Below, piece after piece: positions 1 through 64,000 of a stretch of 64,000 nt of DNA. The stretch's first letter is position 1; every line of letters starts with the position of its first letter. This DNA comes from Hypericibacter terrae. Lineage in GTDB: Bacteria > Pseudomonadota > Alphaproteobacteria > Dongiales > Dongiaceae. The notes under the pieces are model-generated. The model searched no databases. It was not told the origin of the DNA and was given only the letters and a program-made list of their open reading frames with translations. The position numbers and the translations under genes were made by a program. The DNA is taken from contig NZ_CP042906.1 in NCBI RefSeq assembly GCF_008728855.1, positions 4,865,001-4,929,000 of the forward strand, in the 5' to 3' direction.

Positions 1-1398
1 GCCGCGCCCGCCGCGGAGGCGGAAACGGTTGCCCCCGGCCCCAGCCTGGCGGCGTTGCCGGCGCCGCGCGTTCCTGACAGCGAAGCCGCGGCCGTGACGG
101 CGCCTTCCGGCGAAACCTCGGATGCGGGCCGGACCGACGACGTCATTCCCGACGAGGCGCTGGGCGAGGAACTCGCCACGACCGACGACACCGATCCCGC
201 CAATCCCAGCGCCGCGATCGCGCAGACCGTCCAGGTCCAGCGCGGCGACACGCTCATCACCGTGCTGGTCAATGCCGGCGTCAGCCATGACGATGCCTAT
301 GGCGCCATCGAAGCGCTGCAGGATCTGTTCGCGCCCAAGGATCTGCGGCCCGGCCAGGAAATCGCGCTCACCTTCTCGGCGCCCGAAAAGCAGCATCAGG
401 GTCCGATCGACTTCCAGCTCGTCAATCTGAGCCTGCAGCCCTCGGTCGATCGCGACCTGCAGGTCACGCGCGCGCTCGATGGCGGCTTCACCGCCTTCGC
501 CATCGACAGGCCGCTCACTCACCGCACGGTTGCCATGCGCGGCGAGATCCATTCGAGCCTGTTCGAAGCGGCCCAGGATGCCGGCGTTCCCGTCGCGATC
601 ATCTCCGCGGCGATCAAGGCCCTCAGCTACGATGTCGACTTCCAGCGCGACATCCAGCCCGGCGACACCTTCGAGTTCGTCTTCGACCGTCTCGACGACG
701 AAGAGGGCAATCTGGCGAAGCCGGGCGACCTGCTCTATGCCTCGATCACGCTCTCCGGCAAGACCTACCAGCTCTATCGCTACGAGATGTCGGACGGGTT
801 CGTCGACTACTTCAACCCGAAGGGCGAGAGCGTGCGCAAGGCGCTGCTCCGCACTCCGGTCGACGGCGCGCGCATCACCTCGGGCTACGGCATGCGCAAC
901 CATCCGATCCTGGGCTACAGCAAGATGCACAAGGGCGTGGATTTCGGCGCGCCCACCGGAACGCCGATCTTCGCCGCGGGCGACGGGGTGATCACCAAGA
1001 TCGGTCCCTTCAGCAGCTACGGCAACTACGTCCAGATCAAGCACAACACCACCTACGCGACGGCCTATGCCCATATCAGCCGCTTCGCCAAGGGCCTCCA
1101 TGTCGGCTCGCGCGTGCATCAGGGCGACGTCATCGCCTATGTCGGCGCCACCGGCCGCGCCACCGGCCCGCACCTCCATTTCGAAGTGCTGGTGAATGGC
1201 AGCCAGGTCAACCCGACCAGCGTCAAGCTGCCCTCCGGCAGCAAGCTCGCCGGCGCCGAGCTGAACAAGTTCAAGGCGGCCATGAACGACATGATCTCGC
1301 TCAAGGAGCAGATCGAGGCGGCACAGCTCCAGACCGCCCAGGGCACCGTGCAGTCGCCCGACTGCAGCGCCGCCCCCAACTATCCGGCCTGCCAGTAG
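1..1398 (+). CDS. M23 family metallopeptidase (5' end outside window)
   Basis: Probable zinc endopeptidase that cuts peptidoglycan cross-links in the periplasm. The frame is open from base 1 with no stop, so the true start lies upstream; a TTG at 55 is only the first in-window start candidate. Order of parts: an Ala/Pro-rich low-complexity stretch, a LysM/OapA-like segment (VQRGDTL... near base 230), a Csd3/MepM-like middle domain, then the M23 core. The zinc motifs are visible: HKGVD at about 928-942 and HLH at about 1171-1179, in the context GPHLHFE. The C-terminus ends with two cysteines (SPDCSAAPNYPACQ). This domain order is that of MepM-type hydrolases. It converges on clpB across a shared terminator. 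The family call is firm; the exact substrate is not. Confidence 0.9.
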   Translation, partial: AAPAAEAETVAPGPSLAALPAPRVPDSEAAAVTAPSGETSDAGRTDDVIPDEALGEELATTDDTDPANPSAAIAQTVQVQRGDTLITVLVNAGVSHDDAYGAIEALQDLFAPKDLRPGQEIALTFSAPEKQHQGPIDFQLVNLSLQPSVDRDLQVTRALDGGFTAFAIDRPLTHRTVAMRGEIHSSLFEAAQDAGVPVAIISAAIKALSYDVDFQRDIQPGDTFEFVFDRLDDEEGNLAKPGDLLYASITLSGKTYQLYRYEMSDGFVDYFNPKGESVRKALLRTPVDGARITSGYGMRNHPILGYSKMHKGVDFGAPTGTPIFAAGDGVITKIGPFSSYGNYVQIKHNTTYATAYAHISRFAKGLHVGSRVHQGDVIAYVGATGRATGPHLHFEVLVNGSQVNPTSVKLPSGSKLAGAELNKFKAAMNDMISLKEQIEAAQLQTAQGTVQSPDCSAAPNYPACQ

Positions 1399-1434
1399 CG
1401 CCGCCCGCGATCGCGGGCGCCACGCACAAACGAC

Positions 1435-1467
1435 AACGGCGGCGGTTCCTTCGAACCGCCGCCGTTT
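1435..1467. terminator. Bidirectional intrinsic terminator between M23 gene and clpB
   Basis: A perfect 14-bp stem (AACGGCGGCGGTTC, 1435-1448, pairing with 1453-1466) closes a CTTC loop. The stem starts with AA and ends with TTT, so it can work on both strands. It sits between two convergent genes, 37 bases after one stop and 22 bases from the other. Confidence 0.85.
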
Positions 1468-1488
1468 CGATTCCAGGGCCGAGGCGGC

Positions 1489-4083
<2,595 letters not shown>

Positions 4084-4207
4084 GTTTCCCTTGCCCTCTC
4101 TCGCGCAAGCCCGGTTCGCCCAGCGCCTGCGAAGGATGCGAATTTACGTCAGGCACCCGGCTCGGCCTTGACCGTGATCAAGATCGGCGTCGTTAGGCCC
4201 CACGGAA

Positions 4208-4235
4208 ATATGGGCGCCGGCCGCAATGACACAAG
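4208..4235 (-). promoter_or_regulatory. Sigma-32 (RpoH) type promoter of clpB
   Basis: On the minus strand a -35 element CTTGTG (4235-4230) is followed, after exactly 14 bases, by GCCCATAT (4215-4208). The known RpoH consensus is CTTGAA-N13/14-CCCCATNT, so 12 of the 13 defined positions agree apart from the last two bases of the -35 and the first C of the -10. Transcription would start near 4200 and leave a leader of about 115 bases before the clpB ATG. The position in front of a classic heat-shock gene supports the call. Confidence 0.75.
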
Positions 4236-4351
4236 AGGGGTAGGGGCAATTTTGGAGCCCCGGAAGGGCCTCAAAAGCCTGGATTCAGCCGCCCGGGAGC
4301 TCGGATTCGCCGCCGCGGCCTCCCCCCTTGAGGAATGCCGGGCTCGCCGGC

Positions 4352-4741
4352 CTATTCGCCGGCAGGCTCCGGGGCCTTGTTCGCCGCGCCGTTCATCGGC
4401 TGGCCGTCGTCCCCGTCGTTGTCGCCTTCGTCGTTATCCCCGCCGGTACCGTCGGGGCGGCCCATCTGGCGGTTGCGATTCTGATTCTGCTCGTCGCCGG
4501 CATAGGCGTTGATGAGCCGGTAGTAATGCTCGGCATGCTGAAGAAAGTTTTCCGCGGCGATTCGATCGCCCGCGGAACTGGCATCCCGCGCCAGGGCCAG
4601 ATACTTCTCCAGCACCTGATACGCGTTGCCGCGCACACGGACGTCCGGCCCGTTGCTGTCGAAGGTCTGTTGACGCGGATTGAAGTGTGGTTTGCGCTGG
4701 CCGCGGCCGCGCGAACGCCGGGGATTCGAGCCTTGCCTCAT
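4352..4741 (-). CDS. DUF4167 domain-containing protein
   Basis: A 129-residue protein of unknown function found across Alphaproteobacteria next to prmC and prfA, as here. The conserved core is easy to see: a basic start (MRQGSNPRRSRGRGQRK), then TFDSNGPDVRVRGNAYQV and LQHAEHYYRLINAY, a helical repeat-like segment. After about residue 85 the chain turns into a low-complexity Asn/Gln/Asp/Gly tail (GDNDEGDNDGDDG). The Arg-rich head suggests nucleic-acid or ribosome contact, but this is inference. It lies 165 bases after prmC and is probably the last gene of that train before clpB. Confidence 0.85.
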   Translation of the reverse strand: MRQGSNPRRSRGRGQRKPHFNPRQQTFDSNGPDVRVRGNAYQVLEKYLALARDASSAGDRIAAENFLQHAEHYYRLINAYAGDEQNQNRNRQMGRPDGTGGDNDEGDNDGDDGQPMNGAANKAPEPAGE

Positions 4742-4906
4742 CGCCTTATCGCTTCGCTAGGATACCGTTATTCCCGCTTCCCGGGCGCACGGCGCCAATC
4801 GTCAGGGCTGCCGTCGCATCAAATCAAGCATCAGCTTGGGAGGGGGTACAGAACGTCGGCCCGGCCCCCTTGGCCGAGCGTCTCGGATCTGCTTTCCACA
4901 ACTAAC

Positions 4907-5805
4907 CTAGACGGTCCCCCCACCCTTTCCAACTGTTTTTTTGTCGCCGGCGGGGGCCATTACGAGGCATCGGCGGTGCCCGCCGAGATCGGCACGCCAT
5001 TTGCGTAGGACAAGTCCCGCCGCTTCATAGATCGATTGCGCGGCGGGCCCTTGCTCGTCGCCATGCTCGATCACGGCAATGCCGTCCTCGGCGAGGCGGC
5101 GCGGCAGCAACTGCGCCAACTGGCGATGCGCATCGAGACCGTCGCACCCGCCATCGAGCGCCAGCCGGGGATCGTGCTGCGCCACCTCCGGCTCGAGCGT
5201 CGCAATCCGGGATGTCGGAATATAGGGGGGATTAGACACAATGATATCGAAGCGTCCGGCAAGACCGGAATCCCAATTGCCGACCTGAAACCGGGCCCGC
5301 TGTTCCAGCCCGTTGCGCACGGCGTTGGCTCCCGCCGTCGCCACCGCAAGCGGCGCCAGATCGACGCCGAGTCCCTGTGCCTGCGGATATTCGGAGAGCA
5401 GCGCCAGCAGCAGGCAGCCGCTGCCGCAACCGAGATCCAGGATCGCGAGCGGCGCATCGCGCGACGGCACCGCCTCGAGCACCGCCTCGATCAGCGCTTC
5501 GCTGTCCGCGCGCGGATCGAGCGTCGCGGCCGAGAGTGCGAAATCCAGACTCCAGAATTCCCGATGGCCGAGGATCCGCGAGACCGGCTCGCGCGCAGCA
5601 CGCCGCAGGACGAAGCCTTCGAATCGGGCCGCCGCGTCGCCCGGCACGGGCTGTTTTTCCTGTCCGACGAGATCGCCCCAGGACCGCCCCATGGCGGCGG
5701 CGAGAAGCAGCCGCGATTCGCGACGCGCATTCTCGATTCCGGCCCGGTCGAGGCGTTGCTGGCCCGCCGCCAGCAGGCCGCCGACCGCGGCGTCCGACGC
5801 CTCGC

Positions 5806-5809
<4 letters not shown>
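4907..5809 (-). CDS. prmC: Peptide chain release factor N5-glutamine methyltransferase PrmC
   Basis: Methylates the glutamine of the GGQ motif of release factors, here presumably the PrfA encoded just upstream. The 300-residue chain has an N-terminal helical release-factor-binding domain (1-100), a SAM-binding motif [15 protein letters not shown] (about 123-137) and the catalytic NPPYIP signature (about 193-198). Its ATG overlaps the prfA stop by four bases (ATGA), so translation is coupled. The C-terminus carries a short Lys/Gly extension ([11 protein letters not shown]) that is not part of the fold. Confidence 0.96.
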
Positions 5810-6887
<1,078 letters not shown>

Positions 6888-6891
<4 letters not shown>

Positions 6892-8174
6892 GTCCTGTCC
6901 TTCTCCGAGCCGTCGAGCCCGAACAGCCGTTCCATCAGTTTCGCCAGGGCCGAGGCATCCTTGCCCTCGATCGCGGCGAGCGCGCCGCTCGGCCGCTGCA
7001 GCAGACGATCGACCAGGATCCGGGTCGCCTTCTCGGCGTCACCGCCGGCCGCCGCCAGAGCCTTGAGCCGCTCGGTCTCGAACAGGGCCTGCAGCGCCGG
7101 CAGAGCCGCCGGGTCCGCGCGGCGCCTTTCGAACTTGGCGGTTTCCTCCGCCAGGATCTGCACTGCCTTCTCGGCAGCGCTGCTGCGCAGGGCGGCCGTG
7201 CCGCGCGGCGTGCGCCCTTCCATCGCGAGGCGCTCGAGATCGTCGAGATCATAGCGAAAGGCATCGTCCAGTTCGCCGACCGCGGGCTCGATATCCGGCG
7301 GCAGGGCTGCGTCAAAGAGCAGCATCGGCTTGTGCCGGCGGGTCTTGAGCGCCGTCCTGATCGCGTCCTTCGTCACCACCAGGCGGCCGGCACCGACCGC
7401 CGCGATCACGATATCCGATCCCGCCAGCGCCGCATCGAGCTCGGCCCAATCGCGGAAGTGGCTGGAGAGCCGGCGCGCCACCAACTCGGCACGCGCGCCG
7501 GCCGGGTGGGTCACGGTCAGGCTTGCGAGCCCGCCCTTCTTCAGCTCGACCGCCATCATCTCGCCCATCTCGCCGATGCCGAGCATGAGCGCCCGGCACC
7601 GCGCGAGATCGCCGAACAGCTCGCGCGCCACGTCGATCGCGGCGGTCGCCATCGAGACCGGCTGGTCGGCCAGCGGCGTCTCGCTGCGGATGCGCTGCGC
7701 CGCCAGGTAGGCCGCCTGCAGCATCGCCTCGAGCTCGGGGCCCACCAGGCCCGCGGCAGTGGCGGCCCGATGATTGGCCTCGAGCTCGCCCAGGATCTGC
7801 GGCTCGCCCAGAACCGGGCCGTCCAGCGAGGCCGCGACCGAGAAGAGATGGCGCAGCGCCACTATGCCCCGCCGCTCGAAGGACTGGGCCGAGACGAGCT
7901 CGGGCGCCAGGCCCGCGGTCGCCGCCAGGACGGCGCGCAGCGTGGCAGCCGCCCGGGCCGCGTCGGCGTGAAAGACGTAGAGTTCGCAGCGGTCGGAGGT
8001 CACGACCGCGAGCGCCTGGGCGAAGCCTTCCTGCTTCAGCCGCTGCAGGATCGTGGGCGCGGCGCTGGCGTCGAGGAACAGTCGCTCGCGCAGCGCCGTC
8101 GTCGCGCCGCGATGGCTGGCGCCGACCAGCAGCAGATCCTGGACCGAGGCGTGGGTGCTCTGAGGCTCCGGCAT
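6888..8174 (-). CDS. hemA: Glutamyl-tRNA reductase family protein with altered active site
   Basis: By family this is the enzyme that reduces glutamyl-tRNA(Glu) to glutamate-1-semialdehyde for tetrapyrrole synthesis. Family marks are clear over 428 residues: [16 protein letters not shown] (18-32), [16 protein letters not shown] (about 116-131), a Rossmann site [13 protein letters not shown] (about 199-211) and a C-terminal helical dimerisation domain. The usual catalytic motif STCNRxE reads TSDRCE here: Ser60 stands where the nucleophilic Cys is expected, and a Cys63 appears three residues later. Most Alphaproteobacteria make 5-aminolevulinate by the Shemin route instead, so the true role is open. 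Flanked by hisS (12 bases) and prfA (4-base overlap). Confidence 0.82.
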
Positions 8175-8186
8175 CGGCCGGCCCCG

Positions 8187-9431
8187 CTAACGGTAACCGG
8201 CGAGGCGGTCCTTGAGCGCGTCGAGCGCGACAGTTTCCTGCGACCCCTTGTCGAGGTCGCGGAGCGTGACGACGCCGCCCTTGAGCTCATCCTCGCCCAT
8301 CAGCAGGGCGACAGAAGCGTTGAGACGATTGGCCCGCTTGAGCCGCTTGCTCATATTGCCGCCATAGCCGAGCTCGACGGCGAAACCCGCCTTGCGCAGA
8401 CCATGCGCGAGCTTGAGGGCCGGGGCTTGCGCCTCGTCGCCCACCGGCACGACCGCGACCGGCCGGCGTGCCGCCGGCGTCTCGGCCAGCATCATCGCCA
8501 GCCGCTCGATGCCCGAGGCCCAGCCGACGCCCGGCGTGGCAGGGCCGCCCATGGTCTCGATCAGCCCGTCATAGCGGCCGCCCGCCATCACCGTGCCCTG
8601 CGCGCCCAGCGTGTCGGTCACGAACTCGAAGGCGGTGTGGCAGTAATAATCGAGCCCGCGCACCAGACGCGGGCTGACGCGATAGGGGATGCCCAGCGCG
8701 TCGAGGCCGCGCGTCACGGCGGCGAAGAAATCGCGGCTCGCCTCGTTGAGAAAATCCCCGAAGAGCGGCGCCTCGGCGACGATGCGCCGGTCGCCTTCGT
8801 CCTTGGAATCGAGGATGCGCAGCGGATTGCGCTCGAGCCGTTCGCGCGATTCCTGAGAGAGCTTGTCGCGATGGCCGCCGAAATAGCGCACCAGCTCGGT
8901 ACGATAGGCCTGCCGGCTTTCGCCGTCGCCGAGGCTGTTGATCTCGAGCGTGATGCGGTCGGCCAGACCCAGCTCGGACAGGATGCCATGGCCGGTCGCG
9001 ATCACCTCGACGTCGCCGGCCGGCTCCTTCACGCCCAGGAGCTCGATCCCGATCTGATGGAACTGCCGCAGGCGGCCCTTCTGCGGGCGCTCATAGCGGA
9101 ACATCGGCCCGTGATAGAAGAATTTGAGCGGCAGATGCTGGGCGAGGCCGCCGGAAATGAGGGCGCGCGCGACGCTGGCCGTGCCTTCGGGGCGCAGAGT
9201 GAGACCTTCGCCGCCGCGATCGGTGAAGCTGTACATCTCCTTGGTGACGATGTCCGAGGTATCGCCCAGGGTGCGCTTGAACACTTCCGAGAATTCGAAG
9301 ATCGGCGTCTCGATCTCCAGATAGCCGAAGCGCTCCGCCACCTCGCGCGCAGTCTCGACCACGCGCCGGTGACGGCGCATGTCTTCAGGCAGGAGATCGT
9401 GCGTGCCGCGAACGGGCTGCAGCGTCGTCAA
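8187..9431 (-). CDS. hisS: Histidyl-tRNA synthetase
   Basis: Class II aminoacyl-tRNA synthetase that charges tRNA(His). The 414 residues carry the opening motif [12 protein letters not shown] (about 6-17), class II motif 2 region [20 protein letters not shown] (about 111-130), the histidine-binding loop [16 protein letters not shown] (about 257-272) and motif 3 GGRYDGLI...[12 protein letters not shown] (about 288-311), plus the C-terminal anticodon-binding domain. ATG at 9431, only 33 bases after ispG, so probably the same transcript. Confidence 0.97.
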
Positions 9432-9464
9432 TGAAAAGCTCCCAGGGAACGCTCTTGGGCGCCG

Positions 9465-10613
9465 CTATTCGGCGGCGGATTTGGCGCCCGAAGCCTCGGC
9501 CGCGTCGGCGGCCGCCTTGGCAGCTTCGATTTCGGCGGCCTTCTTCTCGATCAGATCGACCAGATGATCGACGATGTCGGCATCCTTCAGGCGGTGATGC
9601 GGCACGCCGGCGATATAGACCTGATGCGTGCCGTTGCCGCCGCCGGTGAAGCCGATGTCGGTCTCGCGCGCCTCGCCGGGCCCGTTCACCACGCAACCGA
9701 TGACCGAGACGGTCATGGGCGTGGCGATATGGGCGATGCGCTGCTCCAGCCGCTCGACGGTCTTGATGACCTCGTATTGCTGGCGCGCGCAGGAGGGGCA
9801 GGAAATGATGTTCACGCCGCGATGACGCAGCCCCAGCGACTTCAGCATGTCGAAGCCGACTTTGATTTCCTCGACGGGATCGGCCGAGAGCGACACGCGG
9901 ATGGTGTCGCCGATGCCGGCCCAGAGCAGCGAGCCCATGCCGATCGAGGACTTCACCGTGCCGGAGCGCAAGCCGCCCGCCTCGGTGATGCCGAGATGGA
10001 GCGGGTAGTCGCAGGCATCGGCCAGGCCCTGATAGGCCGCGACCGCCAGGAACACGTCCGACGCCTTGACGCTGATCTTGAATTCGAAGAAGTCGTTGTC
10101 CTCGAGGATCTTCGCGTGGCTGAGCGCGCTCTCGACCATGGCCTCGGGACAAGGCTCGCCATAGCGCTCCAAGAGCTCGCGCTCGAGGCTGCCGGCATTG
10201 ACGCCGATGCGCATCGAGCAGCCATGATCCTTCGCCGCCTGCACGACTTCCTTCACGCGGGCGGCCGAACCGATATTGCCGGGATTGATGCGCAGGCAGG
10301 CCGCGCCCGCCTTGGCCGCCTCGATCGCGCGCTTATAGTGGAAATGGATGTCGGCCACGATCGGCACCTTCGAGGCGCGGACGATCTCGCCCAGCGCCGC
10401 GGTCGATTCCACATCGGGACAGGAGACGCGCACGATATCGGCGCCCGCCGCTTCCAGCTCCTGGATCTGCGCGATCGTCGCCTTGGCGTCGGCCGTCAGC
10501 GTGTTGGTCATGGATTGCACCGTGATCGGCGCATCCCCGCCGACCCGCACGGAGCCGACTCTGATCTGCCGGCTTTTCCGCCGGCTGATGTCGCGATAGG
10601 GGCGAACGCTCAT
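9465..10613 (-). CDS. ispG: 4-hydroxy-3-methylbut-2-enyl diphosphate synthase (flavodoxin)
   Basis: Iron-sulfur enzyme of the MEP isoprenoid pathway that converts methylerythritol cyclodiphosphate to HMBPP. The cluster ligands are seen in [12 protein letters not shown] and [11 protein letters not shown]; the N-terminal barrel includes VQSMTNT and [11 protein letters not shown] place the start at the ATG at 10613, which has a GAGGA ribosome site six bases before it, giving 382 residues; a GTG at 10649 would add 12 residues with no better site. The C-terminus has an Ala/Glu/Lys-rich tail typical of alphaproteobacterial copies. Confidence 0.95.
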
Positions 10614-10736
10614 CGAGGTCCTCGAATTCCCACTGAAAAAGGGCCGCACGAACGGCGTGGCGGCCGACCGGCGGTTTGGGCGCCAAGATGCGCTTCCCCA
10701 CCGATAAGATCAAGTATTGCCAACCCTATGAAGCGA

Positions 10737-12101
10737 TTAGGGTATTGTCGATCCACCCAGCAGCCGGGCGGGGTCGAGCGAGATCCCGCGCCGGACCACC
10801 CCGACCGGCCCTAGCGGCGGCACCTTCTTGCCGTCGACCATGATGTCGAGGCCGCCGGCATTGCCCGTCGAGAGCGTCAGGGTCGGATCGTTGGGCACGA
10901 GATAGCGGTCGCCGCTCCGCAACACCCGGGTCCAGACCTCCTGGGTGGCGCTGCTGACCTGGACCCAGGCTTCCTGGCGCGCGACCAGGATCACGCGGGA
11001 CTGGCCGTTAGTAACGCCGTAATCCTGGCCCTTGGGCAGCGAATCCTCGGCAACGGCGGGCGCCGGCGGCGGCGCTGGCGGTGCGGCCGCCGTGGCCACC
11101 TGCTGTGTCGTCGTCGCTGCGGGGGCCGTCGCTGGGGTTGCAGGTGTCGTCGCGGCCGCGGCCGCGGCGGCGACATTGGAGAGCCCGGTGGCCTCCGGCG
11201 CCGTCGTCGCGGTGGAGGGCGTGGTGATGGTCGGGGTCTCGGCCGGCGCCGTGTCCTGCGGCGGCGCCTCGACGATCTCCTGATCGTCCGTGCCTTGCGC
11301 GCCCTCGGTGCCGGCCTGCGCCTGGGCGGGGGTATCGGTCGCGGCATCGACATTGTCAGGGGCAGGCGGAACCTCGTCCTCGTCCGCACCGGCCGATGCG
11401 GCGTTGTCGGGCGCCAGGGTGATGGCGGCGGCCGCCTGCTCGTCGGAGGTGGTCGCGACGCCGGCGGTGGTCTCGCCGGTAGCGGTCGCCGCGGGCGCCG
11501 GCGTCGCGTTCGACGCGTCGGTCGAGGGCGGGGCTGCCGGTTCGACGGGTGCCGGCGTCTGGATGGTCGGGTTGGCGGTGCTGACCGAGGTCGAGGGCGT
11601 CTCCGCCGGCGGCGGCGCGCCGCTTCCCAGCAGATTCTTCAGCTCCGCCGGCACTTCGGGGATGAGGCCCGCGAGGCTGCGCTCGCGATCCGACATGTAG
11701 AACCAGGTGCCATAGACGATGCCGGCGATCAGGATCGCCATTAGCACGATGGCGCCGCCCGGAATCTTTCCTTCGGCCGGCGTGACGGGGAAGACGAGCT
11801 GCGTGCGCCGCCCCAACTCCTCCACTTCCTCGCGGAAGCGCCGGACGATGTCGGGACCGTCGAGTCCCAGGAAGTCGGCATAGGAACGCACGAACCCGAC
11901 CGCGTAGGTCGTGCCCGGCAGCGAACCGAAATCGCCTTCCTCGATCGCGCGCAGATAGACCGCGCGGATGCGCAGCTGCTGCGACACGCTCTGAAGGTTG
12001 CGTCCGGTGGCTTCGCGTGCCGTGCGCAAGAGCGTGCCCACACGGCTGCCGGTCCGGTCGGCGCCCCTGTCGCTCATGCCTGCGTTCAGATCTTCCGCCA
12101 T
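10737..12101 (-). CDS. RodZ-like protein: helix-turn-helix, one membrane span, DUF4115
   Basis: Bitopic membrane protein related to RodZ, which links the MreB cytoskeleton to the cell-wall machinery. Numbered from the ATG at 12101 (454 residues): a cytoplasmic HTH_25 domain (VGTLLRTAREATGRNLQSVS..., about 22-95), one membrane span (GGAIVLMAILIAGIVYGTWF, about 115-135), a very long Pro/Ala/Thr linker (about 160-370), and a C-terminal DUF4115 beta domain (QSRVILVARQEAWVQV to the end). Starts at 12206, 12101 and 12077 are possible. In many Alphaproteobacteria this gene precedes ispG, as here; the gap to the ispG start is 123 bases without a terminator. Confidence 0.85.
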   Translation of the reverse strand: MAEDLNAGMSDRGADRTGSRVGTLLRTAREATGRNLQSVSQQLRIRAVYLRAIEEGDFGSLPGTTYAVGFVRSYADFLGLDGPDIVRRFREEVEELGRRTQLVFPVTPAEGKIPGGAIVLMAILIAGIVYGTWFYMSDRERSLAGLIPEVPAELKNLLGSGAPPPAETPSTSVSTANPTIQTPAPVEPAAPPSTDASNATPAPAATATGETTAGVATTSDEQAAAAITLAPDNAASAGADEDEVPPAPDNVDAATDTPAQAQAGTEGAQGTDDQEIVEAPPQDTAPAETPTITTPSTATTAPEATGLSNVAAAAAAATTPATPATAPAATTTQQVATAAAPPAPPPAPAVAEDSLPKGQDYGVTNGQSRVILVARQEAWVQVSSATQEVWTRVLRSGDRYLVPNDPTLTLSTGNAGGLDIMVDGKKVPPLGPVGVVRRGISLDPARLLGGSTIP

Positions 12102-12292
12102 GTCACCGCTCAAAACTCTTCGGCCGGATGCGGATTTCCGGCTCGTTCGATTGCCTTCGGGACCGGCCTGGCTCTCACGGCCATGCTCGCGGCCCCGCCA
12201 CTCCATGCCGGGGGGAACGGTACCAAATCCGGCCCTGCAACGCCAACGGCGGCACTCTGTCCAGTCAAGGTAAACAGTGGGTTAGCGAAGGG

Positions 12293-13342
12293 TCAGGCGC
12301 CCTTGCCGGCGTCGCCGAAACTGGCCTCGCGCGCGCTCAGCGCTGCGACCGCTTGCCCTACCAGTTCCTCGAGGATGGCGCGCGTCGGCTGCTCGTCCGT
12401 GACCATGCCGACGCTCTGGCCGGCCATGACGGAGCCGTTCTCGACATCGCCCTCGATCACGGCCCGGCGCAGGGCGCCGGCCCAGAAATGCTCGATCTCG
12501 AGCTGGGCGGCCTTCTGGTCGAGCTCGCCGCGATCGACCCGCTCGATCACGGCGCGCTGGGCTTCGAGGAAGCGCTTCGTGGCCGCGTTGGCCAGCGCGC
12601 GCACCGGGATCACGGGAAACCGCGGATCGAGCTGGATCGACAACACTGCATCGCGGGCGGAGGCACGGATGAAGGCCTGCTTGAATTTCGCATGGGCGAT
12701 CGATTCGGTGGCGCAGACGAAGCGCGAACCGAGCTGAACGCCGGACGCTCCCATCTCGAGATAGCCCAGGATCGCCTCGCCGCGGCCGATGCCGCCGGCG
12801 ACGAACACCGGCACCTCGCGGATCGCGGGCAGGATCTCCTGCGCCAGCACGGAGGTCGAAACCGGACCGGTGTGGCCCCCCGCTTCCATGCCTTCGATGA
12901 TGATGGCGTCCGCACCGCTCTTCACCAGCTTGCGCGCGATCACGAGCGCCGGCGCGAAGCACATCGCCTTGGCACCGCCCTGGCGCACGCGCTGGATCGC
13001 GGCCCCCGGCGGCAGCCCGCCTGCCAGCACCACATGCCCGACCTTGTGGTCGAGGCAGACCTCGATCAGCGCCATCAGCTCGGGATGCATGGTGATGACA
13101 TTGACGCCGAACGGCCGGTCGGTGAGCTTCGCGGTCGCCGCGATCTCGGCGCTGAGGAGCGCCGGCGACATCGAACCCGTCGCGATCACGCCGAAGCCGC
13201 CCGCATTGGAGATCGCCGACACCAGGTTGCGCTCGGACACCCAGGTCATGGCGCCGCCCATGATGGCGCGTTCGCAGCCGAGGAACTCCCGCCCCCGGCT
13301 CCAGAGCCGGTCGAGATGGGCCCGCGCGATCGCTTGGCTCAT
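12293..13342 (-). CDS. Nitronate monooxygenase family flavoprotein
   Basis: FMN-dependent TIM-barrel enzyme of the nitronate monooxygenase / 2-nitropropane dioxygenase family, which oxidises alkyl nitronates. The 349 residues show MGGAMTWVSERNLVSAISNAGGFGVIA (about 28-54, substrate and FMN region), GADAIIIEGMEAGGHTG (about 143-159, with the family His) and VFVAGGIGRGEAILGYLEMGASGVQLGSRF as the phosphate-binding part. FabK-type enoyl reductases share this fold, but no fatty-acid genes are adjacent. Only four bases separate it from lysC, so it is co-transcribed. Confidence 0.85.
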   Translation of the reverse strand: MSQAIARAHLDRLWSRGREFLGCERAIMGGAMTWVSERNLVSAISNAGGFGVIATGSMSPALLSAEIAATAKLTDRPFGVNVITMHPELMALIEVCLDHKVGHVVLAGGLPPGAAIQRVRQGGAKAMCFAPALVIARKLVKSGADAIIIEGMEAGGHTGPVSTSVLAQEILPAIREVPVFVAGGIGRGEAILGYLEMGASGVQLGSRFVCATESIAHAKFKQAFIRASARDAVLSIQLDPRFPVIPVRALANAATKRFLEAQRAVIERVDRGELDQKAAQLEIEHFWAGALRRAVIEGDVENGSVMAGQSVGMVTDEQPTRAILEELVGQAVAALSAREASFGDAGKGA

Positions 13343-13346
13343 CGCA

Positions 13347-14573
13347 TCAAGCCGCGTCGAGACCGTAGGCCGTATGCAGCGCGCGCACCGCCAGCTCGGT
13401 ATATTCCTCCGCCACCAGCACGCTCACCTTGATCTCGGAGGTCGAGATCACCTGGATATTGATGCCCTTCTCGGCCAGCGCCTTGAACATGCGCTGGGCC
13501 ACGCCGGCATGGCTGCGCATGCCGAGCCCGATGACCGAGACCTTGACCACGTTCGAATCCGGCACCAGCGCCTGGTAGCCCAGCGCCACGCGGCGGTCTT
13601 CGAGCACCTTCTTGGCGCGCTCCAGATCGGCCTTGGTGACGGTGAAGGTCAGGTCGGTGAACTGGCCGCCCTCGGACACGTTCTGGACGATCATGTCCAC
13701 ATTGATGTTGTGATCGGCCAGCGGGCCGAAGATGGAGGCGGCCACGCCCGGGCGATCGGGCACGCGGACCAGCGTGATCTTCGCCTCGTCGCGGCTGTAG
13801 GCGACCCCGCTTACGACTTCCTGTTCCACGATCTCATCCTCATCAACGACCAGCGTGCCGGGTTTGTCCTCGAAGCTCGACAGCACCTGCAGGCGGACCC
13901 GATGCTTCATCGCCATTTCGACGGAGCGGATCTGCAGCACCTTGGCGCCTTGCGACGCCAGCTCGAGCATCTCTTCATAGGCGATCTTATCGAGCTTGCG
14001 GGCCTTCGCAACGATGCGGGGGTCGGTGGTATAGACCCCGTCCACATCGGTGAAGATATCGCAGCGATCGGCCTTCAAGGCGGCCGCGAGCGCCACCGCC
14101 GAGGTGTCGGAGCCGCCGCGGCCGAGCGTGGTCACACGGTTGTCGGGGCCCACGCCCTGGAAGCCGGCCACCACCGCCACCTGACCTTGCGCGAAGCGGC
14201 GCTCGATCTCGGCCGTGTCGATCCGCTCGATGCGGGCCTTGCCATGGGCGTCGTCGGTATGGATCTGGATCTGCCAGCCGAGCCAGGAGCGGGCGGAGAC
14301 GCCGATCTCCTGCAGCGCCAGCGCCAGGAGACCCGTGGTCACCTGCTCGCCCGTCGCCACCACCACGTCATATTCGCGCGCGTCATGCAGCCGGGCGATC
14401 TCGCTGGTCCAGGTGACGAGCTGGTTGGTCACGCCGGACATCGCCGATACGACGACCGCCACCTCGTGGCCGGCATCGACTTCGCGCTTCACCCGTTTGG
14501 CGACGGATTTGATGCGTTCGACATCGGCCACCGAGGTGCCGCCGAACTTCATGACGATGCGAGATCGATTCAA
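13347..14573 (-). CDS. lysC: Aspartate kinase
   Basis: Phosphorylates aspartate, the first step to lysine, threonine, methionine and diaminopimelate. The 408-residue chain has KFGGTSV at the N-terminus, the kinase region with GRGGSDTSAVALAAAL (about 155-170) and TDVDGVYTTDPR (about 178-189), and two C-terminal ACT domains (from about residue 265), which bind lysine or threonine for feedback control. I keep the TTG at 14573 because AGGGGA lies six bases upstream; an ATG seven codons in is the alternative. It heads the minus-strand gene train and is divergent from ubiG. Confidence 0.96.
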   Translation of the reverse strand: MNRSRIVMKFGGTSVADVERIKSVAKRVKREVDAGHEVAVVVSAMSGVTNQLVTWTSEIARLHDAREYDVVVATGEQVTTGLLALALQEIGVSARSWLGWQIQIHTDDAHGKARIERIDTAEIERRFAQGQVAVVAGFQGVGPDNRVTTLGRGGSDTSAVALAAALKADRCDIFTDVDGVYTTDPRIVAKARKLDKIAYEEMLELASQGAKVLQIRSVEMAMKHRVRLQVLSSFEDKPGTLVVDEDEIVEQEVVSGVAYSRDEAKITLVRVPDRPGVAASIFGPLADHNINVDMIVQNVSEGGQFTDLTFTVTKADLERAKKVLEDRRVALGYQALVPDSNVVKVSVIGLGMRSHAGVAQRMFKALAEKGINIQVISTSEIKVSVLVAEEYTELAVRALHTAYGLDAA

Positions 14574-14679
14574 CCGGAATCCCCTGAGATCTGGACGCGC
14601 GGGGGGTGGACGAAGCGATCACCCTGGCTTCCGGACGGGTTCGCCGGTTGCCGCGCGCGCGGCGCGTATCCATACTCAT

Positions 14680-14697
14680 TTGCCTATGCCGAGGCAA
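14680..14697. promoter_or_regulatory. Inverted repeat in the lysC-ubiG divergent region
   Basis: TTGCCT (14680-14685) and AGGCAA (14692-14697) form a perfect 6-bp dyad around six bases. It lies midway between the two divergent starts, so it could be an operator or a small hairpin in one leader. No regulator can be named. Confidence 0.35.
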
Positions 14698-14769
14698 GGA
14701 AAAGCGGCCCTTTTTCCCACACCGGCCAGCCGCCCGTTTTAGCCATTTGCCAAGGGAGTTTGCGTCGCC

Positions 14770-15582
14770 ATGAGCCTTTCACCCAGCAGCCATTCTGGCG
14801 ACCCCGATCCGTCCTCCGGGCCCCCGGAGGCCCCGGCGCCCGCCGAGGGCGCCAGCGTCGATCCCGCCGAAATCGCCAAGTTCGAGGCCATGGCGGAGGC
14901 CTGGTGGGACCCGAGCGGCAAATTCCGGCCGCTGCACCGCCTCAATCCGGTCCGCCTTGCCTATATCCGCGACCAGGCCTGCCGGCGCTTCGGTCGCGAT
15001 GCCAAATCCCCGACCCCGCTGGAGGGCCTCGATCTCCTGGATATCGGCTGCGGCGGCGGCCTGCTCTCGGAGCCGATGGCACGGATGGGCGCCAAGGTCG
15101 TCGGCATCGACGCCTCGCACCGGAACATCGCCATCGCCGGTCTTCATGCCGAGCGCATGGGACTCGGCATCGACTATCGCTGCCAGACCGTGGAGGCCCT
15201 GGCCGACAGCGGCGAGCGCCGGTTCGATATCATCCTCAATATGGAGGTGATCGAGCATGTGGCCGACGTTGAAGGTTTCATGGCCGCTGCGGTCGGCCTG
15301 CTCAAGCCGGGCGGCATGATGATCGTCGCCACGCTCAACCGCACCGCCAAGAGCTACGCACTCGCCATCGTCGGCGCGGAATATCTGCTGCGCTGGCTGC
15401 CGCGGGGCACCCACGACTGGAAACGATTCCTGCGTCCCTCGGAGCTGGCGCATCTGATCGAGCGCGCCGGCGGGCATGTGCTGGCGCTGGAAGGGGTGGT
15501 CTATAACCCGTTAACCGACCATTGGAGCTTGTCGCGCGATCTTGGGGTGAACTATATGGCCCTGGCGGAAGCGATGCGCTGA
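14770..15582 (+). CDS. ubiG: Ubiquinone biosynthesis O-methyltransferase UbiG
   Basis: SAM-dependent enzyme that performs both O-methylations of ubiquinone synthesis at the inner membrane surface. Visible: [20 protein letters not shown] (about 37-56, the UbiG entry motif), SAM motif [20 protein letters not shown] (about 93-111), and the tail ...[12 protein letters not shown] and NYMALAEAM. The first 30 residues are a Ser/Pro/Gly/Ala-rich extension absent from the E. coli enzyme. ATG at 14770 with AAGGGAG upstream. The sulfotransferase-like array starts 27 bases downstream on the same strand and may share the transcript. Confidence 0.95.
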
Positions 15583-15609
15583 CGCTGGGGCCGGGGCGAA
15601 GGGCGGCCG

Positions 15610-17091
15610 GTGGGGCGGGCGCCGACGGGGGAATTCTTGCAGGCACCGAAACCGATAACGGCACGCATGCGCGCACCCATGGGCGTGATGGTGTTCGGGC
15701 TCGCGCGCAGCGGCACCACGCTGGTGTCGGACCTGCTGACCATCCCCGGCCGCTCGATCGTCATCAGCGAGCCCGAGGTCTACAAGCAATGGAGCCGCGC
15801 CACCGCGGCGCGGGTTCATCGCCTGGCGCGCCTGGTCGGCCTCGATATCCCCGAAGCCCCGCCGGAACCCGACGCCTATGGCGGCGACTACCAGCGCTAT
15901 TTCGACGAGGTCATGCTGCCCGCCATGGGCAAGCTGCCGCTCTGGGGCATTAAGAATGTCGACTTCAGCGGCTGGCGCTTCCTGTTCAAGAACTACCCGC
16001 CGCAGCGGCTGATCCTGTGCGTGCGCGATCTGCGCGACACGGCGCTTTCGGGGCTCGACCGGATCTGCCGCCTCGGCATCACCTTTCGCGGCAGCGGCAG
16101 CGGGATCATGCGCGACGAAGCCTGGGTCCTGTCCGGGCTGGCCTACAGCGTGCATCAATTGATGGAGATGCAGAAGCGGCCCCACCTCCTGGTGCGCTAC
16201 GAGGATCTGGCCTCCGATCCGGATGCCCGCAAACGCATCGCCGACTATGTCGGTCTCGACCGGCTGCAGGAGGAACGGCTCAACATCAAGGCGGCGGAGA
16301 TGCGCCGCGCCTGGGAGATCGAGAAACATCAGGGCGGGATCGGAACGGCCTCGGTCGGGCGATTTGCCAGCGAGCCGCCGGGGCCCGCGAGAGCGCTGGC
16401 GGAACGCCTGTGGCGTCTCCTGCCGGAATATTCGCGAACCTTCGGCTATGAGGTTCCGCCGGCCGATCCGGCGCTATCGGATCACGATTTCGCGCTGCGG
16501 CGGCCCGCGGGCGCCGCTCCCATCGATTATCTCGACACCGAATCCTGGAGCTGGGACGGCCCCCACCAGTTCGAACCCAGCTTCGCCCAGCGGCGCGCGC
16601 GCATCGCCGTGGCCAAGGTCATTCCCGCAGGCGTCAAGGTGCTCGATCTCGGCACCGGCGCGCCCAGCCTCACCAGTCTCCTGCCCACCAAGGCCCCTCC
16701 CCTCCATGGCGACAGTGTCGCCCGCGCGCCGGGGTTCCTGGTCTCGGCCCTGCATCGCGGCGAGCTTCCACCGATCGGATCGGCGGATCTGATCGCGATC
16801 CTCGGCATGATGGAGCATGTCGAGGATCCCATGGCGCTGCTGACCCGGCTGGCCGGGACCGGCCGGCCGGTCGCGCTCAGCTATCACGCTGCCGACGACA
16901 CCGGAACGCTCGACCGCCGCCAGTTCGGCTGGGTCAATCACCTGACCCGCGCTGAGCTCGAAGCCGCCTTCGCCGCCGCGGGTTTCCGCTGCAAGGCCCA
17001 TTGGGCCTTCGACGGCCGCCAGAGCCTGTTCCATCTGACGCCACTCGCCGGCAGGAAATCGGCCGTTGCCGACAAGGCGCCCGCCCGATGA
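15610..17091 (+). CDS. Sulfotransferase-methyltransferase-like fusion, array copy 1
   Basis: First of four tandem paralogues. N-terminal half resembles PAPS-dependent sulfotransferases: P-loop-like GLARSGTTLVSDLL (about 30-43), 3'-phosphate motif ILCVRDLRDTALSGLDR (about 135-151) and LVRYEDLASDP (about 195-205). The C-terminal half resembles a class I SAM methyltransferase: VLDLGTGAPSLTSLLP (about 343-358), IAILGMMEHVEDP, and the array-specific motifs LSYHAADDT and WAFDGRQSLF. Start taken as GTG 15610 because AAGGG lies six bases before it; an ATG at 15667 would match the shorter heads of the other copies. Ends in a four-base overlap with copy 2. The acceptor substrate is unknown. Confidence 0.8.
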   Translation: MGRAPTGEFLQAPKPITARMRAPMGVMVFGLARSGTTLVSDLLTIPGRSIVISEPEVYKQWSRATAARVHRLARLVGLDIPEAPPEPDAYGGDYQRYFDEVMLPAMGKLPLWGIKNVDFSGWRFLFKNYPPQRLILCVRDLRDTALSGLDRICRLGITFRGSGSGIMRDEAWVLSGLAYSVHQLMEMQKRPHLLVRYEDLASDPDARKRIADYVGLDRLQEERLNIKAAEMRRAWEIEKHQGGIGTASVGRFASEPPGPARALAERLWRLLPEYSRTFGYEVPPADPALSDHDFALRRPAGAAPIDYLDTESWSWDGPHQFEPSFAQRRARIAVAKVIPAGVKVLDLGTGAPSLTSLLPTKAPPLHGDSVARAPGFLVSALHRGELPPIGSADLIAILGMMEHVEDPMALLTRLAGTGRPVALSYHAADDTGTLDRRQFGWVNHLTRAELEAAFAAAGFRCKAHWAFDGRQSLFHLTPLAGRKSAVADKAPAR

Positions 17092-18533
17092 CCTCGGCGA
17101 CGGGGCCGACCGATGCGCCGACCGGCATGGCGATCGCGATCATGGGCCTGATGCGGACCGGATCGACATTGATCACGGACATGCTGAGCCAGCGCGGCCG
17201 CAGCCTGATCCTGAGCGAGCCGAACATCCTCGGCATGTGGAGCCCGAACACCGTCGAGCGCATTCATCAGCTCGCGATCAACAACGGTCTCGATCCGGGC
17301 CCGGAGCTGGCGACCCCGGAGCGTTGGCTGCGCTATCAGAATTATTTCGATGCGGTGCTGCTGCCCCAGCTCGCGAAGCTGCCGCTCTGGGGCGTGAAAT
17401 ATGTCGACCTGACCGACTGGCGACAGACCTTCGAGCGTTATCCGCCCCGCCGCATGATCCTGACCGTGCGCGATCTGCGCGATGTGGTGATCTCGGCGAT
17501 CGATCGCATCGGCTATCTGAATCTCGCCTTCTATGGCCGGCGCTATATGCGCGACGAGGGCTGGGTGCTGACCAATATCGCCTACAATGTGCACGAGCTC
17601 ATGATCTTGCGGCAGCGGCCCCATCTGCTGGCGCGCTACGAAGACGTCGTGCGGGATCCGGAACTGCGCCAGCGCATCGTCGATTATGCGGGTCTCGAAA
17701 GCATGGCGGGGACGCGGGAGAATCTCGCCGCCGGCGGCTTCAGCCGGCAGTGGGAATTGAAGAAGCATGGCGGCACCGTCACGGCCCAATCGGTCGGCCG
17801 CTATGCGAGCGAGCCGCCGGGCCCGGTCAAGGCGCTGGCGGAACGGACCTGGCGCCTGTTGCCCGAATATTCGGAGACCTTCGGCTTCGAGCTGCCGCCG
17901 CCGGAAAGCTGGATCCGCGGCCACGAGTTTCAGCGCCAGCCCGGCAGCGACACCAATCCGATCGACTATCCCAAGAGCGAAAGCGGCCTTTGGCCGGGCC
18001 CGACCCGGCTCGAGCCCAGCTTCCAGCTCCGCCATGCCCGCCTTGCTCTCGCCAAGCGGCTGCCGGAGGGTGCCATGGCCATCGACCTTGCCTGCGGTAC
18101 GCCGGCGCTGTCGGCGATGCTGCCCAAGGGCCGGCGCCATATTCCGGTCGATATGGCCCAACGCGGCCAGCGCTACCGGGTGGCGCCCCTCCATGAAGGC
18201 AAGTTCCCCAAGGTTCCGGAGGCGACGATATTGCTGGCGCTCCATGTGCTGGAGTTCCTCGATGCCGATCTGCCGCGGCTGCTGCGCCGTCTCCGGCGCT
18301 ATGATCTGCCCATCGTCGCGACCTATCATGCGACCGAGGATACCGAAGGAGTCGATCGCGCGGCCTTGGGCTGGATCAATCATCTGAGCCGCGAAGCCCT
18401 GCTCGCCGCCTTCCGGCGGGCCGGCTTCGCGGTCCAGGCCCGCTGGAACGCCGACGGGCCGCAAAGCTTTTTTCATCTCCGGCCGATATCTGTCGAGAAG
18501 CCGGAATCACCGCCGCCTCCGGGGGTCGATTGA
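17088..18533 (+). CDS. Sulfotransferase-methyltransferase-like fusion, array copy 2
   Basis: Second paralogue, 481 residues. It begins at an ATG overlapping the stop of copy 1 (ATGA), which decides the start and implies coupled translation. The sulfotransferase-like part has MGLMRTGSTLITDMLS (about 19-34), ILTVRDLRDVVISAIDRI and LARYEDVVRDPELRQ. The SAM part is AIDLACGTPALSAMLP, where the usual Gly-rich loop is DLACG. Shared motifs LPIVATYHATEDT and ARWNADGPQSFFHL mark the C-terminus, but WAFDGRQSL of the other copies has drifted. After it come 76 bases with no gene before copy 3. Confidence 0.8.
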   Translation: MTSATGPTDAPTGMAIAIMGLMRTGSTLITDMLSQRGRSLILSEPNILGMWSPNTVERIHQLAINNGLDPGPELATPERWLRYQNYFDAVLLPQLAKLPLWGVKYVDLTDWRQTFERYPPRRMILTVRDLRDVVISAIDRIGYLNLAFYGRRYMRDEGWVLTNIAYNVHELMILRQRPHLLARYEDVVRDPELRQRIVDYAGLESMAGTRENLAAGGFSRQWELKKHGGTVTAQSVGRYASEPPGPVKALAERTWRLLPEYSETFGFELPPPESWIRGHEFQRQPGSDTNPIDYPKSESGLWPGPTRLEPSFQLRHARLALAKRLPEGAMAIDLACGTPALSAMLPKGRRHIPVDMAQRGQRYRVAPLHEGKFPKVPEATILLALHVLEFLDADLPRLLRRLRRYDLPIVATYHATEDTEGVDRAALGWINHLSREALLAAFRRAGFAVQARWNADGPQSFFHLRPISVEKPESPPPPGVD

Positions 18534-18609
18534 CAGGACCGGGGCGACTGTCGGAAGAGGGCGCGGGTCCCGCCTGGGGCGGACCGTCCCGAGTCGAGGC
18601 TTAAGGGGA

Positions 18610-20037
18610 ATGGCGGAAAAGAAACGCAACATGGGCGTCGCCGTGATGGGGCCGATGCGCAGCGGTACCACGCTCGTCGCCGACCTTCTGACCGTGCGCG
18701 GCCGCTCGCTGGTGTTGAGCGAGCCCAACTTGCTGGGCGCTTGGCATCCGACCCTCGCCGGCGCGATCCATCGCCTGGTCACCGATTTCGGGATCGAGGT
18801 GCCGCCCCCGCCGACGGAGAAGCCGCCGACCCGCATCTTCAATTATTTCGACCGCGCCATCCTGCCCGAGCTGCAGGGGTTGGATTTCTGGGGCGTGAAA
18901 TATGTCGACCTCTTCGGCTGGCAACAGCTCTTCCAGCGCTATCAGCCGCGCAAGCTGATTTTGTGCGTGCGCGATCTGCGCGAGGTCGCGATTTCTTCGA
19001 TCGAACTCGCCGAACGGATGAAGCTGGGTTTTCCGGGCGGCGCCCATATGCGCGACGAGGCCTGGATCCTGACCCGCCTGGCGCACAGCGTGCACGAGCT
19101 CCTGGCGCTGCGCCGGCTGCCCCATTTCGTCCTGCGCTATGAAGACCTGGTCGAGGATCCGAAGGTCCGCGAGCGGCTGGCGGACTATGTCGGCCTCGAT
19201 GAGCTCGGCACGGAACGGCTCAACCTGACGATCGAGCGCGATAGCCGGCATTCCTGGGAATCGCGCAAGCATGGCAGCGGCGTCACCAAGAAGGCCCTCG
19301 GCCGCTTCGAGCGCGAGCCACCGGGCCCGGTGCGCAATCTCGCCGAGCGGGTCTGGCGCCTGCTGGGCGAATATTCCGTCGCCTTCGATTATGAAGTGGC
19401 CGAGCCCAAGGCGCGGATCCAGGGCCATGATTTTTCGGCCCCCGCGCGGCCCGGCCACAACCCCGTCCCCTACATGAAGGGCGAGGAATGGAACTGGTGG
19501 GGGCCCAAGCAGCTCGAGCCCAGCTTCGCCCGCCGCCGCGCCCGCCATCTGGCCTCGATGAACATTCCCGAAGGCGCCGTCGTGCTCGATCTCGGCGGCG
19601 GCCTCAGCTCCATGATCACCGAGCTGCCCAAGGGCGGCCGGCTGATCCTCGCCGACGTGACGGAGCGCACGCCCCAGACCAAGGCCGCCGACCTGCTGCA
19701 GGGCAAGCTGCCGCCGAAGGGCGCCGCGACCTTCGTCCTGGCGCTCGAGATTCTGGAGCAGGTCGAGAATCCGGGGCGCTTCCTCAAGAACCTGCGCGGC
19801 TACGGGCTTCCGGTGCTGCTGAGCTATCACGCCACCGACGACACGGCCGATATCGATCGCGCGGCGCTCGACTGGCGCAGCCATCTGAGCCGCAGCCAGC
19901 TCCAGCGCGGCCTCGCCACCGTCGGCTTTCGCGTCACGGCAAGCTGGGCCTTCGATGGCCGGCAGAGCCTGCTGAAGCTGCGCCCCGTGCCAGTCCCGGC
20001 GCGCAAGGCGAGCGCCGCCACGGAGGGCGCGGCATGA
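18610..20037 (+). CDS. Sulfotransferase-methyltransferase-like fusion, array copy 3
   Basis: Third paralogue, 475 residues. Visible: MGPMRSGTTLVADLLT (about 13-28), GVKYVDLFGWQQLFQRY, ILCVRDLREVAISSIELA, FVLRYEDLVEDPKVRERL and, in the C-terminal half, VLDLGGGLSSMITELP, LALEILEQVENP, LLSYHATDDTADIDR and WAFDGRQSLLKL. The start is the ATG at 18610; AAGGGGA directly abuts it, a short spacing, so the ATG at 18631 (MGVAVMG) is also possible. Its stop overlaps the start of copy 4 (ATGA). Function as for copy 1: predicted sulfate transfer, with a methyltransferase-like partner domain of unknown activity. Confidence 0.8.
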   Translation: MAEKKRNMGVAVMGPMRSGTTLVADLLTVRGRSLVLSEPNLLGAWHPTLAGAIHRLVTDFGIEVPPPPTEKPPTRIFNYFDRAILPELQGLDFWGVKYVDLFGWQQLFQRYQPRKLILCVRDLREVAISSIELAERMKLGFPGGAHMRDEAWILTRLAHSVHELLALRRLPHFVLRYEDLVEDPKVRERLADYVGLDELGTERLNLTIERDSRHSWESRKHGSGVTKKALGRFEREPPGPVRNLAERVWRLLGEYSVAFDYEVAEPKARIQGHDFSAPARPGHNPVPYMKGEEWNWWGPKQLEPSFARRRARHLASMNIPEGAVVLDLGGGLSSMITELPKGGRLILADVTERTPQTKAADLLQGKLPPKGAATFVLALEILEQVENPGRFLKNLRGYGLPVLLSYHATDDTADIDRAALDWRSHLSRSQLQRGLATVGFRVTASWAFDGRQSLLKLRPVPVPARKASAATEGAA

Positions 20038-21578
20038 GCGCCGAAAAGGGCATGCCCATCAGGGTGCCCAATCGCGGCACGCCGATGGGCGTGGCGGTGA
20101 TGGGGCTGATGCGCACCGGCACCACGCTGGTCTGCGATCTCCTGACCCTGCGGGGCCGGTCGCTCGTCGTCAGCGAGCCCAATCTGCTGGCGCTGTGGGA
20201 CGGACCGCTGCAGCTCAAGATGAACCGGCTCTATCGCGAGTTCGGCCTCGACGTGCCTTCCTTGCCGCCGCGCGAAGGCGAGTACCGGTCGAACATCGAA
20301 TATTTCGACCAGACGATTCTGCCTCAGCTGAAATCGCTAGAGCTCTGGGGCGTGAAATGCGTCGATCTCTTCGGCTGGCAGCGGCTGCTGCGCATCTATC
20401 CGCCCAAGCGCCTGGTGCTCTGCGTGCGCGATCTGCGCGCGGTCACGATCTCGGCGCTCGAGCTGGTCAATCGCATGGGCCTGGTTTTCACCGATACGAA
20501 GCGCATGCGCGACGAAGCCTGGATCTTCTCGCGCATCGCCTACAGCGTGCAGGAGATGATGGCGATGCGCGCCGTGCCGCATATGGTGCTGCGCTACGAG
20601 GATCTCGTGGCGGAGCCCGCAGCGCGCGATCGCCTGGCCGCCTATTGCGGCCTCGACCGGCTGGGCGAGGAACGGCTCAATCTGGTGATCGAGCGCGAAA
20701 CCCGCTCGGGCTGGGAGCTTGCCAAGCATGGCAAGGAGATCACCACCAAGGCGCTCGATCGCTATGACGAGGAGCCGGAGGGTCCGATGCGGACCATGGC
20801 CGACCGGATCTGGCGGATGTTCCCCGAATATTCGCTGGCCTTCGGCTACGAGGTGCCGGCCCCCCGGTTCCGCATCCGGCGCCATGATTTCTGCATCGGG
20901 CCGGATCCAGGCATCAACCCGATCAAGTTCAAGGAGACCGAGGTCTGGAACTGGCGCGGGCCCAAGCAGCTAGAGCCCGTCTTCGGCCGGCGCCGCGCGC
21001 GCACCATCGTGGCGCTCAACCTGAAGCCCGGCGCCGTGCTGCTCGATCTCGGTTGCGGCACCGCCGCCATGCGCAAGATGCTGGCGAAATCCTCGAGCCA
21101 TCTGCCGGCCGACGTCGCCGTGCGCGCGCCGCTCTTCGTGGTCAGCGACATCTATCGCGGCGAGCTGCCGCCGGGTGGCGAGGCGACCCATGTCGCGGCC
21201 CTGGGCGTGCTCGAATATGTCGAGGATCTGCCGGGATTCCTGAACGGCCTGCGCGGCTACAACGTCCCGGTCTTCGTCAGCTATTACGCGACCGATGACA
21301 CGCCCAAGGTCGACCGCGTCTCGCTCGGCTGGAAGAACGGCTACCGGCGCAATGAGCTGATGCGCATGTTCATCGCCGCCGGATTCATGCCGACGCCGAA
21401 ATGGGCCTTCGACGGACAGCAGAGCCTGTTCCGCCTCATCCCCCGCCAGATCATGGCGCGCAAGCGCCGCCGCCCGCGCGCCAAGATCATCCTGCAGGGC
21501 GGACCGCGACCCGGCCCCGGCAAGAAACCCGCGCCGAAGCCGAAGGGAAAGTCGAAGAAAGAGCTGGAGCCGGTTTAG
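20034..21578 (+). CDS. Sulfotransferase-methyltransferase-like fusion, array copy 4, basic tail
   Basis: Fourth paralogue, 514 residues, starting at the ATG that overlaps the stop of copy 3. Motifs: MGLMRTGTTLVCDLLT (about 23-38), LVLCVRDLRAVTISALEL, MVLRYEDLVAEPAARDRL; then the best preserved SAM loop of the array, LLDLGCGTAAMRKMLA, with ALGVLEYVEDLPGFL, VSYYATDDT and WAFDGQQSLFRL. Unlike its neighbours it ends in about 45 extra residues rich in Arg, Lys, Pro and Gly (MARKRRRPRAKI..., PGPGKKPAPKPKGKSKK), which may bind an acidic polymer, membrane or nucleic acid. A terminator-like hairpin follows. Confidence 0.8.
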   Translation: MSAEKGMPIRVPNRGTPMGVAVMGLMRTGTTLVCDLLTLRGRSLVVSEPNLLALWDGPLQLKMNRLYREFGLDVPSLPPREGEYRSNIEYFDQTILPQLKSLELWGVKCVDLFGWQRLLRIYPPKRLVLCVRDLRAVTISALELVNRMGLVFTDTKRMRDEAWIFSRIAYSVQEMMAMRAVPHMVLRYEDLVAEPAARDRLAAYCGLDRLGEERLNLVIERETRSGWELAKHGKEITTKALDRYDEEPEGPMRTMADRIWRMFPEYSLAFGYEVPAPRFRIRRHDFCIGPDPGINPIKFKETEVWNWRGPKQLEPVFGRRRARTIVALNLKPGAVLLDLGCGTAAMRKMLAKSSSHLPADVAVRAPLFVVSDIYRGELPPGGEATHVAALGVLEYVEDLPGFLNGLRGYNVPVFVSYYATDDTPKVDRVSLGWKNGYRRNELMRMFIAAGFMPTPKWAFDGQQSLFRLIPRQIMARKRRRPRAKIILQGGPRPGPGKKPAPKPKGKSKKELEPV

Positions 21579-21605
21579 GGCGGGCGGAGGCTGGTTTATC
21601 TAATC

Positions 21606-21630
21606 CCCTCCACCGCTTCGCGGGGGAAGG
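21606..21630. terminator. Terminator-like hairpin after the sulfotransferase array
   Basis: CCCTCCACCGC (from 21606) pairs with GCGGGGGAAGG (21620-21630) over 11 positions with two mismatches around a TTC loop. It sits between convergent genes and lacks a clear U-tract, so termination is plausible rather than certain. Confidence 0.45.
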
Positions 21631-21643
21631 AACAAACCGAGCG

Positions 21644-22111
21644 CTAACTATCCTGCCGCGGCACCCAGGGCACGCGGGCGAACTCGATGCCTTCCTCGTC
21701 CAGCGCCTCGGCTTCCTCGGCGCTGGTCTCGCCATAGATGCCGCGCGCCTCGGCCTCGCCGTAATGGATCTTGCGGGCCTCTTCCGCGAATCCCGGCCCG
21801 ACATAGTCGCAATTGGCTTCGATTTGCCTGCGCATCTCGCGCAGCATCTGCACGGCCTTCATCTCCGCCTGCTGTACCGGCGGAACCGGGGCCGGCGACG
21901 GCACCGGCAGGTTCGCCGTGTCGAGCTTTTCGGATTTGCTGCGCGCGGCTTTGCCGATGCGCGGCGCCATCATGGCCTTCTCGATCCGACGATTGCCGCA
22001 AACCGGACAGACGAGCTTCCCGGCCTTGGTCTGGGTCTCGAAACCCTTACCGTCGCGAAACCACCCTTCGAAATGGTGGTCCTTTTGGCATCTGAGTTCG
22101 AACAGGATCAT
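21644..22111 (-). CDS. DUF1178 family protein
   Basis: A 155-residue cytosolic protein of unknown function that is widespread in Proteobacteria. The family head is distinct: MILFELRCQKDHHFEGWFRDG, followed by a CPVCG knuckle (about 35-39) which, with Cys8, could bind a metal ion. Then SxxIxKAMMAP-like KAMMAPRIGKA and the C-terminal VGPGFAEEARKIHYGEAEARGIYGETSAEEAEAL. In some proteobacterial genomes it lies near the Nit hydrolase and glutaredoxin genes, which are about 3.5 kb away here. Confidence 0.88.
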   Translation of the reverse strand: MILFELRCQKDHHFEGWFRDGKGFETQTKAGKLVCPVCGNRRIEKAMMAPRIGKAARSKSEKLDTANLPVPSPAPVPPVQQAEMKAVQMLREMRRQIEANCDYVGPGFAEEARKIHYGEAEARGIYGETSAEEAEALDEEGIEFARVPWVPRQDS

Positions 22112-22286
22112 GCGTCTATCGATCGGTGGATTGGGCCGCAGGCTTTCAGGCTAGCGTAAAATGGGTTGCCAAGACGCTAGCGGCAAGGTCATCGCTCCGC
22201 AACCGGTTGATTTGCGGGCCGGATTGCAGGCGGGCGCGGGGTCGGACAGGATGGGCGGGCGAACCCCATGTCAAGGAGAGCGGGCG

Positions 22287-23747
22287 ATGGCAGCAGCCGA
22301 GGCACCGGCGAGAGTGGATCTGGTCTTGCGCGGCGGCACGGTCATCGACGGCACCGGCAAGGCGCGCTATCGCGCCGATCTGGCGATCGACCAGGGCCGC
22401 ATCACCGCCATCGGCGATCTTGGCCGCACGGCGGGGTCGGTCGAGAGGGATGCGACGGGTCGCATTGTCGCACCCGGGTTCATCGACGTTCACACCCATG
22501 ACGACGGGCTCCTGCTGGTCCAACCCGACATGGCGCCCAAGGTGAGCCAGGGCGTCACCAGCGTGGTGATCGGCAACTGCGGCTTCAGCCTGGCGCCGCT
22601 CACCCCGCGGGCGACCCTGCCGCAGGAATTCCGACTGCTGGGCGATGACGAGATCTATCGCTATCCGACCATGGCGCGCTATTTCGAGGCCTTCGATCGG
22701 GCGCCGAGTGCCACCCATATCGCGGCGCTGGTCGGCCACTCGACGCTGCGCATGGGAGCGATGACCGATCTCGAGCGGGCGGCGACGCCGGCGGAATGCG
22801 CGCAGATGAGCCGGGTACTCGACGAATGCCTCGGCGCCGGCGCCATCGGCTTCTCGACCGGCCTGGAATATCCGACGAACGCCGCCGCCAGCACGGACGA
22901 GATCGTGGCCGTCGCCGAAACCCTGTCGGCGCATCGCGGCCTCTATGTCACCCACACCCGCGACTATGTCGACGATATCGACGGCGCCATGGAAGAGGCC
23001 TTCGAGATCGGACGGCGCGTGAAGGCCGCGGTCGTGCTGTCGCATCACCAGGGCGACGGCAAGAAGAACCATGGCCATGCGGCGCGCACGCTGGCGCGCT
23101 ACGACCGCGCGGCCGCCCGGCAACCGGTCGGCCTCGACGTCTATCCTTATATCGCCGGCTCGACCACGATCATGCCCGATTTCGTCGCCGACGCCGAACG
23201 CGTGCTCATCACCTGGTCGGATGCGATGCCGCAGGCCGGCGGGCGCGACCTCGACGATATCGCGCGCGAGATGCAGGTCGACCGCCAGGAGGCGGCGCTG
23301 CGCCTGCTGCCGGGGGGCGCCATCTACTTCGTCCTCGACGAGGGCGACGTCAGGCGCATCCTGGCGCACCCGAACGCAATGATCGGATCCGATGGGCTGC
23401 CCTTCGGCCGCAAGGTGCATCCCCGACTGTGGGGCACCTTCCCGCGCGTGCTTGGCCATTATGCGCGCGAGGTCGGGCTCTTCACGCTCGAGGAAGCGGT
23501 GCGCAAGATGACGAGCCTCTCGGCCGAGCGGTTCGGCCTCGCGGGTCGCGGCCGGATCGAGGTGGGATTTGCCGCCGACCTGGTGATCTTCGATGCCGGC
23601 AACATCATCGACCGCGCCACCTACGAGGATCCGACCCGGCCTGCCGCCGGCATCGATGCCGTGCTGGTCGCGGGCGAAGCGGTCTGGGAGCAGGGCCGAT
23701 CGACGGGAGCGCGCCCCGGCCGCGTACTGCGTCATGGCCGCGCCTGA
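22287..23747 (+). CDS. N-acyl-D-amino-acid deacylase family amidohydrolase
   Basis: Zinc amidohydrolase predicted to release D-amino acids from N-acyl-D-amino acids. From the ATG at 22287 (AAGGAGA seven bases upstream) the chain is 486 residues, the usual length. Motifs: LVLRGGTVIDGTGKARYRADL (about 12-31), metal-binding FIDVHTHDDGLL (about 66-77), GNCGFSLAPL, VTHTRDY, VLSHHQGDGKKNHG and the late IGSDGLPFGRKVHPRLWGTFPRVLG. These are the positions of D-aminoacylase ligands. It overlaps the next methyltransferase gene by 14 bases. Confidence 0.87.
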   Translation: MAAAEAPARVDLVLRGGTVIDGTGKARYRADLAIDQGRITAIGDLGRTAGSVERDATGRIVAPGFIDVHTHDDGLLLVQPDMAPKVSQGVTSVVIGNCGFSLAPLTPRATLPQEFRLLGDDEIYRYPTMARYFEAFDRAPSATHIAALVGHSTLRMGAMTDLERAATPAECAQMSRVLDECLGAGAIGFSTGLEYPTNAAASTDEIVAVAETLSAHRGLYVTHTRDYVDDIDGAMEEAFEIGRRVKAAVVLSHHQGDGKKNHGHAARTLARYDRAAARQPVGLDVYPYIAGSTTIMPDFVADAERVLITWSDAMPQAGGRDLDDIAREMQVDRQEAALRLLPGGAIYFVLDEGDVRRILAHPNAMIGSDGLPFGRKVHPRLWGTFPRVLGHYAREVGLFTLEEAVRKMTSLSAERFGLAGRGRIEVGFAADLVIFDAGNIIDRATYEDPTRPAAGIDAVLVAGEAVWEQGRSTGARPGRVLRHGRA

Positions 23748-24276
23748 CGCGAGCGAGCCGGCCTCGCCCTGGGTCCAGCGGTTCGCGGCGCTGGTTCCGC
23801 CGGGGCCGATTCTCGATCTCGCCTGCGGCAAGGGCCGCCACAGCCGCTACTTCCTCAAGGCGGGGCGCGCCGTGACCGGTGTCGATATCGATCTCGCCGG
23901 CGTGGCCGACTTGCTGTCCCATCCGGATTTCGAAGCGATCGCCGCCGATCTGGAGAACGGCGCGCCCTGGCCCCTGGGCGAGCGACGCTTCGCCGGTGTG
24001 GTGGTGACCAACTATCTTCACCGCCCGCTCTTCCCGTCGCTCCTCGACGCGGTCGCGACCGGCGGCCTGCTGATCTACGAGACCTTCGCCGCCGGCAATG
24101 AGCGGTTCGGCCGGCCGCGCAATCCCGAGTTTCTGTTGCGGCCGGGCGAGCTGCTGGACCTCACCCGTGGCCGATTCCGCGTTCTCGCTTATGAGGATAT
24201 GGAACAGGCGATGCCTTACCCGGCCTGTTTTCAACGGCTTGCCGCCGTACATTTGCTGTCATCGGACGCGGCATAA
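23734..24276 (+). CDS. Small class I SAM-dependent methyltransferase
   Basis: A 180-residue methyltransferase with motif I ILDLACGKGRHSRYFL (about 30-45), GVDIDLAGVADL and a VVVTNYLHRPLFPSLLDAV core that resembles TehB-type enzymes. Conserved tail FAAGNERFGRPRNPEFLLRPGELL recurs in this small family. The ATG at 23734 falls inside the end of the deacylase gene, so the two are coupled. The substrate cannot be told from the sequence. Confidence 0.8.
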   Translation: MAAPDASEPASPWVQRFAALVPPGPILDLACGKGRHSRYFLKAGRAVTGVDIDLAGVADLLSHPDFEAIAADLENGAPWPLGERRFAGVVVTNYLHRPLFPSLLDAVATGGLLIYETFAAGNERFGRPRNPEFLLRPGELLDLTRGRFRVLAYEDMEQAMPYPACFQRLAAVHLLSSDAA

Positions 24277-24302
24277 GCTCTGGCCCCCGGCAAAACCCCG
24301 CC

Positions 24303-24308
24303 TATAAT
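24303..24308 (+). promoter_or_regulatory. Candidate -10 box upstream of the peroxiredoxin gene
   Basis: A perfect TATAAT stands 58 bases before the peroxiredoxin ATG in otherwise GC-rich DNA. The matching -35 region (around 24280) is poor, so this could depend on an activator or be chance. Confidence 0.4.
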
Positions 24309-24365
24309 CCCCGCCGGAACGCGTCGGCACGAGGCCCACGAAGAAAAACAGAGGAGACTCGAGAC

Positions 24366-25001
24366 ATGGCAGTTCAACTTGGCGATATCGCCCCCGACTT
24401 CGTTCAGGAATCGACCGAAGGCACGATCAAGTTCCATGACTGGATCGGCGACAAATGGGCGGTGTTGTTTTCGCACCCGAAGGACTTCACCCCGGTCTGC
24501 ACCACCGAGCTGGGCGCCGTGGCGAAGCTCAAGCCGGAATTCGACAAGCGCAATGTGAAGGTGATCGGCCTCAGCGTCGATCCCGTCACCGACCATCGCA
24601 AATGGGCGCAGGACATCCAGGACACGCAGGGTGCGGCGCTCAACTTCCCCCTGCTCGGCGATGCCGACAGGAAGGTGTCGAACCTCTATGGCATGATCCA
24701 TCCCAATGCCAACGACACGCTGACGGTGCGCTCGGTGTTCGTGATCGGGCCCGACAAGAAGGTGAAGCTGACCATCACCTATCCGGCCAGCACGGGTCGC
24801 AATTTCGACGAGATCCTGCGGGTGATCGATTCCCTGCAGCTCACGGCGAACCACAAGGTTGCCACCCCGGTGAACTGGAAGGACGGCCAGGACTGCATCA
24901 TCGTCCCCTCGCTCTCGGACGAGGACGCCAAGAAGCTGTTCCCGAAGGGCTGGAAGACGCTGAAGCCCTACTTGCGCGTCACGCCGCAGCCCAATCGGTA
25001 A
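24366..25001 (+). CDS. 1-Cys peroxiredoxin (Prx6 type)
   Basis: Thiol peroxidase that reduces hydrogen peroxide and organic hydroperoxides. The 211 residues show the active site FSHPKDFTPVCTTELGA with peroxidatic Cys45, the conserved Arg region NDTLTVRSVFVIGPDKKVKLTI and the long Prx6 C-terminal domain (VNWKDGQDCIIVPSLSDEDAKKLFP). There is no resolving Cys in a typical 2-Cys position, so it needs an outside reductant; the glutaredoxin gene 1 kb downstream is a possible partner. Good GAGGAG ribosome site. A strong terminator follows. Confidence 0.95.
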   Translation: MAVQLGDIAPDFVQESTEGTIKFHDWIGDKWAVLFSHPKDFTPVCTTELGAVAKLKPEFDKRNVKVIGLSVDPVTDHRKWAQDIQDTQGAALNFPLLGDADRKVSNLYGMIHPNANDTLTVRSVFVIGPDKKVKLTITYPASTGRNFDEILRVIDSLQLTANHKVATPVNWKDGQDCIIVPSLSDEDAKKLFPKGWKTLKPYLRVTPQPNR

Positions 25002-25035
25002 GCCGATCCGGGCGAGTTCGGAATCTTCGTATGAA

Positions 25036-25068
25036 AAACGGCGGCGCCCGCGAGGGCAGCCGCCGTTT
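25036..25068. terminator. Intrinsic terminator after the peroxiredoxin gene
   Basis: AAACGGCGGC (25036-25045) pairs perfectly with GCCGCCGTTT (25059-25068) around a 13-base loop. It ends with TTT and starts with AAA, and it lies between convergent genes, so it probably serves both. Confidence 0.8.
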
Positions 25069-25094
25069 CCTTTGAAGCCTAATGAGATCCCGCG

Positions 25095-25952
25095 CTATTC
25101 GCCGGCGGCGCGCAAGACCGTAGCCGGCGCGGGACCGCTGAAGTCGCGGTCATGGCGCAGCGCCGGAATCATGCCGCGCGCCTCCTCGACTTTGGCCGGA
25201 TCGATCACGGCCGTCACGACGCCGGGTTCGGTCCCGCCATCGGCCAGCAGCTCGCCCCAGGGCGAGACGATCAGGGAATGGCCGAAGGTCCTGCGGCCCT
25301 CCGCATGCTCGCCGCATTGGGCGGGGGCGAAGACGAAGGCGCCGGTCTCGATCGCGCGCGCCCGCAGCAGCACATGCCAATGGGCCTCGCCCGTCGGCCG
25401 CGTGAAGGCCGCCGGCACGGTGATGAAGCTGGCGCCGCCCTTTGCGAGGGCGCGATAGAGATAGGGGAAGCGCAGGTCGTAGCAGATGGTGAGGCCCAGC
25501 CGGCCCCAGGGCAGATCGGCGACGACCGCCTCGCGACCCGGCCGGAAGGTCGCGGATTCGCGATAGCTCTCGCCGGCTTTGAGATCGACATCGAACATAT
25601 GGATCTTGTCGTAGCGCGCGGCGACGCGACCCTTCGGATCGAACAGGAAGGATCGGTTGGCGCAGCTCGTATCATCGAGCTTGATGGCGATCGAGCCCAG
25701 CAGCAGCCAGGCGGCGGTCTCTTTCGCGAGCTCGGCGAAGGCCGGCAGCAGCGGATGTTCGGCCTCGGGCTTGGCCTTCTGCAGCAGCGCCGGCTTGTTC
25801 GGCTCCATCATGCCGGTGTCCTCCGGCGTGAGGATGAAGTCGGCCCCTTGGGCTTTCGCTTGCCGGACGAGATCGCGCGACATGCGGATGTTCGGCTCGG
25901 CGTCCCGCGCCGCCGTCATCTGCACAAGGCCGACCTTGAAGGGAACCGCCAT
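25095..25952 (-). CDS. Carbon-nitrogen hydrolase, Nit1/Nit2 type
   Basis: Nitrilase-superfamily amidase of 285 residues with the Glu-Lys-Cys triad: Glu in LTPEDTGM (about 43), Lys in RYDKIHMFDVDL (about 116) and Cys in TICYDLRFPYLYRAL (about 155). These sequences are those of the Nit branch, whose members hydrolyse deaminated glutathione or act as omega-amidases. Coupling to grxC by a one-base overlap (TGATG) fits a role in glutathione housekeeping. The exact substrate is inference. Confidence 0.9.
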   Translation of the reverse strand: MAVPFKVGLVQMTAARDAEPNIRMSRDLVRQAKAQGADFILTPEDTGMMEPNKPALLQKAKPEAEHPLLPAFAELAKETAAWLLLGSIAIKLDDTSCANRSFLFDPKGRVAARYDKIHMFDVDLKAGESYRESATFRPGREAVVADLPWGRLGLTICYDLRFPYLYRALAKGGASFITVPAAFTRPTGEAHWHVLLRARAIETGAFVFAPAQCGEHAEGRRTFGHSLIVSPWGELLADGGTEPGVVTAVIDPAKVEEARGMIPALRHDRDFSGPAPATVLRAAGE

Positions 25953-26212
25953 CAGGCGGCGCTCACCAGCGGCATCAGGCCGCCCTTCTTATCGAGCGCA
26001 TAGAGATCGTCGCAGCCGCCGATATGGCGCTCGCCGACGAAAATCTGCGGCACCGTGCGCCGCCCTTGAGAGCGCCGCACCATTTCCTCGCGCTTGATGT
26101 GGTCGGCACCGACATCGATCTCGGTGAAAGCGATGCCGCGATCCGCCAGCAGCTTCTTGGCGCGGTGGCAATAGCCGCAGAACTGTGACGTGTAGACCTC
26201 GACTTTGGGCAT
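25952..26212 (-). CDS. grxC: Glutaredoxin 3
   Basis: An 86-residue dithiol glutaredoxin that passes electrons from glutathione to disulfides. The active site CGYC is at residues 12-15, followed by RAKKLLADRGI; the glutathione-binding TVPQIFVGERHIGGCDDLYAL (about 57-77) includes the cis-Pro. One extra Cys follows GG. Its stop overlaps the start of the Nit hydrolase by one base. Confidence 0.96.
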   Translation of the reverse strand: MPKVEVYTSQFCGYCHRAKKLLADRGIAFTEIDVGADHIKREEMVRRSQGRRTVPQIFVGERHIGGCDDLYALDKKGGLMPLVSAA

Positions 26213-26389
26213 GTCGTCCTCGTCATAGGGCCCGCCTTACCAACCCGACCGGCCGACCCAAGGGCCTCGATAAGAAGGTGGCATGACCACCCCTATTTGT
26301 CATCTAGAGGGCTTAAGGAATGCTCACGCACGCAAGATTTCATAATGGTTAGAATAAGTTCCGCTTGGCATGGCTGCCCTGGCGCGGGC

Positions 26390-27154
26390 TCATACCGGCC
26401 GGACGACGCGGGCCAGGGTCAGGAGATCGACCGAATCCGCCCCTCCCGCCAGGAGGGCCCGGGCACAGGCGCCGGCCGTAGCCCCGGTGGTCAGCACATC
26501 GTCGATCAGGAGCACGCGGCGGCCTTCGAGCCGGGCCCGGTGGCGCTCCGTCACCATGAAGGCCCCGGCCACATTTTCGCGCCGCTGGGTGGCGCCCATC
26601 CGCCCTTGCGACGGCGTCGCGCGCTTGCGGGTCAGGAGGTCGGCGCAATGCGGCTTGCCCGAGGCGCGCGCCACATGGCTCGCAAGCAAGGCCGCCTGGT
26701 TGTAGCGGCGGCGGAACAGGCGCCAGCGATGCAGCGGCACGGGTGCGACCAGATCGGCGTCCCGCAGCAGCTCGGCCCCGGCATTGGCGAGCCATCGCCC
26801 CAGCGCCGGCGCCGCGTCGGTGCGGTCGGCATGTTTGAAGGCGATGATGAGGCCGCGGCTGGCATCGTCATAGCGCAGCACCGCGCGCGCGCGCGCATAG
26901 GCCGGACGCTCGCGCAGACAAGCGCCGCAGAGCGTTTCGCCCTCCGTCTCGCCCTGGCCATAGTCGAACGGATAGCCGCAGCAACTGCAGCAGGGCGGTC
27001 CCAGCACCGTCATCCGCGCCCAGCAGCCGGCGCAGAGCGCACCCGCGGTGCCGACCGAGGCGCCGCAGACGAGGCAGCGCGGCGGCAGTAAGGCATCGAG
27101 CGCGGATCGGCCCAGCGCGATGGTACGCGTGGCCCAAGGAGCGACTTCCACCAT
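26390..27154 (-). CDS. ComF family protein (phosphoribosyltransferase fold)
   Basis: Relative of competence protein ComF. It starts with an N-terminal zinc-ribbon made of cysteine pairs (CLVCGA, CAGCW, CCSCCGYPFDYGQ, LCGACLRE) and ends in a phosphoribosyltransferase domain with the PRPP loop RRVLLIDDVLTTGATAGACARAL. ComF proteins take part in handling internalised or recombining single-stranded DNA. I use the ATG at 27154 (254 residues); a TTG at 27202 would add 16 residues but has no better site. The neighbours grxC, Nit and the NDUFAF5-like gene recur together in Alphaproteobacteria. Confidence 0.88.
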   Translation of the reverse strand: MVEVAPWATRTIALGRSALDALLPPRCLVCGASVGTAGALCAGCWARMTVLGPPCCSCCGYPFDYGQGETEGETLCGACLRERPAYARARAVLRYDDASRGLIIAFKHADRTDAAPALGRWLANAGAELLRDADLVAPVPLHRWRLFRRRYNQAALLASHVARASGKPHCADLLTRKRATPSQGRMGATQRRENVAGAFMVTERHRARLEGRRVLLIDDVLTTGATAGACARALLAGGADSVDLLTLARVVRPV

Positions 27155-27229
27155 GGCGCGAACTTTCGAGCGACACCGCGCGCCTGTCAATTGGTCCGTC
27201 AACAGACGATCACTCCCTAACTATCTTCA

Positions 27230-27398
27230 CCTCCCCCCTTGAGGGGGAGGCTGGGGTGGGGGGGTGGAAGCCGGTCTCCCTGTTGATAAACCTGCTTCGA
27301 CAGTCGTCTCGTCTCAACAGTAACAAGACGTCGCGCTCACGACCTTCATCGCGCTCTTCGATCACCCCCCACCCTAACCTCCCCCTCAAGGGGGGAGG
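27230..27398. repeat. Pair of inverted 34-base intergenic repeats
   Basis: Copy A (27230-27263) begins CCTCCCCCCTTGAGGGGGAGG and copy B (27365-27398) is its reverse complement with two differences; 101 bases lie between them. Each copy is itself a hairpin around TTGA. The pair can fold into a long cruciform or, in RNA, a large stem. It occupies the divergent region between comF and the methyltransferase gene and looks like a small REP- or MITE-type element. Confidence 0.75.
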
Positions 27399-27439
27399 GG
27401 ATAAGAGAAGGAACCTTTCCCGGAACGGCGGGCCGCGCC

Positions 27440-28363
27440 ATGATCGCCGGCATCATGGATCCGACGCTCGCCCCCTTCGACCGGCGCCGCCTGCGCCTGC
27501 ATCGCGACCGCGCGGCCCCGGGTTGGGCCCAGCATGATTTCCTGTTCGAGGATGTGGCCGGGCGGCTGGCCGAGCGGGTGAGCGATTTCGCCCGCCGGTT
27601 CGAGCTGGCGCTCGATCTGGGCTGCCATGGCGGCGAGCTGGGCCGGGCGCTGGCGCCGACGGGCAAGGTCGACCGGCTGGTGCAGAGCGATCTTTCGACG
27701 GCGATGCTGCGGCGGGCGGCACCCGATGGCGGGCTGGCCCTGGTGGCCGACGAGGAGTTCCTGCCCTTTGCGGCCGAAAGCCTCGATCTGGTGATGAGCA
27801 ATCTGTCGCTGCATTGGGTCAACGACCTGCCGGGCGCGCTGCTGCAGATCCGCCACGCGCTGAAGCCGGACGGCCTGTTCCTGGCGGCAATGTTCGGGGC
27901 GGGAACCCTGATCGAGCTGCGCGATGCGCTGGCCGAGGCGGAACTCGAGATCCGTGGCGGCGCCAGCCCGCGCGTGGCGCCCCTGCCCGAGCTGCGCGAT
28001 GCGGCGGGTCTGCTGCAGCGCGCGGGCTTCGCGCTTCCGGTTGCCGATCATGAGATCATCACCGTCACCTATGCCGATCCCTTCCGCCTGCTGGCGGATC
28101 TGCGCGGCATGGGCGAAGCCTCGGCGCTGGTTTCAGTCGGTGCCCTCTCCCGGCCCAGCCTGCTGCGCGCGGCCGAGCTCTATGCCGGGCGTCATGCCGA
28201 CGCCGAGGGCCGGATCAAGGCAACCTTTCGGATCCTGTTTCTCGCCGGCTGGGCGCCGCACGAATCGCAGCAGAAGGCGCTGCGCCCGGGAAGCGCCAAG
28301 GCGCGGCTTGCGGAAGCGCTGGGAACTCAGGAACGTCCCTTGAAGAGCACGGGCGAAGATTGA
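27440..28363 (+). CDS. Methyltransferase-domain protein, NDUFAF5-like
   Basis: A 307-residue SAM-fold protein close in pattern to mitochondrial NDUFAF5, a complex I assembly factor. Visible: FDRRRLRLHRDRAAPGW near the N-terminus, motif I ALDLGCHGGELGRAL (about 56-70), LPFAAESLDLVMSNLSLHWVNDLPGALLQI (about 108-137) and the tail ILFLAGWAPHESQQKALRPGSAKARL, a mark of this subfamily. BioC is a related alternative but lacks that tail. Its last 37 bases overlap the end of the convergent glycosyltransferase gene. Confidence 0.85.
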   Translation: MIAGIMDPTLAPFDRRRLRLHRDRAAPGWAQHDFLFEDVAGRLAERVSDFARRFELALDLGCHGGELGRALAPTGKVDRLVQSDLSTAMLRRAAPDGGLALVADEEFLPFAAESLDLVMSNLSLHWVNDLPGALLQIRHALKPDGLFLAAMFGAGTLIELRDALAEAELEIRGGASPRVAPLPELRDAAGLLQRAGFALPVADHEIITVTYADPFRLLADLRGMGEASALVSVGALSRPSLLRAAELYAGRHADAEGRIKATFRILFLAGWAPHESQQKALRPGSAKARLAEALGTQERPLKSTGED

Positions 28364-29382
28364 GGGGCGGGCTCGTCCCACACGACCCGCGGGCCGGTCT
28401 CGTTGGCCGCCTGCGGCAGATCCTCCGACAGCCCGTAGCAGCGCCGCACGATATAGAGCGGGCGCGCTTTGACCTCCTCGAAGATGCGGCCGATATAGCT
28501 GCCGAGCACGCCCAGCGACAGCAGTTGCATGCCGCCGAGGAAGGTGATCGAGACGACGATGGTCTCGAAGCCCGGCACATCGATGCCCCAGAAGATCGCG
28601 CGCACCACGCGCCAGGCGCCATAGAGCAGGCTGAGGCCGGCGACCGCGGCGCCGATCCAGCTCCATATCCGCAAGGGCAGGGTCGAGAATGCGGTGAAGG
28701 CATCCATCGCGAAACCGATCAGCCGCGACAGCCGCCAATGGCTCTGGCCCCGCATGCGCGCGTCTTCGCGATAGACGAGGCCGGTCTGGCGGAATCCGAC
28801 CCAGCTATAGATCCCTTTGAGGAAGCGGGTGCGCTCGGGCAATTGCCGGATCGCCGCGATGACATGGCGGTCCATCAGCCTGAAGTCGCCCGCCTCCGCC
28901 GGCAGCTTGGTCCGCGAGGCCAGCGAGAACAGGCGGTAGAAGAGATGGCGCAGGAGCCGATGAAGACCCCGCACGTCGCGCGCTTCGCGCACCATATAGA
29001 CGACGTCGTTGCCTTCCTGCCAGGCCGCGATCATGGCGCCCATCATCTCGGGCGGATGCTGGCCGTCGCCGTCCATGACCACCACGGCGTCGGCATCGGC
29101 ATGATCGAGCCCGGCGGTCAGCGCATATTCCTTGCCGAAGTTGCGCGAAAGGTCGATCACCGCGATGCGCGGCTCGAGGCGGCGCGCCTGCAGCAGCACC
29201 GCCAGCGTGTCGTCGCCGCTGCCGTCATTGACGCAGATCACGCGCCAGCCGGGCGCGACGGCGCCGCTGCGCTCGACCACGGCCAGGGCATCGCGCAGCC
29301 GATCGAGAAAGGCCGCCGCCCCGGGCCCTTCATTGAAGAAGGGCACCACCACCGCCAAATTGATAGGATCGCTTTTGCTCAT
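28327..29382 (-). CDS. Family 2 glycosyltransferase, DPM1/GtrB type
   Basis: Membrane glycosyltransferase that moves sugars to a lipid carrier such as undecaprenyl phosphate. GT-A catalytic part: VVVPFFNEG (about 11-19), VNDGSGDDT, NFGKEYALTAGL and the metal-binding DGDGQHPP (about 104-111), then QSHWRLSRL. Two C-terminal membrane spans follow (IWSWIGAAVAGLSLLYGAW; TFLGGMQLLSLGVLGSYIG), as in GtrB/ArnC relatives. It stands divergent from the ChbG-type deacetylase gene with 82 bases between, and the two may modify the same lipid-linked or surface sugar. Confidence 0.88.
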   Translation of the reverse strand: MSKSDPINLAVVVPFFNEGPGAAAFLDRLRDALAVVERSGAVAPGWRVICVNDGSGDDTLAVLLQARRLEPRIAVIDLSRNFGKEYALTAGLDHADADAVVVMDGDGQHPPEMMGAMIAAWQEGNDVVYMVREARDVRGLHRLLRHLFYRLFSLASRTKLPAEAGDFRLMDRHVIAAIRQLPERTRFLKGIYSWVGFRQTGLVYREDARMRGQSHWRLSRLIGFAMDAFTAFSTLPLRIWSWIGAAVAGLSLLYGAWRVVRAIFWGIDVPGFETIVVSITFLGGMQLLSLGVLGSYIGRIFEEVKARPLYIVRRCYGLSEDLPQAANETGPRVVWDEPAPQSSPVLFKGRS

Positions 29383-29464
29383 CGGCCCGCCCGCATGGCT
29401 TTGCCATCACCGTTGAGCAGATCGTGTGTCGAGACTGCGGCGAGAAAGTGTCCGGCTTCATAAA

Positions 29465-30283
29465 ATGCGATTAATGTCCTCCCCCCTGGTGTGCGCGGAC
29501 GATTACGGCCTGGCACCCGGCGTCGATCGGGCGATCCGCGAGCTGGCCGCCGACCGGCGTCTCGATGCCATCAGCGTCATGACCGTTTTCGACGATTTCG
29601 ACAGCGAGATCGCGCCTCTCGTCGCGGTCGCGGGCCCCTGCCGGATCGGGCTGCATTTCACCCTGACCGATTTTTCGCCGCTCGGCCCGATGAAGAAAAT
29701 TTCACCAAACGGCCGACTTCCCTCCATGGCCCTGTTCCTGCTGCGCGCCTATACACGCCAGCTCGACGGCCGGGAGATCGCGGCCGAGCTGGAGCGGCAG
29801 TTCCAGCGGCTGGCGACGGCGCTGGGACGCAAGCCCGATTTCATCGATGGCCACAAGCATGTGCAGGTGCTGCCGATCGTGCGCGAGGTGGTGCTGGCCC
29901 ACGCCCGCCGTCATGACGTGCCGGTGCGCATGATCGAGCTGCCCGCAGGCGTCGCCAAGAATGCGCTGCCCCAGCAGGGCAAGGCCGCCATGCTCGGCCG
30001 GATGGGGCGGCGGCTGGCGGAGGAGGCTGGCGATCAGGCCCTCAATCGCGGCTTCCTGGGCGTGCGCAGTTTCAGTCCCCGCGAATCCTATCGCGCGCTG
30101 TTCCGCCGTTGGCTCGCGGTGGCGCCGACCGGCAGCCTGATCATGTGCCATCCGGGATTTCCCGACGAGACGCTGGCGGCGCGCGACTGCGTCACGACCA
30201 CGCGCGCCGGCGAGTTCGCCTATCTCTCCAGCCCCGGCTATCTCGCCGACCGGGCGGAATACGCCCGCAGGCAGAAGAACTAA
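29465..30283 (+). CDS. ChbG/HpnK family polysaccharide or glycolipid deacetylase
   Basis: YdjC-fold metal-dependent deacetylase. Typical marks: LVCADDYGLAPGVDRAI (Asp-Asp metal site near the N-terminus), GLHFTLTDFSPL, DGHKHVQVLPIVREVVLAHA (the His-x-His region) and MCHPGF near the C-terminus. The HpnK branch is tied to hopanoid glycolipid work, the ChbG branch to chitooligosaccharides; nothing here decides between them. Start at ATG 29465 (272 residues); GTG 29426 and ATG 29474 are alternatives. It is the last gene before the lower-GC restriction island. Confidence 0.85.
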   Translation: MRLMSSPLVCADDYGLAPGVDRAIRELAADRRLDAISVMTVFDDFDSEIAPLVAVAGPCRIGLHFTLTDFSPLGPMKKISPNGRLPSMALFLLRAYTRQLDGREIAAELERQFQRLATALGRKPDFIDGHKHVQVLPIVREVVLAHARRHDVPVRMIELPAGVAKNALPQQGKAAMLGRMGRRLAEEAGDQALNRGFLGVRSFSPRESYRALFRRWLAVAPTGSLIMCHPGFPDETLAARDCVTTTRAGEFAYLSSPGYLADRAEYARRQKN

Positions 30284-30514
30284 AGACCCCCTCGTCCGAC
30301 TGCCTCGATGCCGAGCCAAGATTAGAAGCTGTGAGCTGAGCGCATAATCCGGGTCACTAAAGATGAACCCGGGCCCGCAAACCCTATTGCAGGGCCTCCG
30401 ACCGAATTTCTGAGCTATTGCGCGTTGGAGTTGCGCTGGTAACGTGGCAGTGGCTCCCAGAGTCGCGGTGGGAGGGGTTATTCAGAAATATGTACTGGCT
30501 CGAAAGGACAATAG

Positions 30515-31384
30515 ATGCGGGGGCTAGAGATACTTGCGCGCTCGCTCAGCGTCGCAACAACTGGTAGCCCGCTCGGCAGCCCATTCAAGTATGAGAATGC
30601 TTGGCAATATCATCCAAGAAGCGATCGTCATTCTAAGATTGCCTGCTGGGCAATCATGCTGGATTTGCTGAATGAATCGCCGCTGCTTCGCCAGCACGCG
30701 GAGAATGGCAAAATCAGATTTGGCATCAACCATGAGATGACGGATTTTGCTCGCAGCAGAAAGAAGAATCTCGACATGGTCATCTGCCGAGGTTCTTCTG
30801 CCCAGCCGCTCGCCGGCGCAGGAACGTTTTCTAGCCTTCGAGACGTATACAGAATCGAGCTCAACTCTGCCGATCTGAAATGCCTTGCGAAGCTTCCCGA
30901 TATTCCCTTGGCAAAACCATCGACGGTGCTTGTCGCGTTAGAAGCAAAAGCCTGCATGACAGAATTCGGGAAGGCCAGGCCCCGGCTATATGATGAACTG
31001 AACAGTTCGCATCTCACCATACATGGAGACTCGGCCAGTGCTATCGCCGCGGGGTTCTCCATGGTCAACATTGCAGATAGCTTTGTTTCTCCGCTACGCA
31101 ATCATTGGCTTATTGGCACTCAGCCGACAGCGGTTTCACAACATAGGCAGCCACACGCGGCTCAGAGTATTGTCGACAAACTCATGCAACTTCCTCGGCG
31201 TTCCAACTCTAACACCGAGGGTTTCGATGCCTTTGCGATTGCCGTTGTGAGGTGCCCCAACGATGGCTCGCCTGTTACGCTTCATGACGCCCCGCCCGCC
31301 CCCCAGCCGGGTGACGTGTATAACTATGCGGGATTCATTGGTCGACTAGCGCATCTCTATGCCACGCAATTTTCCAGTATCTGA
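30515..31384 (+). CDS. Putative restriction endonuclease (unrecognised, PD-(D/E)XK-like)
   Basis: I do not recognise this 289-residue family. What can be seen: Asp87 in KKNLDMVICR and, 55 residues on, Glu143 and Lys145 in VALEAKACMTEFGKA, each at the end of a hydrophobic strand; that is the D...ExK arrangement of PD-(D/E)XK nucleases. There is no signal peptide and no membrane span. It converges on a DNA cytosine methyltransferase with a 28-base overlap, and a Vsr nuclease follows, so a role as the cutting partner of that methyltransferase is the best inference. Base composition is low for the window (31 of 60 G+C in a sample). AAGGA lies seven bases before the ATG. Confidence 0.6.
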   Translation: MRGLEILARSLSVATTGSPLGSPFKYENAWQYHPRSDRHSKIACWAIMLDLLNESPLLRQHAENGKIRFGINHEMTDFARSRKKNLDMVICRGSSAQPLAGAGTFSSLRDVYRIELNSADLKCLAKLPDIPLAKPSTVLVALEAKACMTEFGKARPRLYDELNSSHLTIHGDSASAIAAGFSMVNIADSFVSPLRNHWLIGTQPTAVSQHRQPHAAQSIVDKLMQLPRRSNSNTEGFDAFAIAVVRCPNDGSPVTLHDAPPAPQPGDVYNYAGFIGRLAHLYATQFSSI

Positions 31385-32517
31385 CGAGGCATCTCGACAT
31401 TTCCAAGATGCGCTTCCACAGCAGGGATGAACCCTTCTGGAAATCGCAATGTCGCAATACGCGTGCGAGACAGGAAACCCGACGTGGCTCGAACGCTTAA
31501 CGGCGTTCCGGAATGCATTAGAAAGTCGGCCAGCGGGTCGGGACGCACTCCAATCGGATCGGTACCAACGCCCACGCTATGCCGTCGCACCCCGTCAAAT
31601 CGGGCTGCGCGCGGCAATTTTCCTTGTTCGGGAAAGGCGCCATCAAGAAGACGATCGTACTGGCCCGGCCTAGCCAATCGGTCGCCAACCCACTTGGATA
31701 CGGGAACACTCACAGCGCTCCCAACCAGTCCCCAACGAAATCCAGGGCGAACGACATTTTCCGCAGGACTCGTCCATTCCTCGGAAAACCCCTGGAGTCT
31801 CTCTGCGTCTCGAATATCTGGTTTGATGATCTGCCCATTTGGTAACAGCACCGCAGGGGGAGAAGGAATCCCTATTGTTGAGCCGTTCTTTAGCGTAGGT
31901 ACCGCATTGGCAGCCCAACCAAGGCCTCCTCGGCCTTCGGTCCAATAGAACCCGTGCGCGATTCTTCCCAGCGCGGTCTTTGGCCTTTCCAATGGAGAGT
32001 CCTCAGCCAGGAGCACGTTGGCTGGATCTCCTTCGCGCGAAGCGAGCAAAAAAACGCGCTCGCGCCGATGTGGCAATCCGAATCCAAATGTATCGACCAC
32101 GCGCCACGCCCAAAGATAGCCCAGTTCCTCAAGGGCCGCAGTGATCCGGCGCATAGCATCGCCGCCGCGAAGCTGAAGCATGAATGGAACGTTCTCGAGC
32201 AATATCCACTTGGGCCGCGCGATCGAGGCCAGCCGGAAAACCTCGCCGACCAGCCCGCTTCGACTTCCATCGAGCCCCTTGGTCATGCCGGCTTGGCTCA
32301 GATCCTGGCAAGGAAACCCCGCCGCGATCAGATCTGTTCCGCCTGGCAAGTCCCGCAGTGCCCGAACATCACCTTGGAGCTCGATATTCGGAAAACGATG
32401 CGAAAGGACGGCGCGCGCAGCGGGCAGAATTTCAGACATCAGGACCGTCTCATGGCCTGCTTCCGACAGCCCAAGCTCCAGTCCCCCAATTCCCGCGAAC
32501 AGCCCAACAGTCCTCAC
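31357..32517 (-). CDS. DNA (cytosine-5) methyltransferase
   Basis: Methylates cytosine at C5 in a specific DNA site, protecting it from a matching restriction enzyme. The 386 residues show motif I VGLFAGIGGLELGL (about 4-17), motif IV GFPCQDLSQAG with catalytic Cys70, motif VI WILLENVPFML (about 104-114), motif VIII LPHRRERVFLLAS and a C-terminal motif X-like region (GLVGSAVSVPVSKWVGDRL), with the variable target-recognition part before it. A further 120 residues after motif X are unusual and of unknown purpose. It follows vsr by 75 bases on the same strand. The recognition site cannot be read from sequence. Confidence 0.93.
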   Translation of the reverse strand: MRTVGLFAGIGGLELGLSEAGHETVLMSEILPAARAVLSHRFPNIELQGDVRALRDLPGGTDLIAAGFPCQDLSQAGMTKGLDGSRSGLVGEVFRLASIARPKWILLENVPFMLQLRGGDAMRRITAALEELGYLWAWRVVDTFGFGLPHRRERVFLLASREGDPANVLLAEDSPLERPKTALGRIAHGFYWTEGRGGLGWAANAVPTLKNGSTIGIPSPPAVLLPNGQIIKPDIRDAERLQGFSEEWTSPAENVVRPGFRWGLVGSAVSVPVSKWVGDRLARPGQYDRLLDGAFPEQGKLPRAARFDGVRRHSVGVGTDPIGVRPDPLADFLMHSGTPLSVRATSGFLSRTRIATLRFPEGFIPAVEAHLGNVEMPRQILENCVA

Positions 32518-32592
32518 GCTAGTCTCCTCTGGTGGTTCAATATATTGGGGGTGTCATGCGCCAAAACGCAAGATGTAGGCGGTATCCTAAAA

Positions 32593-33000
32593 TCAATGCG
32601 TTAGCAGCCTTCGAAGCCGCCGCTCCAACAAAGGAATATTCCGAGTTTCGCACTCCCAGATGGCATAAACGTTCCATGAATCTCTCTTAAGTTGTAGCTT
32701 GACCCTAGCATCTCGTTCTCGATTTGTCTCGATCTTTTGTAGCCAAAAATCGGTTCTTGTCTTGGGTATGGTCGCTAGGCGACAGCCCCGGTGGCCGTGC
32801 CAAAAACAACCGTGCACCAGAATGACTTTACGCAGCCGTGGAAAGACCACGTCCGGTGTTCCTGGAAGATCTCGTCTGTGGAGACGAAATCGATAGCCGA
32901 GTCGATGGGCAAGCCGCCGAACGATCAGCTCCGGGGTCGTGCCCTTCTGCCGGACACGACCCATGAGTGCGCTGCGCCGCTCTCTTGAGAGAGTGTCCAT
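32593..33000 (-). CDS. vsr: Very short patch repair endonuclease
   Basis: Nicks DNA next to T:G mismatches that arise when 5-methylcytosine deaminates, so it repairs damage caused by the adjacent methyltransferase. The 135 residues carry DLPGTPDVVF with the catalytic Asp50, and VHGCFWHGH with His63 and His68 one position off the E. coli numbering, plus the basic head RSALMGRVRQKGTTPE. It is the first gene of the vsr - methyltransferase pair and has the lowest GC of the region (27 of 60 in a sample), a sign of transfer. Confidence 0.94.
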   Translation of the reverse strand: MDTLSRERRSALMGRVRQKGTTPELIVRRLAHRLGYRFRLHRRDLPGTPDVVFPRLRKVILVHGCFWHGHRGCRLATIPKTRTDFWLQKIETNRERDARVKLQLKRDSWNVYAIWECETRNIPLLERRLRRLLTH

Positions 33001-33110
33001 GTTTCACCCTCCATATTCTCGATCGAATTGACCGGCTCATTAGTCAGTACAGGAATGCGGCACCCAGTCTTTTCTGGCCCGCATTCGCCTTATTGTGGGT
33101 CTCTCGGCAC

Positions 33111-34085
33111 CTAAAGCAGATCCTGCAGCACTGGAATCAGCGGCAGGTCTGCCGGCGGCATCGGATAGTCCGCGAGCTTCTGCGGCCGCACCCAGGCCAG
33201 CGTCTGGCCCTCATGGGGATGGGGCGTGCCCTTCCAGACGCGGCAGACATAGAGCGGCATCAGCAGATGGAATTTCTCGTAGCGATGCGAGGCGAAGGCG
33301 ATCGGCGCCAGGCAGCTCTCGCTGGTGTCGATGCCGAGCTCCTCCTTCAGCTCGCGCACCAGCGCCTCCTCCGGGCTTTCTCCCTCCTGGAGCTTGCCGC
33401 CCGGAAACTCCCACAGCCCCGCCATCGACCTGCCCTTCGGCCGCTGCGCCAGCAGCACGCGGCCGTCGGCATCGATCAGCGCGACCGCGACCACCAGCAG
33501 AATGGGCAGCGCGGATTGCGCACGATGCTTCTGCCATTGCGCCTGTTCCAGCGCACGCCGCTCCACCTTGTGCTTGCCGCCGCGCGCCGGCGCCTCGGTC
33601 TCGGCCATGCCGGTATAGGTCAGACCCGCCTTCTCCTGCACGCGGATCGAGGCCCGGTTCTCCGGCACGGCCATCGCGATCAGGGAGGAAAGTCCGATCT
33701 TGCGAAACGCATGCTCGATCACGGCCTTGAGCGCCTCGCTGGCATAGCCGCGCCGCCAGAAGGGCTTGCCGATCCAGAAGCCGATCTCGGCCTCGCCCGG
33801 TCCCTCGAGCTCGAGCCCGATCAGGCCCACGGGCTCGCGGTCCTCGCGCCGTTCGATGGCGAAGGTGGGCCCGTCCTTGGGGTCGAGGCTGCGCACGAAA
33901 TCCACGGCCCCGCCCGGAGGATAGGGATGCGGAATCCGCGCGGTGTGGCGCGCGATGTCCCAATCGCTGACATAGCGCTCGATCCAGGGCGCGTCGGCCA
34001 GCGTGACGGCGCGCAGGATCAGGCGCGGCGTCTCGATCCGCAGCGCCGCGCAGCCGGACTCGCTGTCAGCTCCGATAGTCGCCAT
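33111..34085 (-). CDS. Bifunctional GNAT acetyltransferase / NUDIX pyrophosphohydrolase
   Basis: A fusion of two enzymes in 324 residues. The N-terminal 170 residues are a RimJ-type GNAT domain ([52 protein letters not shown]). The C-terminal 135 residues are a MutT-like NUDIX domain with the full Nudix box [24 protein letters not shown] split over about 236-258 and WEFPGG before it. MutT proteins clean oxidised nucleotides such as 8-oxo-dGTP. The protein overlaps the end of argJ by 20 bases and is co-transcribed. The GNAT substrate is unknown. Confidence 0.92.
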
Positions 34086-35295
34086 TGATCGCGATATAGC
34101 CGTGGGTCAGATCGCAGCTCCAGACCCTGGCCTCGCCGCGGCCGAGCCCCAGATCGACGGCGATGGCGATCTCGCGGCCCTTCATATGGGCGGCGACCGG
34201 CGCCTCGTCATAGCCGGCGACGCGCTGGCCCTTGGCGGCGACGGTGGTGCCGCCGATCGAGATCTTGAGCTTGTCGCGCTCGGCCTTCTCGCCGGCCTTG
34301 CCGACCGCCATGACGATGCGGCCCCAATTGGCATCGGCGCCGGCGACCGCAGTCTTGACCAGCGGCGAATTGCCGATCGCGAGCGCGATGCGATGGGCGG
34401 ATTTGTCCGAGACCGCGCCGGTGACGTCGATCGTCATCAGCCGGGTCGCTCCCTCGCCGTCGCGCGCCACCTGAACCGCCAGATCGACGAGGAGATCGTC
34501 GAGCGCCTTGCGGAAGGTCTTGAGATGGGCGTCCGCCGCGCTCTTCACGGCCGCGTGCTTGGCCTGGCCGGTCGCCACCAACAGCAGCGTGTCGCTGGTC
34601 GAGGTGTCGCCATCGACCGTGATGCAGTTGAAGGAGCGCTCATTGCCGGTGCTCAAGAGCTTCTGCAGGACGGGTGCGGGAATCTTCGCGTCGGTCGCGA
34701 CGAAGGCCAGCATGGTCGCCATGTCGGGCTGGATCATGCCCGAGCCCTTGGCGATCCCGTTGATCGTGACGGTGACGCCGCCGATCCTGGCCTGGCGGGT
34801 GGCGAGCTTGGGGAAGGTGTCGGTCGTCATGATCGCGGCCCCGGCATCGGCCCAGCCGCCGCCGCTCAGATTGCGATGGAGACCATCCAGGCCCGCCAAC
34901 AGCTTCTCGACCGGCAGCGGCTCGCCGATGACACCGGTCGAAGCCAGGAAAACCTCGCCGATCTTGCAGCCCAGCGTTTCGGCGACAGCCTTGGCCGAAC
35001 GGTCGCAGGCGGCCTTGCCGAGCTTGCCGGTAAAGGCGTTGGCATTGCCGGAATTGACCAGGATGGCGCGCGCCGTCTTGCCCTTGAGATGCTTCCGGCA
35101 GAGATCCACCGGGGCGCTGGGGGCGAGCGAACGGGTGAAGACGCCGGCCACCGTCGATCCGGGCGCGAACTCGATCAGCGTCGCATCCTTGCGGCCCTTA
35201 TATCGGATCTCGCAGGCGGCCGCCGACAGCCTGACGCCGGCGATCGGCGGGAGGGTGGGAGTCTGGGCGGGCGCGAGCGGCGAGCGATCCAGCAT
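34066..35295 (-). CDS. argJ: Bifunctional glutamate N-acetyltransferase / N-acetylglutamate synthase
   Basis: Transfers acetyl from N-acetylornithine to glutamate in the cyclic arginine pathway. The 409-residue precursor cleaves itself into two subunits; the cleavage context [16 protein letters not shown] is visible (about 166-181), with Thr after Ala as the new N-terminal nucleophile. Other family marks are [25 protein letters not shown], and [15 protein letters not shown] at 35295. A terminator on the same strand separates it from the parvulin gene upstream, so argJ should have its own promoter. Confidence 0.96.
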
Positions 35296-35361
35296 GGGTC
35301 CTGACCTCGGGGAAGTTTCAGGGCGAAGGGCCGATCCGAAGGCCCGCCCTCATCCGGTTTG

Positions 35362-35395
35362 AAAAACCCCGCCCCGGCCTTCAGCCGGAGCGGGG
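35362..35395 (-). terminator. Intrinsic terminator downstream of the parvulin gene
   Basis: Read on the minus strand, CCCCGCTCCGGC, a short TGAAG loop and GCCGGGGCGGGG form a near-perfect 12-bp stem followed by TTTTT (35366-35362). It lies 64 bases past the parvulin stop and before argJ. Confidence 0.85.
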
Positions 35396-35458
35396 ATCAC
35401 GTCATAGCAAACTTTGGGGCAGGCTGGGCAGCCCTGCCCAGCCTCCGTCAAAGAGATG

Positions 35459-36412
35459 TCACTGAGCCGGCGCGGTGGTCGCCGGGGCGGTCGTTCCGTC
35501 GGTCGCCGGTGCCGCCGCACCCCCATCGGCCGGAGCCGGCGGGGTGTCGGGCCGCGGCGTGCCGTCCGGATTGAAGAGCTCGATCTTCGCCGTCGCGCGC
35601 AGCTCCTCGACCTTCTTGCCGACGATCTCTTCGGCGATCTGGCTCTGCAGCTCCGACTTCATCTCGTCGAGGGTCGGCGGCTTCCGCTCGCGCTTGTCCT
35701 CGAGGAAGATCACATGCCAGCCGAATTCGGTCTGGACCGGGGTCTCGGTGTATTTGCCCTTTTCCAGCGCCATGGCGGCGTCGGCGAAGGGCTTCACCAT
35801 CTCTTCGGGCAGGAAATAGCCCAGATCGCCGCCGTTCGAAGCGGCCGGATCGGTCGACTTGGTCTTGGCCAGCTCCGCGAAATTCGCGCCCTTGTCCAAC
35901 TCGGCGATCACGGCGACCGCTTCTTCCTTGGTCTTGAGCAGGATATGGCGGGCATGGATCTCGGTCTTGGGCGGGTTGGCCGCCACATAGGCGTCGTAGC
36001 GCTTCTGGATCTCGGCGTCCGTCACCCCGTCATGGATCAGGTTGGTCATATAGACCTGACGGATGGCCTGGCTCTCATAGGCCTTCATCATCTTCTGGAC
36101 TTCGGGGTCGTTGGCCAGGTTCGCATCGCGGCCGGCCTGGGCCAGCAGCTCGAGACCGACCAGCCGCTCGACCAGGGCCGGGAAGATCAGGTCGATCTGC
36201 TGCTGATACTGCTCGGGCAGGCCGCGGGCCGAGGCGACCACGTCGGAATGATGGAGGGGGGTGCCATTGACGGTGGCGACGACCGGATCGGTGTCGGCCG
36301 CAGGCGCGGCGGGGGCGGCGGCAGGGGCCGTGGTGGTGGCGTCGTCGGCCAGAAGCGGATGCGTGGCGAAGACGAGGACGGCCGCGGCGCCGGCCATGAG
36401 CAACTTGTTCAT
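35459..36412 (-). CDS. Exported parvulin-type peptidyl-prolyl isomerase
   Basis: Periplasmic folding helper of the PpiC/SurA family, 317 residues. An N-terminal signal peptide (MNKLLMAGAAAVLVFATHPLLA, cut about residue 22) leads to an Ala/Pro linker, a helical SurA-like N-terminal part (LPEQYQQQIDLIFPALVERLVGLELLAQAG) and the parvulin core (IHARHILLKTKEEAVAVIAEL; GGDLGYFLPEEMVKPFADAAM; TEFGWHVIFLEDKR). The tail is Pro/Ala/Thr-rich. Divergent from secA with 397 bases between, fitting a role at the outlet of the Sec route. Confidence 0.92.
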   Translation of the reverse strand: MNKLLMAGAAAVLVFATHPLLADDATTTAPAAAPAAPAADTDPVVATVNGTPLHHSDVVASARGLPEQYQQQIDLIFPALVERLVGLELLAQAGRDANLANDPEVQKMMKAYESQAIRQVYMTNLIHDGVTDAEIQKRYDAYVAANPPKTEIHARHILLKTKEEAVAVIAELDKGANFAELAKTKSTDPAASNGGDLGYFLPEEMVKPFADAAMALEKGKYTETPVQTEFGWHVIFLEDKRERKPPTLDEMKSELQSQIAEEIVGKKVEELRATAKIELFNPDGTPRPDTPPAPADGGAAAPATDGTTAPATTAPAQ

Positions 36413-36809
36413 CGATGGCTCTGGAAAGGTTTAAGAGATGCCAGCAGCCGTCATGATTGGGCCAGAGGCCGCTTGGGCGGCGCCCATCATGCACAGCGCC
36501 GGTCCCGGCACAAGGCCGCCGGGGGCCGCAATCGCGGGGCCAATTTCGTCACATTGGCGTGACAGGCTGCCGGGCAAGCGAGGGGCTGACCGGATCCGGA
36601 CCCCGCCCTGTCGGGGGGTGCTTCGGCCGGGGCTGGGTCCTAGCGACGCGGAACCGGCCCCTTGCGTTGACAGGCCAGGGGCGGGGTCCTATGTCTCTTT
36701 CCGCCCCGGGCCCCAAAGGGGCTGCCCGGTTGGTTTGCCGGCCTTTTTTGACCTTTTCCCGAGGCGACGCCCCCGAAACGGGGCCATTCGCGCGCTCTTC
36801 GAGGTTTGA
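36413..36809. other. Intergenic region between parvulin gene and secA
   Basis: No gene is supported in these 397 bases. It holds a GTCAC-N6-GTGAC dyad (36548-36563), a sigma-70-like promoter toward secA (listed apart), a GCCCC-AAA-GGGGC hairpin (36710-36722) in the secA leader and a T6 run (36743-36748) that could mark a weak attenuator. Confidence 0.5.
36667..36695 (+). promoter_or_regulatory. Candidate secA promoter
   Basis: A perfect -35 TTGACA (36667-36672) is followed after 17 bases by TATGTC (36690-36695), a weak -10. Start of transcription would be near 36702, leaving a leader of about 108 bases to the secA ATG. Confidence 0.5.
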
Positions 36810-39581
36810 ATGCTTTCCGTCCTTGCCAAACGGCTGTTCGGCTCCGCCAACGACCGTTACATCAAGACTCTCGCCAAGTCTGTTCAGGAGATCAACGCGC
36901 TCGAGCCCGAGGTCAAGGCGCTGGACGACGAGGCGCTCAAGGCCCGCACGGCCTGGCTCAAGGATCGGCTCGCCAAGGGCGAGACGCTCGACGACATCCT
37001 GCCCGACGCCTTCGCCACGGTGCGCGAGGCCGCCTTCCGCGTGCTCGGCCAGCGGCATTTCGATGTCCAGCTCATGGGCGGCATCGTGCTCCATCGCGGC
37101 ATGATCGCCGAGATGAAGACCGGCGAAGGCAAGACGCTGGTCGCGACCCTGCCCGTCTATCTGAACGCGCTCTCGGGCGACGGTGTCCATGTCGTCACCG
37201 TGAACGACTATCTGGCCCAGCGCGACGCCGAGTGGATGGGTCAGATCTATCGTTTCCTCGGCCTGACCGTCGGCTGCATCGTCCATGGCCTCAACGACAT
37301 CGAGCGCCAGAAGCAGTATGCCGCCGACGTCACCTACGCCACCAACAACGAGCTGGGCTTCGACTATCTGCGCGACAATCTGAACAAGTACGACATCAGG
37401 CAGATGGTGCAGCGCGAGAAGTTCAACTTCGCGATCGTCGACGAGGTCGACAGCATCCTGGTCGACGAGGCGCGCACCCCGCTCATCATCTCCGGCCCGA
37501 CCGAGGATTCCTCCGAGCTCTACATCAAGATCGATGCGCTGATCCCGCATCTGGTGGCGGCCGATTTCGAGCTGGACGAGAAGGGCCGCCAGGTGACGCT
37601 GACCGAGCCCGGCGTCGAGCATATGGAGCAGTTGCTGAAGGATGCCGGCCTGCTGCGCAGCGATTCGATGTACGACATCCAGAACGTGGCGCTGGTGCAT
37701 CACACCATGCAGGGCCTCAAGGCCCACAAGCTGTTCCAGCGCGACCGCGATTACATCGTCAAGGACAACAAGGTCATCATCATCGACGAGTTCACCGGCC
37801 GCATGATGGAAGGCCGGCGCTACTCGGAGGGGCTGCATCAGGCGCTCGAGGCCAAGGAGCGTGTGCAGATCCAGAACGAGAACCAGACCCTCGCTTCGAT
37901 CACGTTCCAGAACTTCTTCCGCCTCTATCCGAAGCTGGCCGGCATGACCGGCACGGCCATGACCGAGGCGCCGGAATTCTCGGACATCTACGGTCTCGAC
38001 GTCATCGAGATCCCGACCAACCTGCCCACCATCCGCAAAGACGACGACGACCAGGTCTTCCGCACCGCCAAGGAAAAATACACCGCGATCATCGAGGCGA
38101 TCATCGATGCGCGCACCCGCAAGCAGCCGGTGCTGGTCGGCACGGCCAGCATCGAGAAGTCCGAGCTGCTCTCCTCGATGCTCAAGCAGCGCCACATCCC
38201 CCACCAGGTGCTGAACGCGCGCTATCACGAGCAGGAAGCCTACATCATCGCCGATGCCGGCGTGCCGGGGGCCGTGACCATCGCCACCAACATGGCCGGC
38301 CGCGGCACCGACATCCAGCTCGGCGGCAATATCGACATGCGCATCCGGCGCGAGACCGAGGCCATGGAGGAGGCCCAGCGCAAGGCCAAGATCGAGCAGA
38401 TCAAGGCCGAGGTGGCATCCGCCAAGCAAGTGGCGCTCGACGCCGGCGGGCTCTTCGTGCTCGGCACCGAGCGCCATGAGAGCCGGCGCATCGACAACCA
38501 GCTGCGCGGCCGTTCCGGCCGCCAGGGCGATCCCGGCGCCTCGCGCTTCTATCTGTCCCTCGAGGACGACCTGATGCGCATCTTCGGCTCCGAGCGCATG
38601 GATTCGATGCTGCAGAAGCTCGGCCTCAAGGAAGGCGAGGCCATCGTCCATAGCTGGGTGAACAAGGCGCTGGAGAAGGCGCAGCAGAAGGTCGAGGCGC
38701 GGAATTTCGAGATCCGCAAGAATCTGCTGAAGTTCGACAACGTCATGAACGATCAGCGCAAGGTGATCTACGAGCAGCGCCGCGAGCTGATGCAGGCGGA
38801 AGAGCTCGGCCAGACCATCGCCGACATGCGCCACGAGACGATCCATGCCCTGGTCGAGAGCACCATCCCCAAGGGCTCCTACCCCGAGCAGTGGGAAGTG
38901 GGTCGCCTCCATGAGGAGGTCTTGCGCATCCTGGCGCTGGACCTGCCGGTCGAGGCCTGGGCCAAGGAAGAGGGCATCGATGTCGACATGGTGCTCGAGC
39001 GCCTGACCGAGGCCTCGGACAAGCATACGGCCGAGCGCGAGCTGCGCTTCGGCGCCGAGATCATGCGCAAGGCCGAGCAGAACCTGCTGCTCCAGATCCT
39101 CGACCATCTGTGGAAGGAGCATCTGCTGGCGCTGGATCATCTGCGCCACGGCATCGGCCTCCGGGCCTACAGCCAGCGCGACCCGCTCAACGAATATCGC
39201 CGCGAGGCCTTCGAGCTGTTCGAGGGCCTGCTCGCGCGCCTGCGCGAGACCGTGACGAGCGTGCTGTCGCATATCGAGATCCGCGTCAGCCGCCCGGAAG
39301 ACCTGGCCCCGCCGGCGCCCTCGACGCCGATGCGCGAGACGCGCCAGGACCCGGCCCTGGCGGAGGGCGCCAACGGTGCTGCACCCGCGGCCGCCTCGGG
39401 CAGCCCGGTCGTCGGCATGGCGCGCCCCAATGGCGGCGCGGCGCGCCCGATGGCCATGAGCGCCGCCTCGGCCGCCGCCCAGCCCCGCGTCCCCGAATCG
39501 CAGTTCGGCAAAGTCCAGCGCAACGCGCCCTGCCCCTGCGGCTCCGGCAAGAAATTCAAGCAGTGCCACGGGAAGGTGTGA
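36810..39581 (+). CDS. secA: Preprotein translocase ATPase SecA
   Basis: Motor that drives proteins through SecYEG. The 923 residues have the DEAD motor start [14 protein letters not shown] (about 100-113, Walker A), [20 protein letters not shown] (Walker B, DEVD), the preprotein cross-linking domain, the second motor domain with [14 protein letters not shown], the helical scaffold, and the C-terminal zinc site [13 protein letters not shown] for SecB. The N-terminus [15 protein letters not shown] is normal. The linker before the zinc site is Ala/Pro-rich. Large open frames on the other strand here are shadows. Confidence 0.98.
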
Positions 39582-39615
39582 GGGAGCGCCGCTCGGTCAT
39601 CCCGCGCACCCAATT

Positions 39616-39695
39616 GTCATCCCCGCGAAAGCGGGGACCCAACTCTCAGCTCAACGCGTTGGATCAGCATGGGCCCCCGCTTTCGCGGGGGTGAC
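39616..39695. repeat. Inverted-repeat element with 26-base arms
   Basis: The left arm (39616-39641) begins GTCATCCCCGCGAAAGCGGG and the right arm (39670-39695) is its reverse complement with two differences. Each arm is a small hairpin. This GTCATCCCCGCGAAAGCGGGGAYCCA type of intergenic element is common in GC-rich Proteobacteria. It lies between convergent secA and accA and may also help end transcription. Confidence 0.8.
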
Positions 39696-39787
39696 AGTGG
39701 GAGGGGCGCTAACGCCCTATTCCGTCATGCCAGCGAAGAGGCGCGCTATCGACGGTAGCGCGAAGCCGGGTGTGACGCCCGAGGCCC

Positions 39788-40744
39788 CTACCCCAGCCCC
39801 TTCTCGCCCATGGCGAGGAACTTCTCGCGTCGCGTCCGCCGGAGATCGTCGCCCGAGAGGCCGTCGAGCTCCGTCAGGGACTTTTCCAGCGCCGCCCCCA
39901 GCGCCGAGATCGTCTCCTCGCGGCCGCGATGGGCGCCGCCGAGGGGCTCGGGCACAATCTCGTCGATCACGCCGAGCTTCAGCAGATCCTCCGAGGTGAG
40001 CTTGAGGGCCTCGGCCGCTTCCTTGGCCTGCTCGGCCGAGCGCCAGAGGATCGAGGCGCAGCCTTCGGGCGAGATCACCGAATAGACGGCGTGCTCCAGC
40101 ATCAGCACGCGATTGCCGGCGGCAAGCGCGATGGCCCCGCCCGAGCCGCCTTCGCCGATGATGGCCGCCACCAGCGGCACGCGGACCTTGAGGCAGGTCT
40201 CGATCGAGCGCGCGATCGCCTCGGCCTGTCCCCGCGCCTCGGCGTCGACGCCCGGATAGGCGCCCGGCGTGTCGACCAGCGCGATGATCGGCAGGGCGAA
40301 TCGATCCGCCAGATCCATCAGGCGCTGCGCCTTGCGATAGCCCTCGGGGCGCGCCATGCCGAAATTATGGCGCACGCGGCTGGCGGTGTCGGAGCCCTTC
40401 TCATGGCCCATCACCATCACCGGCCGGCCGCGGAAGCGCGCCAGCCCGCCCTGGATCGCGCGGTCGTCGGCGAAGCTGCGGTCGCCCGAGAGCGGCGTGA
40501 ACTCCTGGAACAGGTTGGCGACATAGTCGAGGAAATGCGGGCGCTCGGGATGGCGCGCCACCAGCGTCTTCTGCCAGGCGGTCAGCTTGCCGTAGGTTTG
40601 GCGCAGCAGCTTGTCGACCTTGCCCTGAAGGCGCGCGACTTCCTCGGCGACATTGATGTCGCCCTTGTTCTCCAGATGGCGGAGCTCTTCGATCTTGCCT
40701 TCGAGCTCGGCGATCGGCTTTTCGAAATCGAGGAAAGTGGGCAT
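39788..40744 (-). CDS. accA: Acetyl-CoA carboxylase carboxyltransferase subunit alpha
   Basis: With AccD it moves the carboxyl group from biotin to acetyl-CoA, making malonyl-CoA for fatty acids. The 318 residues start with [19 protein letters not shown] and have [14 protein letters not shown], the oxyanion-hole region [37 protein letters not shown] and [15 protein letters not shown]. All are standard for AccA. ATG at 40744. No other fatty-acid gene is near, as usual for accA in Alphaproteobacteria. Confidence 0.97.
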
Positions 40745-41091
40745 CGGTCCTTTTGCGAGGATCGGGCCCCGCGATACCGGCGGGAGTTCCCCTGGTCGGC
40801 CGCTCGCGAGATCCCTTCAGGCGTCCGGCCGCGAACGGGCCATGAACTGTTCAGTTGTGCCAGCTTGCGGCGCAGAAATCATCCGGAACCGGGAAACCCC
40901 GCGCCGACCGGCAGGCGGGCCAGCATTTAGCACAGGCGGGACCGGCCCGGCGACCGCAAAAATCATAGGGGCATCGCCCGCTCGCGCGCTTGCCATAGCC
41001 CCGGGTTCTGGCAGATTACCGCGCTCTTTCCACGTCTTGCCGCCGGCGTCCCGGGACGCCGGCGGCCCGTCTCGCCCGCCAGGAGCAATCC
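40745..41091. other. Divergent intergenic region, accA / aminotransferase
   Basis: These 347 bases contain no gene I can support. They must hold promoters for both flanking genes. The notable item is a perfect 28-bp palindrome at 41039-41066 (listed apart). Confidence 0.5.
41039..41066. promoter_or_regulatory. Perfect 28-bp palindrome before the aminotransferase gene
   Basis: GCCGCCGGCGTCCC (41039-41052) is followed at once by its exact reverse complement (41053-41066). It ends 14 bases before the AGGAG ribosome site of the gene starting at 41092. It could be an operator or an RNA hairpin controlling translation; it has no U-tract, so it is a poor terminator. Confidence 0.7.
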
Positions 41092-42441
41092 ATGTCCAAG
41101 CCCGCCAAAGCCGCCAGCGCTGCCACCCATTTCGGCGAAGGCGCGCTGCCGAAGATCGCCTGGGGCAAGGGCTCTTGCGTCTATGACACGACCGGCAAGC
41201 GCTATCTCGACGGCTCGGGCGGGCCGGCCGTGTTCTGCCTCGGTCATGGCAACGAGGAGGTCAACGACGCGATCAAGGCGCAGCTCGATCGCGTGGCGCA
41301 TGGCTATCGCTACGCCTTCACCAGCGACCCGCTGGAAGAGCTGACCGAGATCGTGGCCGGCAACAGCGGCGGCGGCCTGAACCGCATGGTGTTCGTCTCC
41401 GGCGGATCGGAGGCGGTCGAATCCTGCCTCAAGCTGGCGCTGCAATATCATTCCGCGCGCGGCGAGACGACGCGCCGGCGCTTCATCTCGCGCCAGCGCT
41501 CCTGGCATGGCAACACGCTGGGCGCTCTCGCCATCTCCGGCTTCCGCGACCGCCGGCTGCCCTTCGAGGGCGCGCTGACCGAGGCCAGCTTCCTCTCGAC
41601 CGTCAACGAGTACCGTCCGCCCAAGGGCGTGAAGCCGGAAGACGTCGCGACCTACTGCGCCGACGAGCTCGAGCGCGAGATCCTGCGCCAGGGGCCCGAG
41701 CATATCGCCGCCTTCGTGTTCGAGCCGGTGGTGGGGGCCGCCGGCGGCGCGCTGCCGGCACCGGCCAGCTATGCCAAACGCATCCGCGAGGTCTGCGATC
41801 GCTATGGCGTGCTCATGATCGCCGACGAGGTCATGTGCGGCGCCGGGCGCTGCGGCACCTGGCGCGCGCTCGAGCATGACGGCGTCGAGCCCGACATCAT
41901 GTCGGTCGCCAAGGGCCTCGCCGGCGGCTATATGCCGCTGGGCGTCGCGGTCTATCACGAGCGCGTGGCGGGACCGCTGCTCGAGCGTTATGGCGCGCCT
42001 CTGACGGGCCACACCTTCACCGGCCATACCGCCGCCTGCGCCGCCGGTGTGGCGGTGCAGAAGATCGTCGCGCGCGACAGGCTGGTCGCGCGCGTCGCGC
42101 GCGAGGGCGCCAAGCTCAAGCAGGTGCTGCAGGACCGGCTGGGATCCCGCGACTATGTCGGCAATATCCGCGGCCGCGGCTTCTTCCTCGGCATCGAGCT
42201 GGTCGCCGACAAGGCGACCAAGGAGCCGTTCGATCCGGCATTGCAGCTCAATATCAAGGTGCGCGACCGGACTTTCGCGAACGGGCTCATCTGCTATCCG
42301 ACCGGCGGCAATGTCGACGGCATCCGCGGCGACCAGATCATCCTGGCGCCGCCCTACAACGCGACTGAATCCGAACTGGCGGAGATCGTCGATCTGCTCG
42401 AGCGCAGCCTGACCGAGGTGATGACGCCGCTCGGACGGTGA
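41092..42441 (+). CDS. Class III PLP-dependent aminotransferase
   Basis: Predicted omega-amino acid or diamine transaminase in the cytosol, 449 residues. PLP site motifs: FVSGGSEAVESCLKLALQY (about 101-119), IADEVMCGAGRCGTWRALEH (about 243-262, Asp contacting the pyridine N) and the Schiff-base lysine in MSVAKGLAGGYMPLGV (about 268-283). GHTFTGHTAACAAGVA is also typical. Taken with the polyamine-type binding protein downstream it may handle an amine nutrient, but the substrate is inferred only. AGGAG ribosome site. Confidence 0.9.
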   Translation: MSKPAKAASAATHFGEGALPKIAWGKGSCVYDTTGKRYLDGSGGPAVFCLGHGNEEVNDAIKAQLDRVAHGYRYAFTSDPLEELTEIVAGNSGGGLNRMVFVSGGSEAVESCLKLALQYHSARGETTRRRFISRQRSWHGNTLGALAISGFRDRRLPFEGALTEASFLSTVNEYRPPKGVKPEDVATYCADELEREILRQGPEHIAAFVFEPVVGAAGGALPAPASYAKRIREVCDRYGVLMIADEVMCGAGRCGTWRALEHDGVEPDIMSVAKGLAGGYMPLGVAVYHERVAGPLLERYGAPLTGHTFTGHTAACAAGVAVQKIVARDRLVARVAREGAKLKQVLQDRLGSRDYVGNIRGRGFFLGIELVADKATKEPFDPALQLNIKVRDRTFANGLICYPTGGNVDGIRGDQIILAPPYNATESELAEIVDLLERSLTEVMTPLGR

Positions 42442-42636
42442 GGCCGGGGACGGGCGGCGTCCCGCGGGCGCCCATCCCCCTAAATTTCCACACGAGCTCG
42501 GCTTGTGGCGGGATGCGAATCTTGTTGAAGTGACGGGCGTCGAGGGACGAGACGAGAACAAGGGCGAAGAGGTCGAAGACCCGGCGCCCGATCGATCCAC
42601 GCAAGGATAGAAACTCCAGGGAGAGGAACGCGCATC

Positions 42637-43746
42637 ATGGAAAAGAACCGATTCTTCGATCGCCTGGCCGAGGGCAAGCTCTCGCGCCGCGATTTTCACC
42701 GCAGCCTGGCCGCACTGGGCCTGGGCGCCGTGACGACCTACAGCTTCAGCCGTCCGGCCGCCGCCGCCGCCGGCAGCGATCTCAAATATTACACCTGGGC
42801 CGGCTACGACATCCCCGACATCATGCAGGACTATGTGAAGAAGTACGGCACGCCGCCGACCTTCAGTCTCTTCGGCGGCACCGAGGAGGCCTTCCAGAAG
42901 CTGCAATCGGGCTTCACCACCGATGTCGCGCATCCTTGCGTCGAGGATGTCTCGCGCTGGCACAAGCTCAAGATGATCAAGCCGCTCGACACCGCGAAGC
43001 TCAAATATTGGAAGGATGTCTGGCCGGAGCTGCTGGCGCTGCCGGGGGCGAATGTGGACGGCGAGCATTACATCCTGCCGTTCGACTGGGGCAACGGCTC
43101 GCTGCTCTATCGCAGCGACAAGGTGCAGCCCGAGGAGATGTCCTGGAAGCTCGCCTTCGACGAGAAATACAAGGGCCAGATATCGATGTACAACGCGACC
43201 CCGACCGTCTCGGTCGCGGGGCTGGCGCTCGGGATCAATCCCTATGATTTCTCCGAGGAAGACGGCGCCAAGATCAAGGCCTATCTGATGAAGCAGCGGG
43301 CGCTGGTGCGCTTCTACTGGGATGCGCCGGCGGATTATCAGCAGGCGATGGCCTCGGGCGAGATCCTGATCGCCTATGCCTGGAATGACGGCCTCGCCGC
43401 CATGAAGAAGCAGGGCATCCCGGTCGAATATATGACGCCGAAGGAAGGCATCCTGAGCTGGACCTGCGGCCTCGTGCACATGGCCAACTCCACCGTGCCC
43501 GACGAGCAGGTCTATGACTTACTCGACGCCATGTCCTCGCCGGAAAGCGGCAAATACATGATCGAGCAATATGGCTACGGTCATTGCAACAAGGACTCGT
43601 TCAAGATCGCCGACCAGAAGATCGTCGCGGATCTGGGCTTCGCCTCGCCCTCCAACCTGTTCCAGCACAGCGTGTTCGAGACCGAGGTCTCGCCGGAGAT
43701 GGAGCAGCGGCGCAACAAGATCTTCGAGGATGTGAAGGCCGGCTGA
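42637..43746 (+). CDS. Tat-exported solute-binding protein, polyamine (PotD) type
   Basis: Periplasmic binding protein of an ABC importer, 369 residues. The N-terminus has a twin-arginine signal (LSRRDFHRSLAALGLGAV, about 16-33) cut after AAAAA near residue 46. The mature part begins LKYYTWAGYDIPDIMQDYVKKYG, the PotD-like first strand, and includes ILPFDWGNGSLLYRSDKV and IAYAWNDGLAAMKKQG. No permease or ATPase gene is adjacent, so the rest of the importer lies elsewhere. GGGAGAGG ribosome site before the ATG. A strong hairpin after the stop may cap its transcript. Confidence 0.9.
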   Translation: MEKNRFFDRLAEGKLSRRDFHRSLAALGLGAVTTYSFSRPAAAAAGSDLKYYTWAGYDIPDIMQDYVKKYGTPPTFSLFGGTEEAFQKLQSGFTTDVAHPCVEDVSRWHKLKMIKPLDTAKLKYWKDVWPELLALPGANVDGEHYILPFDWGNGSLLYRSDKVQPEEMSWKLAFDEKYKGQISMYNATPTVSVAGLALGINPYDFSEEDGAKIKAYLMKQRALVRFYWDAPADYQQAMASGEILIAYAWNDGLAAMKKQGIPVEYMTPKEGILSWTCGLVHMANSTVPDEQVYDLLDAMSSPESGKYMIEQYGYGHCNKDSFKIADQKIVADLGFASPSNLFQHSVFETEVSPEMEQRRNKIFEDVKAG

Positions 43747-43760
43747 TCGTCACGGCCCGG

Positions 43761-43796
43761 GGCCGGCCCGCGACACTGCGGGCCGGCCGCCATTTT
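43761..43796 (+). terminator. GC-rich hairpin with short T-run after the binding-protein gene
   Basis: GGCCGGCCCGC (43761-43771) pairs perfectly with 43778-43788 around the loop GACACT, and TTTT follows at 43793-43796. It stands between the binding-protein gene and the dimethylformamidase genes on the same strand, so it may end most transcripts or protect the upstream mRNA. Confidence 0.65.
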
Positions 43797-43822
43797 CCGA
43801 AGAGTCCTTCCCGGAGCCCTCC

Positions 43823-44128
43823 ATGTATGAGATCGACCCCGAGCGCCTCGATCTGGCGCGCGAGTTCCGCGACAAGCCCTTCGGCCGCCATAGCGGCGAG
43901 CTGCAGCGCGTCATCAACCGGATGCGGGCCGGCAGCAACACGGGCCGGCTCGTCCTGGTGACGCTCGAGCGTCACAAGCGCTGGGGCCTCGGCCGGATGG
44001 GCGCGGCATTGAGCGACCCGATCACGCCGGTCCCGGGCTACGAATTCACCTCCTACGAAGAGGCGGAGTGGGCCGTGTTCAAGCTGCGCTGGCAGGCTCT
44101 GACCGGCCGCGAACTCGTCCTCGACTGA
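43823..44128 (+). CDS. N,N-dimethylformamidase small (alpha) subunit-like protein
   Basis: A 101-residue protein directly before the large-subunit gene, in the place and of about the size of the small subunit of dimethylformamidase (somewhat over 100 residues in the known enzyme). Visible: AREFRDKPFGRHSGELQRVINRMR, VLVTLERHKRWGLGRMG and YEFTSYEEAEWAVFKLRWQALTG. No signal peptide or cysteine. The identification rests mainly on pairing with the large subunit; the gap to it is 26 bases. Confidence 0.7.
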   Translation: MYEIDPERLDLAREFRDKPFGRHSGELQRVINRMRAGSNTGRLVLVTLERHKRWGLGRMGAALSDPITPVPGYEFTSYEEAEWAVFKLRWQALTGRELVLD

Positions 44129-44154
44129 CGTCCTCTTCCGACAGGCCCTTTCCC

Positions 44155-46386
44155 ATGCTCGAAATTCTCGGTTACGGCGACCGCCACAGCCTGCGCCCCG
44201 GCGACCGGCTTCAGGTCAAGGTCAGCTGCGAGGCCGGCGCTACGCAGTTCCATGCCGAGGTCGTCCGCATGATCTGCGGTGACGATTCGCCGAGCGGCGC
44301 CGGCTACAAGGACGCCCCCGTCGCCAGCCCCGCCAATGGCGATTACCCGGCGCGCCGGCAGCCGCTCGATACCGGCTCGGCCGTGCTGGTGGCGCCCTCC
44401 CCGCTCCTCGACCGTCTGCAGAGCTTCACCCTCACGGCGCTGGTCTGGCCGACTTTGCCCGGCAAGAAGCCGCAGACCCTGCTGGCGCGCTGGTCGGAGG
44501 CGACGCGCGCCGGCTTCCGGCTCGGACTCGACCAGACCGGAGCGCTCGCTCTCGATCTGGGCGACGGCAAAGGCGGGCTCGCCGCGATCAAGACCAACCG
44601 CCCGCTGCGCGAGCGCGCCTGGTATCGCGTCACCGCCAGCTTCGATGCCGCAACCGGCGAGGTCCGCCTCAGCCAGCGCCCGCTGGCTCATATGGCGCGC
44701 GACGATTCCGGCAGCGAGGCCGAGGCGATCCTGCGGGTCCGGCCGCAAGCACCGGCCGACACGCCCTTCACCATGGCGGCCCATGTCACCGGACGGCGCG
44801 GTGCCAAGATTCTTCTGGGCGGCCATTTCAACGGCAAGATCGAGGCGCCGCGGCTGGCTGCACGGGTCTTGCGCGACGACGAGATCGAAGCGCTGCAGTT
44901 CGGCATCCCGCCGATCCTGGCGGCCGACGTGATCGCGGCCTGGGATTTCTCGAGGGAGATTCCGACCACGCGCGTGGTCGATCTATCGGTCAACCGGCTC
45001 GATGGCGAGACCTTCAACCTGCCGACCCGCGCCATGAAGGGTGCCGCCTGGACCGGCGAGGCAATGCGCTGGACCGACAAGCCGGAGCATTACGGCGCGA
45101 TCCATTTCCACGACGACGATGTCTATGATGCCGGCTGGTCGACCGATTTCGAGGTGCCGATCACGGCGGAGATGCGCTCGGGCGTCTATGCGGTGAAGCT
45201 CACCTGCGGCGAGCGCTATGAGCAGCTCGCCTTCGTCACCTTCTTCGTGCTGCCGCCCAAGGGCAAGACGACCGCCCCCGTCGCCTTCCTCGCCGCCAAC
45301 GCCACCTACATGGCCTATGCCAACAGCCATCATGGCTGGGACGATGTGCTGGCCGAGATCTGCTACGGCGCGCTGCTGGAGTTCGGCCCCACCGAGCGGA
45401 CCCTCAATGCGCGCCGCGAGCTCGGCGTCTCGACCTATGACGTGCATAGCGACGGCTCGGGCTCCTGCACCAGCTCGCGGCTCCGGCCCGTGTTGAACAC
45501 GCGGCCCCGCCATTCGCTCTGGAACTTCGGCGCCGACCTCCATATCACCGACTGGCTCGAGGGCATCCACCAACCCTTCGACGTCATCACCGACGAGATG
45601 CTGCATCAAGAGGGCCTGTCGCTCCTGGAGAATTACCGCTGCGTCGTCACGGGCACCCATCCCGAATATCATTCGCTGGCGCAGATGCGCGCGGTCGAGG
45701 CTTATCTCGGCCGCGGCGGACGGCTGATCTATATGGGCGGCAACGGCTTCTATTGGCGCATCGCCTGGCATGACACGCTGCCGGGCGTGATCGAGATCCG
45801 GCGCGCCGAGAACGGTACGCGCACCTGGGTGGCCGAGCCCGGCGAATATCATCTGAGCTTCACCGCCGAGCTCAGCGGCCTCTGGCGCAACAACGGCATT
45901 CCGCCGCAGCAGCTGGTGGGAATCGGCTTCGGCTCGGAGGGCTTCGACGAATCCTCCTGGTACCGGCGGCTGCCCGGCAGCTTCGATCCGCGCGTGTCCT
46001 TCATCTTCGAGGGCGTCGGCAAGGACGAGAAGATCGGCGATTTTGGCGTGGTCGGCGGCGGGGCCGCGGGCCTAGAGCTCGACATCGTCGATCCTCGGCA
46101 GGGCACGCCGCCCCACGCGCTGCTGCTGGCCTCCTCGGAGCTGCATTCGAACGTCTATGTGCTGACGCCCGAGGAGATGATCTCGACCTATCCCGGCATC
46201 GACGGCATCGAGGAGCCCAAGGTGCGCGGCGACATGGTCTTCTTCGAGACGCCCAAGGGCGGTGCGGTGTTCTCCACCGGCTCCATCGCCTGGGCCGGCA
46301 GCCTCAGCCATAACGGCTTCAAGAACAACGTGGCGCGGATCACAGGCAACGTGCTGAAGCGCTTCATCGACCCGAAGCCGCTGTAG
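44155..46386 (+). CDS. N,N-dimethylformamidase large (beta) subunit-like amidohydrolase
   Basis: Predicted iron-dependent amidohydrolase that splits an N-substituted formamide or other small amide. From the ATG at 44155 the chain is 743 residues, close to the known large subunit. Layout: a beta head, a LamG-like jelly roll (about 75-230), then the Rossmann-like catalytic part. The known enzyme binds iron through two Tyr and one Glu; candidates here are Tyr388 (ATYMAY), Tyr428 (VSTYDVHSDG) and Glu504 in GTHPEYHS, with similar spacing to the known residues. LGRGGRLIYMGGNGFYWR follows. Whether DMF itself is the substrate is uncertain. Confidence 0.83.
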   Translation: MLEILGYGDRHSLRPGDRLQVKVSCEAGATQFHAEVVRMICGDDSPSGAGYKDAPVASPANGDYPARRQPLDTGSAVLVAPSPLLDRLQSFTLTALVWPTLPGKKPQTLLARWSEATRAGFRLGLDQTGALALDLGDGKGGLAAIKTNRPLRERAWYRVTASFDAATGEVRLSQRPLAHMARDDSGSEAEAILRVRPQAPADTPFTMAAHVTGRRGAKILLGGHFNGKIEAPRLAARVLRDDEIEALQFGIPPILAADVIAAWDFSREIPTTRVVDLSVNRLDGETFNLPTRAMKGAAWTGEAMRWTDKPEHYGAIHFHDDDVYDAGWSTDFEVPITAEMRSGVYAVKLTCGERYEQLAFVTFFVLPPKGKTTAPVAFLAANATYMAYANSHHGWDDVLAEICYGALLEFGPTERTLNARRELGVSTYDVHSDGSGSCTSSRLRPVLNTRPRHSLWNFGADLHITDWLEGIHQPFDVITDEMLHQEGLSLLENYRCVVTGTHPEYHSLAQMRAVEAYLGRGGRLIYMGGNGFYWRIAWHDTLPGVIEIRRAENGTRTWVAEPGEYHLSFTAELSGLWRNNGIPPQQLVGIGFGSEGFDESSWYRRLPGSFDPRVSFIFEGVGKDEKIGDFGVVGGGAAGLELDIVDPRQGTPPHALLLASSELHSNVYVLTPEEMISTYPGIDGIEEPKVRGDMVFFETPKGGAVFSTGSIAWAGSLSHNGFKNNVARITGNVLKRFIDPKPL

Positions 46387-46531
46387 GGCGAAACTCGCAA
46401 AAGGGAGAACCCCTCGAAAGCAGAGTTCTTTCTTCCGGCAGGCGCGTCCCGTCGGTTCCGCCGCAGCACAAGACCGCGCCTAAGAAGCCAACCAAAGCCA
46501 AGCTGAAGATGAAAAAGGCATACGGAGATTC

Positions 46532-47692
46532 TTAGGAATCCGGCGCGTTCGTGATGCGCATAATTTCCCGTGCATAAAACCAGAGCGGTCGGCGGTCCTT
46601 GTCGCCCTCGCCAATGATTCCCAAGTCCAGAAGCCTCTTGAGGTTGTTCTTCGCGGCGTTATAGGAAATCTTCAGCTCCCTGCTGACGTGAGGGACGGTA
46701 GTCGCTGGAATCTCGAAGAGAGAATCGATGGTCATGGCGAGCAGAGCGGAGGTTCTGGCGGTGCGAATGCGCCCCATGAAATCCCGATGCGAATCCTGCA
46801 GCGCATGAGATTTTGTTATCGCGTTGCGGGCCGCCGTTTCAACGCCAGTCAGGAAAAACGCGATCCAGTTATCCCAGGAGCCACTACGGCTGACGTCATA
46901 CATAAGATCGATGTAAGTGTCGTAGTGCTTCTCCAGATAGGCGCTCAAATACAGCAACGGCTGAGAGAGCGCCTTTTGCTCGCAGAGCATGAGAGGAACG
47001 ATGAGCCGCCCCACGCGGCCGTTACCATCCGGGAAGGGATGAATGGTCTCGAATTGGTAATGGATGAGCGCCAGCTTGACGAGAAGCGGCAGATCCTCGT
47101 TCTTTCGATGAATGAACTTCTCGAGCTCATCGAGAGCGGTCATGGAGTCGTCGGGCGGCGGTGGCACAAACCGGGCGTTCTCGATTGTGCGAGACCCGAT
47201 CCAATTCTGGTCTGTTTTGAACTGCCCCGGTGCAAAGCGGGCGCCCCTATCCGCGGACACGCCATCCAGGAGAACTTCATGCAGCTCTCGGAAAAGGCGT
47301 TTCGACAGAGGGAGACTCGGCACCAGATTGAGTCCCCGCTGAAGAGCAAGGATGTAATTGTGAACTTCCCGGGTATCGGCACTGACATGCTGCGTGGACG
47401 GACTCAGCTCCAGCATCAAGAGTTCGGGCGCAGAGGTCACCGTGCCCTCGATCTTCGAGGACGCGACGGCTTCAACTCGCGAAAATGGCCGAATCAACAA
47501 ATTCGGATTTGGCAACGTTCTGCCGATGCCGCTGAGTTCGCCGAGGGCGAGCGCAGCGTTCGCCAGAGGAGCGGCCAGCCTGGCCAGATCGATATGGGGT
47601 GGCGGCAGCGGATGGGGCACGAAAGCCATGCGCCCATGGATCGTTGGCACCAGCCTGCCGGACGGGGAGTTTTTGAAATCGTCTGCGTTCAT
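46532..47692 (-). CDS. Fic family protein with N-terminal inhibitory motif
   Basis: Fic enzymes transfer AMP or another nucleotide group onto target proteins. The 386 residues (ATG 47692; a TTG at 47707 is possible) contain the full active site HPFPDGNGRVGRL (about 242-254) and, ahead of it, VASSKIEGT (about 77-85), the S/T-x-x-x-E-G/N inhibitory helix that blocks ATP binding in class II Fic proteins. A winged-helix-like C-terminus (VPHVSRELKISYNAAKNNLKRLLDLGII) suggests DNA or partner binding. The Glu in the inhibitory helix means it should be off until triggered. The upstream DNA is very AT-rich. No separate antitoxin gene is seen. Confidence 0.9.
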   Translation of the reverse strand: MNADDFKNSPSGRLVPTIHGRMAFVPHPLPPPHIDLARLAAPLANAALALGELSGIGRTLPNPNLLIRPFSRVEAVASSKIEGTVTSAPELLMLELSPSTQHVSADTREVHNYILALQRGLNLVPSLPLSKRLFRELHEVLLDGVSADRGARFAPGQFKTDQNWIGSRTIENARFVPPPPDDSMTALDELEKFIHRKNEDLPLLVKLALIHYQFETIHPFPDGNGRVGRLIVPLMLCEQKALSQPLLYLSAYLEKHYDTYIDLMYDVSRSGSWDNWIAFFLTGVETAARNAITKSHALQDSHRDFMGRIRTARTSALLAMTIDSLFEIPATTVPHVSRELKISYNAAKNNLKRLLDLGIIGEGDKDRRPLWFYAREIMRITNAPDS

Positions 47693-47753
47693 GGCGGTAA
47701 CTTGCAATTGAGCGCCATTAGTTGCAGATTTCCACCTATAAATGCAATTTGTT

Positions 47754-47781
47754 ATTGTAATTTATTGAAAAATAACAACAA
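47754..47781 (-). promoter_or_regulatory. Candidate fic promoter in AT-rich DNA
   Basis: On the minus strand TTGTTG (47781-47776), 16 bases and TACAAT (47759-47754) make a fair sigma-70 promoter about 60 bases before the fic ATG. The surrounding 60 bases are only about a quarter G+C, and such DNA gives chance matches. Confidence 0.35.
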
Positions 47782-47874
47782 TATTCTTTCTGCTTATCTC
47801 TCCATATCTCAAACACCAATTGCCCCTTACGGAGGAGGGATAAAAACGAAGAGCAGAGGAGCGCTAGCTGCCCG

Positions 47875-48855
47875 TTACTTCGCGGCAGCGACCTGCTTCG
47901 CCTTGGCCACCAGCACTTCCGCCTGGCGGATCGACGCGATGTCGATGAGGCGGCCGTCGAGCGCCACGGCGCCTTTGCCTTCGCGCTGCGCCTGGGCCAT
48001 CGCTTCGAGGATGCGCTTGGCGCGGGTCACTTCGGCTTCGGACGGGCTGTAGACCTCGTTCGCGAGCGCCACCTGCGAGGGATGGATCGCCCATTTGCCT
48101 TCGGCGCCCAGCACCGCCGCGCGATAGGCCTGGGCCTTGAAGCCGTCGGGGTCGGAGAAATCGCCGAAGGGGCCGTCGAGCGGCCTGAGGCCGTTGGCGC
48201 GAGCGGCCACCACCATGCGGGCGATCGCGTAATGCCACATGTCGCCCCAGTGGAAATCGCGCGGCTTGTCGCCTTCCTTGTCGGTCAGCACGCCATACAT
48301 CTTGTTGGGCCCGCCGATGACGGTCGTGCGCGCGCGGGTCGAGGCCGCGTAGTCGGCGACGCCGAAGTGCAAAGACTCCAGCCGCTTCGAGCTGCCGGCG
48401 ATTTCGTTCACATTCTGCATCCCGAGCGCCGTCTCGATGATGAGCTCGAAGCCCAGCCGCTTCTTGCGCTTCACGGCGTCCTCGCACTGCGTCACCAGCA
48501 TGTCGACCGCATAGACGTCGGCGGGCGTGCCCACCTTGGGGATCATGATCAGGTCGAGCCGCTCGCCGCCCTGCTCGATCACGTCGACCACGTCGCGATA
48601 CATGTAATGGGTGTCGAGGCCGTTGATGCGCACCGAGAGCGTCTTGGTGCCCCAGTCGATCTCATGCAGCGCCTGGATGATGTTCTTGCGCGCCTGGGCC
48701 TTGTCGTCCGGCGCCACCGCGTCCTCGAGATCGAGGAACACCACGTCGGCCGCCGACTTGGCGGCCTTCTCGAAGAGCTGCGGCTGGGAGCCCGGCACCG
48801 CCAGCTCGCTGCGGTTGAGGCGGGCTTGCGCCTGATCGACGATCTTGAAGCTCAT
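47875..48855 (-). CDS. HpcH/HpaI aldolase, L-malyl-CoA / beta-methylmalyl-CoA lyase type
   Basis: Class II citrate-lyase-beta fold enzyme of 326 residues that cleaves malyl-CoA-type esters to glyoxylate and an acyl-CoA. Marks: RSELAVPGSQPQLFEKAAKSAADVVFLDLEDAVAPDDKAQARKNI around residues 15-60 in pieces, with the Mg-binding LEDAVAP; LIMIPKVGTPADV; ELIIETALGMQN (Mg-binding Glu, about 138-149); GEGKWAIHPSQV-like AEGKWAIHPSQ near 240. Its length and pattern match the malyl-CoA lyase of the ethylmalonyl-CoA pathway, but other CitE-like enzymes are possible. No pathway genes are adjacent. Confidence 0.85.
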   Translation of the reverse strand: MSFKIVDQAQARLNRSELAVPGSQPQLFEKAAKSAADVVFLDLEDAVAPDDKAQARKNIIQALHEIDWGTKTLSVRINGLDTHYMYRDVVDVIEQGGERLDLIMIPKVGTPADVYAVDMLVTQCEDAVKRKKRLGFELIIETALGMQNVNEIAGSSKRLESLHFGVADYAASTRARTTVIGGPNKMYGVLTDKEGDKPRDFHWGDMWHYAIARMVVAARANGLRPLDGPFGDFSDPDGFKAQAYRAAVLGAEGKWAIHPSQVALANEVYSPSEAEVTRAKRILEAMAQAQREGKGAVALDGRLIDIASIRQAEVLVAKAKQVAAAK

Positions 48856-49034
48856 GGTCCTGGCTCCTCAGTCAGAAAAAATGACGGCGGGCTCACGATC
48901 CGGGAGCGACACCGCGCGGCCCCGCGAAAGGCGGCCTAGATGGCGGCAGGAACCCCAACCTGTCAATCCGATTGGGTCGAGAATAATTCGCGCGCCGCAC
49001 AGGCCGGCGGTCCGGCTGCGACATCGAATCCGCC

Positions 49035-49979
49035 TCAGCCGCCCTTGCGGGTCTTGGACAGCGGATGATGGTCCCGGACCAGGGCCTGGCGGCGTTCCCC
49101 GGCGACATGGGTGTAAATCTGCGTGGTGGAGATGTCGGCGTGGCCCAGCAGCTTCTGCAGGCTGCGCAGATCGGCGCCGTGGCCGAGGAGATGGCTGGCG
49201 AAGGCATGGCGCAGCACATGGGGGGAGACGCGGCCCGGATCGATGCCGGCCCTGGCCGCCAGATCCTTGAGCAACTGGGACACGCGCACCCGGGTCAGGT
49301 GCCCGGATTTACCACGCGAGGGAAAGAGCCAGGGCGAGGCCGCCGGCCGGTCGGGCGGCCCCTGCAGGAACTCGCGCCGCCGCGCGAGATAGATCTTGAG
49401 CGTGTCGAGCGCCGGCTCGCTCAGCGGCACCATCCGTTCCTTGCCGCCCTTGCCGCGCACCACCAGCACGCGCTGCTCGCGGGTCACGGAAGCGAGCGGC
49501 AGGCTCACCAGCTCGCTCACGCGCAATCCGGTCGCATAAAGCAGCTCGGCCATGGTGACGAGGCGCGCCCCCTCGGCGCCCGGCAGCTTCGTCGCCGCGT
49601 GGAGGAGCCGCGTCACTTCCTCCTCGCTCAAGACCTTGGGCAAGGGTCGGCCGAGCTTCGGCGTGTCGATCGCCAGGGTCGGATCGTCCTTGCGCCAGCC
49701 TTCGGCCGCGAGGAAGCGGTAGAATTGGCGCAGCGCCGAGAGCCGGCGCGCGGCGGTGCGCGGCGCCATGCCCGCCCCGTCGAGCTGGGCCAGATAGGCG
49801 CGGATCGCATCGGCATCGGCGGTCGCGAGAGTCGACTGGCGCCGCGTCACGAACCCCTGGAAATCCTGAAGGTCGCGCGCATAGGCCATGCGGGTGTTGA
49901 GCGCGGCGTTGCGCTCGGCCGAGAGCATCTCGAGGAAGGCCTCGAGCTCCTTGGTCAGGGGCGGCTCCGGCTTGCGCAA
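49035..49979 (-). CDS. xerD: Tyrosine recombinase XerC/XerD
   Basis: Site-specific recombinase, probably resolving chromosome dimers at dif. The catalytic set is complete: Arg in LLYATGLRVSELVSL, Lys in VRGKGGKERMVPL, HVLRHAFASHLL (His and Arg), LGHADISTTQIYTHV (His and nucleophile Tyr). The N-terminal SAM-like core-binding domain begins LEAFLEMLSAERN. The frame stays open back to 50078, but that part overlaps the upstream gene; a TTG at 49979, 13 bases past the upstream stop, gives 314 residues, the normal length. Start uncertain. XerD rather than XerC is a guess from the motif set. Confidence 0.9.
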   Translation of the reverse strand: MRKPEPPLTKELEAFLEMLSAERNAALNTRMAYARDLQDFQGFVTRRQSTLATADADAIRAYLAQLDGAGMAPRTAARRLSALRQFYRFLAAEGWRKDDPTLAIDTPKLGRPLPKVLSEEEVTRLLHAATKLPGAEGARLVTMAELLYATGLRVSELVSLPLASVTREQRVLVVRGKGGKERMVPLSEPALDTLKIYLARRREFLQGPPDRPAASPWLFPSRGKSGHLTRVRVSQLLKDLAARAGIDPGRVSPHVLRHAFASHLLGHGADLRSLQKLLGHADISTTQIYTHVAGERRQALVRDHHPLSKTRKGG

Positions 49980-49992
49980 ACCCCGACGCCGG

Positions 49993-51939
49993 TCAAATGC
50001 CGTTGGCGATGACGGTTTCGAAGGCAATGGCCCGCGCCTCGCTTTGCAGACCGTTGGCATAGAGGGCTGACAGGACACGGTTGACCACGAGCGGGTGAGC
50101 GCCCGCGGGGCCGGTCGGCCCCATGAGAACCAGGGAGATCAGCACCACCTCGCCATGGCGGCCGGCGGCCGAGGCGGCATCGAGCCGGTTCACCAAGGTC
50201 AGGTCCGGCAAGGTCGTGGAGGCCTGCGCGGTCTCGGCCATCTGGCGCCATTGATCGCCGACCGGCTCGCCCAGGGCCGCAAGAATGGCGAACAGCCGGG
50301 CCGCGCGCAGCGCCGCATCCGGATCGCCGGCCTTTTCCTGGGCCGCGCGCCATTGCTCGACCGCATCGGGCGCCCAGGTCAGCTTCTGGCCCGCACCCGC
50401 GATCTGCGCGAACAGGGCCAGGGTCGGCACCGCATTGCGGGCCTGGGCGTCGGCCTCGGCCCGGTTGCGCGCGATGTTGAGCCAGGCCTGCGCCCGCTCA
50501 TACTGGCCGAGATAATAGAAGACGCGGCCGGCATCGCCCGCGAACCAGGCAAGCTCGGGGGCCGGCATCATCTGCTGCAGCAGGGTCTCGTTGGCCGCGA
50601 CGGCGGTCGGATAGCCGCCGAAACGCCGCGCCATCTCGAGCGCGCGCTGCAGGATCTGCGCGCGATGAGCCGGCTGCTCAGTGCGCAGCGCCCCCTCATA
50701 GAGCTGGGCATGGCCGATCGGCCCGTCATCCTTGTCTTCGGCCGCCAGCAGCGCGTCGATCTGGGTCGGGCTCACATCCTGGCTGCCATAAAGCTGCTTC
50801 ACCAGGTCGATCGGCATGGCCCCTGAGATGAAGGCGGACTCGGCGGCCCCGATCCGCGCCGCCGGTTCGAGCGTATCGTCGGCTGCGAGGCGCGCCTGCA
50901 GCGCCGGCGTGGCACTGGCTGCCCATTCCGGGGGCACGGCGAGATTGGCCTTCTTGATCAGGGCATAGAGCATCGGCGAGGGCGGCAAATCGGGCGGCAG
51001 CTTGGCGCCCTTGGCCCCGCCCAGCGCATCGATCAGCATCACCAGCTTGGGATCGGACTGGCCCTGCTCGCGCAGCATGTCGATGCCGAGCTGCGCCTCC
51101 TTGGTCTGGCCGGTCGCGGCGCGGCAGAGCAGCTGCTGGCGGTTGAGATCGAGATCGGTCGGCATCACCGCCATGTCGGCCGCAGCCTGGGCGCAGGCGC
51201 CGTCGACATCGCCCTTGAGCCACAGCACCTCGCGCCGGAAGGCCGTCAGCGTCGGATCCTTGCTGTTGGCCGGGACCACCGCGAGGAAGGCCTCCATGTC
51301 GGCGAGATTGCCGAGGCGCGTCAGTTGCTCGGCGCGGATCGACATCAGATCGCGATCGGCCTGGCCGGTCGGCGATTCGGCATTGGAGAGAATCAGGCGC
51401 CGGGCCAGCACGCGCATCGCCGGCGACGGGCCCGGCAAGGGAATGCGCGGCAGCAGCGTCTCGACATCGTGGGCCGAGGTGCCCTTCCACATGTCGTAGC
51501 CGAAGCCGCCGGCGTCGGGCTCCAGCGTGCCGGCATAGCTGTTGGAGCTGCCGATCTCCTGCACCTGGATGCCGGAGGGGGCCGTCGGCGCATCCGGCGA
51601 AGCGGGCGCGCCCACCGTCGGCAGGGTGATCGACGGCATCGTGATGGTGGGAGGCGTGACGGTGGGCAGGGTGGGCGCTGTGCTGGTCGGCGCCGTGATC
51701 GCGGGGGTCTCCGGCGCGGTCGGGTCGACCGTGGTCGAGGCGGGCGCCGCCTCCGAGGCGGGCGGCGTGGCGCTGTCGGCCGACGACGCGGCGGCCGGCG
51801 TGGCCGCGGAGGGCGGCAGCAATTGGAGCGGTTGGCCGGTCGAGTCCGCCCGGGCGGCGCTCGCACCCAAACCCAACCCGATCAGCAGGGCGGCCGTAGC
51901 AAGGCCGCAGAGCGAAGAGCTACTGCGCCAGGCGGTCAT
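49993..51939 (-). CDS. Large exported protein of unknown function, helical repeats
   Basis: I do not recognise a named family. The 648-residue chain (ATG 51939) starts with a signal peptide (LCGLATAALLIGLGLGASAARA, about 9-30). Next is a low-complexity Ala/Pro/Thr zone (about 35-130), then about 500 residues of Leu/Ala/Gln-rich helix pairs that look like TPR/HEAT-type solenoids, for example LARRLILSNAESPTGQADRDLMSIRAEQLTRLGN in pieces. It should be periplasmic. Gene order small membrane protein - this gene - xerD points to one operon; it overlaps the small gene by 20 bases and ends 13 bases before the xerD start. Confidence 0.75.
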   Translation of the reverse strand: MTAWRSSSSLCGLATAALLIGLGLGASAARADSTGQPLQLLPPSAATPAAASSADSATPPASEAAPASTTVDPTAPETPAITAPTSTAPTLPTVTPPTITMPSITLPTVGAPASPDAPTAPSGIQVQEIGSSNSYAGTLEPDAGGFGYDMWKGTSAHDVETLLPRIPLPGPSPAMRVLARRLILSNAESPTGQADRDLMSIRAEQLTRLGNLADMEAFLAVVPANSKDPTLTAFRREVLWLKGDVDGACAQAAADMAVMPTDLDLNRQQLLCRAATGQTKEAQLGIDMLREQGQSDPKLVMLIDALGGAKGAKLPPDLPPSPMLYALIKKANLAVPPEWAASATPALQARLAADDTLEPAARIGAAESAFISGAMPIDLVKQLYGSQDVSPTQIDALLAAEDKDDGPIGHAQLYEGALRTEQPAHRAQILQRALEMARRFGGYPTAVAANETLLQQMMPAPELAWFAGDAGRVFYYLGQYERAQAWLNIARNRAEADAQARNAVPTLALFAQIAGAGQKLTWAPDAVEQWRAAQEKAGDPDAALRAARLFAILAALGEPVGDQWRQMAETAQASTTLPDLTLVNRLDAASAAGRHGEVVLISLVLMGPTGPAGAHPLVVNRVLSALYANGLQSEARAIAFETVIANGI

Positions 51940-52060
51940 TCGAGACGGGAACTTCCATATGCTGGGTGGGGGCCGGCAAGGTGATGCTGCCAAGCACCAC
52001 GGCGGCGCCGACGACGCCGACAATCACGAGAGCGAAGAAGATGGCGAGGAGTCGTTTCAT
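51920..52060 (-). CDS. 46-residue single-span membrane protein
   Basis: A short gene found by reading the minus strand upstream of the exported protein. It encodes MKRLLAIFFALVIVGVVGAA as its start, one hydrophobic span (about 4-28), then SITLPAPTQHMEVPVSNDRLAQ. Support: an AAGGG site nine bases before the ATG, a 20-base overlap with the next gene start, and a typical basic-hydrophobic-polar layout. I recall similar tiny proteins with a PAPTQ-like exit at this place in related genomes, but cannot check. It would sit in the inner membrane with its tail in the periplasm, perhaps with the large exported protein. Confidence 0.75.
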   Translation of the reverse strand: MKRLLAIFFALVIVGVVGAAVVLGSITLPAPTQHMEVPVSNDRLAQ

Positions 52061-52308
52061 CGGCTGGTACCCTTAAGCGTGGTGTCGGAACGCAAGCGAG
52101 ATCGGGAACCTGGCAGGCGCTCGGCCGATTGAACCAATCGGCCAGGAAACCCGCAGATTCCAGGGGGGTGCCCGACCCCTGAAGATGCCCAGCCGGGGCA
52201 GGATTGCGACAGGAATAGGGTTTTGTGATAGGGTCCGACTATGGCGAAACTGCGGCGGTTACAAAGGCCGGGCACAGGCGATTCTATTGTGCCGCGGGCG
52301 GGTCGGCA

Positions 52309-52893
52309 ATGAGCGGCGAGATGGTCGTCGATCGGCCGCTCGTGCTGGTCGGGTTGATGGGCGCCGGCAAGAGCTGCATCGGGCGGCGCCTGGCGCAGCG
52401 CCTGCGGCTGCCCTTTGTCGACGCCGATCGCGAGATCGAGCAGGCGGCCGGCTGCAGCATTCCCGAGATCTTCGCCCGCCATGGCGAGCAGGCGTTCCGC
52501 GATGGCGAGCGCCGCGTGATTCTGCGCCTTCTCGAAAGCCCGCCCTTCGTGCTCGCCACCGGCGGCGGTGCCTTCATGGATCCCCGCACCCGGGCCGTCA
52601 TCCGCGAGAAGGCGATCTCGATCTGGCTGCGCGCCGACCTCGATCTGCTGGTGCGACGCACCGGGCGGCGTGGCGACCGGCCGTTGCTGCAAGTCGACGA
52701 TCCCCGCGCCAAGCTGGCCGAGCTGATGACCACCCGCTACCCCATCTATGCCGAGGCCGACCTGACGGTCGACAGCCAGGACGGGCCGCCGGACGCGACG
52801 CTCGAACGCGTCCTGGCCGCGCTGGCCGAGTTCACGCCGTCCTCGGACCGGCAGACCGAAACGGACGAAGGACGCCGGGCCGCCTCCTCATGA
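52309..52893 (+). CDS. aroK: Shikimate kinase
   Basis: Phosphorylates shikimate at O3 in aromatic amino-acid synthesis. The 194 residues hold the P-loop GLMGAGKSCIGRRLA (about 14-28), the shikimate-binding FVDADREIEQAAG (about 36-48), FRDGERRVILRLL, ATGGGAFMDPRTR (about 83-95) and the lid region RRTGRRGDRPLL. Start at ATG 52309 with MSGEMVVDRPLVLVG, the usual head; the open frame reaches back to 52225. Overlaps aroB by four bases (ATGA). Confidence 0.95.
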   Translation: MSGEMVVDRPLVLVGLMGAGKSCIGRRLAQRLRLPFVDADREIEQAAGCSIPEIFARHGEQAFRDGERRVILRLLESPPFVLATGGGAFMDPRTRAVIREKAISIWLRADLDLLVRRTGRRGDRPLLQVDDPRAKLAELMTTRYPIYAEADLTVDSQDGPPDATLERVLAALAEFTPSSDRQTETDEGRRAASS

Positions 52894-54029
52894 GCAGTGT
52901 CTCCTCTTCCGCCCCGGTAAGCGAGATCGGCCGTGTGGCGGTCGATCTCGGCCCGCGCAGCTATGACATCCTGGTCGGCGGCGGATTGATCGCACGCGCC
53001 GGCGGCCTGATCGCGCCGCGGCTGAAGGATCGCCGCGCGCTCATCGTCACCGACGCCACGGTCGCGCGCTTCTATCTCGACGAGCTGGCGCGCAGCCTCG
53101 AGGCCGCCGGCATCCGCCAGGAATCGATCGTGCTGCCGCCGGGCGAGGCAACCAAGGATTTCCGGCATCTGGAAGATCTCGCCAACCGGCTGCTGCAGGC
53201 GCGGATCGAGCGCGGCAGCATGATCCTGGCGCTGGGCGGCGGCGTGATCGGCGACCTCACCGGCTTTGCCGCCAGCATCGTGCTGCGCGGCATCGATTTC
53301 ATCCAGATCCCGACGACCCTGCTGGCCCAGGTGGACAGCTCGGTCGGCGGCAAGACCGGCATCAATACCGCCCAGGGCAAGAACCTGGTCGGCAGCTTCT
53401 ATCAGCCGCGCCTGGTGCTGGCCGACATCGACGCGCTCGACACGCTGCCGCGCCGCGAGCTCCTGGCCGGCTATGCCGAGGTGGTGAAGTACGGCCTGAT
53501 CAACGACCCGGCCTTCTTCACCTGGCTCGAAACCCATGGCGCCGACCTCGTCGACGGCGACGGGGCCGCGCGCCGCCATGCCGTCATGACCAGCTGCGCC
53601 GCCAAGGCCGCGGTGGTCGCGGCCGACGAGCGCGAAGCCGATCAGCGCGCGCTGCTCAATCTGGGCCACACCTTCGGCCATGCGCTCGAAGCCGAATGCG
53701 GCTATACGGGCGAGCTGCTGCATGGCGAGGCGGTGGCGATCGGCATGGTGATGGCGTTCGAGCTCTCGGCCATGCTGGGCCTCGGGCCCAGCGAGGATGC
53801 GGCCCGGGTCGCGCGCCACCTGGCCTCGGTCGGGCTTCCGACCTCGCCCGCCGCGATCGGCCGCGGCTTCGATGCGAGCCGCCTGGTGCATCACATGCGC
53901 CAGGACAAGAAGGTCAAGGACGGCCGCCTCACCTTCGTCCTCGCGCGCGGCATCGGTCGCGCCTTCCTCTCGCGCGACGTGGAAATGGGTCAGGTCGAGG
54001 CGCTGCTCGAACGATCGCTGGCCGCCTGA
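52890..54029 (+). CDS. aroB: 3-dehydroquinate synthase
   Basis: NAD- and metal-dependent cyclase that makes 3-dehydroquinate from DAHP. From ATG 52890 the chain is 379 residues. Visible: LALGGGVIGDLTGFAAS (about 115-131), FIQIPTTLLAQVDSSVGGKTGIN (about 137-159 in pieces), YAEVVKYGLINDPAFF with a metal Glu, LNLGHTFGHALEAECGY and LLHGEAVAIGMV with the metal His residues. Coupled to aroK by the ATGA overlap, the standard aroKB pair. Confidence 0.97.
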   Translation: MSSVSSSAPVSEIGRVAVDLGPRSYDILVGGGLIARAGGLIAPRLKDRRALIVTDATVARFYLDELARSLEAAGIRQESIVLPPGEATKDFRHLEDLANRLLQARIERGSMILALGGGVIGDLTGFAASIVLRGIDFIQIPTTLLAQVDSSVGGKTGINTAQGKNLVGSFYQPRLVLADIDALDTLPRRELLAGYAEVVKYGLINDPAFFTWLETHGADLVDGDGAARRHAVMTSCAAKAAVVAADEREADQRALLNLGHTFGHALEAECGYTGELLHGEAVAIGMVMAFELSAMLGLGPSEDAARVARHLASVGLPTSPAAIGRGFDASRLVHHMRQDKKVKDGRLTFVLARGIGRAFLSRDVEMGQVEALLERSLAA

Positions 54030-54065
54030 TGGAAGGCCGCGAACCGCGGTAAGGATACGGGCCGA

Positions 54066-55373
54066 ATGTACGGCGCAATTGTCATCATCCTGTTCCTGCT
54101 CTGCTGCTCGGCCTTCTTCGCCGGGGCCGAAACGGCGCTGACCGCGGCGTCGCGCCCCCGCATGCATGCGCTGGCGCAGCAGAACAACCGCCGGGCCCGC
54201 ATCGTCAACGATCTGCGCATGCGCATGGAGCAGGTCATTGCCGCCCTGCTGCTCGGCAACAACCTGGTCAACATCACCGCATCGGCGCTGGCGACCAGCG
54301 TGCTGATCGCGATGTTCGGCGAGCATGGCGTGATCTATGCGACGGCGGGCATGACGGTTCTGGTCGTCCTGTTCGGCGAAGTGCTGCCCAAGACGATCGC
54401 CATCAACAACCCCGACCGGACCGCGCTTGCCGTCGCTCCCCTGATGCGGGCCTTCATCCTCGTGGTCACGCCCTTCACCAAGCTCATCGGCTGGATGGTG
54501 CGCGGCACGCTGATGCTGTTCGGCGCGCGGATCGTGACCGAGCTGGGACGGGAGCAGACCGAGGAGGAGCTGCGCGGCGCCATCGACCTCCATACCGAGA
54601 CGGCGAAGCACACGGAAACCTCGACCGAGATCCGCGAAGCCGGCGCCATGATGCATTCGATCCTCGACCTCAACGAGGTGATGGTGCTGGACATCATGAT
54701 CCATCGCCAGAACGTCACCATGGTCGATGCCGAGCAGCCGCCCTCCGAGACGGTGGCCCAGGTGCTGGCGAGCCCGCACACGCGCATTCCCATCTATCAG
54801 GGCAACCCCGACAACATCGTCGGCGTGCTCCATGCCAAAGCGCTGTTGCGCGCGGTGCGCGCCCAGAACCAGCCGACCGACACGCTCGACATCCGCGCCA
54901 TCGCGGCCAAGCCATGGTTCATCCCCAGCACCACGACGCTGCTGGCGCAGCTGCGCGCCTTCCGCGAACGGCGCGAGCATTTCGCGCTGGTGGTCGACGA
55001 ATATGGCGCGCTGCTCGGCATCGTCACGCTCGAGGACATCCTCGAGGAGATCGTGGGCGAGATCGACGACGAGCATGACGTGCGCGTGCGCGGCACCCGC
55101 CGGGCGGCCGACGGCAGCATCGACGTCGAAGGCCAGGTGACGATCCGCGACCTCAACCGCCAGTTCGGCTGGCGTCTGCCCGACGAGGACGCCTCGACCA
55201 TCGCCGGCCTGGTGTTGCACGAGGCCCGCCGGATTCCCGAGGTGGGGCAGATCTTCATGTTCCACGGCTTCCGCTTCGAGGTGCTGGAGCGCCATCGCAA
55301 CCGGATCAAGCGGGTGCGGATCCGGCCGCTCGAGCCCGCCAGCGAGCCCCCGTCGCTGGCCGCGACGGCGTAA
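54066..55373 (+). CDS. HlyC/CorC family transporter (DUF21-CBS-CorC)
   Basis: Membrane protein of the CNNM/CorC class linked to magnesium or cobalt efflux. The 435 residues begin with a DUF21 membrane domain of about four spans (VIILFLLCCSAFFAGAETALTAASRPRMH; LLGNNLVNITASALATSVLIAMFG; GMTVLVVLFGEVLPKTIAI), then two CBS domains (LDIMIHRQNVTMVDA; FALVVDEYGALLGIVTLEDILEEIVGEI, given in pieces here) and a C-terminal CorC_HlyC domain (DASTIAGLVLHEARRIPEVGQ). It trails aroKB by 36 bases, an order common in Rhodospirillales. Confidence 0.93.
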   Translation: MYGAIVIILFLLCCSAFFAGAETALTAASRPRMHALAQQNNRRARIVNDLRMRMEQVIAALLLGNNLVNITASALATSVLIAMFGEHGVIYATAGMTVLVVLFGEVLPKTIAINNPDRTALAVAPLMRAFILVVTPFTKLIGWMVRGTLMLFGARIVTELGREQTEEELRGAIDLHTETAKHTETSTEIREAGAMMHSILDLNEVMVLDIMIHRQNVTMVDAEQPPSETVAQVLASPHTRIPIYQGNPDNIVGVLHAKALLRAVRAQNQPTDTLDIRAIAAKPWFIPSTTTLLAQLRAFRERREHFALVVDEYGALLGIVTLEDILEEIVGEIDDEHDVRVRGTRRAADGSIDVEGQVTIRDLNRQFGWRLPDEDASTIAGLVLHEARRIPEVGQIFMFHGFRFEVLERHRNRIKRVRIRPLEPASEPPSLAATA

Positions 55374-55492
55374 TTCGCAGCGCTGTTCCCGCGTTCCTGC
55401 ATTTGACCGGCCCCGCGTCCGGCCGCTAGCGTTGCCGCCAAGCTTGGCGAGGCCGTGGCCCCGCCGCCCTTTCAGTCCCGAAGGTTCGCCCC

Positions 55493-56029
55493 ATGCCTCT
55501 CTCTGCACCGGTTCCGCGCAAGCATCTCCATACGCGCCGCTACGAGTTCTGCGGCTATGAGCGCGAGGACGGGCTGTGGGACATCGAGGGGCATATCACC
55601 GACACGAAGACCTATGGGTTCGCCAACGAGTTTCGCGGCGAGATCCAGCCGGGCGACCCGATCCACGACATGTGGGTCCGGCTGACGCTGGACGACACGC
55701 TGACGGTCACCGATATCGAGGTGACGAGCGACGCGGGCCCCTATCGGATCTGCCCCGACATCGTGCCGAACTTCCAGGTCATGAAGGGCGAGCGCATCAA
55801 GCCGGGCTGGCATCTGCGCCTCAAGGAGCTGCTCGGCGGCGTCAGGGGCTGCACCCATATCGTCGAGATGATGGGCTCGATGGGCACGGTCGCTTATCAG
55901 ACGATGTATTGGCGCCGCAAGCGCAGCACCGGCGAGAAGTCGCCGCCGCCGATCAACACCTGCCACGCCTTCGCCGCGGACGGCGAAGTCGTGAAGCGCT
56001 TCTGGCCGGATTACTATCGCGGCGAGTAA
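55493..56029 (+). CDS. DUF2889 domain-containing protein
   Basis: A 178-residue cytosolic protein of the DUF2889 family, function unknown. Family marks: HTRRYEFCGYEREDGLWDIE (about 12-31), GHITDTKTYGF, GDPIHDMWVRLTLDDTL, ICPDIVPNF, GGVRGCTHIVEMM (about 115-127) and the late INTCHAFAADGEVVKRFWPD. Relatives sometimes lie in aromatic or amino-acid degradation clusters, which does not apply here. It has its own 119-base upstream region. Confidence 0.85.
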   Translation: MPLSAPVPRKHLHTRRYEFCGYEREDGLWDIEGHITDTKTYGFANEFRGEIQPGDPIHDMWVRLTLDDTLTVTDIEVTSDAGPYRICPDIVPNFQVMKGERIKPGWHLRLKELLGGVRGCTHIVEMMGSMGTVAYQTMYWRRKRSTGEKSPPPINTCHAFAADGEVVKRFWPDYYRGE

Positions 56030-56053
56030 ACGCGCGCGCCGGCCGCGGCAGCT

Positions 56054-56356
56054 TCAGAGCGTGCCGTTGCGCGAACCTCGGCTGGCGGCACGGCCATGGC
56101 CCGCACCGCGATGGCCGGCCTCGGTCGACGCGCCGCGGAAATAGCGCAGCACGAACAACCTGACCGCGGCGGTCAGATTCGCGGCGGCGCGGCGGCCCTT
56201 GATCCGTTCGCACAACGCGCTCAATGACGAGCGCTCGCGCGTGACGATCTCATCGAGCGCATCCCAGAATTCGGGTTCGAGACGGAGACTGGTGCGTCGG
56301 CCGGCGAGCTTGATATTGCGCACCTGTGGCCGGCGTCGCGACAAGTCGATTGTCAT
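56054..56356 (-). CDS. Ribbon-helix-helix domain protein
   Basis: A 100-residue putative DNA-binding protein of the RHH_4 type. The core is VRNIKLAGRRTSLRLEPEFW (about 12-31, beta strand and first helix), DALDEIVTRERSSLSALCERI and LTAAVRLFVLRYFR. The last 25 residues are a Gly/Arg/Ala tail of low complexity. These proteins are short, stand alone and have no known target. It converges on the DUF2889 gene with 24 bases between. Confidence 0.85.
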   Translation of the reverse strand: MTIDLSRRRPQVRNIKLAGRRTSLRLEPEFWDALDEIVTRERSSLSALCERIKGRRAAANLTAAVRLFVLRYFRGASTEAGHRGAGHGRAASRGSRNGTL

Positions 56357-56692
56357 GGATGTATTTTTTGATTTGTGATGAAGCCCCGCCAGACAATCTA
56401 CAACCCAGCAAAAGATCGACCAAACGATTTCTTGTCATGGTTGTTGCGCTGCACTCGCGATGCGTGCGAGCGGATCGCGGGATCACGCAAGCATCATCGT
56501 TCGCCCCTGTCGACAATCCATTTGGGGATTGGCGTCGATTGCGATCGATCCGTACCAGGCCTCGCCATCGCCAGAATGAGATTGGCCAAAACGAGATTGG
56601 ATGATCAATCAAAGAAAAAATCCACGGCGCCACACCACCGGCGATTGGCCCTCTCGTGACAGCCCTGCCAGTTCGAATTTCCGTGGGAGTTT
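56357..56692. other. Intergenic region, no gene supported
   Basis: These 336 bases are less GC-rich than the flanks and contain AT-rich patches just upstream of the ribbon-helix-helix gene (ATGTATTTTTTGATTTG near 56358), likely its promoter. The open frames here are short, lack ribosome sites and show no family pattern. Confidence 0.5.
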
Positions 56693-56998
56693 CTATGGCT
56701 TCGGCGCTCGCTCGCCGGGTGCCGTCAGGCTCAGCGACAGCGCATGCACCGGTTCAGCGAGTTCGGAGGCCAGGACCGCATGGACGCGGCGCTGCCGTTC
56801 GACACGCGACAATCCCATGAAGGAAGCGGCTTCGATCTCGACGCGGAAATGACTTTCGCCGCCGGCGCGAGCCCCGGCATGACCGGCATGGAGACCGGAT
56901 TCGTCGATGATCTTCAGATGGGTCGGATGGAGCGCCTGGCGCAGCTTGGTCTCGATCGCCAGGGCCACGGGCCTGTCCGCCGCTTGCTTGTCCGACAT
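56693..56998 (-). CDS. bolA: BolA family protein
   Basis: Partner of monothiol glutaredoxins in iron-sulfur and iron sensing, also a transcription modulator. From the ATG at 56998 (AGGAAGAG ribosome site) the chain is 101 residues. The BolA fold is seen in IETKLRQALHPTHLKIIDESGLHAGHAG (about 15-42), SHFRVEIEAASFMGLSRVERQRRVHAVLASEL and PVHALSLSLTAP. The conserved His residues of the metal-binding loop are present. The grx gene in this window (grxC) is dithiol, so its true partner is elsewhere. Confidence 0.93.
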   Translation of the reverse strand: MSDKQAADRPVALAIETKLRQALHPTHLKIIDESGLHAGHAGARAGGESHFRVEIEAASFMGLSRVERQRRVHAVLASELAEPVHALSLSLTAPGERAPKP

Positions 56999-57124
56999 CT
57001 CATCTCTTCCTGTGTGCCAATGGCCGTTGCGGTGAGAATATCCGGATAGGCTCGGCAACCGAACGGCCTGGGATTTCGATCTTCGCGGCTTTACCCTCGG
57101 GTTCCGAGCGAATCAACCCTGGCG

Positions 57125-58099
57125 ATGACGCGGTCGCCACGCGTCACCGATTCCGGGTTCGGGGGAAAGGCTTCGCCTGTGACCGTCACCTCTGCCGCCA
57201 GCGAGCCCGGCGACCGCCGCGGCGCCTTTCTCCTGCTGGGCGCGATCATCCTGGTCTGGGGCATCAACTGGCCGGTCATGAAGGTCGGGCTCGGATCGAT
57301 CCCGCCCTTCTGGTTCGGCGGGCTGCGATTGCTGCTGGGCTCGATCTCGCTCTTTCTGGTCGCAGCGTTCCGCGGCCGGCTGACTCTGCCGGCGCTGGCC
57401 GACTGGCCGGTGGTCGCCACCGTCGGGCTGGTGCAGATGGCGGGCTTCCTCGCCCTGGTGAACATCGCCCTGCTCCATGTGCCCGCCGGCCGCTCGGCGG
57501 TGCTTTGCTACACGACACCGCTCTGGGTGGCGCCGGGGGCCGCCCTGTTCCTCGGCGAGACGCTGAGCCGGCGCAAGCTCGCCGGTCTGGCACTGGGGCT
57601 GGCCGGCCTCCTCATCCTGTTCGAGCCCGGCAGCTTCGACTGGTCCAACCGCCCCCTGCTCCTCGGCAATGCCTTCCTGCTTGGCGCGGCGCTGCTCTGG
57701 GCCCTCACCATCCTCCATATCCGCGGCCATCGCTGGCACGGCTCGGCCCTCGATCTGGCGCCCTGGCAGCAGCTGACCGGCGCCCTGCCCCTGCTGGCGG
57801 TGGCATTCCTGGTCGAGGGCGGCCCCGACGCGATCGACTGGAAATGGAGCACCCTGCTAGTGCTCGCCTATAACGGCCCGATCGCCTCGGGCTTCGCCTA
57901 CTGGGCCGCCGTCGCGGTGACGCGCCGTCTCCCTGCTCTGACGAGTTCCTTGGCTTTCCTGGCGGTGCCGGTCATGGGCTTGACCGCGTCGGCCGTGGCG
58001 CTGGGGGAACATCCGCAGCCGGCCTTGCTGCTCGGTTTTCTCCTGATCCTGATCGGGCTCGTGCTGGTCGAATACAAGCCGCGCAAGCCGGCCGCATAA
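57125..58099 (+). CDS. EamA/DMT family transporter
   Basis: Inner-membrane permease of the drug/metabolite superfamily, 324 residues. Ten hydrophobic spans in two EamA halves can be traced, beginning LLLGAIILVWGINWPVMKVGL (about 36-56) and with the second half from LGNAFLLGAALLWALTILHI. The motif WGxNWPxMK-like head is typical. The first 30 residues are polar and may be too long; a GTG at 57179 is an alternative start. Substrate unknown, possibly amino acids or other metabolites. Its C-terminus EYKPRKP is basic, as expected on the cytosolic side. Confidence 0.9.
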   Translation: MTRSPRVTDSGFGGKASPVTVTSAASEPGDRRGAFLLLGAIILVWGINWPVMKVGLGSIPPFWFGGLRLLLGSISLFLVAAFRGRLTLPALADWPVVATVGLVQMAGFLALVNIALLHVPAGRSAVLCYTTPLWVAPGAALFLGETLSRRKLAGLALGLAGLLILFEPGSFDWSNRPLLLGNAFLLGAALLWALTILHIRGHRWHGSALDLAPWQQLTGALPLLAVAFLVEGGPDAIDWKWSTLLVLAYNGPIASGFAYWAAVAVTRRLPALTSSLAFLAVPVMGLTASAVALGEHPQPALLLGFLLILIGLVLVEYKPRKPAA

Positions 58100-58307
58100 C
58101 CGGCGAGGCAGGCCGCCTGATTCGAGCCGGATTTCCGCCGCCCGGATCTTTGCCGCCCGGATCTTTGCCGCAATGTCACCGCAACAATCCCGTCCTTAAC
58201 GGCGTGGCAATCGGCCTCAGGCTTGAATGGCGGCTGTCCGCGATCTTCCGGGAGGCCCCCCATGGGGTCGGCTTGCAAGCCCGCCAGGGGCTGCCCATAC
58301 TCTCTTG

Positions 58308-58883
58308 GTGGCGAGACCTAAGATCATGTTCCAGTGGGAGGATGAGGCGGCAGCGGAGGCCGAGGCGCCGCATTGCGACCATGCGAATTGCGCCGAACCG
58401 GGTCTTTATCGCGCGCCCAAGTCGCGCGACCGGCTCAATGACTACTTCAATTTCTGCCTGGAGCATGTGCGGGCCTATAACAAGTCCTGGAACTACTTCC
58501 AGGGCATGGGCGCCGACGACATCGAGCATCAGATCCGGCGCGACACCGTCTGGGACCGGCCGACATGGCCGCTCGGCGGCTGGCGCATACCTCAGCGCGA
58601 GGACGTGAACCGCGCCTTCCGTCGGGCCATGGGCCTGGACGAGGAAAGTGAGCCTGCCAGCGAGGCCCGGCAGCAGGGGCCCAAACTCAGCAGCGCCGAA
58701 TATCAGGCGCTGCGCACGCTGGAACTGAAGCCCGGGGTCACCTGGGACGAGGTCAAAGCCCGCTATAAGGGGCTTGCCAAGCTGCTTCACCCCGATGCTA
58801 ATGGCGGCGATAAATTGGCCGAGGAACGCTTGAAGCTCGTGAACCAGGCCTACAGCACGCTGAAGCAAAGCGCGCTGTTTTGA
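58308..58883 (+). CDS. J-domain protein with N-terminal Cys/His motif, next to cobS
   Basis: A small co-chaperone-like protein of about 191 residues. The N-terminal part has CDHANCAEPGLYRAPKSRD and FCLEHVRAYNKSWNYFQGM, where Cys, Cys, Cys and His could hold a zinc ion. The C-terminal 60 residues are a J domain with the HPD signature in LAKLLHPDANGGDKLAEERL, the part that stimulates DnaK. No Gly/Phe or C-terminal DnaJ domains are present. Starts at TTG 58305, GTG 58308 or ATG 58326 are all possible. It precedes cobS by 45 bases, an arrangement conserved in Alphaproteobacteria. Confidence 0.85.
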   Translation: MARPKIMFQWEDEAAAEAEAPHCDHANCAEPGLYRAPKSRDRLNDYFNFCLEHVRAYNKSWNYFQGMGADDIEHQIRRDTVWDRPTWPLGGWRIPQREDVNRAFRRAMGLDEESEPASEARQQGPKLSSAEYQALRTLELKPGVTWDEVKARYKGLAKLLHPDANGGDKLAEERLKLVNQAYSTLKQSALF

Positions 58884-58928
58884 ACGCAAAAGCGGGTCCG
58901 CCCGCCATCGGTACGCGGAAAGAGACGA

Positions 58929-59921
58929 ATGGCAACCGAAAGCACGACGACCAACGGGCAGCTGCAATTGCCCGACATCACGATCTCTGTCCAGCAGACC
59001 TTCGGCCTGGACAGCGACATGCAAGTGCCGGCCTTCAGCCAGCCTTCCGAGCATGTGCCGGACGTCGACGAAGCCTATCGCTTCGATCACGACACGACGC
59101 TCGCGATCCTGGCCGGGTTTGCCTATAACCGCCGCGTCCTGATCCAGGGCTATCACGGCACCGGCAAATCGACCCATATCGAGCAGGTCGCGGCACGGCT
59201 CAATTGGCCCTGCATCCGCGTCAACCTCGACAGCCATATCAGCCGCATCGACCTGATCGGCAAGGACGCGATCGTCCTGCGCGAAGGCAAGCAGGTGACC
59301 GAGTATCGCGAAGGCCTCCTGCCCTGGGCGCTGCAGCATCCGACGGCGCTGGTGTTCGACGAGTACGACGCCGGCAGGCCCGACGTGATGTTCGTGATCC
59401 AGCGTGTGCTCGAGGTCGAAGGCAAGTTGACGCTGCTCGACCAGAACAAGGTGCTGCGGCCGCATCCGGCCTTCCGCCTGTTCGCCACTGCCAACACGAT
59501 CGGCCTCGGCGACACCTCGGGCCTCTATCACGGCACGCAGCAGATCAACCAGGGTCAGATGGACCGCTGGAACATCGTGACCGTGCTCAACTATCTGCCG
59601 CATGACGACGAGGTGAATATCGTCCTCGCCAAGGCGCCGACCTACGACACCGACGAAGGCCGCAAGGCGGTCTCGGCGATGGTGGCGCTGGCGGATCTGA
59701 CGCGCTCGGGCTTCATCGCCGGCGACATCTCGACCGTCATGTCGCCGCGCACCGTGATCACCTGGGCGGAGAACGCGAAGATCTTCAACGACGTCGCGTT
59801 CGCCTTCAAAGTGACCTTCCTCAACAAGTGCGACGAGATCGAGCGCACGACGGTGGCCGAGTATTACCAGCGCTGCTTCGGCACCGAGCTGAAGCAGGCC
59901 GGCAAGACCCAGCTCGTCTAA
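58929..59921 (+). CDS. cobS: Cobaltochelatase subunit CobS
   Basis: AAA+ ATPase subunit of the aerobic cobalt chelatase that inserts Co into hydrogenobyrinate diamide; works with CobT and CobN. The 330 residues start with [21 protein letters not shown], the usual CobS head, and have Walker [14 protein letters not shown] (about 76-88), Walker [21 protein letters not shown] (about 138-157) and the sensor region [20 protein letters not shown]. cobT follows by 18 bases. cobN is not in the window. Confidence 0.96.
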
Positions 59922-59939
59922 GCGGCGATCCGGGCGGCC

Positions 59940-61808
59940 ATGGCCCAGAACGAGAGCGCCGTCGAAAGCTTCCGACGCGTCACCGCGGCGGCGATGCGCG
60001 CGATCGCGCGCAAGACCGAGCTCAACGTGACCTTCGCGCCCGGCCAGCATGGGCTGGCCGGCAACGAGGCGCGCCTGCCCTTGCCCGCCCGGGACCTGCC
60101 CAAGGCCGAGGTGGCGCAGGTGCGCGGGGAGGCCGACGCGATCGCCCTGAAGCTGCGCCTGCACAACGCCGAGACCCATCGCCGCGAGGCGCCCCGCACC
60201 GAGATGGGACGCCAGATCTTCGACGCGGTGGAGCAAGCGCGGGTGGAGGCGGTTGGCTCGCGCTACATGACCGGCGTCAGCGAGAACCTGGCGGCGGCGC
60301 TCGAGGAGCATTGCCGGCAGCGCGGCTATGCGCGCGTGACCGAGCGCGAGCAGGCGCCGCTCTCCGAGGTCCTGCGGCTCCTCGCCCGCGAGGCGATGAC
60401 CGGCCAGCCGGTGCCCAAGGCCGCCAAGCGCATCGTCGATCTGTGGAAGCCCGTCCTCGCCGACAAGGTGCTGGGCGACCTCGCCCGGATGGCGGAGAGC
60501 GCCGACGACCAGCGCGCCTATGCGAAGGCGACGCGCCAGCTGCTGTCCGATCTGGACGTCGATATGGGGCCCGAGGACGCGCAGCCGGAGGATTCCGACG
60601 AGAGCGAGCAGGACGAGCAGAACGACGATACCGACCAGAACAAGGGCGAGGGCGGCGAGCAGCAGAAATCCGAAGCGGCCGCCATGGAGACCGAGGCCGG
60701 CGATCGCGGCCAGGACGATGCCGATGCGCAAGAGACCGAGACCGCGTCCGACGAGATGGCGGACGCCGAGGAAGAGTCGCCGGGCCGTCCCGGCCGGCCG
60801 CCGCAATCCGATCTCTCGAACCGCAGCAACGAGCCGACCTACAAATCCTACTGCACCGATTACGACGAGATCGTCGAGGCGGCCGACCTCTGCGATCCCG
60901 ACGAGCTCGGGCGCCTGCGCCAGCTTCTGGATCAGCAGCTCCAGCATCTCCAGGCGGTCGTCGGCAAGCTCGCCAACCGGCTGCAGCGCCGCCTGATGGC
61001 GCAGCAGTCGCGCTCCTGGGAGTTCGACATCGAGGAGGGCCTGCTCGACAGCGCGCGCCTCAGCCGCGTCGTGGTCGACCCCGTCCTGCCGCTCTCCTTC
61101 AAGCGCGAGAAGGACATGGAGTTCCGCGACACGGTGGTGAGCCTGCTGATCGACAATTCGGGCTCGATGCGCGGCCGGCCGATCACGGTCGCGGCCATGA
61201 GCGCCGACATCCTGGCGCGCACGCTCGAGCGCTGCGGCGTCAAGGTCGAGGTGCTGGGTTTCACCACGCGCATGTGGAAGGGCGGACAATCGCGCGAGCG
61301 CTGGCTCGCCGGCGGCAAGCCCGCCAATCCGGGCCGGCTCAACGACCTGCGCCATATCGTCTACAAGAACGCCGACGCGCCCTGGCGGCGCGCGCGCAAG
61401 AGCCTGGGCCTGATGCTGCGCGAAGGCATCCTCAAGGAGAACATCGACGGCGAGGCGCTGCTCTGGGCTCACGAACGGTTGTTGGGACGTCCCGAACAGC
61501 GCCGCATCCTGATGGTCATCTCCGACGGCGCGCCGGTGGACGATTCCACCCTCTCGGTCAATCCGGGCAATTATCTCGAGCGCCATCTGCGCGAGGTGAT
61601 CGACTGGATCGAGACGCGCTCGCCGGTCGAGCTGGTCGCGATCGGCATCGGCCATGACGTCACGCGCTATTACCGGCGCGCGGTCACGATCGTCGATGCC
61701 GAGCAGCTGGGCGGCACCATGATGGAGAAGCTGGCCGAGCTGTTCGACGAATCGCAAGCCGAGCCGAAGACCCAGCGCGGCCGCGTCCGCCGCAAGGTCC
61801 TCCATTGA
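59940..61808 (+). CDS. cobT: Cobaltochelatase subunit CobT
   Basis: Partner of CobS in aerobic cobalt chelation, 622 residues. N-terminal helical part ([22 protein letters not shown] near residue 10), a long acidic low-complexity zone of Glu, Asp, Ser and Gln (about 205-290), and a C-terminal von Willebrand A domain with the MIDAS motif [13 protein letters not shown] (about 402-414) and [15 protein letters not shown]. This order is that of known CobT. The stop overlaps the putative start of the next gene. Confidence 0.96.
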
Positions 61809-62857
61809 GGCGAGACCCCGCTTCGCTCCGGCGGAGCGTTCTTCTCTCCTCTTTCCATTACATTTTTCTTGCCGCCGGGCTTCTCGCCGCGGCGATGGTT
61901 CCGGCCGCGGCCGACGAGATGCCGCTCGAGGCGCAGGCCGTGCCTCTCGATCCCGTGCATCCCGATGTAAACAAAGTCGGCGCGCTCGATTATGTCGCGG
62001 GCTTCGCGCTGATGCCGGCGCCGACCCTGCTGGCGACCCGGCCCCTGGCGCCGTGGGGCGGGCTCTCCGACATGATGCTGGCGCGCGACGGCAGCGCGCT
62101 TCTGAGCGTCAGCGATATCGGCTGGTGGTGGCGCCTGCGCCTCACGCGCGACGCGCAAGGAAGGCTCACCGGCGTGCCGGGCGCCGAGGCGGCACCCTTG
62201 CGCGATCTCGACGGCACCGCCCTCACGAGGAAATTCGAATCCGACGCCGAATCGATGACGCGGTTGGCCGACGGGCGCTGGGTGGTGGGGTTCGAGCGCC
62301 ATCACCGGCTCTGGAGCTACGCCGGGAGCGATCAGGATACGGCGCTGCCCGAAGGCCCCGCCTCGCCGATCGACGGGCCGGCGACGCTGGCCAACCTGCC
62401 CGAGAACAACGGCATCGAGGCGCTGGCCGAGCTTGCCGACGGGCGGATCCTGATGCTGGCGGAGGGCCAGGAGAATGCGCCCGGCGACGGAATCGGCTGG
62501 CTGGGAAAGCCCGGCGCCTGGGACCTGGTCACGATTCGGCACAGCCAGGGCTTCCGGCCCACCGCGCTGGCGCGGGTGCCGTCGGGCGATCTGCTGCTGC
62601 TCGAGCGCTACTTCACCAAGGCCAAGGGACCCGCGGTACGGATCTCCTTCATCGCGGCCGCCTCATTGCTGCCGGGCGCCCGATTGCAGCCGGCGCTGCT
62701 GGCGGAATGGCGCCTGCCGATGACGGTCGACAATTTCGAATGTCTCGCCGTCGAACCGGACGTCGAGGGCGGGCTCTATCTCTTCATCCTCTCGGACGAC
62801 AACCAGAACCCGCTCCAGCGCACGCTGCTGATGCAGTTCCACTGGGCGGGGCCGTAG
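61805..62857 (+). CDS. Secreted phytase-esterase-like (beta-propeller) protein
   Basis: Predicted periplasmic protein of the 'esterase-like activity of phytase' family, about 350 residues. It has a hydrophobic signal-like segment ([20 protein letters not shown], about 17-36), then a beta-rich body with [70 protein letters not shown] and [13 protein letters not shown], repeated propeller-like blades. The first codon is TTG overlapping the cobT stop (TTGA); no better start precedes the signal segment. No substrate evidence. Confidence 0.8.
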
Positions 62858-62863
62858 TCTTCT

Positions 62864-62894
62864 TTCCTCTCCCCCACGGAGTGGGGGAGAGGAA
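62864..62894. terminator. Bidirectional intrinsic terminator
   Basis: TTCCTCTCCCCCAC (62864-62877) pairs perfectly with 62881-62894 around a GGA loop, a 14-bp stem between convergent genes. Confidence 0.8.
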
Positions 62895-62909
62895 GCAATG
62901 GCCACGAGC

Positions 62910-63746
62910 TCAGATCGAATAGTCCAGGTGGATGCCGCATTCGCGCTTGTCGGTGCCGGCCCAGCGGCCGTCGCGCGCGTTCTCGCCATCATGGACGGGC
63001 CGCGTGCAGGGCGCGCAGCCGATCGAGGCGTAGCCTTCGTCGAACAGCGGGTGCTGCGGCAGGCGATAGCGCTTGAAGGCCGCCTGCACATCCGCCGAAT
63101 TCCAGCCGGCGAGCGGGTTGAGCTTGATCTGCCCGGCCGCGGCTTCGGCGAAGGGGAGCGCGCTGCGCTCGCCGCCGTGATAGCGCTTGCGGCCCGTGAT
63201 CCAGGCATCGAAGCCCTTGAGCGCGCGATCGAGCGGACGCACCTTGCGCAGCGCGCAGCAGCGGTTGGGATCGCGCGACCAGAGATCGCCATGGGGATCC
63301 TCGGCCGCGAGCTCGGCCGGATCGGGCTCGATCGAGCGCAGATCGGTGAGGCCGAAGCGCTGCTTGAGGATGTCGCGATACATGAGGGTCGCATCGAAAT
63401 GCTTGCCGGTCTCGAGGAAGATCACCGGCACGGAAGCGTCGATCTCGGCCACGAGCTGCAGCACGATCGCGGCCTCGGCACCGAAGGAGGACACCACCGC
63501 GACGCGGCCCGGAAAGAGATCGCGGATCGCGGTCGCGAGAATCTTCTGCGCCGTCATGCCGCGAAACCGGAGATCGAGATCGGCCGCATAGGCCGCGAGC
63601 GGCGACCGCTTGGGCTTGGCCGTTTCGGCGACGCCCTCGAGCCCCGCCAGGCTTTCCATCACCGCATCGGCCTTCGGCGGCGTGGCGATCGCCGGCTCGA
63701 CGAAACTGCGACCGGCGCAATCGGCAAACATCACATCCATCGGCAT
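62910..63746 (-). CDS. cysH: Phosphoadenylyl/adenylyl-sulfate reductase, iron-sulfur (APS) type
   Basis: Reduces activated sulfate (APS, or PAPS) to sulfite for cysteine synthesis. The 278 residues contain the nucleotide-binding VVSSFGAEAAIVLQL (about 84-98), FLETGKHFDATLMYRD, the catalytic ECGIH near the C-terminus and two Cys pairs, NRCCALRKVRPL and YASIGCAPCTRPV, the ligands of a [4Fe-4S] cluster. The cluster marks the APS-using class. An N-terminal 40-residue extension precedes the core. ATG at 63746; an ATG two codons on is possible. It reads away from an AT-rich region with a dyad. Confidence 0.95.
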   Translation of the reverse strand: MPMDVMFADCAGRSFVEPAIATPPKADAVMESLAGLEGVAETAKPKRSPLAAYAADLDLRFRGMTAQKILATAIRDLFPGRVAVVSSFGAEAAIVLQLVAEIDASVPVIFLETGKHFDATLMYRDILKQRFGLTDLRSIEPDPAELAAEDPHGDLWSRDPNRCCALRKVRPLDRALKGFDAWITGRKRYHGGERSALPFAEAAAGQIKLNPLAGWNSADVQAAFKRYRLPQHPLFDEGYASIGCAPCTRPVHDGENARDGRWAGTDKRECGIHLDYSI

Positions 63747-64000
63747 TCAACTCCCGAGGCCCCAGGGACCCATGCTCATTAGCTGCGATCGACAGGGCCA
63801 AGGTCAAATGAATTACCGTCTCCTATCGTGATTGTTTATATAACACATTTTACAAGTGTTAATTAAATCAACTGCACGCTAAATAGCTGGTTTAACTTCA
63901 GTTTTCGCGATGAAAGGGTTTACGGGCGCTCAGAGATTAGGCAGCGAGTTGCCGAAGCGCGTGCCCGAGCGCAGGGCGACATCCGGAGGTCCCAAAAGCG
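63747..64000. other. AT-rich cysH upstream region to window end
   Basis: The first 155 bases are AT-rich (18 of 60 G+C at 63841-63900) and should hold the cysH promoter. From 63862 on no gene is assured: a frame opening at ATG 63910 on the plus strand and a reading that ends with a stop at 63932 on the minus strand (ending ...RFGNSLPNL) both run off the window edge and cannot be judged. Confidence 0.45.
63841..63861. promoter_or_regulatory. Candidate operator upstream of cysH
   Basis: TAACAC (63841-63846) and GTGTTA (63856-63861) form a perfect dyad with a 9-base centre, about 95 bases before the cysH ATG. LysR-type regulators such as CysB bind T-N11-A dyads of this size, so sulfur control is possible. 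Confidence 0.4.

Follow-up and report, generated by a model that had tools for sequence, protein, structure and literature searches.

A tandem array of putative sulfotransferases with a methyltransferase-derived C-terminal half in Hypericibacter terrae

The array and its borders

The window analyzed here is a stretch of 64,000 nucleotides from the genome of Hypericibacter terrae (G000). Between positions 15667 and 21578, it contains four genes in tandem on the forward strand, each encoding a fusion of a sulfotransferase and a methyltransferase-fold domain. The array and its borders comprise the following features:

14770..15582, + strand: left border, gene reading as ubiG (named by reading rather than by a family search)
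15667..17091, + strand: gene 1, sulfotransferase and methyltransferase-fold fusion, 474 aa, ATG start
17088..18533, + strand: gene 2, fusion of 481 aa, overlapping gene 1 by ATGA
18610..20037, + strand: gene 3, fusion, 475 aa
20034..21578, + strand: gene 4, fusion of 514 aa, overlapping gene 3 by ATGA
21453..21575, + strand: C-terminal tail of gene 4, rich in Lys, Arg, and Pro, about 41 residues (from the alignment)
21644..22111, − strand: right border, conserved gene of 155 aa with a homologue in all 17 genomes of the order

The original prediction of four same-strand fusion genes in tandem agrees with our re-reading, which yielded products of 474, 481, 475, and 514 residues and placed the first start at the ATG at 15667; the originally noted position 15610 is a GTG in the same frame. 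Also the two predicted ATGA overlaps are present, at positions 17088–17091 (genes 1 and 2) and 20034–20037 (genes 3 and 4), and 76 bases separate the two gene pairs. Promoter-like sites were not found, and terminator-like sites (five versus 3.8 expected) gave no usable signal. Genes 2, 3, and 4 share 46%, 47%, and 47% identity with gene 1, and a profile built from all four detects no further site in the same genome at E ≤ 0.001 (the four themselves score E 1e-250 to 1e-262). According to the alignment, the basic, proline-rich tail of gene 4 also ends the protein at position 4 in two other genomes (G001 and G002), where, as in the window, it could hold an acidic product or a membrane surface.

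The array had been predicted to follow ubiG directly. The ATG of gene 1 indeed lies 84 bases past the end of the putative ubiG, but this adjacency is probably incidental, because the junction is empty in 5 of the 17 genomes of the order. The ubiG-like gene, like the right-border gene (which reads as DUF1178), has a homologue in all 17 genomes. The two genes face each other with 27–145 bases between the matched segments in G004, G005, G007, G008, and G010, and lie about 1.1 kb apart with another ORF between them in G003 and G012 (ORFs named by reading only), where the one weak profile match at the junction (E 4e-4) is probably to the neighboring ubiG. They are non-adjacent in seven genomes of one genus, which are drafts, and enclose the array in three. 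The array was thus either gained at the ubiG/DUF1178 junction or lost from it, and both border genes are probably outside the array's system. A functional link between the array and ubiG, which had also been considered, is unlikely, because other genomes of the order have the border genes without an array between them.

Elsewhere in the window, a stretch of low GC content (positions 30500–33000; 0.52–0.61 versus about 0.67) looks like an acquired restriction-modification island, judging from ORFs whose reading suggests a C5 DNA methyltransferase (31357–32517, − strand) and a Vsr-type endonuclease (32593–33000, − strand). A further ORF in the same stretch (30515–31384, + strand) received no name by reading.

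Distribution and history of the fusion

A listing of the genomes that carry the fusion yielded 19 full-length copies in nine genomes, six of which are single-copy. Only three genomes, all of the window's family, were found to carry tandem arrays; they are also the 3 of 17 genomes of the order with full-length copies, with four genes in G000, four in G001, and five in a row in G002. Among the 385 genomes of the class sample, full-length copies are present in G000 and G222 and a broken remnant in G351, and among the 398 genomes of the phylum sample, only the window's genome has the fusion; copy count and frequency in both samples are lower bounds, as at most four candidates were scored per genome. 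The 24 genomes of the order of G222 contain the fusion only in G222 itself, whereas in the order of G351 (16 genomes), fusions are present in G776, G786, and G787, in addition to the remnant. A scan of named genomes returned three loci, one on the same contig as the array of G002 (L031), one in an alphaproteobacterial assembly (L032), and one in an assembly labeled Gammaproteobacteria (L033). Plasmids gave no match, and a pattern-limited search of viral contigs gave none that was confirmed. In the remnant of the single-copy fusion in G351 (L079, 9239–9851), part of the N-terminal end directly adjoins most of the C half, but the two are in different frames; the remnant neighbors a gene reading as argG, at a site where G776, of the same genus, carries a complete copy.

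In two of five genomic settings, the fusion has genes for glycosyltransferases or sulfotransferases as neighbors: it lies beside three glycosyltransferases and a Sulfotransfer_3 protein in L032, and beside a Sulfotransfer_2 protein, two proteins reading as TPR sulfotransferases, and a methyltransferase in L033. In the other three settings (the window's family, f35, and G222), no glycan gene adjoins the fusion. The f35 loci L132 and L133 (G776 and G787) have argG, the fusion, and an isochorismatase-like gene in this order on one strand, and the third (L134), whose contig begins at the fusion, has the fusion followed by the isochorismatase-like gene. In G222, a hydantoinase gene is located downstream of the fusion.

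In phylogenetic trees of 16 and 19 rows, positions 1, 2, 3, and 4 of the array each form their own clade over G000, G001, and G002 (support 99–100/97–100), which places the duplications before the split of these lineages. The array members are separated from the single-copy members with support of 98/97 (16 rows) and 93/92 (19 rows). Given the orthology of the four positions across three genomes, the array is old and has been maintained. It does not speak for the expanding family originally envisaged, and a fifth array copy is present only in G002. The deeper groupings, which unite positions 1 and 2 (support 84/92) and positions 3 and 4 with the extra copy (85/96 and 89/97), are not firmly supported; they fit two rounds of duplication and the presence of two overlapping pairs in the present sequence.

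Purifying selection acts on both halves of the proteins. In the comparison of G000 with G001, the dN/dS values of positions 1–4 are 0.27, 0.16, 0.07, and 0.16 for the N half and 0.35, 0.19, 0.23, and 0.18 for the C half, which is kept less strictly than the N half in all four positions.

Domain structure of the fusion proteins

The predicted two-domain make-up is backed by Pfam for the N half, where all four window proteins exceed the cut-off of a sulfotransferase family, and by the model of gene 3 for the C half. Sulfotransfer_3 (cut-off 27 bits) matches genes 1, 2, and 4 with 36.9, 38.7, and 34.4 bits, and Sulfotransfer_1 (cut-off 22 bits) matches gene 3 with 26.6 bits. When the N half of gene 3 is modeled by itself (pLDDT 88), every one of the 24 PDB matches with E ≤ 0.001 is a sulfotransferase, although the TM-scores are modest (0.35–0.59); the sulfotransferase domain of curacin biosynthesis ranks first, tyrosylprotein sulfotransferases come next, and the olefin synthase domain is sixth. 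A sequence search found no close solved relative (best E 0.068).

Residues G14, R17, G19, T21, E38, K97, R121, S129, H172, Y177, E178, D179, and R232 are identical in all 19 fusions, in which 39 of the 284 positions of the N half are invariant; they include the 5'-phosphosulfate loop (R17, G19, T21) and the 3'-phosphate site (R121, S129). By analogy with tyrosylprotein sulfotransferase, E38 would presumably be the general base and K97 presumably stabilize the leaving group. The spacing of 21 residues from R17 to E38 is also that of the two TPR sulfotransferases beside the fusion in L033. Cofactor motifs, fold, and R-to-E spacing are common to the N half and the Sulfotransfer_3/_1 family, the CurM domain (4gbm), and the tyrosylprotein and TPR sulfotransferases; unlike these PAPS sulfotransferases, the window proteins carry a methyltransferase-derived C half and stand in tandem. 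Fold and motifs suggest that the N halves are PAPS-type sulfotransferases and would transfer sulfate. All 17 genomes of the order encode APS kinase, whether they have the array or not, which indicates that PAPS can be made but does not provide a link to the array.

In the C half, the scores of Methyltransf_23 remain below the curated cut-off of 27 bits in all four genes (25.8, 15.5, 23.7, and 14 bits; E 1e-5, 0.015, 4e-5, and 0.044 for genes 1–4). The AlphaFold model of the whole gene-3 protein has a mean pLDDT of 89, and nearly all of its 50 listed PDB matches are methyltransferases or methyltransferase-fold proteins, in line with the Rossmann-type fold originally proposed. Homology to gene 3 suggests that the C halves of genes 1, 2, and 4 have the same fold. 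Fold and strand order are shared with class I SAM methyltransferases and Methyltransf_23. The whole-protein matches include ApiI, titled a Diels-Alderase with SAM bound, which would be a precedent, by analogy, for the reuse of a methyltransferase fold.

As had been expected, no Pfam or NCBIfam model spans the full-length protein, and no NCBIfam model fits any of genes 1–4. NoeE (an NCBIfam equivalog) matches gene 1 with 10.3 bits (cut-off 500), with no match listed for genes 2–4. A full-text search of the open literature found no paper on a sulfotransferase–methyltransferase two-domain protein. As far as these searches show, the pairing of these domains, each of a known kind, is real, rare, and so far undescribed in open papers.

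Domains of the same family as the C half occur as mobile methyltransferase domains in other alphaproteobacteria (L080–L089; profile E 1e-19 to 1e-38), where they are joined to FkbM methyltransferase, polysaccharide pyruvyltransferase, or TPR proteins. Here as in the fusions, the domain is attached to other modifying enzymes, but the partner is never a sulfotransferase. FkbM methyltransferase domains were identified by Pfam in L083, L086, and L088, and pyruvyltransferase domains by Pfam in L081 and by reading in L080 and L089. In L082 (6261–9096; G183), the methyltransferase domain is present twice in each of two neighboring genes, with a degenerate first copy.

Erosion of the SAM site and possible roles of the array

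Conservation of the SAM site was scored at four residues (acid 327, G331, D349, and D361; numbering of gene 3) in the 19 fusions and in a canonical comparison set of 11 related domains with other partners from nine genomes. A strict five-residue signature that included G329 was abandoned because phenylalanine, alanine, and cysteine at this position occur in working methyltransferases, and G329, whose variants are partly functional and partly doubtful, was left out of the count. All four residues are kept in each of the 11 canonical domains, which also retain the canonical motif (D-G-G, D, D-L-N), although they are the more divergent set (mean identity 33% versus 44% for 16 fusions). By contrast, the site is complete in 9 of the 19 fusions, including window genes 3 and 4 and the three of f35, whereas at least one residue is missing in the other 10, including window genes 1 and 2, which have alanine and proline, respectively, in place of the acid at position 361. 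The C half was originally taken for a SAM methyltransferase throughout; this view is supported for the fold, but the notion that every C half is at work is not supported as stated, as genes 1 and 2 lack an acid that is present in all canonical domains.

The losses are unevenly distributed. Of the 19 fusions, 18 retain acid 327, 16 retain G331, 18 retain D349, and 12 retain D361. Cysteine, valine, or threonine replaces G331 in L032, L033, and L078; D361 is missing from L078 as well as from the first two positions of each of the three arrays, and D349 is missing from position 3 of G002. Parsimony requires a minimum of 1, 2, 1, and 2 changes at positions 327, 331, 349, and 361, i.e., at least six in total. 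N363 is absent from all fusions but present in 10 of the 11 canonical domains. Erosion of the SAM site is not confined to the fusions, as initially assumed, because the two degenerate first-domain copies of L082 also miss part of it. When these copies are included, the site is impaired in 10 of 19 fusions and 2 of 13 related domains (Fisher p 0.06, with rows that are not independent); without them, the ratio is 10 of 19 to 0 of 11 (Fisher p 0.004, which for related rows is only a guide). The contrast between fusions and related domains is suggestive, and the uneven loss of the SAM site appears as a pattern of moderate strength.

Other residues of the C half are frozen in the fusions. Of the 191 positions of this half, 17 are invariant; D411, R428, G450, and Q452 are identical in all 19 fusions but present in only 2, 3, 2, and 5, respectively, of the 11 canonical domains. 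Together with P299, F306, A311, R312, and P459, they are among the residues that are frozen in the fusions but not in their relatives, many of which follow strand 5 (D411 to R428) or belong to the last hairpin (G450, Q452). Scores below the curated cut-off, an incomplete SAM site in 10 of 19 members, and these fusion-specific residues set the C half apart from Methyltransf_23.

The damage to the SAM site in several members and the broken single-copy remnant in G351 might be taken as signs of a decaying array whose inactive paralogues are kept by chance. Given the open reading frames, the invariant sulfotransferase residues, dN/dS values well below 1 for both halves in all four positions, and a gene order conserved in three genomes, such decay is very improbable.

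The explanation that we tentatively favor is that the proteins are PAPS sulfotransferases whose methyltransferase-derived C half now mainly binds or positions the acceptor, with methylation possible at positions 3 and 4. All four would be cytoplasmic, PAPS-dependent members of a single two-domain subfamily, in which the N half transfers sulfate and the C half stems from a mobile class I methyltransferase domain. The SAM pocket would be weakly constrained and repeatedly damaged, while other residues of the C half became frozen. The retention of all SAM-site residues in 9 of 19 fusions, window genes 3 and 4 among them, makes a working methyltransferase possible for half of the family, and positions 3 and 4 may still methylate. 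The array would then provide sulfation at four sites or stages and methylation at up to two. Because the four positions are maintained as separate orthologues, they would have fixed, different specificities. A bolder and somewhat less probable version holds that the methyltransferase domain has turned into a non-catalytic acceptor-binding arm, and that four to five enzymes with position-specific acceptors, retained in a fixed order within a small alphaproteobacterial family, constitute a built-in sulfation code for one product.

It is possible, though rather unlikely, that all four proteins are bifunctional and place a sulfate and a methyl group on the same or neighboring hydroxyls of one acceptor, with the changes in the SAM site being tolerated. 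The two halves always occur together in the 19 proteins and are both under purifying selection, confidence in the predicted methyltransferase fold is high, D349 and acid 327 are lost only once each, and the outside domains beside FkbM-type methyltransferase or pyruvyltransferase domains have an intact SAM site. Moreover, Nod factors are sulfated and methylated on the same sugar by NoeE, a fucose sulfotransferase, and the methyltransferase NoeI, which share the idea of a doubly modified sugar with the fusions but are encoded by separate genes. Such bifunctionality is difficult to reconcile with the SAM-site losses described above (G331 in three fusions, D361 in L078 and at the first two positions of every array, D349 at position 3 of G002) and with Methyltransf_23 scores below the cut-off in all window proteins.

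The likeliest acceptor of the proposed sulfotransferases would be a cytoplasmically synthesized saccharide or lipid-linked glycan, and the surface polymer suggested by the original prediction is a possible substrate. Alternatively, the array might make or tailor a small secreted metabolite or lipid, such as a sulfated lipid or polyketide, instead of a surface glycan. The best fold match of the N half, a domain of curacin biosynthesis (and, in sixth place, that of an olefin synthase), would agree with such a product, as would the absence of glycan genes next to the array, judged from the window ORFs that were read. However, a rank in a fold search does not fix the acceptor, genes of a polyketide or other pathway were likewise not recognized beside the array among the window ORFs (by reading only), and domains related to the C half are joined to, or found near, pyruvyltransferase, FkbM, and TPR proteins, which makes a small metabolite or lipid an unlikely product.

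Bacterial sulfotransferases are numerous, but the acceptors of only few are known. If the favored explanation is true, the fusions would represent a case in which acceptor recognition was recruited from another enzyme, with the sulfotransferase site frozen and the SAM site eroding. By pairing damaged positions 1 and 2 with intact positions 3 and 4, the array would allow a direct comparison of both states in one organism.
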